Origin: Coniferiporia sulphurascens
Lineage: Eukaryota > Basidiomycota > Agaricomycetes > Hymenochaetales > Hymenochaetaceae
Direction: 5' to 3'
Length of the DNA: 64,000 nt
Assembly: GCA_002794785.1 (NCBI GenBank)
Contig: NBBA01000007.1
Span: 1,798,001 to 1,862,000 of the forward strand
The translations under genes and the position numbers were made by a program. Of this stretch, positions 1 to 64,000 are shown one piece after another. Numbering within the stretch: position 1 is the first letter of the stretch; every line of letters starts with the position of its first letter. Below the pieces are notes generated by a model. It did no database searches and was not told the origin of the DNA. It saw only the letters and a program-made list of their open reading frames with translations.

Positions 1-1459
1 TTTAAATAGCAAATATGCTGAATAGCATACCTCAGCGTTTCGTGTATCGAGTATGTATGTGCTGTGAACGAAAATAACCGAACATCTGAGAATGAAATAT
101 CTACTATAAGAGGGAAAAGATCTGCTAAACTATATAGTCCCTACGTGCTTGAAATCCGTGGGAGACGGCGGGAATCGTACAGATGAGATTGAAGCCGACC
201 GATTACTTTGAACGTAACGCTTCAACGTATTCCCAATGCATCAATACGAGCGTACAACTTGAGGTGCGTCTGTTCAAGTACATTCTTAAAATCTACGCAC
301 ATTGTGGTAGATGATGAGGTACAGTGGTGATGATCAGGCAAGGTGGGTTATCAGCATAAAACCGATGTATTTCTAGGGCAAGACCAGCTCCCCTTATATA
401 CACGTTCCGTGGGCTAGTACTACTATAACTAACTAGCTCCTATATCGTATGGCGTTATCGTTGCGTTATCATTTACTTAGTAAGATGGTTGTTCATATGA
501 CCATGTACTATATTTATATTGTTCGTTATATTTATTTAATATACATGTCAAAAGGGATGCAAGGTGATGTGCCAGTATTTTTTCGATGGATACAAATGAT
601 GCATCAATTTTAAAGGTTTACATTGGGTGGGAAATCCCAGGGTCACTGAATCTACACATCCCAAACAACGCACATGCTTACTCAGCGGAAAACTCCGGGT
701 GAGTCACATTGCCCTTATGGTCTCGCTACACGACCTGATTCTCTGCGATACGGAAGCTTTCAGAACTGTCTGGCGTAAGTTGTGTGTATTACGCTGTTTC
801 TTCTTGCATTGGTCCGATTGCTTGCAGGTATCGTCCCTTGAGCTCTATCTTTCTTGATGAAGTGCTTCATGTTGTTGACTTTGACTTCAGCACTCTCTTT
901 TTCTTGAAAACGTCTACTGAGTTTCCAGATTACTCGCAGGATGGTTCCTGCCCTGGTTGCATTCTGGAGGGAAAATCTATTAATCCCGTAATACTGCGTG
1001 GGCATCGTCACAAGTAAGGTCAGCGGATCATCAAACAGGCACAACACAGGCCCCCGTCAATGCGTACCGAAACTTATCGCCGCTTCACTTACTTGAGCTC
1101 CTCCCATGCATCACAGATACGCCTGCAACATGTTGGTGAATGATCCATTTTCTACTTCATCCGGCACTGGGCGTGTTTGGGTTCAACCTGTTTATTTGCC
1201 AAACAAATAAGATGCACCGTCATACACAAAAAGGGAGAAATAAGGGGTTGGTGTCCGACTACCGAAGCCGGGCAGGCATATAAGACGGTGAAAGCAGGGA
1301 AGAATATAGGGCATTACAGGTCGGCCGCTTTGTTCCATTAGCGCCCTTCCTGAAACTTCCACTCGATCTATCTAGACCCCTAGCTGCGATATTCTGTTCT
1401 AGAAAAAAGGGCTAGGTAGGTGGTTCTGCACCCGCAACCATCCGAATCACTGACGATAT
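1..1459. other. No gene recognised
   Basis: AT-rich sequence with only short open frames on both strands. I see no conserved motif, splice-supported exon chain, repeat or RNA gene. It lies downstream of the broken kinase gene that reads towards it. Confidence 0.5.
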
Positions 1460-2656
1460 TCATCCTTTGAACTCCGTCAATGCCATGACTATGTCCGACG
1501 CAGAAGGCCTCTCCGTTGGAATGGTCATCCAACACTTATTGCACAATTCCCATAAGTACTGATGGGATATCGACCAAGTCTCGTAGCGTTTAGGAGTTAA
1601 GGGCCGTTCGCCAGCCGCGATGGCAAGAATTACTTCGGTGAACTGGTTGAGGTGTGAATATGGTCGTTTTTTGGTCAACAACTCCTGTTTATGGAAGAAG
1701 CTGAGCACATGTTCCGGCGCCTTGCTAGCTGAATGAATTGCTTACGAGAACAGTCATACCGAACGCCCGCATGTCAGACCCCTCCGAGTAGGTGTCTGAC
1801 ACTCTGCCTTTCCTTAAAATTAACTCGATTGACATGTACCGACAGGTCCCCTTCACGTTTCTACTTGATGAGCCGAAGTCAAATGAGATAGACGCGGCGA
1901 CATTGCGGGATACGCCAAAATCGCAAATAAGAGGATTCCTCGACGGGGATATTAGAATGTTTTGCTACTGCGGTGTAAGTATATATGCTAGTTTGATTTT
2001 TCTGAAATAAGTTCACAGGCTTTATATCCGAATGCACTACTTTTTTTCGTGCAGGTACTGAATACCCTCGGCAACACGTGCTACCTATTACGAATAAAGT
2101 ATGCCTAAAGAAATACATAACTGATCGCAACGTTTTGCTCACCATTTGCTTAAGGTCATAATCCGGACGTGATTTAAGGTATGTAAGAATGTCGCCATTC
2201 TCCATCCACGGTGAGACCAGCGACGGGATGCCTTTCTCAAGGATAAAACCATGCAACGGGAGGATGTATGGATGGTCGAGTTGTGCTGATATATGCAGCT
2301 CGATCGCCAGTTTCTGGACGTCAAATTAAATAAATAAATAAATAACTTAGAAAAAAAAGCTCAACTACGCACCCGCTTATATTTCTCGCCATCCATACTG
2401 CTCATGCGAATCTTCTTAATCGCCACCTCCCATTAAACGGCGATTCGGAGCAATCCCCAGTGTAAACGTCGCCATAACCACCCCTGCTCTGCGGTTCGAT
2501 GCTGATATTGCTGATCGTTCCAGCAAGGTTTGGAACGTCGAAAGTATTGAGGTACTCTTCCAAGATGTCCCGGGTGGGTTTAACCTCAATAGGGTCAGAA
2601 ACATGGCTGTCTTGATCCGTCGCAGTAGACGCCCCGGCGACCGGGCACTGAAGCAC
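1460..2656 (-). pseudogene. TKL-type protein kinase, broken copy (K1)
   Basis: Minus-strand remains of a protein kinase of the family found four more times in this window. In order can be read the glycine loop (GGYGDV, near 2470), the VAIKK lysine strand (near 2425), the middle lobe (HPYILPL, WMENGDIL), the catalytic loop HSDIKP (near 2050), CDFG (near 1935), a degraded APE region and the C-lobe ending at 1460. Two single-base losses break the frame, one just before VAIKK and one just before the catalytic loop; the tryptophan of the usual DVWAFG is arginine. Introns sit at the family positions, and one holds an (AAAT)n run at 2325-2344. Upstream, near 2700-2730, a Cys-rich stretch (PCARCTEIPC) may be the remnant of the zinc cluster seen in K5. 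Recently dead rather than ancient, since most of the domain still reads. Confidence 0.8.
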
Positions 2657-2972
2657 AACTCAAAGGTAAGAGACGACTGGGGCGAGAGAAAGATTCAAAA
2701 TCCTACCATACAAGGGATTTCCGTACATCTGGCGCATGGACGGTGGCACTCAAGCTCAGCAGCATCCCTCTGTCCGTAGGTGTAGGGAGGAGGCACTTGG
2801 AACTCAGCTTCTCTCCTTCTGGGTAGCACAAACCCAAGCATAGCAGCCCCCAGTTTTCTGAAACCATAACGAATAGGTGCTGAGAAGACTGTGTATCTTC
2901 TTTCAGATAGTGCACTGGGAATAGGCAGTAGTAAAATATGACCAAAAGGCCCCAGTTCAAGATGCAATCATT

Positions 2973-3017
2973 TTCCTATTTATCCTATCCTATCCTATTC
3001 CTATATTCCTATATATT
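2973..3017. repeat. Short (TATCC/TATTCC)n microsatellite
   Basis: Imperfect tandem array of a 5-7 base unit (tatcc, tattcc, tatattcc). It abuts the hAT end fragment that follows and may mark where that fragment was truncated. Confidence 0.7.
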
Positions 3018-3900
3018 CCTATATAATAAAAATGCTCAGTCCTCACTTCCCTAAGAATGTTACTAATAATTTTACTAATCAAATCTTTGCAATTGCCGAG
3101 TAAAAATAGCTTTTTAAGGTAATTTTCTCTCCCGCCTTCCCAAAAAGTTAAAAATCTTCGCGAGTAAGTCCCTGGCGAAGTGAGGGATACTATTGTATGA
3201 TCCCTATTACAAAGGGACCCCTACTCACAAAATCGCTATCCCAGATTTACACACAACCAAATTACTGCTGAAAAACTTCATATGAGTGCTAAGTGAACTA
3301 TAAAAAATGGGTATGATAGCATCACAGCAAAATATTGCATTGTTGTGAAGCCACAGTCAAAATACTTGTTTTGCAATCTTGAAGAGCCTTTGGAAGGCTG
3401 CTGGCTTGCATGACAAGTAATTTTATCAGCAATTTTTTTGCAGGGTCATACATATTACATGCTAGGGTGTACTGCTCCACTACTCTGGGTGGAATAAAAT
3501 ATTGTGGTGTACAGGGAGAGAGCATAATGTTCGAAAGGTGACAAATGGTGACAGAATGCATCCGGCATTGCACCTTTTTTCGATCTCAGATAACAAATGT
3601 TTTGTAGTCAACACTACTTTATGTAACCGCCAAGCTGTCAGAGTATCAAAGTATGCATGACAGTTTGTGACAGCCATTTTGCATAAGGGGGACACCATTA
3701 TTCTAAGGGTTCCAGCTTACAAAGTGGTACTTAAAAACCTGGAGTAGATATAGAATACATGTAGCTGTTTCCATACCAGATCTGGGGATCAATTACTGAA
3801 TTTTGAGTGCTGTGGAAGCAAAATACAAAAGTTTTGTAATAGGGGTCATACAATAGTAGAGGGCTTGTCTTGTTAAGATTTAACCACTGTTGACAGTTTT
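3018..3900 (-). repeat. Truncated end of an older hAT element, split by a MITE
   Basis: Bases 3018-3187 match, in inverted orientation, the subterminal region 18361-18540 of the big hAT element (shared runs include aaaaatgctcag, taataattttactaatca, ccttcccaaaaag and gagtaagtccctggcgaag). The match resumes at about 3859-3885 (ggcttgtc and flanks) on the far side of the 667-bp MITE, so one hAT end was split by it. The terminal inverted repeat of this older copy is missing on the left. It lies outside the target duplication of the 3968-18656 element and is therefore a separate relic. Confidence 0.75.
3190..3856. mobile_element. 667-bp MITE with TA target duplication
   Basis: The element is bounded by inverted repeats of about 24 bp: the left end reads CTATTGTATGATCCCTATTAC and the right end is its reverse complement with one mismatch (GACCCC for GATCCC). 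It is flanked by TA on both sides (3188-3189, 3857-3858), the signature of Tc1/mariner-type insertion. Minus-strand frames of 72 and 83 codons lie inside but show no transposase motif I recognise. It interrupts the older hAT end. A diverged relative of its interior lies at 20.84-21.08 kb. Confidence 0.8.
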
Positions 3901-3967
3901 TACATACTCATTATGTAAATATTATCTCGATCTGCATGTAGATTAGCCTTTAAGAGTCAACTGACAG

Positions 3968-4085
3968 TAGTGTTGTTGGCGAAAGTCGCCAGTATCGCCA
4001 CTTCAAGTTTTGCCAGGGGTTTTGCTGTGCCGGTGAAACCTAAGTAAGAATTTGGTGCTGACGAAACTGGCGATATTAGTAATAA
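3968..4085 (+). repeat. Left terminal inverted repeat region of the hAT element
   Basis: The first 16 bases pair with the right end at 13 positions. Further in, the left end shares with the inverted right end the words GCCAGGGGT and GGCGATATTAGTAAT and a high density of short GGCGAA/TTCGCC words, which may be transposase-binding repeats. Confidence 0.8.
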
Positions 4086-4234
4086 ACATCCCCAAATTTG
4101 GAAAGATACATCGGCTAAGCAGACGATTTGTAATAGATTAATAATATTTCCTTGGTCACTGTGGTGACCTGGCACTGAAAGAAGAGTTTTTGTGTGCTTC
4201 TTGATTCATTTGAGCATCTATTTCTCAGCTTAGC

Positions 4235-5636
4235 ATGCCATCATCTGGAGGCCGCCCATTTAATGATTTCTTGGAGGAGAACTTTATGAAGCAAGGGGAA
4301 AGAGGAGGAAAGACAAAATGCTGGTACTACTCTTGCAACCACTGTGGAATACAGCTCAAACACCATGAAAATGCACTCTTCATGCATTTAAAGGAACTGT
4401 CAAAATGCACCAAGGCTACACCCGACATCAGGTGAAGGGCTGCTATCATTCTGACAGAAAAAGGCAGGGTAGATTTTTCGACAACACAGGATATATTTGC
4501 TGCCCTGAATACAACGGCATTGGAGAGGGGCCCAAGCATGGCCTCTGAATCTGACATGACAGGCTCATCCAGTGTCTCAGCAAAGAAACGAAAGCTCGAG
4601 GATCTCAAAATGAGCCATTTTGTGGATAGAACTTTGTCAAAAAGTGAAGTAGATGACTTAAACCTGAAGCTGCTTCGGTACGTACACTTATGGCTTTAAT
4701 GGCATCCCAATACCAGGCTGAAGTTCAAGTATATCTAGGGCATTCATTCACGCAAATTTTCCCTTTAACGCAGTCGAGAATCCCTACCTCCATATATTTC
4801 TCAGAGCGCTGAGGCCAATGTATCCTATCCCATCATGATATGTCCTCCAGCATTCAATTTTTGATGTAGAAGTTACACGGGTTGAGCTCCTAGAATGAGA
4901 AGACCTGAAAACCCGTCAGTACAGCACTTGGTTAGTGGATGGGTGGGAAGACATTCTTGGGCGGAGCCTATATGGTACAGTTTTGGCCAAAGTGGGCGAA
5001 CCACCTGTTGTCATGGGCCTATCAAACCTGACAGGAAAATGAGCAAATGCCAATGCTGTTGTCAGTGTATGCACAGAGGATATGGAATGGATGGAATTCA
5101 GACCTTCCCAGGTTGGTGCATTGTGTACAGATAACCCTTCAGTTATGATTCTGGCTTGCAAGAAGTTTGAAATGCAGTATAAATGGGTCATAGTAAGACT
5201 TAGTTCTGAATTTACATGGAAAGCAGGCTTAAAAGTTACTTACAGACATATGCTTGCTTCCTACACCTCCTAAACACCCTAATTGGAAAGGTCACAAATC
5301 ATGCAGTCATGAAAAGTGTCATAAAGTCCAATGCTCACCTTGTCACATTTTTCAATAGTTCGCATTTCTGGGGTGGGCAGCTTGTCGACATTGCTGTCAG
5401 TTTGGGAATCACACATGGCCTCGAAATTCATACAGAGTCTAGGTGGTACACACTAATTCTTATGCTGCAAAGCTGCCACTCGTATATGTTCATCTTCTTC
5501 CTCATCGTCATCTTGAAACCAAAATACTGATGCCATTAGACAGACCTGCTCTACAAATACTCATTGAGCGTCCCAATGCAACAAAGAAAACAAATGGTTT
5601 AACGTGCTTACCACTTGATGTCCTTGATGTCCTTGA
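4235..5636 (+). pseudogene. hAT transposase, 5' half (interrupted)
   Basis: The N-terminal exon (4235-4678) holds a BED-type zinc-finger-like segment (WYYSCNHC with downstream His/Cys, residues about 30-60). An in-frame TGA at 4433 breaks it; the same frame continues to 4678, where a GTACGT donor begins an intron of about 95 bases. Downstream, in shifting frames, come the hAT core motifs: GWEDILGRSLYGT (about 4945-4985), ALCTDNPSVM (about 5120), CFLHLLNTLIG (about 5255) and FFNSSHFWGGQL (about 5350). Several stops separate them. The coding sequence stops where the chromovirus inserted (after 5636) and resumes at 15779. Family identity is firm; this copy is dead. Confidence 0.85.
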
Positions 5637-6196
5637 TGTTACAATTTTCCTTTACTTTCCCTCACTGCACTGACTCACTTCCCCTTCATCATCATCAGTC
5701 AGCACAACTCCCCCATTTCTCCTTCTTACCCATCCTTATTCACCTTGCACCATAACACGCCATGATGTCGCCATATCACACCATCATGACGCGCTTTGCT
5801 TACTGACCAGCCCACTTGCATTACCTAGACATTCCTTGGGTTTCCATGACCTTCCATAGCCATGTAAACATACCTAGACAAGCCACTACAGTATCAAACA
5901 CATAGAGTAGCATATAAGCATGTAACATAGGTAGCACAAGTCCTAAGCTTGTGCTCTTTGTTCATACAAGCCCATTATCTGCTACCACCAGTCTACTGTG
6001 TGTCTACTAAGTCACCAGTCACTTCATCATAACCTGACTCCTCTCAGAAGCTTACCACGTCCACATCATCGATCAGGAAGCCCCACCGATGATCACCTTC
6101 GACTTACGACATCTAGGAAGCCCTGTTGTCATCACCATCAACCTCGACGATCAGGAAGCCCCGACATCGATCACCGCATAACCGTTGAGCTTAACA
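5637..6196 (+). repeat. 5' LTR of the chromovirus (560 bp)
   Basis: TG...CA ends, same length as the 3' LTR at 15214-15773. By eye the pair differs at about twenty positions, almost all transitions at CpG-derived sites (see findings). It contains a TATA box at 5913 and the likely transcript start. Confidence 0.95.
5913..5955 (+). promoter_or_regulatory. LTR TATA box and predicted RNA 5' end
   Basis: TATAAG at 5913-5918, followed about 27-32 bases later by AAGCTTGTGCT (5945-5955), the inverse complement of the bases just after the LTR. A small palindrome (agcacaag...cttgtgct) spans 5933-5955. The start site is inferred from TATA spacing and the self-priming match. Confidence 0.6.
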
Positions 6197-6198
6197 CT

Positions 6199-6209
6199 AG
6201 CACAAGCTT
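6199..6209 (+). other. Primer binding site, probably self-primed
   Basis: AGCACAAGCTT starts two bases after the 5' LTR. It does not resemble the usual TGG start of a tRNA-primed site, but is a perfect 11-base complement of AAGCTTGTGCT at the predicted 5' end of the element's own RNA (5945-5955). The Tf1/sushi group is known to prime reverse transcription from an 11-base match to the transcript's own 5' end; this element fits that scheme. Confidence 0.65.
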
Positions 6210-6299
6210 TCCCAAAATTTTTTTTGCTGATGTATCCAACGTCCAAGCACCAAACTTCTGCCCAACCTGTCAAAACTTGCCATCCCGCAGCCCACCTAC

Positions 6300-6859
6300 T
6301 GTTAAGCTCAATGGTTACTTGGTGATCGACGTCAGGGCTTCCTGATTGTCGGGACTGATGGTACGGCAACAGGGCTTCCTGGATGTCATAAGTTGAGGGA
6401 TGATCGTCGATGGGGCTTCCTGATCGACGATGTGGACGCAGTAGGCTTCTGATGGCGAGTCGGGTTACGACGAAGTGACTGATTGTCGGAAAGTGCACAG
6501 TAGACTGGTGGTAGCAGATAATGGGCTTGTATGAACAAAGAGCACAAGCTTAGGGCTTGTGCTACTGAAGTTACATGCTTATATGCTACTCTATGTGTTT
6601 GCTACTGTAGGGTCGTGTATCAGGTCGTTTACATGGCTATGGAAGGTCATGGAAACCCAAGGAACGTCTTGGTAATACAAGTGAAAGTATCAGTAAGCAG
6701 AGCACGTCATGATGGTGCAATAAGGCGTCATCATGGCATCTTATGGTGTAAGGGGAATAAGGATGAGTAAGGCCGAGAAATGGGGGAGTTGCGCTGACTG
6801 ATGATGACGAAAGGGAAGCGAGTCAGCGCAATAGGGAAAATGAAAGGAAAATTGTAACA
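6300..6859 (-). repeat. Solo LTR, antisense, inside the chromovirus leader/gag
   Basis: A 560-bp copy of the same LTR in reverse orientation, flanked by the 5-bp duplication CCTAC (6295-6299, 6860-6864). It separates the first codons of gag from the rest. It is a later insertion by a sister element, followed by LTR-LTR recombination. Confidence 0.93.
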
Positions 6860-6861
6860 CC

Positions 6862-8646
6862 TACCCCATCGTTGGAGGTACCTGGGACCACACCCTCAAG
6901 TGCTTTAAGAAAAAGCAGACCAACTCGAATGACTACAACTATTACTCATGGTTACAAAATCTAAACAGAGAATTTCAGTGGTCTAAAGCCAACGATGCTG
7001 ACGATGCACGCCTCACCTTCACACAAAATGTACCAGACTACCGCTCACTCTTTCCAAAGACCCAGACACCACCTCCCCAAATGTTGACCACCACTCCAGC
7101 ACCTAAGGAGATCAACCTTGCCCATCCTAACACCTTTGATGGGGACTGCAAATATGCCTGTTGCTTCTTATCCAGCTGCGAAGCATACCTCCATATCAAC
7201 CAACACATCTACACCTCTGATGAGTTGAAGATCAACTTTGTCCTCTCCTATATGCAGACAGGGACTGCAGGAGACTGGGCCATCAACCGTGAAATGCTCA
7301 CCTCCGCCTTCGCCAAAGACCCAAGCGGCAAGGCCCTCACCACCCTTGTCGGATATGGAACGTGGGGTGACTTTAAATGCAACTTCCGTAACACCTTCAT
7401 CACCACCAATGATGTTGCTGAGGCCTCTCAGGAGATTATGACGCTCCAACAGACCGGCTCGGCTGACGACTACAACAGTCGCTTCCAATCTCTTGTAACC
7501 CGAGCTGGAATGTCGGGGGACAACAACTGTTACAATTTTCCTTTACTTTTCCCTTATGCGCTGACTCACTTCTTCTTCGTCATCATCAGTCCGCACAACT
7601 CCCCCATTTCTCTCCCTTACTCATCCTTATTTGCCTTGCACCATACGACGCCATGATGACGCCTTATTGCACCATCATGACATGCTTTGCTTACTGATCA
7701 CCATACTTGTATTACCAAGGCCTTCCTTGAGTTTCCATGACCTTCCATAGTCTGGTAAACACACCTAACCAAGTCGCTACAGTAGCAAACACATAGAGTA
7801 GCATATAAGCATGTAACTTCAGTAGCACAAGCCCTAAGCTTGTGCTCTTTGTTCATACAAGCCCATTATCTGCTACCACCAGTCTACTGTGTGCCTCTTG
7901 GCCAATAGTCGCTTCGTTGTAACCTGACTCACTATAGAAGCATACCGCGTCCACATCGTCGATCAGGAAGCCCCACCGACAATCACTTTTCGACTTACGA
8001 CATCTAGGAAGCCCCATTGCCATACCATCAGTCCCGACAATCAGGAAGCCCCGACGTCGATCACCGTGTAACCGTTGAGCTTAACAACAACCTCATCCCC
8101 ATCTACAAGAAAGGCCTCAAACATGGCCTCCTGGCACACGTTCTATCCAACGCCAAACAGCCCACCACCATTGAGGAATGGTACCATGAGGCCTCCAAAC
8201 AGGACGCCATCTACCAGCGACTCAAGGCCCTTCGTGGCCCGGGACAAGCTCCCATTAAACAAGAAAACTGTTTCTGCAACCTCAGGAACAACCAACAGTG
8301 CTGCTTGTACCAGCCTAACCAGCGTAATATGCAGGTTAATGCTACCAACTGCCCACCATGTCTCTCAGAGGAGGAACATGCCAAATGCATGTATGAAGGA
8401 CGCTGTCTTGCCTGCAGAGAGAAAGGTCACAATGCTCGCGACTGCACCAAGTACCAGCAGGGGCCCAGCCAACAGTGCACAGTCTGTACCATCGATAATG
8501 CGTTCCCCATTGTTGAGACACCCGAGTCCACTCCGGAGAACACATCGCCCGAACACATCGCTGCGAGCATCCGTAACCTGCTCAGTCACTTCGACGAGAC
8601 AAGGAAAGACGAGATCTTTGACATCCTGGACAAACAGGGTTTTTAA
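6862..8646 (+). pseudogene. Gag of the chromovirus, split by two solo LTRs
   Basis: The gag frame runs 6862-7527, resumes at 8092 after a solo LTR and ends at the TAA at 8644-8646. Removing the LTR and one copy of its ACAAC duplication leaves the frame unbroken. The first part carries the capsid-like region (FDGD near 7135, YMQTGTAGDWA near 7250). The second carries a CCHC zinc knuckle (CX2CX4HX4C, bases 8404-8445), typical of nucleocapsid. The N-terminus lies upstream of the antisense solo LTR, in frame back to about 6219, but no clear start codon remains. Gag would package the element's RNA. Confidence 0.85.
7528..8086 (+). repeat. Solo LTR, sense, inside gag
   Basis: A 559-bp LTR of the same family with TG...CA ends, flanked by ACAAC at 7523-7527 and 8087-8091. 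It differs from the parental LTRs more than they differ from each other, so it comes from another source copy. Confidence 0.93.
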
Positions 8647-9616
8647 AGAGGAAGCTTAGATGGACGTTAAGTCTTCCTGTTACCATGTCTCCAATTGTAA
8701 ATTCCGATCCTTCACTCCCTGCAATGAAGATCCCAATTTCTATGATTGTTTATGACAAAACTGTCCCCACCAATGCGCTCATTGATTCTGGTGCTGAAGG
8801 CCAGTTTATCAATGCTAAATTCGTTATCAAGCATCGCATACCGATGCGAACACTCACCCGGCCCATTACTGTTCTCAATGTGGATGGATCCACCAATGAG
8901 CATGGAACCATCACCAAATATACCTGGCACTTGATTCACATCGAAGGGAAATCACTCCCTTTAAAGTTACTTGTAACTTCTCTAGGCAAGGAAGATGTAA
9001 TCCTTGGCCTACCATGGTTAAAAAACCATAACCCGGTCATCGATTGGACTAAAGGCACTCTCGCTATCGCAAAGGTTACCACTGCTACCTCACTGGCTCA
9101 GGAACAGGTTAAAGAAATGCAACCTGTGGAAAAAATGATTCCTCCTGAATACCATCGATACCTCGACATCTTCCGCAAGAAATCAGCGGAACAATTCCCA
9201 ATCTCCAGGCCCTATGACCATGCCATCAATCTCAAACCTGACTTTGTACCATGTGACTGTAAAGTCTACCCTCTGGCACCCAAAGAACTGGCAGCACTCA
9301 ATGAATTCCTAGATGAAAATCTTCGCAAAGGATACATCCACCCATCCAAATCACCAATGGCATCTCCTTTCTTCTTTGTCGGGAAGAAGGATACTAGCCT
9401 TCACGGATGCCAAGATTATCGAGCCCTTAACGAGGGAACCATCAAAAATGTGTACCCGTTACCCCTGATCAGCGATCTCATGGACAAACTCAAAGGAGCC
9501 AAGTATTTTATGAAACTTGACCTCCGCTCAGGCTACAATAACATTCAGATAAAAGATGGCAACCAGTGGAAAGCCACTTTTAAAACACCTCATGGATTAT
9601 TCGAACCAATGGTCAT

Positions 9617-10966
9617 TGTTAGATTCGCTCCCTGAGTAAGGGATTGAAACAAATGATAACAGATTCACACAGTAATACTAGTTAGTTTAGGGTAGACTTG
9701 TTACCCTTCACTCGCTAGAGTGTTAGAGCTGATGATGGTGGTAAGAGACAAGAGATGAATTAAACTGCTTTTTACTGCAATTTTACATTGGGCTTTTATA
9801 CCCTACATGTTGTAGTCTATTTACTATGTTCTGGTAGATACTACAACATACTACTCTCGCTTTATAAGTCATAAGAATGTTCCGGTACAATCCTGTACAT
9901 GCTATTTACTATTCTTAGCTTCTTATGAGTCAGTTACATATTCCAGTACTTTCTACAGCCTACCATGCTATCTTTATCTTATGCCAGAACCTTCCCTGAG
10001 TTTCCATCAAGTCATACAGTATAATACCTAAGTTAACCATTCTCGGATACTACTATACCTATGATGCTTCTCCTTATTTCCTAATTGGTTCTGCTGTGCG
10101 ATGCACTATACTTGGTTCCCATCAATTGTGTCTTCTAATTGATTGCCATGCTTCCATCAGCTATTCTTAGCTGAATGCTTAGATATACTTGTGTGGCTCA
10201 GCGATTATGCTAGCCTTCTTAATCTTATCTTGTTGTGGCTTGTTACTTATTACTGTAGACTAAGATTGAGTCATACCTTCCATAATATCATTAAAAGGGG
10301 TTCGTTCTGGTGTCCTATCATCTACTGGCATAAAGAGTGCTTCAGGTCCTATAGCATTTATATTTGTTATCCTGCTATACCCTGGTGTGACTCTATATGA
10401 AGGTTCATCATTGAACCACCATATTATGATCTCCTTATCTATTGGTACTAACTCCTGTCTTTGATTTGGTTCCTTTTGATCTACTGTTGTGTGTCCTTTG
10501 GCTATGAAGTTGGCTTTGTATGCAAATAGTTGTTCTCGTAATTGTTTATTGATAGTATGAACTATTTGGTGTGCTGCTTCTGCATAATTGGTTGATGTAA
10601 TAACCACCCTTTGATAACATAATTCATTATGTGGCTGATTATAAATCTTAGTTCTTGTGTAAGTGCTGATTACATATCTATTCAATTGATATGAGAACAT
10701 AGTCGCTCTATGTTCAATTATTACTTCTAGCCTTTCCACCACTTGTTGTTCCCTTGTACTATGATTGAATGTAATTTGACAGTTGTTATATCCTGCATTC
10801 TGTCCTACTGTTGCACATGCAATGTTAAATGCTTTCCATGCTACCTGATCTGCATCTTTACAGCATTGGCATAGGTTCCTGGTATCAATTAGATTTACAG
10901 GTCTTGCCATGTCGATCTTGATAATCTGTCAATCCAGCGATCACGATTTTCATCAATTTACTAACA
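9617..10966 (-). mobile_element. 1350-bp LTR-like element with ORF, copy 1
   Basis: Bounded by TGTTAG...CTAACA ends and a 5-bp duplication GTCAT (9612-9616, 10967-10971), inserted inside the reverse transcriptase. In reverse orientation it appears identical to the copy at 16817-18166. Size, TG...CA ends, 5-bp duplication and an internal TATA box about 170 bases from one end all suit a solo LTR of another retrotransposon family whose internal part is not in this window. Confidence 0.85.
10260..10910 (-). CDS. Uncharacterised 216-aa protein encoded in the 1350-bp element, copy 1
   Basis: Uninterrupted 216-codon frame, identical in protein to the copy at 16873-17523. The product is hydrophilic, rich in Asn, Gln and Thr, with an N-terminal Cys cluster (CQCC near residue 14) and no signal peptide, membrane segment or enzyme motif I recognise. 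It lies in the U3-like part of the element, about 470 bases upstream of the TATA box and on the same strand. Coding sequence inside an LTR is rare; it may be a viral-type accessory protein, or a frame kept open only because both copies are young. No function is proposed. Confidence 0.5.
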   Translation of the reverse strand: MARPVNLIDTRNLCQCCKDADQVAWKAFNIACATVGQNAGYNNCQITFNHSTREQQVVERLEVIIEHRATMFSYQLNRYVISTYTRTKIYNQPHNELCYQRVVITSTNYAEAAHQIVHTINKQLREQLFAYKANFIAKGHTTVDQKEPNQRQELVPIDKEIIIWWFNDEPSYRVTPGYSRITNINAIGPEALFMPVDDRTPERTPFNDIMEGMTQS

Positions 10967-13416
10967 GTCATGTTCTTTGGCTTATGCAACTCGCCTGCCA
11001 CATTCCAAGCATTTATGGATGACACCTTCCACTTTGTGATCCTCGAAGATGGAACCATGATCTACATGGATGACGTGCTCATCCTGGCCAACTCTATGGA
11101 AGAATTGTACCAGCGCATGTGCCGAGTTCTTGATATCTGTGCCACCAACGATCTTTATTGTAAACTGGAGAAATGCCTATTTGGGGTACAATGTGTCGAA
11201 TTCCTGGGGATGATTATCACCCCAGACAACATTCATATGGACCCTGTCAAACTAGCGGGCATCGCTGATTGGCCCACCCCATGCACCGTTAAACAGCTTC
11301 GAAGCTTTATGGGATTCTGTAATTACTACAGACGCTTCATCCCCAGTTTCTCAGATATTGTATATCCACTTAACGAGCTCACTCGTACCAATGAGACATG
11401 AAGATGGACACCTGAACGAGACCAAGTGTTTATGAAACTCAAAATGCTTTTCCTCGACAAACTGGCCCTACTCATACCTGACCCCACCAAACCGTTTATC
11501 CTCGAAACAGACACATCTAAAGTTGCTTCTGGAGCCATCCTCTACCAAGCAAGCTCTAATGGTGATCTTCAACCATGCGGTTACATTTCGGAAATGTTCG
11601 GACCTGCCCAACAGTGCTATGAAGTTTATGACAGAGAACTTCTTGGCATTATACGAGGCCTCGAAGCATGGCGCCACTACCTCCTCGGCAACCTGCATAC
11701 AACCACGATTTGGTGTGACCACAAAAACCTTTCGTACTTTCGTTCTGAATGCTGCTTAACCCCAAGACAATCACGATGGAATCTGTTCCTATCCCAGTTC
11801 AACTGTGTAATCACCCATCGCCCAGGAAAGTCCATCCCAGGTGCTGATGCTTTGTCTAGACGCCCTGATCATGGCGAAGAACCACTCAAAGAATGTATTA
11901 TGCTACCAGAAAAATTGTTTATCGGGATGATCAATATCGACCTCCAGAATTGCATTCGAGACGCTCAGGAAGGTGACTCATTTGCAAAAACGATCCAGGA
12001 CACAAAGGCCCTAAAAATCCTGTCTCCTTTTCGCTTTTCTCTTGACGACTGGGCCATTGAGTCCGGTTTACTCCGCTACCAGAAAAGGGTGTATGTACCA
12101 GACAATGCAGAAATCAAACATGAAATCCTGCAGATGTTCCATGATCTCCCATCGTTCAGCCACCCAGGGGTATTCAAAACCTCTCAATTAGTGTGACAAC
12201 ACTATTGGTGGCCCGGTCTAACGGTATTCATGGGAAACTATGTCAAAGGATGCGCTGCGTGTCAACATATGAAAATCAACACACATCTGACTAAGCCGCC
12301 AATGCTACTGATCCCCGCGGACGCGTCCATGCTTCCATTTCAATCGGTCTCGATGGACTTCATTACCGATCTACCCGCATCAAAGGGATACAATTCCATA
12401 ATGGTAGTAGTGGACCATGACACTTCGAAAGGAATCATCCTCATTCCCTGCCATAAGACCATAGATGCACTCGGCACAGCAAAATGTTACCATGACAATG
12501 TTTACAAGCGATTCGGACTCCCCAAATGTATCATCTCGGACCGGGGACCCCAATTCGTGTCACAAGTATTCCAGACATTGTGCAAACGCCTCAGAATTAA
12601 ATCTAAACTGTCAACGGCATATCACCCTCAGACGGATGGGCAAACCGAATGTGCCAATCAGGAAGTAGAGGCTTATCTGCACATTTATTGCGGCACATCA
12701 CCTCATTCATGGGCTGACTCACTTACGGACCTGGAATTCTCACACAATATCCAGACCCATTCAGTCACCAAGACTTCACCATTCACCATCATGCTTGGGT
12801 ACAACCCTATACCCATTCCCTCGGTGATAGAAGATACCAATCTCCCATCTCTCTCACAGCGCCTGCGCCTCCTTTCATCAATTAGGAAAGAAGCGCTCGC
12901 CACCCATGACCTAGCCTGCACCCATATGGCACGATTCGGAGCACGAGGCTTCAAACCATTCAAACTTGATGACAAGGTTTGGTTAGAAGCCACCAATTTG
13001 CATTTTCCCAACCAGTCCCGCAAACTGTCACCTAAATGGGAGGGACCATTTCCCATAATTCAGGTACTATCACCCCTGAATTATCGCCTCAAATTGCCAG
13101 AAGCATGGTGTATCCACCCTGTTTTCCATGCCTCACTGCTTTTGGCTTACTCAGAGACCGAGGCACACAGACCACCATTCAGTCAACTGCCACCTGACCT
13201 GATCAAAGACCAGCAGGAATATGAAATCGAGGCCATCGTCTCCCACAAAGGCGCCAGAAACAGACGGTGCTTCCTAGTCAAGTGGACTGGCTATCCATCT
13301 TCCGAAAACCAATGGCCAGCCGAAAAAGACCTTTCACATGCATCCGACATCTTAGAAATGTATAAAACCCTCAAAAAAATCACCTAACTTTCTTCATCCG
13401 CTTCACCCCCCACTAC

Positions 13417-14067
13417 ATGATCACTGCCCATATCACCCATCACAACCATCTGTGGTACCTCACAGTCGTCATCCCTGGAGGTATCATTGTCCTCATCTAC
13501 GCTATCAACCTTGTCACCCATCCTTGCCCCACGCTACCAGTATCCTGCCTCCACTTCCCCACTATCGCCAACCGTCGACCTGTCTCCCCTTTACTCCCTC
13601 TCCAAAACCCTCAACCCCAAATTCTCTGACAGGAATCTGTCGACCAACCCAGAGCTCCGACCAAGCAAGACGTCCTTGCACAACTCCAACGCACATTCCC
13701 TGCCGATTTTCCCACCGCCTCACACATATCCCACATTGAGGTCAACCCTTTTGAACAGGTCTACGACATCCGTCCTTTCGAAGTACCCCCAACCAATCTC
13801 CTCCTCACACTTGCTGATATCCACACCCGAGCAGTTCGAAACCATGAACTCCTCCAACAACAACGGGACCAACTCGGAATACCAACGCTGACACCAACAC
13901 GCTACTCGGAGGCGCTACCCCCAGCCCCAGCGCCCCCTTACTCGGCTGCCGCCCAGGACCATCCTCCAGCATATCCTGGGGGCCCCGGACATGGACACGG
14001 ACATCAACCGTCTCCTGGCAACGCACCCCCAGGCTCAACAGGTCAACCAGATGCGCCAGCACCTTAG
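13417..14067 (+). pseudogene. Chromovirus accessory ORF3 with one membrane segment
   Basis: A frame of 216 codons follows pol by 29 bases and is broken once, by TGA at 13627. Near its N-terminus is a hydrophobic stretch of about 22 residues (bases about 13450-13515, WYLTVV...LIYAINLV) that would span a membrane. The rest is charged and then Pro-rich, with a PPAY motif (13963-13974) of the PPxY type that binds WW domains of Rsp5/Nedd4 ligases. I preferred this frame over an overlapping Ser-rich one (13487-13891) because its composition is more protein-like and it runs longer once the single stop is ignored. Function unknown; position after integrase is where env or env-like ORFs sit in other LTR elements. 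Confidence 0.45.
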
Positions 14068-14725
14068 GACAGTGGAGGACATGCAACGCCTGACCTGGCA
14101 CGCCCAGGAGCTAACGGAGATGCTCGAGTCTCGCTTGGGTAACCTAGTCGACAACCTCCGCCTACTATGCAACATGGACTACAAGTCACTTGAGGAAGAG
14201 GACATTCATATGGTACTTGTTCCTCTCCACCCTCAAGCTCACCTCTACCGCCCAGCACCACCCCCACCTCTCATCCCGACAGCACCACCCACCCCTGTGA
14301 TCACTCATCGCAACTCCTCCAGTCAAACACTGGGCAACCTGGTCCAGATCCAACCGCCTTCATGGACATCATCCTCGTCATCCTCATGCACACATTGCTC
14401 CGTGTGTCTGTCAACGGCCCACCTCACCACCTACTGCGCACAGTACATCTGTCCCTGGTGCAATGTGGCCGCTCCTGGCCACCCCCCTGGCAACTGCCCC
14501 CAGCACAGACGACAATCGGAGTCCCCACCCCCTCCGGCACCAGCGTCTACCCCAGACGAGAACATCCCACTGCCTTCTACCACACCAACAAACGGTAGGC
14601 GCACGGTACGTCTCTCTAACCTCGGGGCCTGCGTCCTCCTCCAGTCGTACATGGACGACATCACTGTGGGCATCAACCTGGACAACATGGATATGGGGTC
14701 AAACAATGACGATCTCTCCAACTAG
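13991..14725 (+). CDS. Chromovirus accessory ORF4 with two zinc knuckles
   Basis: 244 codons, overlapping the end of ORF3 by 77 bases in another frame. The N-terminal third is helical and Gln/Leu-rich (residues about 1-70). A Pro-rich linker follows, then two Cys/His knuckles: CX2CX4HX4C at bases 14396-14437 and CX2CX6HX4C at 14450-14497. The tail is acidic with Asn/Asp repeats. Zinc knuckles suggest nucleic-acid binding, like a second nucleocapsid. It is intact although gag and pol are broken, so it may have been under different constraint or simply escaped damage. Confidence 0.6.
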   Translation: MDTDINRLLATHPQAQQVNQMRQHLRTVEDMQRLTWHAQELTEMLESRLGNLVDNLRLLCNMDYKSLEEEDIHMVLVPLHPQAHLYRPAPPPPLIPTAPPTPVITHRNSSSQTLGNLVQIQPPSWTSSSSSSCTHCSVCLSTAHLTTYCAQYICPWCNVAAPGHPPGNCPQHRRQSESPPPPAPASTPDENIPLPSTTPTNGRRTVRLSNLGACVLLQSYMDDITVGINLDNMDMGSNNDDLSN

Positions 14726-15213
14726 GGGATTCTAGTCCGCGATGACAGAAAACTAGCGTGTGTCCACAACGACCCTAAACTACTACTCCTGGGTACGACC
14801 TTAAAAGGCCCACTAGTGCATTTCTTCTTCTTTTTTTTTATGCCCACTTCTCTGCTTGTTATCATCCTTTTGTTGGCAGTTTGCCTTCTCCTTATTGTTT
14901 ATTGGCCTTCACTTGGCTGCTATAGGCGCCTATGACTCACAATCTGGGTTAGGGATTCTTTTTTGCATCTATTTTCCACTTCTTCACCATCTTTTGACAT
15001 TATACCATTAATTTTGGTGAAGGACCAGGATTAGGTACCAAAGAGCACAGTAACAAACTCTGTGGTGAACCTAGCATTACACTTAAAGACCTGCTAGGCC
15101 GGCATCTTGATACACCTGGATTTTCTTCCTTTTTATTTCTGACTCATCGTCTTTTCTCTTCTTTTGTTTTTATTTGACAATTCGGTGACTTGTCGATCCT
15201 AAATGGGAGGCAA
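14726..15213 (+). other. 3' untranslated part of the chromovirus with purine tract
   Basis: No open frame of note. Directly before the 3' LTR lies a purine-rich stretch (AAATGGGAGGCAA, 15201-15213), the expected primer for plus-strand DNA synthesis. Confidence 0.6.
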
Positions 15214-15773
15214 TGTTACAATTTTCCTTTACTTTCCCTCACTGCGCTGACTCACTTCCCCTTCATCATCATCAGTCAGTGCAACTCCCCCATTTCTCCT
15301 TCTTACCCATCCTTATTCACCTTGCACCATAACACGCCATGATGTCACCATATCGCACCATCATGACACACTTTGCTTACTGACCAGCCCACTTGCATTA
15401 CCAAGACATTCCTTGGGTTTCCATGACCTTCCATAGCCATGTAAACATACCTAGACAAGCCGCTACAGTATCAAACACATAGAGTAGCATATAAGCATGT
15501 AACATAGGTAGCACAAGTCCTAAGCTTGTGCTCTTTGTTCATACAAGCCCATTATCTGCTACCACCAGTCTACTGTGTGTCTACTAAGTCACCAGTCGCT
15601 TCATCGTAACCCGACTCCTCTCAGAAGCCTACTGCATCCACATCATCGATCAGGAAGCCCCACCGATGATCACCTTCGACTTACGACATCTAGGAAGCCC
15701 TGTTGTCATCACCATCAACCTCGACGATCAGGAAGCCCTGACGTCGATCACTGTGTAACCATTGAGCTTAACA
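15214..15773 (+). repeat. 3' LTR of the chromovirus (560 bp)
   Basis: Direct repeat of 5637-6196, followed by the target duplication CTTGA (15774-15778). Confidence 0.95.
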
Positions 15774-16872
15774 CTTGACATCATTCATAATTATCAACAC
15801 TGGGACCTTACCGATTAGCTCATATGGGTTTGCAAGCCACTGGTTGATGCCATTGGCAATCTTGAGTCTTGCGATGCTACACTTGCCGACTGCATACTTG
15901 AACTGCTATGATGTGCAAAGCATATGATTCAGGTGAAGGCAAAAGCAATGGACAATGACGACTTTACATACCATGCGAAACGAGTCTTCAATCATGAATT
16001 TCATGCGATGAATACAGACTTACACTGGTTCACCATGTTCCTTCACCCACATTGTTGAAAGCTTGCCATTTCCCAGGCAATAAAATCTCGTTCACTGGAC
16101 GATGCAGTGTCAATTGCCTTAAAAATGGCAAAAAAATGGGGCTGGAATCAGTCAACAGCAAAGAAACTAATCAAAAACATACATGTGTACCATTGGGGTC
16201 AAAAACCTTTTGAAGGAGGACATGCAAATGCCAGAAAGTGGTGGAAAGACATACTTGTGTCCAGACAAAACTGTCCCTTGAGGGACATGGCCATTATTCT
16301 TTTTGGGTTTGTGCCCCATTCCGCCAAAGTTGAGCAGCTGTTCTCAAACCTGGGTGGGATTCAGGGCACACATAGGTCAAAACTTACAGTCCATACTTTC
16401 GAGGCATTGGGAAAGTTGTGGTGCCACTACGTTAACTTGCTTCACAAGCAGGCAGGGGATAGGGGCAAGAGTTTATGATGAAACCGGGCACACATGCATA
16501 CCCGGCCTGGTGGTGGAATTAATGAAGACCTTGTAACTGAACTCAAGGAACTCACCATACGACCCATTCTATCCATACCTGTTGAAGGGGAGGACCCAGA
16601 TCTGGTCATGCCAGGTGATATCTTGCTTGCTGAGATTGACTCAGCTTTTGATGAACTTGATGCAAGAGCTGCCAGTGGATTGAGCACAGAAAGTGAGGCC
16701 AGCACTGCCAGTGTACAAACCATACCAGCAGGACTTGAAGCCACAGAACCCAGACCAATCATCAGAATAGAGGCTGAAGAACACTTTGATTTGGACCAGC
16801 TTGATGCAGTGCTTGATGTTAGTAAATTGATGAAAATCGTGATCGCTGGATTGACAGATTATCAAGATCGAC

Positions 16873-17523
16873 ATGGCAAGACCTGTAAATCTAATTGATA
16901 CCAGGAACCTATGCCAATGCTGTAAAGATGCAGATCAGGTAGCATGGAAAGCATTTAACATTGCATGTGCAACAGTAGGACAGAATGCAGGATATAACAA
17001 CTGTCAAATTACATTCAATCATAGTACAAGGGAACAACAAGTGGTGGAAAGGCTAGAAGTAATAATTGAACATAGAGCGACTATGTTCTCATATCAATTG
17101 AATAGATATGTAATCAGCACTTACACAAGAACTAAGATTTATAATCAGCCACATAATGAATTATGTTATCAAAGGGTGGTTATTACATCAACCAATTATG
17201 CAGAAGCAGCACACCAAATAGTTCATACTATCAATAAACAATTACGAGAACAACTATTTGCATACAAAGCCAACTTCATAGCCAAAGGACACACAACAGT
17301 AGATCAAAAGGAACCAAATCAAAGACAGGAGTTAGTACCAATAGATAAGGAGATCATAATATGGTGGTTCAATGATGAACCTTCATATAGAGTCACACCA
17401 GGGTATAGCAGGATAACAAATATAAATGCTATAGGACCTGAAGCACTCTTTATGCCAGTAGATGATAGGACACCAGAACGAACCCCTTTTAATGATATTA
17501 TGGAAGGTATGACTCAATCTTAG
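16873..17523 (+). CDS. Uncharacterised 216-aa protein encoded in the 1350-bp element, copy 2
   Basis: Same protein as at 10260-10910, with every residue identical. The start is the first ATG, 56 bases from the element's end. It uses A/T-rich codons, unlike the host genes around, which supports an origin in another element. The hAT sequence upstream could supply a fusion transcript, but the frame is not continuous with the transposase. Confidence 0.5.
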   Translation: MARPVNLIDTRNLCQCCKDADQVAWKAFNIACATVGQNAGYNNCQITFNHSTREQQVVERLEVIIEHRATMFSYQLNRYVISTYTRTKIYNQPHNELCYQRVVITSTNYAEAAHQIVHTINKQLREQLFAYKANFIAKGHTTVDQKEPNQRQELVPIDKEIIIWWFNDEPSYRVTPGYSRITNINAIGPEALFMPVDDRTPERTPFNDIMEGMTQS

Positions 17524-17992
17524 TCTACAGTAATAAGTAACAAGCCACAACAAGATAAGATTAAGAAGGCTAGCATAATCGCTGAGCCACACAAGTATAT
17601 CTAAGCATTCAGCTAAGAATAGCTGATGGAAGCATGGCAATCAATTAGAAGACACAATTGATGGGAACCAAGTATAGTGCATCGCACAGCAGAACCAATT
17701 AGGAAATAAGGAGAAGCATCATAGGTATAGTAGTATCCGAGAATGGTTAACTTAGGTATTATACTGTATGACTTGATGGAAACTCAGGGAAGGTTCTGGC
17801 ATAAGATAAAGATAGCATGGTAGGCTGTAGAAAGTACTGGAATATGTAACTGACTCATAAGAAGCTAAGAATAGTAAATAGCATGTACAGGATTGTACCG
17901 GAACATTCTTATGACTTATAAAGCGAGAGTAGTATGTTGTAGTATCTACCAGAACATAGTAAATAGACTACAACATGTAGGGTATAAAAGCC

Positions 17993-18000
17993 CAATGTAA
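17993..18000 (+). promoter_or_regulatory. TATA box of the 1350-bp LTR-like element
   Basis: TATAAAAG, about 165 bases before the element's 3' end (the matching box of copy 1 is on the minus strand near 9784-9791). This is the spacing expected for an LTR promoter. Confidence 0.6.
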
Positions 18001-18554
18001 AATTGCAGTAAAAAGCAGTTTAATTCATCTCTTGTCTCTTACCACCATCATCAGCTCTAACACTCTAGCGAGTGAAGGGTAACAAGTCTACCCTAAACTA
18101 ACTAGTATTACTGTGTGAATCTGTTATCATTTGTTTCAATCCCTTACTCAGGGAGCGAATCTAACACTTGAGGGTAGTGTTATCATTGAAAAAGAGGACC
18201 ATATGGCACATCATACATTCAACAATGACGATGTGACGTGGGACCCAGATGCATTGAAGGCACAGATGGCACTCTAATTGTTACACGTAATACTTACTAA
18301 CTTATCCTTAGTTAGTAATAAGTAACTAAACATGTTATATTTATGACAAGCCCCCAATCCCTTGCTTCGCCAGGGACTTACTCGCAAAGATTTGTTTACT
18401 TTTTGGGAAGGCAGGGGAGGAAATGACCTAAAAAGGCTATTTTCCTTCGGCAATCGCCAAAATGTGATTAGTAAAATTATTATTAACATTCTTACGGAAG
18501 CAGGTACTGAGCATTTTTATTATATAGGAATTATATTACATTACTAATCACATT

Positions 18555-18656
18555 ACTAATATCGCCGTTTCGCCACCCCTGGCGAAACCTTTCGCCGCGC
18601 CAGTTTCGCCGGCGAACTGGCGGAACTACAAATTTTTAGATTCGCCCCCAGCACTA
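18555..18656 (-). repeat. Right terminal inverted repeat region of the hAT element
   Basis: Inverted partner of 3968-4085, dense in TTCGCC/GGCGAA words, ending CAGCACTA next to the ACTGACAG duplication (18657-18664). Confidence 0.8.
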
Positions 18657-18664
18657 ACTGACAG

Positions 18665-19232
18665 CGATGCCCTTCTGCCATCCTCCCGAGGATACATTGT
18701 TCTCGGGAGTCCTATTAACATGCTTTCCCTTTTATAGTATGAAACATTAGATACACGAATGACGTTATGACTATACATACGGTATATATTGAAGCAAGAT
18801 GTGATAGCCCCATCCCAATTCCATGCACGCAAGTATTAGAAACGAGACCCCCACGGTTTCCCGGCCTCTCTTGTTCCGTTCATAAAGATACACGCAGCCT
18901 TCCTGATTCCACTGATCCATTGACGGCTTCCCATCGCGTGTTTTTCAATGAAAGCAAAAGCCATGTTGTCGGTTTGGACTCAGATGTGCTATAAAGAAAG
19001 GAAAAATCGACGATGCCCCTATTCACCTCAAGGCATGCAAAATTAGTTAACATCACATCTGGACACGTATATTACTGTATTTATTTTGATATACCATATC
19101 GTTAAATACGAGCCCTACAGTGCCATGCAAGAACGTATGTGTTGTCTAAACTTATCTATCACCCGCGACGCATCTATGGATCCCCAGCTATCCGTTGACC
19201 CCCTGGTAACAATCCATCAAGCGAAAAAATAA
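18665..19232. other. No gene recognised
   Basis: Spacer between the hAT element and the thioesterase gene. Only short frames are present; nothing I can name. Confidence 0.5.
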
Positions 19233-20411
19233 TCAAACTCTACCTCTATCCTGGACAGGATCCGCTGGGACAGGAGCAGGGTCTCCGCCGCCAACAAGCG
19301 CACCCGAGACGGCGGGTGGCTCACCCAGGGCATCGCGGATCGGGCGCGTGTTGAGGAGCTTGGCGTATTTGGGTTGGACGAAGAGTGCTCTACGAGGTGA
19401 ACAAGCGAAGATGGGAGAAGGAGGAGTAGTGTACAAGTCAGAATATTATTTATAGGATTAATCGCGGGGAGAGATAGGAGAGCTTACTCTGCGGAGGCGA
19501 GGACATTGCCGTTGAGGTCCTCTAATGTACCTTCTACGTACGCCTTGCGTCCCTTCCGCTCAACGAGGCGAGTGCGGATAACGACGAACTGCACGAAGGA
19601 AAAAAACCATTGGTTATAAAGAGGACTAGAGTAGAAGATGGCTAGTACGCACCTGGTCGGCGCGCGTCGGCGCCTTGTAGTGCACGTTCAGCGTCGCAGT
19701 CACGGCCACCTTCTCAGGCATGTTCATGATCGCCTGTTATCGCGACACCAGCACTCCATTAGCATAATTTGACCGTTCAAAGGGGGAAAAGGCGACACGC
19801 ACTAGTCGTCCGAGCGACTCGTCCAACACCGTCGCCACCAACCCGCCGTGCACAATGCCCTCATGCCCACACAGGCCTGAACCGAAATGGAGGATCACAA
19901 CCGCCTCGCTCTCGTCCCTCCGCGCACGTACAAGCGGTGCGAGTGCGAGGCGTCCAGGGGCACGTAGCGCACCTGCCGTGAGCGAGTGCACGAGGCGCTC
20001 TGGTGGGAGAGCCGTGTATGGCCGTGTCTCGTACCATTCATCACTCGTGGAGGAAGCACGCAGCGCCGCCAGGAAAGGCAGAGATTGGAGTTGGGACTCG
20101 AGGGCGGCGGTCGCCGCTGCCGCCTCGGGTGAGTTGGGCGGAGGCGGTGGGGCGGTAGGGCGCGGTGAAAGGAGAGAGGCGATAGGAGGCGGGTAGAGTG
20201 CGCCAGCGGCGAAGGCGACGGTGGAGACGGCGACAGTGAGGGCGACGGCGTGTGTGCCCTTGATTCCTCCGCGCCCTTGAGGGTTCGGCGGTGAAGGTGA
20301 AGAAGAGGACGAGGATGAAGTTGAATTATACCGAGTGGGTTGGCGGCAGCAAGTCGGCCGACGCGGAAGTGGGACGCGGCGCGCGAGCGGGACACGTCGG
20401 AGGGTGTTCAT
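19233..20411 (-). CDS. PaaI/4HBT-family acyl-CoA thioesterase, mitochondrial-type leader
   Basis: Four exons on the minus strand: 20411-19803, 19733-19653, 19588-19488, 19389-19233. All introns are GT-AG and the spliced frame gives 315 aa. The N-terminus is Arg/Ser-rich without acids (residues 1-35), like a mitochondrial presequence, followed by a hydrophobic stretch (about 55-78) and a Pro-rich linker. The hot-dog thioesterase domain covers about residues 165-290, with the family signature HGG near 188 followed by LDE, and a later YKAPTRAD strand. Such enzymes hydrolyse acyl-CoA thioesters; the substrate cannot be told from sequence. Its neighbours are transposons on one side and empty sequence on the other. 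Intact and ordinary; high confidence in the family, moderate in localisation. Confidence 0.88.
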
Positions 20412-20834
20412 GAGGGCCGTCGGCGGACTTGGCCTACCGATCGTTGTCCGGATCGCTTGGACTGCAGACCGGCGTCGTCGTCGTCGTAGTCGCCGCCCAC
20501 GACAGCTTACTCGTCAACAAGAGTCGATGGACTCCGGCCAACCGGCCTCCGACAATTAGCCGCCCGCGAAAAAAGAAATCAGCAGATTTACTATTACAAA
20601 ATTTTCATATTCTTCTTCTGCATCATCCAAGGCTATATCGATGGGCTTCTTTCTCTAAAAAAAACCTCTTTCCTCACGTCTATCTACGTTTTTAAAAAAA
20701 ACGAGTCTTTCTTTATAGGCAGAATCCTGTAATAAAGTAGCGCCCCCTTTACGGAGTCTTCGTCACGGCAAGTCACAGTTATTTTCGTACTCCGCCGTTA
20801 AAGCGGCTAATGTGGTTTCCAATCGGAGTTGGAA
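20412..20834. other. Gene-free spacer, divergent promoter region
   Basis: Upstream of the thioesterase start. Contains a (CGT/CGTCGT)n run near 20465-20485; no gene seen. Confidence 0.45.
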
Positions 20835-21080
20835 AGTAGCATGCTGAATGCATTCCGTCACCCTTTGTCACCTTTTCAGATTGTATGCGCTTTTTCTACA
20901 CACCACAAGAATCCTTTGCCCTCAAATTTGCACAAGAATATAGCTTATCACAGAATTAAAAGGTCACCTGCAAAATTATTTGCTGATATGCGCGCATGTA
21001 GCATGAACCAGCAGTCCCGAAAAACTTTTACAGACTGGCAGGACATGTATCTTGACAATGTCTTCACTGCATAGCAGTTT
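20835..21080 (-). repeat. Decayed relative of the 667-bp MITE interior
   Basis: Reads colinearly with the reverse complement of about 3310-3575 in the MITE: shared words include ATGCATTC-GTCACC, TTTGTCACCTTT, the acaccacaa block, then GCTGATA and CCAGCAG further on. Divergence is high and the terminal repeats are not visible. The element or its parent has therefore been in this genome for a long time. Confidence 0.5.
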
Positions 21081-23250
21081 TTTTAGTAGTAAACTACATA
21101 GCTTTAAATTCTGACAGAGTTTACATGGATTTTTTCGGAGACAGTTGAGTTGTTTGGAAGCCCGGAATACGAAATTTCATAAGGAAGGACCCTTTTGTAA
21201 AGAGGTGTCACGCGATGGTAATTTTTTTCTTACAAATACCCATGCGTCCGGAAAACCCCCGTCGGTTGCCACACCTCGCCCTCCACACGCTCGTCTCGTC
21301 TCGCCGATGTCGTGTTGTCGGTCGCTGCTCGTCTTTGGCCTTTCATCTTCGTCTATGTCTCTAAAGAAGGTACGGAGAAAGGCCAGGTAGTTGTCTGCAC
21401 ATTAGGAATGGAAGAACAAGGCGCATCTGCGCCCAGCGCCTAGCATCTAAAATCGGACCGTGCGCCCGCCCATCGCCCTTGGCCTGCCCTACCTCCCCTC
21501 TGCGCCTAATGTGTACCGACGAAACACCAGGAACGTCCCTTCCAACTTGAAGGGACATTCCCTCGAGGGATCTCACTCGATCAACCATCCACCGGCCTTG
21601 TTGCCCGCGGGGAGCGCCCTGCCGAACCATCACGCTTAGTACTCCACCAAAACGAGGAAAAGGGAAGAAAAGCTTGCGTCGGCACGTCCCATACTTGCCT
21701 CTTCTTCCTCAAGACAAGTTCGGATTGAGAGTAAAACATCAGTCTGCTTTGTTGACTCGCGCTGCAAGGCCTTGGTCTTACGTCATATTATTCGCTATAG
21801 AGGGACCCCGGAACGTCCCAAAGTTAAATCTTCCTGTCCTGCTTGAGAGAGTGAACATGCACTTGTATGTCTTTGCCTTGGTATAGTAGCCTTACACTAG
21901 CTACCTGAGGCTAATCGCGTCCAATTCCACCGACATACCTGCTCAACAAATTGTTCGTCAACACTGGCGCCTCCCCTTGAAGCCCTTTTATTCTGCACGC
22001 AATTACTTCTATGTTCTGCTGCGGGGGCGCGTACGATTAAACTCCTAGACGTCACAACTGCGAATAGTTTAATGAAGGACAGGAAACCCCTACAGCGTCC
22101 ACGGTATTCCATTCGTTGATGGCTCCGACTGCACGATCATACGCATACATGTACACTTCGAAGAAGATGTCGGTGCTGCCGTGCGGGTTTCTAGTGCGTT
22201 TCAGCGTAAGTACATATGTTATTTCTTACTTTAGATGCTACCTACTATCACTAGCGCATGCAAAGAATGTCGGCAGACTCTGAGAACGTTGGCACTTGGG
22301 ATATCCGCTCTATCAACTCACTGGGTCTTCGTTGACGATAGGTCCCTATATCCCTTAAAATAATCCGATTCTACGAGTGCCTTCTCTAGTCTACTGCATC
22401 TACCTGGACGGTAAGGACAGCTTGTGCACCCCGGCATCGGCATCGTAGCACGGCACGAAGAGAGTCTGTACTGGCCGAGTCTAAATCCCCCAAAAATATG
22501 TCGGCACAGACGACGGATGCTTCTCACCCTAAATACGCACGCTAGTGTTCAACTTCGGAGACTACTGGGAGGACTCTGGGATGTCCACTCTACTGCCGAC
22601 CCGTTGCTCGCATCCGTCTTGATTATTTCCCGAAGCCTTGCGTGCCGGTGCTATGTAGTGCCAGCTGGTGTGTGCCGTCCCCTTTTCTGTTGCTGGGAAG
22701 TGGGGGGTACCCAATCCGCACGAGGGAAATGCTTCGCTGTTCGGACAGACGTAGTTCTCCACTTTAGTGGTGTACAACACTGCGATCTTGCCTACAGACA
22801 CATGCGTTATTACCTCGTGCGGATTGCCGGTGTCCCCTGATGCATCGTACATCGTGCGTCATCACGGCGTTGATACTTCTAAGTGGCGATGTGCGTTTCG
22901 AAGGACGCCTTGCCGAATTTTATCGAACTGGCTAGCTGATTGCTTGACTGACTGACTAACTGACCGAAAGCCTACTGCTGGGATGAGTGAGGTCCCGGAA
23001 ACTTGACTGACGAGCGTGAATGTGTGTTAGTCGTTTAAAGCTTGATGAGCATGATGAGCGATCCTGGTTGGGATGAGAAGCAATTGATACCGGATACATT
23101 GAGTTGGTACTTGAGGTTATTTTTAGTTAGGCGCGCGCTGGGCTTCTGTGGCGGGAATTTTCGTGAGGGACAGTTAATCCCGCTTTAATTCCCGCAAAGG
23201 GTGAGGTCCTGGTATGCCGGTAGCTTGTTGTATTTTGGAGTTTTCGGCTG
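21081..23250. other. No gene recognised
   Basis: About 2.2 kb with only short overlapping frames. A short ACTGACTGACT-type run lies near 22937-22965. I found no splice-supported exon chain. Confidence 0.45.
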
Positions 23251-23259
23251 CGACGCGAC

Positions 23260-23265
23260 TATAAG
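23260..23265 (+). promoter_or_regulatory. TATA box of the first phosphatase-like gene
   Basis: TATAAG in the context GACTATAAGAG, 82 bases before the start codon. The same GACTATAAGAG word precedes the second paralogue. Confidence 0.6.
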
Positions 23266-23341
23266 AGACGGGCTCCCGCCGTCCGGCTCTCGTGGCATTC
23301 CAGCACGGACAAGTACGAGCACGCACACTAGCACACGAACG

Positions 23342-24047
23342 ATGAAGAACTCCTACCTCTTCACCCTCGCTTCGGGGCTCTTCCTCCTCCTTGGGACGGC
23401 ACTATCGGTCCTCGCAGAGGACGACCCGACGTTCCCGAACAACGTCTACATCATCACTAGTGCCGAGACGCAGTCTGGGGGGACCGGGCTCAGCACCCAG
23501 GGCGATTTGCGCGCGCTTTGTCTGATAGAGGTGTTCGGCTTGCTGTCGAACCGCAGTGTGGGATACATCTTTGCGGACCCGCCTGCGGCAGTTGGCGGTG
23601 ACTCGCCGTATGTCGATACCGTCTCGCCACTTGCGTTGTCGCTCGCTATCTCAGTCGATACCAGCTGGTGGGACCTTTTTCCCTTTCTACTTCCTTCATA
23701 CATGATCTTGGAACTGACTTGATCTGCTCCACCCCCCGACCGCAGCTCGGCAGACGATAAAGACTGCATCGGCGACGCAGCGACGGCCTTTGCGACCAAC
23801 TCGGACGCGGGAATGCTCATCTGCTCCGATCCGACGTACATCCCGGATATCGCGGAGGTGCTTGGCGTGAACGATGTGCCTCCTTGGCCGAAAAACAGGT
23901 ACGTGAAACTCAGACTCAACCGTGCCCGCCGCCTTGAGCTGACTTCTACATCTTGCGTTATTTAGTGTCGATACCATCTGGACTGTGATAAACAACGAGC
24001 TCGTCAGCCAGACGAGCGAGGATTGTCTTTTAAACGAAATACTATAA
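23342..24047 (+). CDS. Secreted histidine-phosphatase-fold protein, catalytic residues lost (H1)
   Basis: Three exons: 23342-23667, 23746-23898, 23966-24047, giving 186 aa. Residues 1-25 form a signal peptide (MKNSYLF, a Leu-rich core, then Ala-Glu). The body aligns with the third paralogue along its whole length and shares its splice positions, except that the first intron of the other two genes is absent here. Where that paralogue has the phosphohistidine motif RHGE, this protein has TSAE, and the second histidine (WEHD there) is SDPT. A branched histidine-phosphatase reaction is therefore not expected; binding or competition with the active sister is possible. The C-terminus has lost the CPGLD ending of the sisters. 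Likely secreted and expressed from its own TATA promoter. Confidence 0.78.
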
Positions 24048-26480
24048 TAAGGACGAATATGTCTTGATATTTAAATGAAGTAATTTCAGCGCCGTGGTAG
24101 TAGCGAGCTTCTCTCCTGCGTACTTTAGTCCCGGGTAGTGCCACTTCTTCGGCTCCGGAGTCCGTAGAGTTGGTCGACATACAGTAGCTTTTAATTAAAA
24201 CATATATTTAACTCGAATACAGACTCGTCGTCGCCGTAGATAAAATTTTGTAATTCTTCGTTGTTAAATTGATATTTAAGCCTTTGGACCTGTCTGTCTG
24301 CTTAACATAGAAACTGTATACTTGGAACCCTCTTAATCCGGCTGCCAGACTTGAGGAAGTCATCAGTCGCACGATCACGTGCGACAGAATCTTCTCACGC
24401 TAAATGATTATCTCAGCCTTTTTTTTGAATGAGAACCTGCACGAGCTGCACGAGCTCTGTGACCGTCCCCCGACACACCGGTCTTTCAGTAACCAGAAAC
24501 CTCAGGAGAGAATTAAAAGCAATCGTGTGCGGGCGGGAAGGCATGAATGCGTTGCTTAAGTTTACTCCTCTTCATTAAACCGGGAAGGCGTGGAGTTTGA
24601 AAGAATGGAGGAAGGGGGTGCTTGCGTACGTGTACAAAGTTTGCAATTTTCTCTCTCTCATTTCAATATAACTATGTTTTGGACACCTAGTATATCTCTG
24701 CCTCCCTTCAGCCTCCTTTCGTCTTCCCTTCTCCATCCCAGCCTTGCGTATGTCAATGTTGTTGGTTCTCGGCTTTTGCCACTGTTTAGAGCCACAGGTG
24801 TGATGTCCTAGTGCATATGCCGCTCACCATCCACCACTTATTGTTGACTGGCGATTATCCACCACCGTGGCTGCGTGCGCTGCCTGGAAAATGATCTAAA
24901 TCACTATGGAACAATACGAAGATAACAGCTCTACTGTACGAGACTGCTCAACTCCCACGCTTCTTGGACATGACGGATTAGTCAATGATCCAGTATCGAT
25001 CATAGCAGATGTAGACCTCTGGATGTGGATGCTGGCCTTATGTTTTGCATTCTGCGCATGGGTTCTCCTCACACAAGGCCATAAAGAGAGCGAATAGCGC
25101 TCTCATGCGGCTGCCTTCTGTACTACCGGGGGCTAAGTCACACTGAGTCCGTCCCTTAAGCATTGATTCTAGCGCACCACATCTGCCCGGAGAAATCTTC
25201 CTCAATCGTGACCTTACATGGTCGCCCTGATCCAGCCGACCGCTTCTCACCCTCAGACGTCACCCCATAATGGGCCGAAGATGGCTCCAGGGCGTCATGA
25301 GTACTGTACGTTCGTCTCTAACTCCGCGAATGCTGGGTTGCCGAAGGGCTTGTCGCCGACAATTCTCGGACGGCTGAGCATTTTTCGGGGGACATATGCG
25401 TTCAGCTTCCGCGAGTGCTTGCACCCCCTGCATCTAATCCGTCGACGAAAAAAAACTGGAGCCTGATCGCCGCTTCCCTTTTGCTACACTTGCACAAAAA
25501 GACTCATTCTTGCGCATCTTTGTCGTGAATACGTATAATCAACCTTATGTCCGCCGCTCTCCCCTCAAATGTGCGCTTTCCTTGATACGCTGAGATCATT
25601 ATGAATCTTTACAGTCTGAATAACTCGGAGGAATACAAAGCCAAACTCAAAAGTTCCTCCCAGTTAGCTTCCGTATGACCGGACGAAGCAATCGGTTCAA
25701 TGTTATCCATGGCTCTAAACCCGAAGACATACGTGCCCCAAAACTTATGTCGGCGCATGCTGTAAACTCCAAGCGTGTTTCGATAAAAATACAATATGTT
25801 TTGTTATGTTAGGTAGTATGTTCTGCTTCGTAACCGGAATATCTGCTCCGAAACATAAATATCTGAAATCCGCTCTATTGCCCAACTGCCGCTCGCGACC
25901 GCTTTGGGTTCCCCGAGCTCTGCGTTCTAACCGCCGTGTCTGTCCTTTGTTTCTGCCGCGATGCCGGAGCATCTAGCACGGCTTAGGGAAAGTACTCTGT
26001 CCAAGAGATGTACTGCAGGCTTCCCGACTAGTGGCCGTGCAATTATATGACCGTGCCGATGGTTGAGTGTATCCTCTGATGCATATTGCTGGCGCCTGTA
26101 CGTACGTCATCGCGATGGGGTTGCTTCCACAAAGCACTGTGCGTCGTTTGACGCAGTGAAAATGGTTGAAGCCCGGTTGTCGCGATAGGTTTGCGGTATC
26201 TCCACCGGCAGCCATTGAATATCAGTTCTTCGGTTTGATAAGCGATATAGGACTGCGACATGCATTGAAATAAGCTATCTTGGGTAAAATATGCCGGCAG
26301 TATGTGTTGAACCTTCTGACATACGTATCCATATAGGGAATCCCGCGATCATAGGGAAAAGTGGAAGATCTAAGTAATTCACCGATGCTTGCGACGTCAC
26401 TTCCAAGTGCAAATTAGCGCTAGATGCACAATGTAGGTTCTTCCATTTCTGAGCTCGGCACACTGTCGTATTCTGGGGTC
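24048..26480. other. Gene-free spacer between H1 and H2
   Basis: About 2.4 kb. One short frame (24906-25097) has a hydrophobic segment of about 20 residues but no support beyond being open. Nothing else noted. Confidence 0.4.
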
Positions 26481-26496
26481 CTGTGTCTGTCGAGAC

Positions 26497-26502
26497 TATA
26501 AG
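26497..26502 (+). promoter_or_regulatory. TATA box of the second phosphatase-like gene
   Basis: TATAAG within GAGACTATAAGAG, 63 bases before the start codon. The surrounding bases resemble the H1 promoter, which indicates that the promoter was duplicated with the gene. Confidence 0.6.
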
Positions 26503-26559
26503 AGTCTCTCCCATCCGACTCTCGAAAACCAGCAAAAGCGCAAACATAAATCCGACTCG

Positions 26560-27357
26560 ATGAAGAACACATGCCTCTTTAGTCTTCTCTCTGGGCTTGT
26601 TTTACTCCTTGGTGCGGGGCTGACCGCCACCGCGAGTACCGATCCGATGTTCCCTAACAGTGTCTACCTCATTAGCAACGCCGAGGCGCTGCCCGAGGGA
26701 TCTGGTCTCACTACCCAGGGTGAACAGCGCGCAAATTGTCTAACGAACGTGAGCTATCTACCCTCATCTTCCCCTCGTTTCCCACATAATGACACTTCCC
26801 GTTTTCTTCTCTTCTACGACTATTTACGGCGCACGTGCGTCGAATAGGTGTTCGGAGCTCAGTCGAACCGCTCTGTGGGATACATCATTGCAGACCCACC
26901 CAGGGAGGACGGCAACGGTACTCAGATGGTCGATACCGTCAAGCCACTTGCGGCGTCACTGGGCATCGTTATCGATAGCAGCTGGTGCGCCTTCCTTCCT
27001 TCTTCTGACCCTCCCTTGTGTACAAATTTCTCTGACACCATGCTCGTCTCGACCCGCAGTGAGGCCGACGATGAAGATTGCATTGGTGACGCAGCGATAG
27101 CATTCGCCTCGCAATCGGATGCGGGCATCCTCATTTGCTCTGAGCAACAATACCTCCAAGACATCGCGGAGGTACTCGGCGTAAACAGTGTGCCCGATTG
27201 GCCGAAAAATGGGTGCGTACACTGGCAGACTCCCATTCGATCGTTGCTTTCGCTGTCTGCTGATTATGTATCCTGTGACAGGTCTGACGTTATCTGGAAC
27301 GTCGTCAAGAACAACCTCGTCAGCCAGACAAGTGAGAATTGCCCAGGGTTGGACTGA
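26560..27357 (+). CDS. Secreted histidine-phosphatase-fold protein, catalytic residues lost (H2)
   Basis: Four exons: 26560-26748, 26848-26984, 27060-27212, 27282-27357, giving 184 aa with an N-terminal signal peptide (MKNTCLF start). It is the closest relative of H1 (shared VFG-SNRSVGYI-ADPP, SQTSE). In place of RHGE it has SNAE, and in place of the second histidine SEQQ, so it also lacks the catalytic pair. The fold-keeping segments (GLTTQGEQRA, DIAEVLGV) are kept, and the frame is intact across all exons, which argues for a maintained non-catalytic role rather than decay. It ends NCPGLD like H3. Confidence 0.8.
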
Positions 27358-29340
27358 GTGTAGCCCGATGGATAGCCTACCATAAACCGCTCTTGTCGGT
27401 TGAAATCTGGACCATGCAAATGTCGTTCTGCATCCTTCAGCTCCGTTCGTTGCTCCTTTTGTTGCCATATTTCTTGTTACTGTACGCACGATCGAACGTA
27501 GTTGCTAATATATCAGTACCATTTCTCAAAGACCTCCGTTCAGACTATGTTTCATGTTCTGCAAACCGGTATTCAGCAACGGTGAAAACTGAGTACCAAG
27601 TGCACACGACGAGGCGAGAAACACACATTTTTGGATCAAGATCCAGATCTGTACCGTGCCCCGGCTATCGAAAATATGAGCACTTGGGCTAATTCTCTTA
27701 TAAGCTTTAAACAAAAACGGATTCTAGATGCAGAGGCTACTCAAGCTCTGTCACAAGATAATCCGACGTAGTATGAAATGCGCATGCTACTGTGTCGAGC
27801 CTTTTTGCAGCCCGTGTGAGTATCCTCCTTAATGTAGGGTTGAAGATGCGTAATCCTCACTGTGGTATTCAGTTTCGAGCATAGTAACAGGTCTGGAGGT
27901 GTAAGTCGCCTCAAAACTTGTCATAACATATTCTGCATCGTGATGTATAGCAAAAGAACGCGGCTGCGGCAATCTGATTCGTCGATTCATCGCGTCGCAT
28001 CACACTGTGACACACGTGATTCTTGGTAATATCGTTCAGATTGATCCCGGTAGCAATCATCGTTCGCTTTAGTCGCACTTTTCGCGCGGCGCACTCACCT
28101 ATACATGTACTCGCGAAGATTTACGAAACTATCTTGGAACACGGATTTCTAACATTCAATGCCGCATATCTGATTGATATCCAGGTATCTAGCCCTCGTT
28201 GATTCCCCCGCGGTATTTGGGCCTGCCACACGAGAGCAGTAGGGGTCCGTGAGTTTTCAAGCGGGGTTAATGATCGTCTGTCCTCCCTTTAGGGTACGTA
28301 CAGCCCGTGTCCAAAAGCGTGGGAATTAACATGAACCTTAGAATTTCAATCAATTAGAAATTCGGACTCCCAGTATGTGCGCGCAATGTCGGCCGTACAG
28401 GCACACATCACATTCTCTCAGGCTCCGGCCCCAGATCGTCCGCTCGAGCATGCACCGACCGCTGACCATTTCACAACAAGACACAGACGATTCCAAATTT
28501 CCGGGCCGAGTGCGGTACTGTACTTCGGCATTGGCTATTCACGTCTTACTCCTGCTCCCGTGCCTACTTCTATTCCTCCGCACGGCGTATAACCGCGGGT
28601 GTGATCCTAAGACCAACTACGCCCATATCTTCCATAGTAGTATTGTGTGAAATCACTTCATCACGTCGGGGGAGTCGTGCCTGAGAGGCTGCACGCTGCA
28701 CGGAACGAACTGGTGAAATTGAAAGCAGTATGTTCATATGTACATACATACAGGTACGGAAACAGTTTCGGGAAGTAAAGTGCGTGCCTTTTACGAAACT
28801 GATTTGAAATTTGTGCTGTAGGAAAATGAATCGAGGTTACAGTGTGGTCGTCCGGTATGGATTCTACGTGTAAACTCGTAGACCTTAGCTGAGCTTAGCC
28901 GACGGAGTCGATCACTTATCATCAGTTTCCGATTAAGACGTAGCTGCTACGCTTTGCGCCGAGCATTCAGCCCGACTTCATATCGGAGCGGGAAGAGAGC
29001 AGGCAAGTGGAGCAGCGTATATTGTGTGCACGCCCGAGGGCCGCTCTGACTCTGAGCTCGTCCATGGAACACGGCCTGATGCTCCATGGAATAACGCAGA
29101 TAACTGGCTTGTCATCACTTCGGACTCGGAAACTCCGAACCCCGGGCTTCGGAGCAACGTGATTGGAACCGGCTCGCAGAGTGGCACATGGTATCGCATC
29201 GGCGCGCCTATGCGGTCGTGAAGGACTTTCCTCACTCCCGCGCGGGACTGCACGAACGTGCATTATCCCTCACCCATATTCCCCGCAGAAAGATAGAGAA
29301 GATGCTATGTGCGCATGTGCTCTAGCATGGCGTACTTGTT
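27358..29340. other. Gene-free spacer between H2 and H3
   Basis: About 2 kb with no supported exon chain or repeat recognised. Confidence 0.4.
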
Positions 29341-29346
29341 ATGGGG

Positions 29347-29354
29347 TATATAAG
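29347..29354 (+). promoter_or_regulatory. TATA box of the third phosphatase gene
   Basis: TATATAAG, 109 bases before the H3 start codon; sequence context differs from the H1 and H2 boxes. Confidence 0.6.
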
Positions 29355-29462
29355 CGGGCACCCCTATCTACACAATGCACGTACTGCATTGTACGGCACA
29401 TACAACCACCCTTCTCCTTTACTCCCGCTCACCCGACATTCTACATTCGACCTACGAGCGCG

Positions 29463-30325
29463 ATGAAGTCTGCACTCACACTTGTATCCTATCTCCTCAC
29501 CGGCGCAGCCCTCGCGTGTGCACAGTCAAGCGCGCCTTCGATAGCAAACACCGTATATCTCATCCGGCACGGCGAGAAGCCCTCTAACGGCTCCGATGGG
29601 CTCTCCGCACAGGGCGAACAGCGTGCAGAGTGTCTTGTGAATGTGCGTATCCTCTTTCCGCCACTTGCTCCCCATTGGCGCTGCCTCTCCGGCAGTGCCG
29701 GACTAAAATTTTGGTTAACAATCCCGCCCTTCTAGGTCTTCAGCGCCTCCTCAGGCTATGACATCGGATACATACTCGCCGAGCAGCCCAAGTCAAGCGG
29801 TGCTCGCGAACGTCCGCTCGAGACAGTCACACCGCTCGCAGAGAGCCTCGGGCTCACCGTTGACACCAGCTGGTAACTCTTTATCTCCTTTATATCTAAT
29901 CTTCGCTTACTGTATCTGATCCGATCTAATCTGAAACGACCCTGTATCCGGAACTCGCCTGCGCAGCTCAAAAACAGACGCTTCGTGCGTCGCCTCTGCC
30001 GTCGCTGCCTTCGCCGCCAGCTCATCTGAAAACATACTTATCTGCTGGGAGCATGATGAGTTGACGGATATTGCCGAGGCGCTCGGTGTCGAAGATGCGC
30101 CAGATTACCCTGACGATGCGTGCGTGTCCTTTTCATTTCCGTTTCTCAATTTTCAGTTTTTGCTTTTCGGAATCGAGCCGTCCATCGACCTCGGACTTTG
30201 AGCGTGTACAATCTTTCTGGTATAAGGTCTGACGAGATCATTACAGATTCAATATTATTTGGACGCTGCAAGATCAGGAAATAGTAGCGCAGACAAGTGA
30301 GGACTGCCCTGGATTGGACGACTGA
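29463..30325 (+). CDS. Secreted histidine phosphatase (phosphoglycerate-mutase-like), catalytic motif present (H3)
   Basis: Four exons: 29463-29642, 29736-29872, 29967-30119, 30247-30325, giving 182 aa. Signal peptide at residues 1-20 (LTLVSYLLTGAALACA). It keeps the phosphohistidine motif RHGE (residues 35-38, VYLIRHGEK) and a second histidine in WEHD (residue 135). These are the two histidines expected for the superfamily, which moves phosphate through a histidine. It is much shorter than phytases or acid phosphatases and resembles the small SixA/PGM-like proteins. Exon lengths 2 and 3 (137 and 153 nt) match H2 exactly. Substrate unknown. Its final exon has been copied to 46109-46186. Confidence 0.82.
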
Positions 30326-31799
30326 AGCCAAGTGCGCGATCCATTGCGAAACTAAGGTCCACTCGCATTTTCTGCCCCATGCAGATACTAATGCCAGTCA
30401 AAGCGCGTTCTGCGGCGCGCGTAACAACGGCAACAACAACAAAATTCCGTATTTACAAATTTATTGGTATACGAACTATGTAATCGTATAACTGTACTAT
30501 TTACTGTAAATTGCAGCCCGAATATGTCTATTCCGCGCCCGTATATGTGCTCGTGGTTGTAAATTGGGTCCGAAACTCGAGAGTGGGGTCCGAACTAAAA
30601 TGTAGCAAGGGGAAGGAATCTAAGTTAGTTCGGCCCGCGCGGCTGCAAGCTGCGGCTCCGACCTCTTCAGAATCACGTGCTATAAGCCATTTTTGGATGG
30701 GTGGGAAAGCTCATTCCAAAAGTGGCCGGCGCCCGCACCACCGTCCTCTGCCGTCGTCCATCAGCAAATTCACTTTTGGTCTTGACTGTGCTCAAGTCTT
30801 GTTATATGTCTAGAAGGGGAGTTCTTTCACTCTTTACCATAGCCGGTGGCTCATGCTTGGATCGAGGACACCAAGGTTCAAAGCTCGTTTTCGATTTTTT
30901 TCTGTCGCGTGTATCGCGTGAAAAGGACATGTGATCGACTTTGCTCTTGTTTCTACAGTACAGCATAGCATGATAGGCCGTGGTAATATGTGGGCCATCA
31001 CGATCCGAAAGCGGTCTCGGCTGGTGGGTCGGTGACTTGGGCCTCAATGGAATGCAGAAAGAACTAAGGTCGGTTCGTTTCGCCAATCGTGGCTCGATTG
31101 TGGCAGAGTGAAGCCTAGTGATGACTATCAAAGCTTTTAAAGATAACCTTGGGTGCTGCATGAGTGTATCCGGGATACCTACGTACCGAAGGACTATCAC
31201 TGGCTTTCGACTTTATTTTTGGCGGATCGGCCTATACACATGCGGAGGATTCTAGGATGCGTCACATCATGATGAATAACTGAAGATCTAGTGTTCTGTG
31301 AATAGGCCAGGAAAGAAAGTGCTGATAGATCAGCCCCAAAAGTAAAGAGGTCAACTGGCTTCGTGTTTGTCCTCACCTTATATGAGTATATCATGATAAC
31401 TTTCAGGCCACTGTGTGCTGGTGCCACCACCCGTGGCCTCCATTTCCCAACGGCCATCCTCGCAAACTGGTACAACTCAAAGCGATTATTTGGCCAACGG
31501 GCCTAGATCTTGGTTAGTAACGAAGCGTCCTTAACGTCGGGTCCAGCCTCGCACAAGAAACTACTGGTAGAAGCATGCTTAAGCGCAGCTAATTCGCTCG
31601 GGCCACGCGCTTAGGTCAGAGTATGTCCATATTGCCACTGAGGCCACCGACCACTCTTCCCGCGTTCATGGTGTCTGTATCGAGGCCTTGGCCATTGCAC
31701 TGTACTTTGAGCAAGCGGCATGACCTCTGACCACCTGGCCCCGGCTCGCAAGTACTGCCTTTACAAAAGATAAAGCGTCTAGACGAGGCTCGAGAAGGC

Positions 31800-31807
31800 T
31801 ATATAAG
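31800..31807 (+). promoter_or_regulatory. TATA box of the small duplicated gene
   Basis: TATATAAG inside GGCTATATAAGAGCTG, conserved exactly in the inverted copy (44694-44701, minus strand). It lies 130 bases before the start codon. Confidence 0.65.
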
Positions 31808-31930
31808 AGCTGGGACGCTCTTTTTCATGTCCCAACATCAAACTGCCCTGGCACCTAGTCACCCCAGGATTACAACGCTCCTCGTATCATTCGCCCAAAC
31901 CAAACACCTATCCATCTATACAACATAGTC

Positions 31931-32149
31931 ATGCCGGCCAATAGCAGAAGCTTCAACGGGCCTTTCGAAAATCTGACGCATAGCTTCGGTCAAGGCATCA
32001 TTGTTCCCGTGCTATCGTACGATGCCCCGACTCATCCTCAGCCCAAGCCGCCGCCTCCCCCTCAGCGCTCGTCCGAGGCTTCCTCCTCAGCCTCAATTCC
32101 GACTCCGGGGCAACCCTCGGGTACTGCATTGCGAGTGAAGAAGAAATAG
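31931..32149 (+). CDS. Small uncharacterised protein, 72 aa (copy A)
   Basis: Starts MPANSR and reads through a block GQGI-VPVLSYDAPTHPQP, then a Pro-rich stretch and a Lys-rich end. The inverted copy at 44316-44576 encodes a near relative of 86 aa. The differences between the copies leave GQGI/VVPVLSYDAPTHPQP almost unchanged, and both keep the TATA box, so it looks like a real small gene. This copy is shorter because about 40 bases near the 3' end are missing. No signal peptide or known domain. Function unknown. Confidence 0.55.
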   Translation: MPANSRSFNGPFENLTHSFGQGIIVPVLSYDAPTHPQPKPPPPPQRSSEASSSASIPTPGQPSGTALRVKKK

Positions 32150-32715
32150 CTTCGATGAGACCGTGATGTTCGCCCGTCTCTCGGAAAAAGATGAGGGCTG
32201 GGGAATGAACGAATTCAAAGGGAGCACAAGAAGAAAGGAGTCAGGAAAGCAGATATATTCTGCCGAGTGGGCGGAGACGGCGAGGGGTAACGAGCTCAAA
32301 ATCAGGCTCTGAGAGGAACGACCAACGCTTGGATAGGCAAAGGAATGCCACTGTTAGACAATAGTAGCTGCCCTGTGTAGCACAAACATTGAAAAAAAGA
32401 AGTTACGTGTGCCACAAATATAACTCTCCCGTAGCGGTCCAAACCAAATTACGTTCGCCCTTAGAATCTAACTTCTTCGTAAGTTTGTTTGAAACGCGTG
32501 CGTTATTACGTAAACATGCCGATATGTCCGAGATGTGTATCGGTGGACAGCCTAGCACTGGCTTGTACATACACCATGATACATCCACTGCTCGTGTCCA
32601 CATCATTTATCTGCACGAAGAAGGTGCTGAGCACATCGAACGATAGCACGCACTCCGTGTAAGCTACAAGAGCGGAGCAGCACTTCCGTTTTCCCTTCTA
32701 CCAAGTCCACTGTCG

Positions 32716-33190
32716 ATGTCGCTCCTCAGCAACAGTACAGTTGGCCGCATGGAGACGCAAGGATCCAGAATAAAGCGACACGTTGTGGCATGTGTTCGAT
32801 GCAGGCAGTTAAAACGGAAGGTAAGGCACCTGCGATTTATTTCCATCTTACCTCCTAAATCTGACGACTGCACTCGATGCGATCTCAGTGCACCTGGGAC
32901 GAGCCTGGTAGACCTTGCCAGAGTCGTGCAAAAGGCAATTAACAGTGCAATTTTCAAACTCGAACCACTACAAGATCTACAAAGACGCAGTCTATTTACT
33001 GGCTTCGACTCGGAGCCCTGCGGAACTAGCAGCGGTGTCCATGCGAATGTACGCTACTCTGGTACGATAACATCATGAAAAACATGAAGATCACTGATGG
33101 CGATGCCCAATATTAACGCTGTCCCTATCCATAATTGTAACATTCCCATGCCCTTTTTCTTCGAACGTAATTGGCGGTGCTCTACCCTGT
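32716..33190 (+). pseudogene. Zn2Cys6 cluster gene fragment
   Basis: A first exon starting at 32716 encodes a basic N-terminus ending ACVRCRQLKRK at a GTAAGG donor (32820). If the 68-base intron ending CTCAG is removed, the next codons give C-X8-C-X2-R-X6-C with one in-frame TAA. This is the second half of a binuclear cluster with the same spacing as in K5, one Cys changed to Arg and one stop, each explained by one transition. An alternative, unspliced reading gives CTRC just inside the putative intron. A diverged inverted relative lies at 48420-48880. It sits directly upstream of the K2 zinc-cluster kinase pseudogene. Confidence 0.5.
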
Positions 33191-33618
33191 TCTATACCTC
33201 TAATCATCAGGAAGTGGTCCTAAGGGTTGTAACGTATATATGCCATTTCTCTCCCTGGGTCATCTGTACAGCGGTCGTCACTCGGACGGTGTTAATCACT
33301 TAAATGCTCCCTGAAACTTTTTGGTCCGCATACGCACCTCTCATAGGGATGAAGGGCAGTGTGGTCAAATTAATCGAGCTGATGGGAATGGCATGACTCG
33401 TGGAGTGCACATGTTCTCAGAGTTTACGGCCCCTGCTGTCGGTGTTTGCCTTATTCGCATCCTTTCTTGCTTCCATTTTGCACTGCCTCTTAAGATAAAA
33501 CCACACCACTTACGCCCCTTTTCCTCATTGTTTTCCCAGCGTGCAGCTAGGCAGTACAGGAGCAATATCTGAACACTTCAAGTAGCTGCCCACCCCGTGC
33601 TGCGGTGAATTGAAACAA

Positions 33619-35089
33619 ATGCCTCGCTTTCCGCTGAATTGCTCGTTGCGTCAACTGAAGGCTGCCAAGGAGCGAAGGCCTTACCCCTGCTATATGTGTA
33701 TAAGGGCTTGCAAACATGTCAGACATTTTCTAAACTTCCTTTTCCCTCCCTTCCTGACTGTGTGGACGTTATGGATCTAGTGCAAAATAATGGGCCCAGA
33801 CGGATGCACGCGTTGTTTCCGTCACGGATTTCCATGCGATCAAGTTCAGTGATTTGGAACGACCCCTGGTCTTGCAAATATTGGAACCGACTCGTCATTT
33901 TGTCACGTTATCTTGACTCACTTAGAATGTTTTACAGAAATTTCTCGTTCACATGCTCCACCTGAACCTTGCGGGAAAGATCAGCAATATGAGCTCTGTA
34001 ATGCAGGATCATGGAGGCTACAGCGATATTTTTACCGGGTATTGTTCAGTCTTGCCATCAAACGGGAAGGTAGCAATTAAAAGGATCTGAGTGCACATGA
34101 CGGAAGATACAAAATTTCGGAGGGTAAGTAGCTACTGCGCGTCTGTGTAACTTGAATTAGTACCGTCGAGCCTGATTTTCCGACATATAGAGGCTGGCGA
34201 AGGAGCTACACATCTGGTCCAAACTCGATCATCCTTACATCCTTCCTCTTCTCGGATTTTTTTTTGAAGATAATGACTACCCACTACTGGTTTCAATGTG
34301 GATGGAGAATTGGTACCGTCCTTAAATATATAGACTCACATCCTGATTGTAATCTTTTGCAAATGGTGAGAAATGGCGCATAATTGGGTGGTGTATTCAT
34401 CTAAATTCACCGCATCTACGTACGACAGATAACACGTACCGTCGAGGGTATTCGATATCTTCACAGCAACAACATCATACATTCCGATATTAAGCCGGTG
34501 AGTATAGGTTCTCAGAAGAACTAACTTCAAGCCTATTCTTATGTCGCTCGAGCAGGAAAATATTTTGGTATCCTCGTCGGGTGAACCTCGTATTTGCGAT
34601 TTTGGTATATCCCGCATGCTTGTTGGGTCAAGCACATTCGACTTTGGCTCGACGACTGATAGCTTGAATGGTACCTGCCGGTACATGGCGGTCGAGTTAA
34701 TTAACAAAACAGATCAAGAATCCGACACTTACTCAGAGGCGTCTGATATGTGGGCATTTGGTACGACCGTTGCTGTAAGCAGTTTATTAGGGCTAGTATT
34801 ACTGAGATTATGCACGCTCAATTTATCCCGTAAATAGGCTCTGTTAACCAAGAAACCACCGTATTCACATCTTAGGTCGGACCCCCAAGTGATCATTGCC
34901 ATCGTAAATGGTGAACTGCCCCTTGCTCCTCAGGATTTCGAGACGTGGACAGGGACTTATCAGTACTTGTGGAGGCTATGCATCAGTTGCTGGAAGAGCT
35001 CGCCGTCGTTGAGGCCTTCCGCATCTGCCGTTGCCCTGTTGTTAGGAGAACCTGTGCTTTCCTTTATGTCTCATATCGGTGCAATATGA
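33619..35089 (+). pseudogene. Zn2Cys6-kinase fusion gene, broken copy (K2)
   Basis: The first exon (33619-33717, MPRFPL start) and second exon (from 33781) encode a complete Zn2Cys6 cluster when spliced: CYMC...CKH, then CKIMGPDGC-TRC-FRHGFPC (bases 33688-33837). A TGA at 33850 follows, then a frame change, then the kinase: GGYSDIF, VAIKR (near 34080), a TGA at 34090 in place of an Arg codon, HPYILPL, a one-base insertion at WMEN (near 34310), HSDIKP (near 34490), CDFG (near 34600), DMWAFG (34745) and the C-lobe to 35089. Exon boundaries match K4 and K5. The zinc cluster keeps all six cysteines although the gene as a whole is dead. Confidence 0.78.
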
Positions 35090-35600
35090 GTGCGGGCTAA
35101 GTGCGTACTGCACTTCTGGGAAAACGTGGTGATACTATGATGGGGTCAGATACAGAGGTACAGGTTTCGATCGAAGGATTATAGGGAAGTTTACCATCCT
35201 TTTCCTCTCTTTCTCAAAGGAATCAATCACGGCTGTAAGTATAAACTACAAGCTGCTGTGGAAGTTTGTGGAGGAGGGGGTGAAAGGGGTACCGGCGAAA
35301 TTAAAAACAAATTTCGCTGCCCGGGCCCCCAGTACGTGTCCGTTTACTTTTAGATCTTGTAGTAGGATGGTTAGTGGCTCTGATATTGAAGAGTAGCATC
35401 ATACTTGTCGGAATATATCAAAAGAATCCCGCCATTGTTGTTTACCACTAATGTAACTAAACATTGTTTTACTACACTGAAGTAGCACTGCATAAGTAGA
35501 TGTGCTTTGAGTACTAGTCCCTTTCTGCCGGACCGTCCTTGTGAGTAACCCACTAGGCCCAGATTCTCCCGGACTAACGCTAATGTTTTCTCGTGAACAG

Positions 35601-35708
35601 GTGTTATTGACGAAGAAACGGCCATATTCTCATCTCAGCAATGATGTCCTGGTGATTGTTGCGATTATGCATGGGGAGCTTCCACATGTTCCTGAAGACT
35701 ACGGCTGA
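35601..35708 (+). pseudogene. Orphan last-exon fragment of another kinase
   Basis: Directly after a GAACAG acceptor, 36 codons read LLTKKRPYSHLSND...GELPHVPEDY, the start of the C-lobe exon of this kinase family, ending in TGA. No upstream kinase exon was found within 500 bases other than those of K2, so it is a leftover of a further copy. Confidence 0.7.
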
Positions 35709-38048
35709 GAGATTACTCCTGATACAACCACAGCAGCAGTTCCCACTGCGCCCAGGGGGACCAAGATGATCCGACTTCGATTGTACAGCGCATAAACGCG
35801 CATTGATAGCAAAACTATAGAGAAAAGCTGTCTTGAGTCGCCATTAAGACAAGGGCCACAGTCAGCGGTGACTTACTGGCGAGAATCGTTTGCGTAACCA
35901 GACTGAGAAAGCCGCTTAGACGCGCAAGATTTTTGCACCTGGTTTAAGTGGCAAGGGTTGGTCGGACCACGTCAGTCGGGGCAATCGCACATCTAGACGC
36001 GAACTCGGAGACGCACAGCCAATAATTGAAGATCACCCACTGCCGGAAGATTTTTGCAAGGCACGGAATGGATTGGTACTCACATTGTCATTATTCGGCG
36101 GACCAAAGATGAAAACAATAACCGGAAGATAGCCAAAGAACGTCACATAGTGGTTCATCAAGAACAGAGTGCCCCCGAGAGTCATCTTCTTCCCCCATAT
36201 TTGCCGAACTTCCGTTCCGAAGGTAACGAGGTGGTCGTAATAAAGGAGAGCTACAGTACAGTGTATGGCGAAAACGTAATTTGTTACAGTAATTAGGCAT
36301 CAAGGCGGACCCGGATATCCTGACGCACTTATTGACTCGGATGCGATGGCGTATAGCTGCAGTCTGAGTCTATATCTGCCGAGTCCAACTAAGGGCCGGC
36401 TTTTCAGACATTTTCGAATGTCAGTGCGACTGGTCGCTTACATTTCATAAACAGCTTCGAAGATGTAGCTACCGCGTGCCGTTAGGGTCATCTCTAGGGC
36501 GTAGGAGAGCACGTACAAGCAAGCGATCCCCAAAGCCTCGTATATAAGGGGGAGGAATTGTTTATACTGTATATACCACGCGCATTAACACCCAGCGACT
36601 CGGACACGGAAGGCGGACTCAGACTCGGATCTGTCAGAAAGTGGTGGATGGGATGCCAGTGGACATAAGGCAGACATCCGAGTCTCCAGGTACTGCTTCA
36701 AGTTTCCCCATGTGAGCTCGTGCCGGAGGTCCTGTCTGCTACAGAAGGGCCCAGTGCCAGTACTAGTGGCGACGGAATCGAAAAAGCGCTTACTGTATTC
36801 TGGGAGGCTAAATACAACCATCATCATCAAAAAGAAGAAGAAAAAAACCTAATAAAAACAGAGAACTCGATTACTGGATTACTGGATTACCGACGACGGG
36901 ATCCGGAGACGCCCGAGTCAGCGCGTAATAACTCATCATGATACTGCATAAGCTGTTGACCAGGAGGTACAGAATAATACCAAAGAGACGCATGATTACG
37001 GTAACTCAATCCGATTCCCGACTTCATTACTACTACCACGATTCCTTGATCATGATGTCGTCGTTGTTGGCTGCCAGCGGGACCGTGACACCGCGACACA
37101 CTAGTACTGATGTAATAAACGGGTAAACGCATCGCATGGCATCGCATGGGAGACACTGGCACGACTCGGAGTTCGGTGCGCTTCTTCAAGTTCAAGCTCG
37201 ACCCAGATTCGATTCGATTCGAGCAAAGAAAGAAAAAAAGACGTTACGTCAAAATAAAACTGTGACGGTCTGGGAGTGGGAGTTGCCACCCCAATGATCA
37301 ATTAATCACACGGTCAGTGTCATGTCGTTCAAGATAACGGTTCGTGTCCGATGGCTCAAAAGCTTGTTGATAGTCCTAGGACACGGGGCGACCTGTCTAA
37401 GTGTCCAGATAGCAGCGCTCATGAGGTCCAAGGTCAACAATATACGAGTCACACATGTATACTGTAACCACAATACTTTACTCATCAACGACCAACAGCC
37501 AATTGTTCCTCCCGGCCCGTGCGCAAAGCGATCTAACGCAAACTCAAGCCCCAGCCCTTAAAGCATGTTCTGTAATCACTTTTCGCCTCTGATTTCACCA
37601 AACTAAAAACAAACTCTACATACACAACGACGTAATTATAAGAAAGGAAGAAAAGATTCAAGTCAACCCTCGATACTCGATCCTCGATACTAAGCAGCAC
37701 CAAAGGAAACAAGACGACAAAATGAAAAAAAAAAAACCGACGAAACCCGGAAATAAAGTCCGTAGCAGAAAGGCTACGTAGCGCTAACCCATCGTCCGAA
37801 GTTCGAAAGAAAAAGCAAGGAAAAGAAAAGAAAGTCCTGATCGTAAGCTAAGCGTAAAGTAATTGTGAGTGTGGTTGTGTTTTCGTGAAACTCGTGAATA
37901 GGAAGCCTTGTCGGACGCGTTTTGTTCTTCGGAATCGGGACCGGGTCCTTGTACGAAAGGGAAAAAGAAAGCTGGGCCAATATAGAATCGTGTGCGTAAT
38001 TAATCCCCCAACCCATCACTAGGATCCTGTGCAGCGCTAAGGAAACGC
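35709..38048. other. No gene recognised
   Basis: About 2.3 kb of short frames with several A-rich runs (36830-36860, 37720-37740). Possibly holds the 3' end signals of the chitin deacetylase gene at its right edge. Confidence 0.4.
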
Positions 38049-39393
38049 CTAACACGTCCAAGAGCTCTAGAAACACAAAATCAAAGTCAGCGGCGCGTAT
38101 AAAAAACGAACGGCATCGACGTACATCCTTTGTACCCTGAGCAAACACGTCATGGTACGCGGGCTTACCGCCGAGGCACTCTGCGACGGTGGCGAAATTG
38201 TAGCCCTTTGCCTTGAGCTGCTGGATCGCGTATGGCAGGACTTGCTCACTGAACGCGTGATCGAAAAGAAATACAAATCGTGGCGTTAGTTTCGAAGAGA
38301 AGAAGCGGAAATGATTAATAAAGCGGAGAAATGGGATATAACGCGGGACCGAACAAGTAGCAACAATAACAACTAATTAGACCGAATACAGAAAGTCCGG
38401 CATAAGATGAGGGAAAAGAGCACTCACGCAGTCGTCTTATACGTCTCGTGATTCAGCGCCAACACATTGCTCGGATGGCTATTCACCAACTGATCATACG
38501 CCTGCTCGCTCTGCGCAACAGTCGAGCCCGTCGAGTCGCCCGAGTCGAAATCCCAGATAACAAGCGACTGGTTCCGGATCAGTGATGCCTGGCGCACGAG
38601 GTCGTTGTAGTTCCCGTAGGGAGGGCGCATCCACGCAGGCCACACGCCTATGATGCGTGAGAGGGCGAGCTCGACTTTCCACATTTGATCATGGACTATT
38701 TGGAACGGAATAAGAATGTTTAAAGGGAGACGGAGCGTGTAAATACGGAAAAACACGCACTTTCGTCCCAGGAGAGTGTGGTGAGGTCCGGGTGAGACCA
38801 GGTGTGGCTACCGATGAGGTGGCCCGAGGCGTATGCGTGGCGTAGCGATATGATCACGCTGTCGTCGTAGATGCAGTCGTCTGGTCATTTAATGTGGCGA
38901 GTCAGCAAAACCCGTAAAGGCCAATAGAGACAATGGTAAACAACGCACAATTGTTGCCGTTCACGAAGAACGTGGCCTTGATCCCGTTCTGGTTGAGCAG
39001 GTCGACGATTTCTAGCATTATTGAGCGCATATAGTCAGCATCGGAGCAGGACTAGGGTGGCATGAAGGCGCGTTCGCACGCACCGGTCTCGTAGATGTAC
39101 GGGCCATCGTCGAACGTCAAAGCCACCTGGAACGACGTAAGAAAGTGGTCTTTCTCGACAGAAGTAGTAAAAAGAAAACATACCGTGTTTGGCTAAGAGA
39201 CAAAAGTCGTTAGCCAGACCCCACTAAAACGCACACGTGTACTTACCTCGGTGCACGAGCTATACACAGCAGCGAGGCCCTGGCGCCTGATGAGCTCGAC
39301 TTCAGGCTCCGTGTCGGCGGCAGGTGCAGCGAGGACGACGCGCGTAGCGGCAAGGACAGCAAGAGCACAGCTGAGAGTAAGATGGGCGAACAT
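38049..39393 (-). CDS. Chitin deacetylase (polysaccharide deacetylase, CE4)
   Basis: Eight exons on the minus strand: 39393-39247, 39192-39184, 39126-39084, 39011-38949, 38880-38761, 38695-38428, 38248-38125 and 38066-38049, giving 263 aa. Signal peptide at residues 1-22, with a possible processing site after the double Arg near 36. CE4 motifs in order: TFDDGPY (56-62, catalytic base and metal Asp), SHTWSH (metal His 113 and 117), RPPYGNYN, WDFDSGD and LNHET. The C-terminus SSWTC is typical of the fungal family. It removes acetyl groups from chitin in the wall or in chitin fragments, acting outside the cell. Exon 2 is only 9 bases and the last exon 18. It is a single-copy gene standing between duplicated kinase blocks. 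All motifs are intact. Confidence 0.93.
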
Positions 39394-39469
39394 AGCGTCG
39401 TGTTTGCTGGTGACGTCGGGAGCTGAGAGGAAGAGGGTGCGGGGCTAAATATCGGTGGGTGGTGGGTGG

Positions 39470-39480
39470 CAGCTTTATAA
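39470..39480 (-). promoter_or_regulatory. Possible TATA-like element of the chitin deacetylase gene
   Basis: On the minus strand the sequence reads CATTATAAAGC about 80 bases before the start codon. Confidence 0.4.
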
Positions 39481-39894
39481 TGTATGCGCCAAAGGGCCCA
39501 AGACCGGAGAAGCCGAGTCGAGCCATAACCCGTGGCGCCCTCAGACGATCGGGCCCGCCACGCGCTAGCGTATGTCCTTCTAGTCTTGGCTTCGCGCACG
39601 CCACATCCGGGAAATGCCTAGGCCTATGTGTAAATGGAATATGCAAGATCCGCATCCGCTAAAGTGAGCGATCCTGTTTCAGAGCTCAGTAGACTTGTTC
39701 CTGCCCAGTGAGCTCGGGGTGGAGGACGGCGCGTTCTCGTGTTCACGTGCCAACCCCGCCTTGGCATGTAATTTCGGTAATACTGCGCGGGCGTCGGTGC
39801 GGGAGCCTGGCAACCCTGGCCTGTGTCCTCTCGCGCCCGAGATGCTGCCCGTCGTCTGACCTCGATCCCGACACGGTGGAGCGCAGAAGGGCTT

Positions 39895-40370
39895 CTTCTT
39901 CTTCTTCATTGCGCTAACCCCTGTCAGTACAAATTAAACCGACGCTCGGAAGGATCGCCGCCCGCACCCACGTGCGAGAAATGCCAGACGCGCACGCTGA
40001 CGTCACGACTTTCACGATGGCGTTTTCTGCCCTTCAAGGTTCTTTGCCGCAAGCCACAACGTTATCGCCAAGTTTTTTGCTTTCGGCTCACGTATCCGGC
40101 CCGACCCGGAGCTGCCAAGATGCTAGACGGCCTTTTCTGCCCTCGAGTCACTACGTTAACGCCAAGTTTTTGCCTTCGCTCCGCCCCCGCCTCAGCCAGA
40201 AGCTCTGCTCTGGCTCCTGGCTCCGGAGCCGACTGAGGGCGTCACGCTGTGAAACTTGTAAGCCACGGCCCAAATGCACCCCTAAGGACACATGCACCCC
40301 ACCTTCACCCTCGCGGCGTAGAACCTCATACACGCACTGGCCAGACGCCAGCAGGCCTATGGAGTGCAAC
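39895..40370 (+). repeat. Dispersed repeat, copy 1
   Basis: Shares with 49165-49440 the blocks CTTCTTCATTGCGCTAAC-CCCCTGTCAGTA, GCGCGCACGCTGACGTC, TTTTCT-CCTCAGCCAGAAGCTC and CTGTGTAAGCC in the same order and direction. Within it two diverged units of about 100 bases (around 40030-40110 and 40135-40200) both contain a CGCCAAGTTTTT core. No coding sequence; origin unknown. Confidence 0.6.
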
Positions 40371-41323
40371 AGGTAAGCTCTCCCCCTGTTCCTGAGCCTA
40401 GAGGAGATACAAAATATGCGTAATATCTTTTTCTCCTACATATTGTACCGGCTCTTGTCTCACCAAACCACTCTCTAACGGATCTTGCAAGCACAGAAAG
40501 GTAAATACAAAGAAACCCGCATGCGTTTAATTCACAGCTACAAAAGTCAAACGTCGAGGGCAAGTTACGAAGTCACGAGGAAAATGAACACCGAACACCG
40601 ACACGGCGACACGGAAGGCAAGGTGCTCTGTGCTTATCTGCACTCGAGGCTTTTTCGAGTTATCTCTGTTGAAAGGGACTGAGGCAGTGCTGAATCCCCG
40701 AGGGGAGATTTTCTTTCCCTCCTCATTGGGGACATCGGAGGGGAAAGAATAAGCGAGAGGAAGAGAAGCACAAGAAATCTTCCGAGTCGAATACTGACAA
40801 ATGGATTCTGTAATAACTCGTGACAAGTGCCTTTGTTAACCTCTACCGAACTTTTCTAACGAACTTGTAATCCCTGCGACGTGGCCTTGGCTACAACATG
40901 AACCACCCCCTCATCCCCGAAGGGACATCCCACATTCCCGAAGGGAATTAGTAATCCCACGAGAGATCCCCCCTCCGATATATCGGAAGGGATATCAGCG
41001 CTAATACTGGACTGAGGTATCGCCCCTTCGAAAATCCCAGGGAGAGTCGTTCACGAAGAGGAAATATACCAGTACTAATGGGGCTTTTTGTAACGTCCTG
41101 GTTACTCAGGCTCCGGTTACTCTTCCGCCACCCCGACGTGCGCCCTAAGCGAGTGTTATTTTTTATTTTTTATTTTTAAATCTGCATTTATATACCGCTA
41201 CATTACAAAGTAAAAGATGTGGATGTGAGACCATCTGAAGTATCGGGCAAGAGGAGGTTAACAAGGTATAAAGTGTCTGGATTTTAACCATTGAATGATA
41301 TGAGGTTTGTGGATCGGAAGTGT
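40371..41323. other. Gene-free spacer with short palindromes
   Basis: Several small inverted motifs of the type CCCGAAGGGA, ATCCCCGAGGGGA and TCCGATATATCGGA lie between 40690 and 41000. No gene seen. Confidence 0.4.
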
Positions 41324-41869
41324 TTAAGTAATTTTGTCAGGTGGGATAGGAATTGGAATAACAAATTTAGCAGGAGGGGGTGGTGGTTTTATGGATTCTA
41401 TGATGACTGATATTGATTGCATAAGGTGGGAAAAATTAATTGATTTTTTATGATGTGAGGATTGATGGGATTTGAATTGTTTAATGTCCGATATTTGTGA
41501 CTCTGAGAGGTGTGACATGACAGCAATTGGAGCGGCATGTGTGCATGAGGCTAGGGGCAGGTTGCCATGAGGTGTGGTGTTGACTCTGAATTGTAGGAGG
41601 ACTGATGTTAAGTCCAAGCATGGGCCATAAAAGCTGAGGTGTTCCCAGTAGAGGAGGATGTGCCATGAATTATGTGGTTGTTCAATGATGCTGATGACCT
41701 GTAGTTTGTACTGGCATATGGCCCAGTCTAGTATGTGCTGATTTTCGTCAATGAGGTTGAAAGGTTCATATGTGGTATTGGTTTTGAAGTTTGGCACCAG
41801 GAGGTGAAGGAATAGAAGGGGGCATGGGGGAATGGGGAAAAGGGGGAGTGGAATGATGAACAAGGCCAT
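41324..41869 (-). CDS. Hypothetical 181-aa ORF in an AT-rich island
   Basis: A single open frame of 181 codons within about 0.9 kb of T/A-rich sequence (41155-42010) that differs clearly in base composition from its flanks. The protein starts with a hydrophobic, Pro-rich segment (MALFIIPLPLFPIPP), has His/Gln/Ser-rich central parts and ends with PPPPPAKFVIPIPIPP. I recognise no domain. The composition and lack of introns suggest a gene fragment from a mobile element, but I see no terminal repeats or target duplication. Confidence 0.35.
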   Translation of the reverse strand: MALFIIPLPLFPIPPCPLLFLHLLVPNFKTNTTYEPFNLIDENQHILDWAICQYKLQVISIIEQPHNSWHILLYWEHLSFYGPCLDLTSVLLQFRVNTTPHGNLPLASCTHAAPIAVMSHLSESQISDIKQFKSHQSSHHKKSINFSHLMQSISVIIESIKPPPPPAKFVIPIPIPPDKIT

Positions 41870-42404
41870 AAAACAGCTTGACAGATGTCTACTGTGAGTG
41901 AGGACTGGTGTGGGTGGTTAACCCAGGGAGTTTAGGGGTGGTGCGAGTGGATGTGCACTGGGTGAGATGATGGTGGTTAGAGGTCAAGGGGTTGCAAGTG
42001 TTATCAAGTTGTCCATCATGGTAGTAAGCAACGAACGCAGTTGTCTTTCATCACTCTTTCATGCGCCCGGTCTCACTCTCAGTCGCACGCAGCCCAAGGC
42101 TGGCTGGCGTACGTTCTTCCAGGACCGGAAAACCAGTTTTAGTCCCCCGCATGTCCAGGAAATTCCTATATGTAGATAAAATTACAATTACATATAGGGC
42201 CATGTGGGATCCGCATCATGGTTTAAAGCAGAAGGTGAGGGGGCTGGATTCTGAGTGCATGCGCACTAGGGATGCTTGTGTTGAACATTACATGTACATG
42301 ATGTCCAGCAGAAGGTGTATCTTTTGATGGATAGACTCTCTGACACAAAGAAATACAAAAACAATCAGAGTCCTCTGCGCTGACACATACAGTATTGTGT
42401 GAAC
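41870..42404. other. No gene recognised
   Basis: Right part of the AT-rich island and spacer before the K3 stop codon. Confidence 0.4.
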
Positions 42405-43583
42405 TTACATCAATAGGTCTAATATAAAGACTATGTTGGACATGGAGGGCCGTTTAGACGGCTCGCTGTCCCAGCATCTGGCACATAACTCCAATAAGCA
42501 TTTACGGATTCGAGATATCGCCTCATGGTCCCCAGGAACAAGAGGAAGACTACTACCCTGAGCAACGGCAAACATCACTTGAGCATCTCTCTTAAGATTG
42601 AAATATGGCAATTCCTTGGTCAACAGTACCTGTTTACGGAAAAGTCTGAGCCCACATCGTAGATACTGATCCTGGCAAACTGCTTACGAGGACGGTCATA
42701 CCGAATGCCCACACATCAGATGCGTTAGAGTACTCAGAGCTCGGAACAAACAGCTCGATCGCAGTGTACCGGATTGTACCTCTCAATTCGCCGGTTGTCG
42801 AGCTATTGGAATTGACGTCCTTCGGTATTCCGAGATCACAAACAAGAGGCTCGCCCGAGGGGGAAATTAGGATGTTACTGTATCCTTTCATAGCCATTAG
42901 TGGGGGTGAAACTTGAACAGTCTCAGGCTGGACAATATACCACCCACGGGTTTGATGTCGCAATGAACAATGTGTTTGTCATGGAGGTAACCAATCCCTT
43001 CGGCAATACCCAATATCTGTTATGAGTTCAGTGTGGGTGAAAGAACGGCTACATCCACTAGACATTGGATCGCTCACCACTTCAAGAGGACTTAGGTTGC
43101 AGTGAGGATTAGACTCAAGGTACGGAAGGATGGTGCTATCATCCATCCAAGGCGAAATCAGCGATGGACAGCCACTCTCTTCCAGGACGAAGCCAAGAAG
43201 AGTGTGGACGTTTGGATGACACAGGCTGCACCAGATGTACAGCTCCCTTGCCAGTTTCTGGGAGGCGAAGTCAGGCGCAACGACTTGAATTGTAAAAAGA
43301 AAGTGGCAAAATACTAATCACCTTCTGAGGCTTCTCCTCTTTCACCATATACATGTACACTGTATGCTCGAAGTCTCTTGACTGTTACTTTCAGGTCTGA
43401 TCGAAAATTGGAATAATGGCAAGTAAAGATGTCGCTGTGTCCTCCTTGTGCCTTCACAGCAGGGCTGGTCCCGGTTATTTTCCCTGTAAGATTTAGATGG
43501 GAAAGGCTCGCGAGGGAGGCTGATGAGGCGGTATCTAGGGCCGTGGGCTTTTCGTACGTGAACAGTATACTGTATATCCACGT
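42405..43583 (-). CDS. TKL-type protein kinase (K3), possibly failing
   Basis: Minus-strand kinase. Exons read: 43583-43322 (LFTYEKP..., SHLNLTGK, glycine loop GGHSDIF, lysine strand KVTVKR); 43283-43078 (REL, HTLLGFV, SPWMDDSTIL); 43016-42948 (AEGIGYLHDKHIVHCDIKP); then CDLG and DVWAFGM (about 42880-42690) and the C-lobe to 42405. The catalytic Asp and Lys are present, but HRD is HCD and DFG is DLG. The splice acceptor before the CDLG exon is unclear; a 5-base insertion there (GATACAGTAAC where sisters have GATAAC) would break the frame. No zinc cluster was found upstream. Either a diverged gene or a fresh pseudogene. Confidence 0.7.
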
Positions 43584-44009
43584 CTGCTTTCGGTCGGTTC
43601 ATCAAGCAACGATAGTAAGTCGATACTCAAAAATTGTTGAAGAGTGGGGAAACTGTGGCCCAGGGGTTGGAGAATGAATGGCACGTCAACGATTTCCCTT
43701 GGTTATGATTAATGGCTATTTGAAAGCAGTGACTCTGCGAAAAAGCAGATGAAGAGAAAACAGTACCGTGGACTATCGATATTTACCACCTTTGCCATTT
43801 GTTCTGTGTCAGTTGTGGGATGGTCACTTGAAGTGTTCGACTCCTACGTGACACGAGGCCGCTCAGGCTGTTCTTAACCACGGACTATAATTCGTCAGCA
43901 TTATTTCCCCAGATGCAGATACAAGAAGCCCTAATAACCACATGAAAGTAAACACCGCCCTTGTATTGGATTATGTCAAAGGTCAGATTCTGAATGCGAA
44001 GGTAGTCCA
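43584..44009. other. Spacer upstream of K3
   Basis: No Zn2Cys6 half-motif found here, in contrast to K2 and K5. Nothing else noted. Confidence 0.4.
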
Positions 44010-44315
44010 TCATGGCAGAGTTATATTTGTGAAAAAGGTTCGATGTTTGTGCTACACAGGGCAGCTACTGAAGCTCGACAGTTAAGAATTCCTCCGTCTG
44101 TTTAAGCATCAGTTGTTCCTCTCGGAGCCTACACAGAGTATCGTGTACCATAACCTAAATTTGAGCTTGTCGTCCCTATTTTCACTCACGCCCATCCTGG
44201 TAAATTAGTACCCGCTTTCTCTTTTGTTTCCTTCCTGTGCTCCATAAATCGGTCGTTCACTCCCCGGCCCTCGTCCTCCTCCCAGAGACGGACGAACATC
44301 ACGACCTCATCGATG

Positions 44316-44576
44316 CTATTTCTTCAAGTTCCTCAGATCGAGCTTTGTAAGTGTGACCAGTTTCCTCTTCATCCGCAATGTCGCACCCAAGGGTTGCGCC
44401 GGAGTCGGAATTGAGGCTGGGGAGGGAGCCTCAGGCGCACGCTGAGGGGGAAGCGGCGGCCTGGGCTGTGGATGAGTCGGGGCATCGTACGATAGCACGG
44501 GAACAACGATGCCCTGGCCGTAGCTATGCGTCAGATTTTCGAAAGCCCCGTTTCCTCTTCTGCTGTTGGCTGGCAT
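44316..44576 (-). CDS. Small uncharacterised protein, 86 aa (copy B)
   Basis: Relative of the 31931-32149 gene. It starts MPANSR, keeps GQGIVVPVLSYDAPTHPQP and the Pro-rich middle, and has a longer basic tail ending LRNLKK. The extra tail segment begins GTCACAC and ends CTGAG in the gene; splicing it out is not excluded but would need a very short intron. Same promoter word as copy A. Function unknown; probably cytosolic or nuclear, as there is no leader. Confidence 0.55.
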   Translation of the reverse strand: MPANSRRGNGAFENLTHSYGQGIVVPVLSYDAPTHPQPRPPLPPQRAPEAPSPASIPTPAQPLGATLRMKRKLVTLTKLDLRNLKK

Positions 44577-46108
44577 AGCTTTGTCGGAAGGCGGATAGGT
44601 GTATGATTTGAGCGAATGATAGGAGGAGCAGTCCTGGAGTGACTGGGCGCTGGAGCGGTTTAATGTTGGGATATGGGAAAGCTTAACTCAGCTCTTATAT
44701 AGCCTACTCGAGCCTCGTCTAGACGCTTTATCGTTGTATGAAAGCAATACTTGTGAACTAGGGCCAGGTGGTCGGAGGTCATCTCGCTTGCTAAAAGTGT
44801 ACAGTATAAAGGCCAAAGCCTCGATACGTAACCATGCCCGGGAAGAATGGTCGGTGGCCTTAGTGGCAAGATGGACATACTCTGACCTAAGCGCGTGGCT
44901 CGGGTAAATTAGCCACGCTCGCGCGTGCTTCTACCAGTAGTTTGTTGTGCGAGGCCGGATTTGTCGCTGAGGACGCGCCGCCACTAACCAAGATCTAGGC
45001 CCGCCGATTCAACTAACCAGCCTGAGTTGTGACAGTTGGCGAGGGTGGCCATTGAGAAACAGAGGCCACGGGCGGTGGCACACAGTACTAGTGGCCTGAA
45101 AATCATCCTCGTGCCATACTCATGGTTTGTGAAGACAAAGACAAAGATAGACAACCCTCAGGATGATTCATCAGCCCCTTCTTTCCACTGTAGTCACGCA
45201 CATCAGATCTCCAGTATTCATCCGTCCATTGGTGACTGCATCCCAGAATCTCCCGCCGGGCATAGGCAGGATCTGGCCGATCCGCTAAGAATTAAAGTGG
45301 AAAACCAGTGATATCCTTTCGGTACGGAAATATCCTGGATACACTATGCAGCGCGAAATTATCTGCAAAAGCTTTGATAGTCAACATTAGGCTCATTCTG
45401 TCACGATCGAGCCACGATTGGCGCACCCAAGTTCAAACAAACGGGGCCTAAGTCCTACATTCCACCGAGGCACCGGTCACCGTTTTCGGGACGATACGAT
45501 GGCCCACATATTGCAACGGCCTATCATGACACGCCGTACTATAAAAACAAAAGCAGAGTCGATCACATACACATTTCATCCTCCTAAAGCGATACACGCG
45601 ACAGATAGAATCGGAAACGAGCTTTGGGCTTCGGGTCCTCAATCCAAGCGTGAGCCACCAGCTAAGATGGGGGGTGAAAGACCCTTTCTTCAAGACGCAT
45701 AACAAGGCCTCGGAGTGCGTACAGTCGAGATGAAAAGCAGATTTGCTGGGTGGACGGCAGAGGACCGGCCATTTTCGGATTGAGCTTCCGAGCCTCGCCC
45801 CAAAACAGCTTGAAGGCACGTGGGACAGAGAGGTCGGAGCCGCGGCTTTCAAGTTGCAACAGCACAGCTGTTTAGATTGCTCTCAGACCCGCCTTACAAT
45901 CACGAGCACGAACGCGGGCGTGGAATACTCTTATTCGGGCTGAAATCCACAGTATATGTGTTACAGTTATACGACTGCATGACTTGTACACCAATACATT
46001 CGTGAATACGGATTTTTGTTGCTGTTTCTTTTACCACGGGCGCCGCAGAACGCACTCTGACTAAGCATTGGTGCCTGCATGGACTGCAAACGCGATGGTC
46101 ACTTGGCT

Positions 46109-46186
46109 TCAGTCGTCCAGACCAGGGAGTTCCTCGCTCGTCTGCGCTACGATTTCCTGGTCCTGCGGCGTTCGTATAAATTGTAT
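46109..46186 (-). pseudogene. Orphan copy of the last exon of H3
   Basis: Reads QDQEIVAQTSEE-LPGLDD and stop, preceded by a CAG acceptor, nearly the H3 C-terminus (the Cys is Leu here). The homology ends just upstream, inside the former intron, which marks the duplication breakpoint. It has no other exons and cannot make the protein. Confidence 0.82.
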
Positions 46187-46516
46187 CTGAATTGTGGTCT
46201 CGTCAGCGCTTCTACGACAGCGGCTGAGATATAAGTTGGGTCAGCGGGGCGATATGAAGGCTGCACGAATTGAGTGGTTATCTTCAGTGAAATATGACGT
46301 TACTTTTACAAATGATCGTCCCTCAAATTAAAAGAGGGGCTAGAAGAGAAAAGCGGAAGAAAGAGGGATGCTCCGACGTCTTTGATAAAATGGATGGGAA
46401 AGAACCGGAATGTAAGCTGCCCTGTTGCATTCATCCAACGAGATTACCACTGCATTTAACCCTACAGTGTAATGTCCCCGAAACTCAGTTCACCCCTAGC
46501 CCGCATTCGTACTGCG

Positions 46517-47877
46517 CTAGGACACGAACAATAATGTAGGCTCCTTTAAGAACAGAGCTATGGCGGATGCGGAAGGTCTCATCAATGGTGAGCTCTCCCA
46601 GCAAGTATTACACAGTCTCCACATGTACTGATAAGACCATGTCCACGTCTCGAAATCATTAGGAGTGAGGGGCAGTTCACCATTCACTGCAATGGCAATA
46701 ATCACTTGGGCATCCGTCCTAAGATGTGAATATGGCGGTTTCCCCGTCAACAGGTGCTGTTTATGGGAGGGGTTGAGCGCGTTGTACAAAATATTAGTCC
46801 TAGCCCCAATAAATTGCTTACAGCAACGGTCATACCAAATGCCCACATATCAGATGCCTCTGAGTAAACGTCGAACTCTTGATCCGCATTATTTAATAAC
46901 TCGACCGCCATGTACCGGTAGGTACCACTCAGGCATTCATTTGTTGAGTCAAAGTCGTACTTACTTGAATCGTCGAGTATGTGGGATATACCAAAATCGC
47001 AAATACGAGGTTCACCTGACGAGGATACCAAAATGTTGTCCTGCTCGAACGGCGTAAGAATGGGTTTGAAATTAGTTCTTTTGAAAACTGGTGCGCACGG
47101 GTTTGATATCGGAATGTATAATGTTTTTACTATGAAGGTATTGAATACCCTCGACAATACGTGTTACCTGTCATTGATGCATTTAGAGGAATCCCATTCT
47201 CAATTATGAGGCGATTGCTCACCATTTGCAGAAGATTACAATCCGGATGTGAGCCAAGATATTTAAGGATGGTACCGTTCTCCATCCACACCGAGACCAA
47301 CATTGGATAGTCATTATCTCCGAAGAAAAACCCGATAAAAGAAAGGATGTATGGATGGTCTAGTTTTGCCCAGATGTGCAGCTCTTTTGCCAGTCTCTGG
47401 ACGTCAGATGAGATATAAGAATTCCGATCGCGCAAATATGCAATATCTACACACCGTCCGAGTTTCTTTATCTTCCCTCTTATGCACACGGACGCGTTTA
47501 ATTGCTACCTTCCCGTTTGATAGCAATCTTGAACAACGCCCAGTAAAAATATCGCTGTGCCCCCCGCTGTCTTGCATTGCAGAGCCAGTATCGCTAATCG
47601 TTCCCGCAAGATTCAAGTGGTGCATGTCAATGAGGGTTGCCTCTAGAACGTCACGAGGCCGCCTAACGGAACTGAATGAGACGGAGAGGAGGCCGCCCAA
47701 CGCGCTGAGGAGGCTCAAGCTTCCTAACGCGTTGAGAAGACTCAGGCTGCCCAATGTGGTGGGGAGGCTGCCTAACGTGGTGAAGCCGGCTAATGGGTTG
47801 AAAAAAGTAGTGCAGACTGGGTTGAGTTCGTTCCGGTTTGCAGGATCGCGGGTCTCACACCGACTGCCATAATACAT
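46517..47877 (-). CDS. TKL-type protein kinase (K4), intact domain, eroded zinc cluster
   Basis: Five exons: 47877-47455, 47396-47223, 47167-47099, 47040-46822 and 46756-46517, giving 374 aa from the first ATG. Residues 20-70 hold Leu/Gly-rich tandem repeats. The kinase domain follows: GGHSDIF, VAIKRV, HPYILSF, WMENGTIL, HSDIKP then DNILVSSSGEP, CDFG, the MAVELL segment and DMWAFGM. Catalytic Lys, Asp and DFG are kept, while Arg of HRD is Ser as in most sisters. At the start, GSRCETRDPAN aligns with the second half of the K5 cluster but only one of three Cys remains; 5' of it an eroded first half (HSCSRFQNHYH) lies near 47955-47985. So the DNA-binding part has been lost while the kinase part is intact. 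Confidence 0.75.
47680..47786 (-). repeat. Coding tandem repeat in K4
   Basis: Four imperfect units of about 27 bases, each encoding a Leu-Gly-Ser-Leu type peptide, in the linker before the kinase domain. The neighbouring kinases do not show it. Confidence 0.7.
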
Positions 47878-48419
47878 TGTGTTTTAAAATGCATATAAGA
47901 AACAGGAAGCGAAAAACATGGGGAGCTTGATAAAGGACTGACTTTATGGTAGTGGTTCTGGAAACGCGAGCAAGAGTGTTGTGGCTCCCTTGGACGGCAG
48001 TCGGTCAAGACTCGGAGGACTTGCTATGAAGTGGAACATTGGTTCGCTTTACTGAAGCACAGGGAGTGTGTGGCCACATGATATCTTCGGGCTTTCGCAT
48101 AAATCCAGAGTTGTTTGATTGTGCTGTGGGCAGTTGACGAAGAAAGGGGAAAAACTGTACTATAGCGTCCCTTATACCCAAAAGGATGGTGTGAATTGGA
48201 AGAAGGGGTGCGAATAAAGCAAACATACCCGGAGGGCGTGCGCGCATCATCTCACTCCACCGTAACTCCGGGTCATATTAGGTTGATTAATCTGAACACT
48301 CTAGCCTAGATACCCACCACGTTGCGGCAGCACAGCGACCCCTGACCTGACCCGCTGACCCGCGGGTCGGGTCGAGGGTCGATCCGGGGGTTAGAGCGGG
48401 TCTACTTCCTGATGGTTAG

Positions 48420-48880
48420 AGAAAATTTCAATAGAGTGTAGCACTGCTAATTTCACGAAAAGAGAAAGGGCATAGGAATGCTGTGGTTATAGAAAGGGGC
48501 GACAGAGTTAATACTAGAGCACCGCCATCAGTGATCTTCTTGTTTTTTGTGATGCATCGGATGTTGTCAGCATCCATTAGCCGATCAACCTGCCCAGCCG
48601 GTGCCAAAAAGTATTCTTGGAAATACGAGCGGGAGATACGAGGGATGATGAAAAGGAAGGTAAGTACCATTGCCAATTTCATACAACGTGCCGGTTGACA
48701 AGCTGCAAAATTTGTTGCCTCGAGGTTGCAAGGCAGTACAAGCATAGTTTTCACGGCAATTTCCGGCCACCTTACACTTCGGACCGCCTTGCGGGCCGGA
48801 GAACCGTATTGTTTGTTCTTTGATGACTAAGCCATTCTATCTTCGACCAAACAAAACACCTGTAGGAAGGACTCGCCAAC
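48420..48880 (-). pseudogene. Decayed zinc-cluster gene relic, mirror of 32716-33190
   Basis: In reverse orientation it shares with the 32716-33190 relic the donor region (GTAAGG after a basic segment), a Cys-containing block and the run AAGATCACTGATGGCG followed by CATGCCCTTT-type sequence. Cysteines are mostly lost. It lies upstream of K4 as its partner lies upstream of K2, so the whole block was duplicated. Confidence 0.5.
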
Positions 48881-49170
48881 GCTTGCGGCCCGTTGAACGT
48901 ACCCCCTCTCCGAGGAAAAGACACACATTGTAACGGCCTGGCACAAACAAAATATATGACGAACTAAAGAGGAGGTCTCATGTAACTTGAGGTATCGATT
49001 CTGCTCCCGTCATTGCGAATCCTTGAGTTACGGTGTGGCGTCTGCGAAAAGCCCTTCCGCCGTGACACAACTTAGGGATGCTTGTAATGTGCACAAGGTA
49101 AAATCATCCTAGAGGTCATATTTAGCACTGGGGTCCCGTTAACTGTAAGTGGCTATATTATTCCTTAACT
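48830..49170 (+). repeat. Direct segmental repeat, copy 1 (upstream of K4)
   Basis: Colinear with 53670-54030: shared words include GATGACTAAGCCATTCT, CATGTAACTTG-GATATTGATTCTG, GCGAATCC and AACTTA-GGATACTTG. With the kinases downstream this gives two direct blocks, K4 (46.5-49.2 kb) and K5 (50.9-54.0 kb). Confidence 0.75.
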
Positions 49171-49440
49171 TCTTCATTGCGCTAACGCTAACCCCTGTCA
49201 GTACTCGAAATCATCCCAAGCCTTTGTAAGCCACATGTAAAAGTGCTAGACGCGTGCGCTGACGTCGCGACTCACGACGGTGTTTTCTATCCTCCACATT
49301 TACCCCTCAGCCTTAGCCAGAAGCTCCGCTCTTGTCTCCGACTAAAGTCTGACAACCGGGCCGAATATACTTGCGTGCAACTGCCAGTGTGTAAGCCTTT
49401 TCGGTGCTCCTAAGGTCCACTTCTAAACCCTTTTCTGCTG
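49165..49440 (+). repeat. Dispersed repeat, copy 2
   Basis: Shorter and more diverged partner of 39895-40370, in the same orientation. Confidence 0.55.
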
Positions 49441-50938
49441 ACACCCTCTCTCAATGGATACCGGGAAATGGGACCGCAGGAAGGAAGCGCGAGATGCGAC
49501 AAGACAGGTAGGTACTGTACCCGCTACACCAGCCCATCTCTGGATACAGACATGACTGCAATTCCTCATAAATCTCTGCTGAACTCATACGCTTAAAGTG
49601 TCGAGACTGTTCCTAGGTATGCGTCACTGCAAATTATGTGCCTTGAGTACCTCCCAGTGACTAAGGGTCCGGGACAGATACCCTGCGGAGTGTTGAGCTT
49701 CTCGGTGAGTGTTCTGTTTTGACAGGATTCCAAAGAAAAGGGACGGTTACCCGCATAGTATAGGACTCCTGGTACAGTTAATTAATATTCCGATGTTCTG
49801 CATTTACTGTTTGCATTTCTTGCATAGTTACAAGCTGAGTCTCAGAAAATCGCCCGCTGACCTTATTCAGTTTCGTTTTCTAAAATGTTCACGATTCTTG
49901 AACCAGTGTAGCTTCGCATATAGAGACCCAATGCAATTGTAGTCTGAGGTTCCACACACTGTGTGATACACCAAACAGACATATACCCTCAAACATTTTA
50001 TCACGGCCTCAAGTTATTCATCCAAAAGCCCCGCCTCCGCTCTGGGTTCCAATTGGGGTTTTACAGTGCCGTCGGAGAATGACCAGCGGTCGATTGGCGA
50101 CTTGTTTTGTTTCCATCAGATTTAAATGAACTTAAAGTCCAGGAATAGCTGCCACAGGCCAGGCACACGCGGACTAGTCTGTTTGACAATGTTCCATGTA
50201 TTCAACCCACCCTGACTATGCACTGCACCGTGGTGCAATATCTCCTGGCACAAGCGCACCGACAGGATGCCATATACTTGGGTACATGTATTGTCTCGGT
50301 CGATGCGTATCTATTCCGCCCCCTTCCTCCCGGGTTTTTAGACTGCTAAAGGTGGCACATGAGGGTCCATGTTACTCTGGAATCACGAATACGGGGTTCA
50401 TTCGTCGAAAGTTTTCGTATTGCAACGTAGACATTGTGTACACTGAACTAGTAAGATCAAAACGAGACGATTTAATTTAAAACTATTGAATGCTCTCACC
50501 CTCCATGTATGTCCAAGTGTACAGTACGTTTTCAATACCATTGACAGTGACGATAAAGTCTGTGCGTTGTTCCATCACAGACTTCTCTACTTTAAATGTG
50601 CGAACACGCTACTTGCGCCACAGACAAAATATGCTAGACTACTGTTTGCATGATGAATCTTGGAGGGTCCAAAGAAAGATAGATTGTTGATTATACGGAA
50701 AAGCGCATACAAGACTGTACCAACAGCTGAAAGCGGTCACAAGCAAGACAGAAGAACTAGAGAAAGGTATTTGGTGTACAGGTGTAGACCGAAGGGAGGG
50801 GGAGAAACAAAGTGATTAGGCTAAGAATGAAGGAGAAAGCGCGAGGGCACATGGAAACCGGGAAGACTGCGCTTTGGCGTTGGCTGCATCGCATAACAGC
50901 TGGTTATTTATGAGCTCCGCCTTCGGTGTTTGCCTGAG
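49441..50938. other. No gene recognised
   Basis: About 1.5 kb of spacer between the upstream region of K4 and the K5 stop codon. Only short frames. Confidence 0.45.
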
Positions 50939-52957
50939 CTAGTCCGAGTCACAGTCCGAGTCCGAGTCCGGGTCCGGCCAGCGAGTTTTGAACCAATCTT
51001 GGCTTCGCGATCGCGCGGGCTTTGTAATTGAGAAGGTTTGGAATGGACCTGGCATCGAGTCCTGCGGGGGAAGCTTCATGGCATGTTGCGTAAGGAAAGG
51101 CGCGTCGCCTTCTGGACCGTGGGCATTATTATTATATTTAGACGGTGCTCTGGGATCATTAATATAAAGCAAGTCGAACGATGTCGCAATTCTACCACCT
51201 CGAGAAGGCGGTGGATGACCATCGCCGTATTGGGTGTAAGATATTACATCATTCAGGTGCTGCTGCTGCTCCTGATCAGGCGCTCCAAAATCGATCGAGA
51301 GGTGCATGCTCGATGATGCGGCGGAGTTTGGCGCGAATGCACCGCTCCCATCGCTGTAGCCATTAATAGAGCCTCGATCAGCATGTGTGCTGTACAGTCG
51401 GCCGTTGTGGTTCTCTAGATTCGCTGGATTAATAGGTGAGGATGGGCTGCCAAGCTGCGCCGACGAGCCCAGGGGAGTAAAGCCACCTTCTATTTTACCC
51501 AGCATATGGCCATCCGCCGACATCTGCCACGAGACGCTCGTGGCACCGGCCTGCTGAAAAGGTAGCCTGAGCACAGAGGCCGTATAGGACATTGAAGGTC
51601 GCATCGATGGCAGCTTATTCCAGCAGTCGGCACACAATTCCCACAAAAGCTTGTAGAGTTCGGACCATGATTCAAAATCATCAGGAACAGGGGGAAGTTG
51701 ACCAGACGTGATTATGGGAACAACTCTAAAGTCGCTTTTAATGTGATAATATGGCGGTTTCCTGGTCAATAGTACCTAGTTGTAGACATGTAAGCATATA
51801 TTTACTAAGATATTGATCATCGCAAACGCCTCACAAGAAGGGTCATGCCAAACGCCCAGATATCAGATGCCTTGGAGTAAGTGTGTGGTTCCTCATCCGT
51901 TGCACTGAGTAGTTCGATTGACATATATCGGACGGTGCCTTTCAGGTCTCCAGTCGTCGAGCCACCGAGGCTGGTTGATTTCGACTCAACCAGCATGCGG
52001 GATATACCGAAATCGCATATACGTGGTTCACCCGACGAGGATACTAGTATGTTATCCTGTTGTGATGACGTCAAGACAAGTTCGTGACAACATTGAAACT
52101 AGTACTCACAGGTTTGATGTCTGAATGTACGACATTAGCGGAATGAAGATATTCGATTCCTTCGGCGATATGCAATACCTATTGTGTATGGTAAATTTGA
52201 GGGAGATTGTTGCGTAACTATAAAGCATTGCTAACCATTTTCTGAAGATCGCAATCTGGATGTGAGTTCAGGTATTCGAGAATTGTACCATTATCCATCC
52301 ACATCGAAACCAATGACGGGTAGTCATTGCTTTCAAAAAAGAAGCCGAGAAAACGAAGGATATACGGATGATCGAGTTTGGCCCAAATGTGCAGCTCCTT
52401 CACCAATTTCTGGACGCCAAACTAGGCATGAAAACACTAATAATACGGGCGAACGACAGCTACGTACCTTTTGGAATTTTTTATCTCCCGCCATATGCAC
52501 GCGGAGTCTCTTGATTGCCACCTTCCCGTTTGATGGCAAAGTAGAGCAATACCCAGTAAAAATATCGCTGTAGCCCCCATGACTCTGCATCCCAGCACTG
52601 ATATTGGTGACCTTCCCTGTAAGGTTTAGATGTGCCAGACGAAGAAGAAATCTCTCCAAGAAATCTGAGACAAGAGACTGGGGCAGATTGGAGGATAAAG
52701 CAGAGCCTGATTGCAAGCTAATCGATCTTGCTCTGGAAACAAGGCTGCAATGGGATCCCTGGGTTTCACAACGCAAGCAAGCTCCAGAACTGGAAATGAC
52801 TTCGCACTGCATGATGAAGGCACAGTTAAGGGGATGAGGTAAGAAAAGTTGGGAATTGTCTGACATTCTCGTGCCTTCGCCTACATTCATAGCACCCGAC
52901 AGCTCGATCCTGGCCTCTCTTGACTGTGGACACCATTGGCGACTGAACGCGGGGCAT
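50939..52957 (-). CDS. Zn2Cys6 zinc cluster-TKL protein kinase fusion (K5)
   Basis: Six exons on the minus strand, all joined in phase 0: 52957-52865, 52806-52468, 52409-52236, 52178-52110, 52056-51835, 51775-50939; 577 aa. Residues 22-51 form a binuclear cluster C-X2-C-X6-C-X8-C-X2-C-X6-C with basic RRRH after the second Cys, as in Gal4-type DNA-binding domains. After a linker comes the kinase domain: GGYSDIF, VAIKR (Lys 130), HPYILRF, WMDNGTIL, HSDIKP (Asp 222) then DNIL, CDFG (Asp 240), DIWAFGM and the C-lobe to about 345. A 230-residue tail rich in Ser, Pro, Gln and Asn ends in an acidic Asp/Ser repeat. All key catalytic residues are present except Arg of HRD (Ser here). The first intron splits the cluster exactly before its third Cys, as in K2. 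Best-preserved member of the family. Confidence 0.8.
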
Positions 52958-53669
52958 TGTGCTTAAAGTCACGTTCAGAGCCTCTGGCTGATTTTCGTGT
53001 ATGTGGATGTTCAGGGGTGTAGCTGGTAGACGAAGTAAGTCACAAGTAGGCGATGCAAAAACGATTCTCGACGGCGCCGGTATTAATACCCCCTCTTCTG
53101 ACCTTATACATGTGTCCTGATACATGCGTTATACGGACCAAATCAAACTTAGACGGGATTTTTCCCATTTGAAGACCCTGACTCGGCTAAACCACAGCTT
53201 ATGTATAGCTTTATAACCCAGCCTGAGGTGTGATAACGCAGTGCTCTACTTCATCAGGGCCTGCAGTCCTATTGTTCAACGTTCTCTTGGGCACGAGTTA
53301 AACTCATGTCCAACACGCGAAACACGTACCTTCGCTTTCCATTCTAAGCATGCTGCTTCTCCTTCGACAATGCAGAGGAACGCTGCCCACCACTCCCAGG
53401 GTAACCACCACCGTGACGGTGCTCCATCATCCACCCATGAACCACAGGAATGTCAGGTTACCGCGTTACATCGCAAGTGAAAGCGTTCAAGCGATACCGA
53501 CGACCGGGACACCGAGATAGAAGGGCCGGGAAGATGGACTCGGCCCCATCGCCACTTGAAAGCTGGTGCGCAATAGGAGAAAGCGCAAAATGTCTTGAGT
53601 CTAGCTCGGCCTCGCCTTACGATGTCGACCGCTGCCTCAGGTCCGCACTACAGAGCTTTCACGCCTGTT

Positions 53670-54030
53670 TTGTGATGACTAAGCCATTCTGACTCACTCG
53701 GTCGAACGGAATTTTCAGCTGTAGGTTGACCAAATACTCTCCAAAAAATGACACCAAGTATCAAAGTGGTTTAAATCGAGTGACGACCTACGGATAAAGT
53801 CACATGTAACTTGGGATATTGATTCTGCGTCCGAAGATGCGAATCCGTATGAGTCGCGGTATCCGCGGCTATAGTAATTCGCAGTGAACCTTCCACGGCG
53901 CAACTTAAGGATACTTGCGACAAGGCGCACGAAGTAAGTTCATCTTAGAGATTATCCTATACACACAGTGGCCCCGTCAGTTTTCTAGTGGCTTCATCAG
54001 CTGCACGGACGGACATTCCTTAAACGTCTG
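53670..54030 (+). repeat. Direct segmental repeat, copy 2 (upstream of K5)
   Basis: Partner of 48830-49170. Marks the outer edge of the K5 block. Confidence 0.75.
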
Positions 54031-54710
54031 TTGACAGTCCGGTGTCCGTCCTTCATACCCGGCATAGTAACTGTGTCAGGACAGTCGCTAAAGCCTCGTA
54101 TTTAACTTGTAGACGCACCAGCTGGTCCAAAAGTCGAAGCATGGTACTAGCGAACTTCCAAAGACACATAAACAGCGAGCAACGTCTTTCTGATGCATCT
54201 TGTACATTGAACAGGTACGTATACTAGACGGCTCCGTCACGCTGATGCAAAGTCGATAAGTGTATAATTAGTTCTATTATAAAGCGCAGAAAGGACGTTC
54301 AAAACACACTAAATATTACATACAGTAGGTCAGATGTGTTGGTATACGATCGGAAGACTATGTGGGTGTTAAAGGAAGGAAAAAGAGCTGGAGCGATTCA
54401 AGGGGAGATAATAAGTGAATAAGGCACCGTACAAGTGACGACCTGCGCGAGAAGGCTCCTAGGGAGAGAGATGAAATACGCCAAAATACAAGAGGAAACA
54501 CAGATGGCAGACCGAAGAAGATTGCAGCGAAGAAATGTGAATCGCATGGAAGAGAAAAGGAGATGGAAATGCTGCGATCATAGAAAGGAACAATGCAGAT
54601 TATAATGGAGAAAAAGCATAAAAAACGCCGCTATGCATAGAACCCTTACAGGTTCGGCGTTATCGCACCAGCCTGCTGTATGGTTTTACGTGTGCAACCG
54701 TTCCAGCCAT
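54031..54710. other. No gene recognised
   Basis: Spacer of about 0.7 kb, purine-rich between 54350 and 54620, downstream of the Ser-rich gene. Confidence 0.45.
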
Positions 54711-55823
54711 CTATTTCCGCAAGGCTCGCAGCTGGCACATCACGGAGTCGTACTCGTCCGTCTTCCATATGCTTAGTACGTTGTCGCCTTCCTCCCACTT
54801 TTTAACGTCTGTCGGCCCATCGGCCCATTCGGTAGGAGGTTCCCACCGCGACGAGCCCTTGGGATTCCGGGCAGGAAGCTGTGAGGGAGGAAGGAGAGGA
54901 ACGCGAACATTGGCGTCGGACGTGTATAATGCGCTGAGTGAAGCGCTACGACGTCTGTTATTGCGAGATCGCGAGACCGGCTTCGGCTTATCGCACGAGT
55001 TTCCGGACGTGGACGGTTTGGAAGGCTCGAGCGTGGCCAATATTAATGGGGGGGCAGGGAGGTCTACACGAGGCCGCGGGGGAAAGACAAGAGAAGGTGG
55101 AATGTTCTCCCCGAGTGTGCGAGTAAGCTTTTGGAGTTTTTGGCGACGATGCGTCGGGTTCGCAGCTGCGCGAAGACGGAAAGATGGGGTGAGGGGCGTC
55201 GGCACGCCTGTGCCGGTACCAAATGCCGAGAGGATGGTAGAGCCACTGCGCGACCGACCGTGCCGCCTGACTGAACCCGCATTTGAAAATGACTGAAGCT
55301 GATGAACGGGGGAAGACTGTGAACTCTTGGAAGTATCGAGCGGTGCATCGATAGGCTCTGTGGGAGCTGGGTTGGGTGGCTGAAGCGCGAGTGGCGCGGG
55401 GGCATCGGCTTTGCGCTGGCGATGGGCAGAGAATCCTTTAGTTTCGCGGAGGGCAGTCGTACTCGCGGAGGAAACTTGCGAGTACGTCGAGGACAGTGAT
55501 GATAGTGATGACGATGAGTTATTCGCAGTTGGGTTGAGAGAAATCGGGGCGTTAAAGAGCGAACCGTGCCTGCGTGTCGCTTTGGCCTTCAACTTCGCCG
55601 CCTGACTTTTAGTGTGAGACGGGGCGACGCTGTGACTGCCAGAGCCACTAGGTTTAGGGCCTATGGGTAGAAGCTCATTGAAGTCAGATACAAAGATAAT
55701 AGGTGTCGTCCCAAGGACGTGTCCGAGCTTGCGGGTCGAACGAACGAGACGAGCGCGTTGGAAAGGGTCGAGGGCATTGAAAGTAGGGGGTACGCTGATG
55801 TGTGGAGCTGCAATTGAGGACAT
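54711..55823 (-). CDS. Uncharacterised Ser/Pro-rich protein, 370 aa
   Basis: Single-exon frame. Two short ordered-looking segments stand out in otherwise disordered sequence: an N-terminal block LDPFQRARLVRSTRKLGHVLG (about residues 19-39, split by basic residues) followed by TTPIIFVSD, and a later block QKLTRTLGENIPPSLVF (about 234-250). Between and after them are long Ser-, Pro- and Arg-rich stretches. The C-terminus (about 320-370) has aromatic, acidic sequence (RWEPPTEWADG, KKWEEGDN). I believe similar proteins occur in other Agaricomycetes but cannot name a function. No signal peptide or membrane segment. Possibly nuclear from the basic clusters. Confidence 0.72.
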   Translation of the reverse strand: MSSIAAPHISVPPTFNALDPFQRARLVRSTRKLGHVLGTTPIIFVSDFNELLPIGPKPSGSGSHSVAPSHTKSQAAKLKAKATRRHGSLFNAPISLNPTANNSSSSLSSLSSTYSQVSSASTTALRETKGFSAHRQRKADAPAPLALQPPNPAPTEPIDAPLDTSKSSQSSPVHQLQSFSNAGSVRRHGRSRSGSTILSAFGTGTGVPTPLTPSFRLRAAANPTHRRQKLQKLTRTLGENIPPSLVFPPRPRVDLPAPPLILATLEPSKPSTSGNSCDKPKPVSRSRNNRRRSASLSALYTSDANVRVPLLPPSQLPARNPKGSSRWEPPTEWADGPTDVKKWEEGDNVLSIWKTDEYDSVMCQLRALRK

Positions 55824-56439
55824 GTCAAATAGATTAAAAGGGCAGCTAGCTCGTCAAGAGGCTGCGAGTAAAGTTAAGATTACGAGAGGGGCGCCTCTGA
55901 GTGGGGGTAGGGACGAGGAAAGCAGAACGGGAGCCGACGAGTTTTATGTACCTGCTCAGGCCATGTGCAGTATTGCGGCCGTAGTAAGGCGCCACCACTC
56001 AGGGGTGGTCGAGTGCAAAGCTGTAGAATCCATTCGCAAGAACTCAAGGGTCATTCATAATCGGCTCGGCTGTGAAGGAAGGTTAAGCGCAGCAGCACAA
56101 TATGAGGCGACACTTGTTTTCGCATGCTTCGCTTATTGTTCTTTGGGTTCGGCTAAGCGCTTCGGCGGAGTAGCTTGATCCGCAATGTGCGCTAGATTCT
56201 TCGGGGGGAAAACAACAAGACGGCAAAGCACAAGGAGGTCCTGATTTGGGGTGTGACCAACTTAAACCAAACAGGCTACTGCCATATCCGGGAATTGTGG
56301 CTGAGATTCCCTTATGGTTTTTGATCGAGTTAAAGGTCAAACGCGACGGCAGCAGAGACTCTCACTACCTTCTCTCCGCGCCTCGCACAGACTGTGGACA
56401 GCGTTCACTTCGAGTAGACTCTACCTGGAAATACAGAAG
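55824..56439. other. Spacer, likely shared promoter region
   Basis: Upstream of the Ser-rich gene. Short frames only. Confidence 0.4.
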
Positions 56440-58000
56440 TTATTGGCATCGCCAGGAAGCCGTGCAAGTAGCGTCAGGCGTGGCGATCTTCAGCATCCAC
56501 GAACACTGCCTGAAACTCAAGACTTGAGTCCGGGTCGCTTCCTCCACTAGTGACGAGTTTGCTACGCATATGGTTTCTACCTCGGGGAAGGTGCTCCATT
56601 TGGCATATCTTTCTTGCTTACCGACGCTCCAACGGCGCGGACGACGAGCAAATCTCGTTACGATGATGACATGCGCCGCAGGACTTGATAAGAATGAACA
56701 AGACGATAACAATCCGCTCTACCTTCGCTATGCCCTGTAGGTGGTACAATAATCCCCATCAGATCATCCTAGTTTTACGGCCTAAAGGCGATAAAGATAA
56801 CGAGGGGTGAAGCCCCGCATAAGAATCAGAACAATGTGATACTGCGCCTTACCTGCGTCACGAGCTCCAAATCATATTTTGGCGGTGATCGTGTGTACAT
56901 CGCATAGATGATGATTTCTAGATCGAAGCATCCCGTCCTGATGACTGGAGAAGTGGATCCGAGGAAGACGGGGCGCATGGGTTGGAACTTGGAAGGCGAT
57001 GAATCACATAGAAGTGTTAGTGGAAGGACGACGTACATTCTTCAAGGTCAAGGATTCTTGGGTACGCCACCTCAACTCACTTCGCGTTGTTGGCTGCAGT
57101 ATTCATCGCGTTTTGTTGTCTCCGTATGAGGTCTTCAGGTAGACCGATCTTCTCGTGGTGTCTGTAGACCTTTCAGATCCGTTTTCAAGCTCGCACGTGG
57201 ACTTGATCCCGGGAAGACAGTTAAGCATGGAACAACGCAAGATACTTGGATGCCAAGTAATATCTTTGGGGTGTACACGTGCTTGATTTCTCGCGTGTCG
57301 GCTTCGTACCTACTTGCCGTGGTTGATTATAATCAACTTATAAAAAGAGGGGTATTGGTACCTGCCATACCAGGCGCCATCTTCAAAGAACCATAACGAG
57401 CGACAGAGCAGAGAGACGATGAAAGGGTGGGAGCCGCTGGACGCAGATAGCACGGGAAAGTCCGGTGTCACTTCTTCCATAGCCTCGCAGTGTTGATTCC
57501 CAGCGCCGACGGGAGCGAGAAGCAAACAGCCTCGTCCGGATGTGAGATCCGTTTGGAGCCGCTCATCGGAAGATCCATAAAATCCTCCGCCAGCTGTTGT
57601 ACGAAAGATTTCGAATTGAGCGACCGAAGGTATCTCTTCCTGAAGCGCAAAAGCTATAAAAAGGCCATGAGAGCTTTCGTATCGGGTATCATCCTCAGAT
57701 ATTAATCTGATGGACTGGTCCTCGTACTCAGCCTGCGGTTGAGCTTCGGAAGCATGGAGAAAGGTAACACGGACTCAAGCGAAACGGTGGTGTGAGTCGG
57801 CTGAGCGCTACGCGGTCCCATCACCATCATCCACGGCTGAATCCCATGCGTGATACTTTACATATGGGGATAGCGGATGAGGGCAACGGATGCAAAGAAC
57901 AAGGGCTGCAACTTACTCGAGCGAGGCAGTCTGAGCTTTGCGGGAAACCCCGCATGGGGAAGCACGTGTTCCATTTATCGTTTGGATCTTGCTGATATGA
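56440..58000 (-). CDS. Probable multi-exon gene of unknown function (approximate)
   Basis: Several coding-like stretches with good splice signals lie in line on the minus strand. One ends at 57922-57926 (KWNTCFPMRGFPQSSDCLAR, then GTAAGT). A long one (about 57740-57365) starts after CCGCAG with AEYEDQSIRLISEDD and ends SLWFFEDGAWYG at a GT. Further short ones lie near 57300-57260, about 57130-57070 (EKIGLPEDLIRRQQNAMN) and 56990-56830. The order and phases can be joined in more than one way and I could not fix the start, the end or the number of genes; 56712-56440 may belong to it or to another. No domain recognised. Confidence 0.35.
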
Positions 58001-58619
58001 AGACCGTGTTAGGCACGTGTGAGATGTTCTGAGACTGCAAAACTGCGTCTGGAGACAGAATGGATGATCGCGCGCTGAGCGTCGTGGACAAGTGTTACAG
58101 TCAACCGTTCTGGTCAAACACGTACCTCGGGGAGGGCCCGGGAGCCTATCTATGTATACCGCTGGCCGCGGATGTGACACCTTTTGTCACCATATCGGCC
58201 GAAACGTCAAGATTTTGAAAATCAATGAAAATTTTTCTGCATATCTTCACTGTTTATGTAGGCCACAATCGTACAACACTAATGAGTATGAAGGGCTCGA
58301 GAAAGAAGACTTCTGGGTGTCGTAATCTTTGGGAACACCACAAGAAGTCAAATTGTATTCAGAGATCTGAAGAGGGCAAAAGCTGACTAAGCATTAATAT
58401 TACCTAGAAATTGTTACTCCAAGAACAGTTACAAGCTGAACCGTGCAGCATATTAATGCACAATTGAAAAGACAAGATCATGAGGAAGGGACGAAAGAAA
58501 GAAACTATTTACATAAAAAGAGGCTTAGTTCTGATACCAGGTAGTGGTTTGCCTCCCACAAGACGAATATGCCTTACAACTGGTTGTCACCGCCGATCTC
58601 ACCGGACGGCGGTGTGGGA
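58001..58619. other. Spacer between two minus-strand genes
   Basis: May include upstream exons of the gene of unknown function on its left; otherwise nothing seen. Confidence 0.35.
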
Positions 58620-60072
58620 TCAGTTCTTCCGCTCACGGAAGACGAGTGCCTCCACCTCTGGCCTTATTGACGCCATAAAGTCGGATGTATTCCGGGAAGG
58701 CTTCCATCCAATGGACCGAGCCCGGGACGCGGTGCACCGGGAATTCGAGCCGTAGAAGTCAGGCTGGAGGTTAATGAAGGCACCACGAACAAACTTTAAC
58801 TTGAGTACATCAAAAACAGACTAGTAGATGTGCTTACCCCGTCTCCGAAATACTTCAGGAACTCCTTCCGAGTAAATGTAGTTGGTTCAGGGCTTTTACC
58901 CTTCCCAAGCGAGACAAGAGCCTCCGCAACGCGTCTGTAGACATCATGGAGTCTATGTTCGCCGGTTTCGGCGAAGTATATCCCGTCACGGCCATGAGGT
59001 ACGCTCCCTGGGTCGGCGCGGATTCTATTGAACAGAGTAAGGTAAAGGTCCGCCTCTGATTACCAGCGTGAGCAAATATCCCCATGTTTCAGACTAGTTA
59101 AGATAATGGGAAGAGAAGCATGAGAAAACTTACGATCGTCAATATGCACATTTGGCCACATGTTCTTGCCGAGACCCACCATGCCTCCTTGCCCACGATC
59201 AAGACCAGCGCGAATGATCTGCGGCACTTGGATGGAGACCGGATTTTGGAGCTTCGCGTCCGTGAGTCCGTTCTTCGCAATACCATAAACGGTCGATGGA
59301 TACACGAGGTATGTCCTTGCATAACCTGCGGATGACGGACAGACGGTTAGTATGGAAATACACCATATATTCGGTAGGACGACATACCCTCTTTGTCCGC
59401 TGATATGACAGCGAAGTCAACCTCTCGGTGGGGCTGGGAGACGGGAAGAGCTTCTAGTTCCTCTACTTTCGTATCGTCATAGACTTTCTCGCCAGTGAAC
59501 ATCCCGGCAGCGTCGTCATCGAGGATAGCGGTTCCGGACTGTATGCAATCCAGTTAGGCAATCACTGAGAACAGGTTCAAGAGAGGCATACCGTTTGTAT
59601 GAGTACGGGGACCTTTCCGGTAGATTTCCAGTGCTCCTTCATTCCTTTTAGGATAGCTTTGGTAGCGGAATAGTCGACAATGTTAGCCTTGCATGTAAGC
59701 GCAGCGGGTTAGTCTACCGGATGTGACTGCTATACCATTCTTAGGCTCACGGTTGTAATGACATAGTCGGCCTCCGCAGCAAGGCTTTCCAGCTTTCGAA
59801 GCTCGGAAAGATTGCCCACGACGGTATCAACACCGAATTCGTCAGCAAGTCGCTTCGCCCTCGCGACGTCGCGCACAAGAGCCCTTATTCTGAAGCTTTT
59901 CACATCGTTATGGCGCAGCAGACGCCAAAGGATGGACCCGCCAATATAGCCTTCATTTCGTGGACTCGCCCGTCAGTAGGGGTACACGCAAGCAGAAATG
60001 ATATGTGGAATAGGGCAAAGACAAAGGCAACATACCTGTAGCCCCAGTGAGAAAGATAGTTTGTTTGGGCAT
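58620..60072 (-). CDS. NAD(P)-binding atypical SDR (epimerase/NmrA-like)
   Basis: Seven exons: 60072-60036, 59950-59751, 59687-59592, 59538-59388, 59325-59134, 59055-58838 and 58763-58620, giving 345 aa in an unbroken frame. The N-terminus MPKQTIFLTGATGYIGG carries the Rossmann TGxxGxxG loop, made by joining exons 1 and 2. RIRALVRD follows as the second strand that usually selects the cofactor, its Arg residues favouring NADP. A YPSTVYGI segment (about residues 170-177) stands where such proteins have their substrate site; the strict YxxxK of classical SDRs is not seen, so 'atypical'. The C-terminal part (SRARSIGWKPS...EVEAL) matches extended SDRs that reshape their substrate pocket. Probably a cytosolic reductase or a regulatory sensor; substrate unknown. 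Confidence 0.85.
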
Positions 60073-60815
60073 TGTCGATATTGTAGCGGGGGATGTCTGG
60101 TGAGTGAACGCAGTTTGGCTGGACCTTTATACTCGTACTCAGTAACCGGGTGTACTATTTGAAGTAATTGACAAGCTTACATATATGTATCTGTTGGAGG
60201 CTGTACACGACCCTTTACTGATCAAGTTGCGGATCAAAACCCACATAGACGCGACGCGCTCGAGCCACATGTTTGTACTGCCGTCAACCTTTACGGTCGA
60301 GATCCTCACATGCCAATTGGTGGAGACTGGGGAGGAATTGAAAGGTGTCATTTACATCCTATCTCGTTGAAGATAGAAATAACCGGGGCGCTGAAGAGAT
60401 GGGCCTGATGTTCCTTAAAGTATCAGAGATCACGGAATATTACTAAGTCTGAAACGTCGATTTTTAGACAGTTCTTTAAGTCAGCGGATTTGAATTGTCA
60501 CCCGTGTGGGGCCTTGAAGGTATCGAGATTAAATCTATTTTCCAAATCGCTGAGTGGCTCGCACAGCACGGGCCGAGCTAAATGTTGACAGATATAGTCT
60601 CAAGTTTGGCCAAGTCGCCGGTCCCGTAAAGCGAAAAGTATTAATCAATTTTCGGGCTTCCATACGTTCGGAAGGAGCAAATGCCCCAGCCGTCCCTGCG
60701 CGTTGCTCTTTTCTCCACATCCGTGACTTTCCGTGCGCGGGATGCAGAACTGACAGTTTTGAAACGATTAGTAAATTCCGAAAATAATGAGGCACAGGAT
60801 GTCGATATTAATTGG
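60073..60815. other. Spacer between the SDR and WW/FF genes
   Basis: Both neighbours are on the minus strand. Holds the SDR promoter and the 3' end of the WW/FF gene. No further gene seen. Confidence 0.45.
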
Positions 60816-63518
60816 CTAATACCCTTGTTCCGCAGTGTGTACAGATAATTTGGGCGCCACTAACTTCTCAACATGCGCCTAGTTAACACATCAGCCAGAC
60901 TTACCCTTTCTATATTAATTCGCAACTTACCCTGACCCATTCCTCACGCTGCTCAGGAATATGATCAAAGACTGCGTATCTCTTGTCATTCTTGAACTTA
61001 AGGTCAGCGCGATTCCAAGAAGGCGATCAAGGCCAGAGCGCGAACCTTCAACACCCTTTCAATCTCCCGCACATCGATGCTCTTGGCTAGCGCCTTAAGG
61101 TCAATCTTTCCGCTTTCCTCATCTCCCTCCCCCTCTCCTGCTAAGTCCTCCGCGCCAACATCGACCTTCATCCCGCCCTCTCCCTCTTCCTTCATTTTGC
61201 GCATACGTCCCCAGAACTCGACGAACGCGTTCTCGCCGAGCATCTCCTGGAATTCCTTCTGCGCTCGAGCGTTACGCTCATCACGCCACGTGCGGAACTC
61301 ATACTCAAGCGCACGTGCATTTTCGTCATGCACCGGATCGAGATGAAGTTTTGTTGCGGGAAGTGATGCCTGTATGGAAGACACCGGGAGCGCGGAAAAG
61401 GGTGTGTCTAGTGCGGGTGCGTGGGCAACAAAGAGTGCGTGCAGCGCGGATGTGTATTTCGCCCGGAGAGCGGAGACATGTCGGTGAAAGAGCGACTGTT
61501 GTTGGCCATGGGGGAGAATGGAATTAATAAATCGTGGATCTGTCTTCAATTGGTTTAAAGAGCTATCCCAGGTCGCCTACATAATAAAAGTAGATTAACA
61601 TCTGTTGGAGGAATAACAATAACCGTACCAATGGCTCGCGGATAGCGTCTGTCAATAGTGTCCTTGAAATTTCAAAGGTAAAAAAACAGATCGAGATCAG
61701 CGCCCAACAGTTTAACGCACTATAAAAATAGCAAATAAGAAAAGGCGCACAAAAAGTCGAGTTCACTTTCTTCGCGAGACAGAGCTTTACGCGAGCGTGC
61801 CGCCTCTGCCTCAACACGTTCACGCTCGCGCTTAACTTGTCTATTCCGCTCCCTGACTGCAAGTTCCTTCCGTTCTTTGTCCTTCCGCTTGCGCAGAGCT
61901 TCATCGTCCTCTGACGTTCCGGGAACATTCACCTCCGAGGAGAGTCGGGAACCTTCCGCCAGTGTTTTTACGTATGTGTTGAAAAGTTCTTCACGAAGAG
62001 AAGAGGAGCCGACCGCATCGTACCGCAGATCACTATCAAGACCCCGTTTCACGTCTTTCCATGTTGAGGTGTCATTGACTTTGGCTTTTTCCTTCAACAG
62101 GGTAAAAAAGTCTGCTTCGGCCTTTTGTGCGGCCTTACGTTTTTCTGAAAAAAGAAAGACATTAATCACGTCGAGCTTTTTCCTCATTCAATAGTGAGTT
62201 GGAAACGCACGCTCTCCGAGATCTTTCAACCATTCCCTGAACCTCTTTTCACGCTCCCGATCATCGCGTCCCCAACCCCAGAAACGTCTATCCTTCTTCC
62301 ACGTACGACGCCATTCTCCCCAGCTAGTGCGTGTGCTTTTTACCTCCTCACGCAGGAGCTTGTCGAAATCGGATTTTGGGTCCTTGTTCTCTTCGGCAGT
62401 CGGGGCATTCTGCGCCGAAAGCTTCGCCTGCCGCAGTTCGCGCCCACGGTCACGACAATATTCATCGAATGCATCACGCCGGGCAGATACGGAGGGAAGA
62501 AGCACATAACGTGGATCGGAAATGAACTGAGGAAGAGCGGTATCCCAAGGAAGGAGATGATTGATATCTTTCTCGCGGAGGAGGGTCTTAGTTTTGCCTT
62601 TAGAATCGTAGCCGAAAGGAGAGTACGGGTTCACTCACCTTAAAGAGTGCCTTTGCCTCCTCAATGGACAGATCAACGCGGTTGGGCATATTGATTGCTG
62701 ATACACCCCTCTCCTTTTCTTTTCGTTTCAGCTCCTCTTCTTCCTCACGCTTTTTCAGCTCCTCCTCTTCCTTTCTACGGTGCTCTTCTTCCTCTGCCTC
62801 CGCGGCCAGTTGCGCCGCTGCCTCACGTTGCCAGTCCTCCATTTCGTCTTCTGACTCACTCCCCTCTTTCTCTTCTTCCTCCTCATCTTCAACACGAGCT
62901 TTCTTCGTCACGACAACTTCTCCCAACGGTTCAGGCTCTCCTAGCGCCTTTCGCTTGCCTATCGCTCCAACTTCCTTCTTAATCCGTTCGATCTCCATCT
63001 CTACAGCCTTTCTGTGCTCATCTTCTTCCTCCGTCTTCTTCTTCGCCTCGAGATCTCCTTTCTCCTTCTCCTCCAGGTCCAGGCGGGCGACGGCATCCTT
63101 GATTTCCTCCGGCACAGTCCACACGCTCTCCTTCCGTTCCGTGTGCGTGTAAAACACATTTCCAGCCGTTGTTTTCACACGCAGCCACGAGGTCCCAGGG
63201 ATGGGTGTCTTCAATTTTGGTTTTTCCTTCTTCCCCTTCTTCTCTGTGGGAAGTCCAATTTGGGGCGTAGCCATGCTGGCCGCGAACTGCGGAACGGGGA
63301 ACGTCGGAAGAGGGCGCACATATGTTGATTCATTCGTTGCGGTATTGAAATAGTATAGCTGGCCACCCGGCGCTGTCCGTTCCTCATTAGACAAAGTCTT
63401 GTGAGTCGGTTGTAGTGGAAAACGAACCTATGTGTTCCGTCCATCCCAGAGGTAAAGGCGGGGGTGCTAGCGAGCTCGGAGCGTGCGTAAATGGTCCATG
63501 CGATGGAGGGGCAGCCAT
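60816..63518 (-). CDS. WW/FF-domain protein, TCERG1/Urn1-type splicing-transcription factor
   Basis: Eight exons: 63518-63428, 63372-62639, 62586-62211, 62144-61751, 61662-61629, 61576-61046, 60990-60931, 60866-60816; 756 aa. WW1 (about 23-55: GWTEH...YYFN...YVRP) is formed across the first splice; a second, degenerate WW lies at 89-121 (TSWLRV...VFYTHTERKESVWTVP). A Glu/Lys-rich coiled region (120-260) follows, then FF-type repeats: FF1 (SIEEAKALFK...SARRDAFDEY), FF2 (ADFFTLLKEKA...LFNTY), FF3 (LLTDAIREPLATWDS...LFHRHV), and a last one ending NDKRYAVFDH-PEQREEW. It ends APKLSVHTA. Family members (CA150/TCERG1 in animals, Urn1/Dre4 in yeasts) link splicing factors with RNA polymerase II. The 34-base exon 5 and 55-base introns are small but in frame. 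Confidence 0.9.
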
Positions 63519-64000
63519 AGTCCTAAATAACGGTGGAAGAGATCGTGGCAGTCGAAAGTGTTAGACGATTAGTAAATGTTTCATCATATTTCAACACATC
63601 AAGCAACCCACATAGACGGAGATGCCCTACGCCTTTCAATAGCCTTTATCAGAGTCTGCAGCGTCCTCGAGCTCTGCGTTGCTCGTTCGTCGTAGGCTTG
63701 GCTGAAGTCGAAGCCGATACAAAACGTGACAGGAGTGCGTGTCACGTTATATCACATAACGGATCACGTGCGTAACGGCCTCAATAGTCTCCGGACCTGT
63801 AACCGGAGAACTAACTGCTCTCATTTTTCTGGGCTTGATCAGGCTCGCAACTATCGCGACAGGGGGCATTTCATTTCCGATACTTCGTTGATGAACCGTT
63901 TTTCTGCTACAGGAAATTTTCTCTCCTCGATCATCGTGTCCCTGTTCCAAAGCCGGACTCCACGGTGGCCGAGTGAGTCTCGCCGATTCCCAATCAGAGA
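63519..64000. other. Promoter region of the WW/FF gene and spacer
   Basis: No gene recognised up to the end of the window. Confidence 0.45.

Follow-up and report, generated by a model that had tools for sequence, protein, structure and literature searches.

The window analysed here is a stretch of 64,000 nucleotides from Coniferiporia sulphurascens, a tree root-rot fungus, and it carries at 52957-50939 (-) a gene, which we call K1, whose six phase-0 exons translate after splicing into 577 aa with no internal stops (Table 1). The exon lengths (93, 339, 174, 69, 222 and 837 nt) are each divisible by three, and each of the five introns begins with GT, ends with AG and is 53-59 nt long. The first two exons encode a Zn2Cys6 cluster, C22-YE-C25-RRRHEN-C32-EVISSSGA-C41-LR-C44-ETQGSH-C51 (residues 22-51), and behind it lies a kinase with K130 (VAIK), D222 (HSDIKPDN) and DFG at 240-242, which by its sequence has the residues of an active enzyme. 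An earlier note on this DNA had read a CX2CX6CX8CX2CX6C spacing in the first two exons and had joined six exons in phase 0 into a kinase with Lys, Asp and DFG in place, and the spliced translation agrees with it on both points. Four further kinase genes of the K1 family lie in the window, three of them with a stop or a frame break in the model.

Table 1. Positions of K1 features and of related kinase genes in the window.
Feature	Position	Strand	Basis
K1 exon 1: start Met and first half of cluster (C22, C25, basic loop RRRHEN)	52865..52957	-	gene model, alignment
K1 intron 1, phase 0, between N31 and Cys3 (C32), donor GTCAG	52807..52864	-	gene model, alignment
K1 exon 2: second half of cluster (C32, C41, C44, C51), linker, start of kinase N-lobe with VAIK	52468..52806	-	gene model, Pfam
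K1 exon 3: kinase N-lobe with KELHIW (alpha-C Glu region)	52236..52409	-	gene model
K1 exon 4: catalytic loop HSDIKP	52110..52178	-	gene model
K1 exon 5: DFG and activation segment	51835..52056	-	gene model
K1 exon 6 (51775-50939), first part: end of kinase C-lobe	51548..51775	-	gene model, Pfam
K1 exon 6, tail: 171 aa, homologous in frame to a section of a C2H2+Zn2Cys6 transcription factor gene (C4:1254193-1254741)	51035..51547	-	alignment
K1 exon 6, end: final 31 aa and stop; first part resembles transcription factor gene DNA in a different frame	50939..51034	-	sequences compared by eye
Paralogue with the same split N-terminal cluster, CYMCIRACKH/CKIMGPDGCTRCFRHGFPC (stroke at the split)	33619..35053	+	spliced alignment
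Further kinase gene of the K1 family	1496..2887	-	
Further kinase gene of the K1 family	42414..43514	-	
Further kinase gene of the K1 family	46538..47849	-	

A search of the genome (39,347,566 bases in 31 contigs), followed by modelling with a home-made spliced aligner, gave 50 rows from 28 loci and five window stretches, or 48 distinct kinase models, and this count is a lower bound because the search kept the best candidates only. Among these best genome candidates a complete six-Cys N-terminal cluster was present in 6 of 48 distinct models: K1, C7_1431, C7_1426, C11_964, C11_967 and the window copy at 33.6 kb. Four of the six (K1, C7_1431, C11_964 and C11_967) are open throughout the modelled part and are referred to below as the intact copies; C7_1426, near-identical to C7_1431, has one frame break downstream of the cluster, and one premature stop codon and one frameshift interrupt the kinase part of the 33.6 kb copy (its model also ended in a doubtful exon of 9 nt, to 35158, which was excluded). 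The C11_990 copy has one cluster Cys changed plus other breaks. In the window, the cluster of the 2887-1496 (-) copy is decayed and the model has two frame marks, and no cluster was found at 47849-46538 (-) by spliced model or split-cluster pattern search. A stop or frame mark was present in 13 of the 48 distinct models. At three loci on contigs C11 and C7 (L044, L047 and L064), HCNINP and CGFG replace HSDIKP and CDFG, so that these genes are probable pseudokinases. In the kinase tree the cluster-bearing copies did not form one clade and were mixed among cluster-less copies, with four changes needed, a count that scores the rows of C. weirii as cluster-less from annotated models whose true N-termini may differ.

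A phase-0 intron with donor GTCAG lies immediately before Cys3 in all six complete N-terminal clusters, and donor and acceptor are common to the five copies that were aligned. The earlier note had placed this intron at the same codon in a second gene that it called K2, a label left undefined; the other window copy that has this cluster intron is the one from 33619 (+). In 198,456 bp, comprising the 28 family loci and the window, we found nine distinct clusters split before Cys3 (10 rows, one gene appearing twice), and the same pattern gave no matches in 20 dinucleotide shuffles of the same sequence; together with conservation across copies, this rules out a cluster made of chance Cys residues. 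One of the nine (L054 position 9287 (-), C15:460287) has the intron at the same position and no kinase behind it in the stretch read, and an intron before Cys3 was also found in one of eight other Zn_clus loci scanned in this genome. Across the six N-termini the invariant residues are only M1, the six Cys and G48. Identity between K1 and other copies outside the Cys positions was 15/49 for C7_1431 and 12/49 for both C11_964 and C11_967 (24-31%), too low for overall similarity to account for the retention of all six Cys.

Zn2Cys6 clusters (PF00172) have the spacing CX2CX6CX5-12CX2CX6-9C, which is found in all six complete N-terminal clusters. On K1, Pfam returned 24.5 bits for Zn_clus on residues 1-95 (cut-off 21) and 157.6 bits for Pkinase; on the whole protein Zn_clus reached only 20.9, just below the cut-off. 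The N-terminal pieces of C11_967, C11_964 and C7_1431 scored 21.8, 16.3 and 12.6 against the same cut-off, and the Pfam profile gave no Zn_clus match on that of the 33.6 kb copy. Pkinase_fungal (PF17667) scored 19.9 on K1, under its cut-off of 24.1. The usual partner of a Zn2Cys6 cluster is, as the earlier note said, the fungal transcription-factor middle region; Pfam searches of K1 gave no match to Fungal_trans at E <= 5, and none to an NLR part. A cluster-profile search of the PDB ranked LEU3 first with a non-significant E of 0.22, in a list where four of eight entries were unrelated Matrix remodeling-associated protein 8 chains, and the best PDB matches of the K1 kinase were a mix of EGFR, Nek7, B-Raf, EphA3, MKK7, RAF1 and RIPK1. 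A basic first loop is typical of Zn2Cys6 clusters that read DNA, and the loop between Cys2 and Cys3 has 3-4 K/R of 6 residues in the four intact copies and 2 in the broken 33.6 kb copy. The loop ends in Lys in Gal4 and in Asn in K1.

Several observations bear on whether the cluster is translated together with the kinase. Of seven copies, six (C11_990 and the complete-cluster copies other than K1) have a stop directly before exon 2 when its frame is read without splicing, and therefore an unspliced upstream start is excluded in those six; the same stops disfavour the idea that the cluster exons belong to a separate gene. K1 is the exception, since its exon 2 frame runs back through intron 1 without a stop and contains three Mets there, including an ATG next to the acceptor. 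Spliced K1 has no Met between M8 and M104, and a start at M104 would drop the segment LxRxLxRxxHLxLTGK, which precedes M104 in K1 and does not vary among the four intact copies. In the C11 copies there are Mets between the cluster and the kinase. As point estimates by a simple method, dN/dS for N-terminus plus linker was 0.28-0.44 among the four intact copies (six pairs; dS high in those with K1), and for the cluster stretch alone 0.30-0.46 where dS was defined, with bootstrap upper bounds of 0.69-1.00 and dS saturated in two K1-C11 pairs. The near-identical pair C7_1431/C7_1426 gave 0.85 over 95 codons on only 8 changes (2 synonymous, 6 nonsynonymous). The kinase gave 0.10-0.17 in K1 pairs, where dS is high. 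The earlier note's central claim, that cluster and kinase are one protein, is thus backed by a start codon, intron position, frame and six Cys conserved in six copies, by dN/dS point estimates below 1 and by in-frame stops before exon 2 in five other complete-cluster copies. On these sequence grounds it is very probable that the two are fused in one translated protein.

Some family members carry a second six-Cys cluster. This motif, CGFCTHFNQT/CELIGWTLCLKCSELGRSTC and a close variant, is present at the C-terminus of C11_964 and C11_967, with a 77-nt GTGGGT..CCAG intron, one of several possible introns, right before its Cys3. In C. weirii, P0007 has a complete six-Cys C-terminal motif, and P0005 and P0121 each end, by eye, in the first half of such a cluster. 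None of the three C-terminal cluster pieces tested matched Zn_clus with Pfam, and none of the three had K/R in loop 1. In the AlphaFold2 model of P0007 the kinase is well modelled, with many ten-residue blocks above 90, and the C-terminal cluster stretch has a pLDDT of 30-33, a value that supports neither a fold nor the lack of one.

The tail of K1 matches in frame part of a C2H2+Zn2Cys6 transcription factor gene on contig C4, with an identity over 171 aa of 73.7% to this genome's gene and 76.0% to the C. weirii counterpart, P0021, which has two C2H2 fingers and a Zn2Cys6 cluster; judged from these alignments, the C4 gene or P0021 is the source or sister of the K1 tail. The copied piece maps behind the fingers and cluster of the factor and includes neither. 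The two transcription factor pieces are 94.4% identical to each other (167/177 aa), and private changes number 38 in the K1 tail and 7 and 3 in the two factor genes. The tail pair gave a dN/dS of 0.29 over 171 homologous codons, and because most changes fall on the tail's branch, the tail's own value would be higher than that of the pair. The tail has three gaps, of 9, 3 and 15 nt. Simulations with 66, 100, 131 and 150 random substitutions left the frame of the tail open in 13, 5, 3 and 2% of runs, respectively. Constraint on the tail therefore seems likely from these comparisons but not strong. Past the 171-aa match the DNA still looks, by eye, like that of the transcription factor, in another frame, and the annotated end of P0001, the C. 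weirii orthologue of K1 and its sister in the tree, differs from that of K1. The gene family, the second C-terminal cluster in some members and the transcription factor-derived tail all go beyond the earlier note.

Public relatives were taken as the best 120 of 452 and the best 120 of 466 matches (196 proteins). No kinase among the matches listed carried PF00172, a few of the domain lists being incomplete, and a complete six-Cys motif was present in 2 of the 196 proteins listed, P0007 and the transcription factor P0021. K1 residues 1-96 had no public relatives at E <= 10 among 141 candidates. One public model from C. weirii, P0159 (M0805_009274), has an N-terminus closely similar to those described here, with cluster halves joined to a kinase N-lobe; its Cys2 is replaced by Tyr, the model stops inside the kinase, and it is assigned no Pfam domain. 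An acidic, Ser-rich insertion of more than 100 aa was seen by eye between its cluster and kinase. P0001, P0005, P0007 and P0121 of C. weirii are annotated from Mets that correspond to positions after the cluster. With sister-species models starting after the cluster or lacking one Cys, such fusions may escape domain censuses. Among other relatives, Phellopilus P0015 has both halves of a cluster close to its C-terminus, separated by residues that may come from a retained intron or from the gene that follows, and it was left out of the evidence; P0002 and P0008 (Hymenochaetales) have, by eye, two tandem kinase domains. P0038 (Sistotremastrum) is a related kinase with PF00385 and PF00628, which we take to be chromo and PHD domains, and is another chromatin-type fusion in this kinase group.

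Our preferred reading, to which we give a rough probability of 0.45, is that K1 belongs to a small, lineage-specific family of Zn2Cys6-kinases docked at DNA or chromatin by the cluster. A short linker joins the cluster to the kinase, which probably falls within the expansions of tyrosine-kinase-like (TKL) kinases known from mushroom-forming fungi. In fungi, a kinase and a transcription factor usually come together as two distinct proteins; in K1 the cluster would bind zinc, its basic first loop would hold the kinase at DNA or chromatin, the docked kinase would phosphorylate factors bound nearby, and the tail would provide an extra low-complexity contact surface, with address and enzyme combined in one protein. 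Docking at DNA or chromatin is favoured because the kinase residues are intact and the N-terminal clusters have a basic loop 1. More tentatively, the family as a whole might consist of DNA-addressed kinases, each with its own Zn2Cys6 tag and some with a second cluster, rebuilt repeatedly by taking pieces of transcription factor genes, as in the tail of K1. If docking holds, the most typical fungal DNA-binding cluster fused to a kinase would make a minimal system in which site-directed phosphorylation at promoters could be tested, and it might help to explain why mushroom-forming fungi retain so many TKL-type kinases whose function is unknown, some of which may act at the genome.

The main rival accepts that the fusion is translated and holds that the cluster, instead of binding DNA, regulates the kinase or makes protein contacts for it in a manner that depends on zinc or redox state. 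The lack of K/R in loop 1 of the C-terminal clusters in two intact copies and P0007 is consistent with such a role, as are an N-terminal stretch with nothing invariant in six copies beyond Met1, the Cys and one Gly, and the missing Fungal_trans match. We consider it rather unlikely, however, since the N-terminal loop 1 keeps its basic residues in all four intact copies and two N-terminal pieces (K1 and C11_967) exceed the Zn_clus cut-off.

A lesser rival draws on plant NLRs with integrated WRKY domains: fast-changing tandem kinases would acquire transcription factor pieces as baits or mimics. Two such pieces in one protein (cluster and tail), the 13 of 48 marked models, the scatter of cluster-bearing copies in the tree and the precedent of WRKY fusions, including WRKY19/MEKK4 (as far as the available part of PMC4759884 goes), would be compatible with this analogy. 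It nevertheless seems improbable, since Pfam finds no NLR part, neither the six Cys nor the catalytic residues have been lost and no partner or pathogen factor is known. There is a similarly small chance that the gene model is wrong, with translation beginning after the cluster, or in K1 at the unspliced ATG at the end of intron 1, leaving the full cluster outside the kinase. The annotated after-cluster starts of the four C. weirii models, the open frame with three Mets in K1 and the Mets of the C11 copies all lean that way, but against them stand the stops that precede exon 2 in all six copies tested besides K1, the conservation of start codon, Cys and intron, and the pre-kinase segment that a start at M104 would forfeit. 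We think it very improbable that birth and death of genes in the gene cluster has left K1 as a non-functional chimera: the marked paralogue models and the out-of-frame 3' end of the tail would suit it, but 577 codons are open, dN/dS is low in the kinase (0.10-0.17 in K1 pairs, dS high) and 0.29 in the tail pair, and the tail gaps are multiples of three.

A DNA-docked Zn2Cys6-kinase family can be set beside several known systems. Expansions of TKL and FslK kinases have been described in Agaricomycetes, and K1 resembles them, so far as the available texts describe them, in general kinase type, many lineage-specific copies and mushroom-forming hosts (PMC3937382, PMC2838846). The word "zinc" is absent from the available texts of both papers and "DNA binding" from that of PMC2838846, which deals with fungal kinases and their attached domains and includes one kinase with Fungal_trans among rare domains. 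Literature searches of open-licence papers, over titles and the starts of abstracts, listed no Zn2Cys6-kinase fusion, nor was there anything on one in the available parts of PMC11878562 and PMC4102429. With Gal4-type Zn2Cys6 factors (PF00172), K1 shares the six-Cys spacing and the basic loop 1 and differs in that its cluster precedes a kinase rather than a Fungal_trans match. Dual C2H2+Zn2Cys6 transcription factors are known (PMC5415576, available part), and the K1 tail is homologous to such a factor but is without C2H2 fingers or Zn2Cys6 cluster. Plant WRKY fusions include the WRKY-NLR-kinase WRKY19/MEKK4, which, in the available part of PMC4759884, likewise pairs a DNA-binding-type domain and a kinase in one polypeptide; unlike K1, it has a different DNA-binding family and an NLR core and is found in plants. 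Both halves of K1 thus belong to known families; what appears new within the literature searched is that they are combined, that the combination is conserved as a family and that some members have a second cluster.
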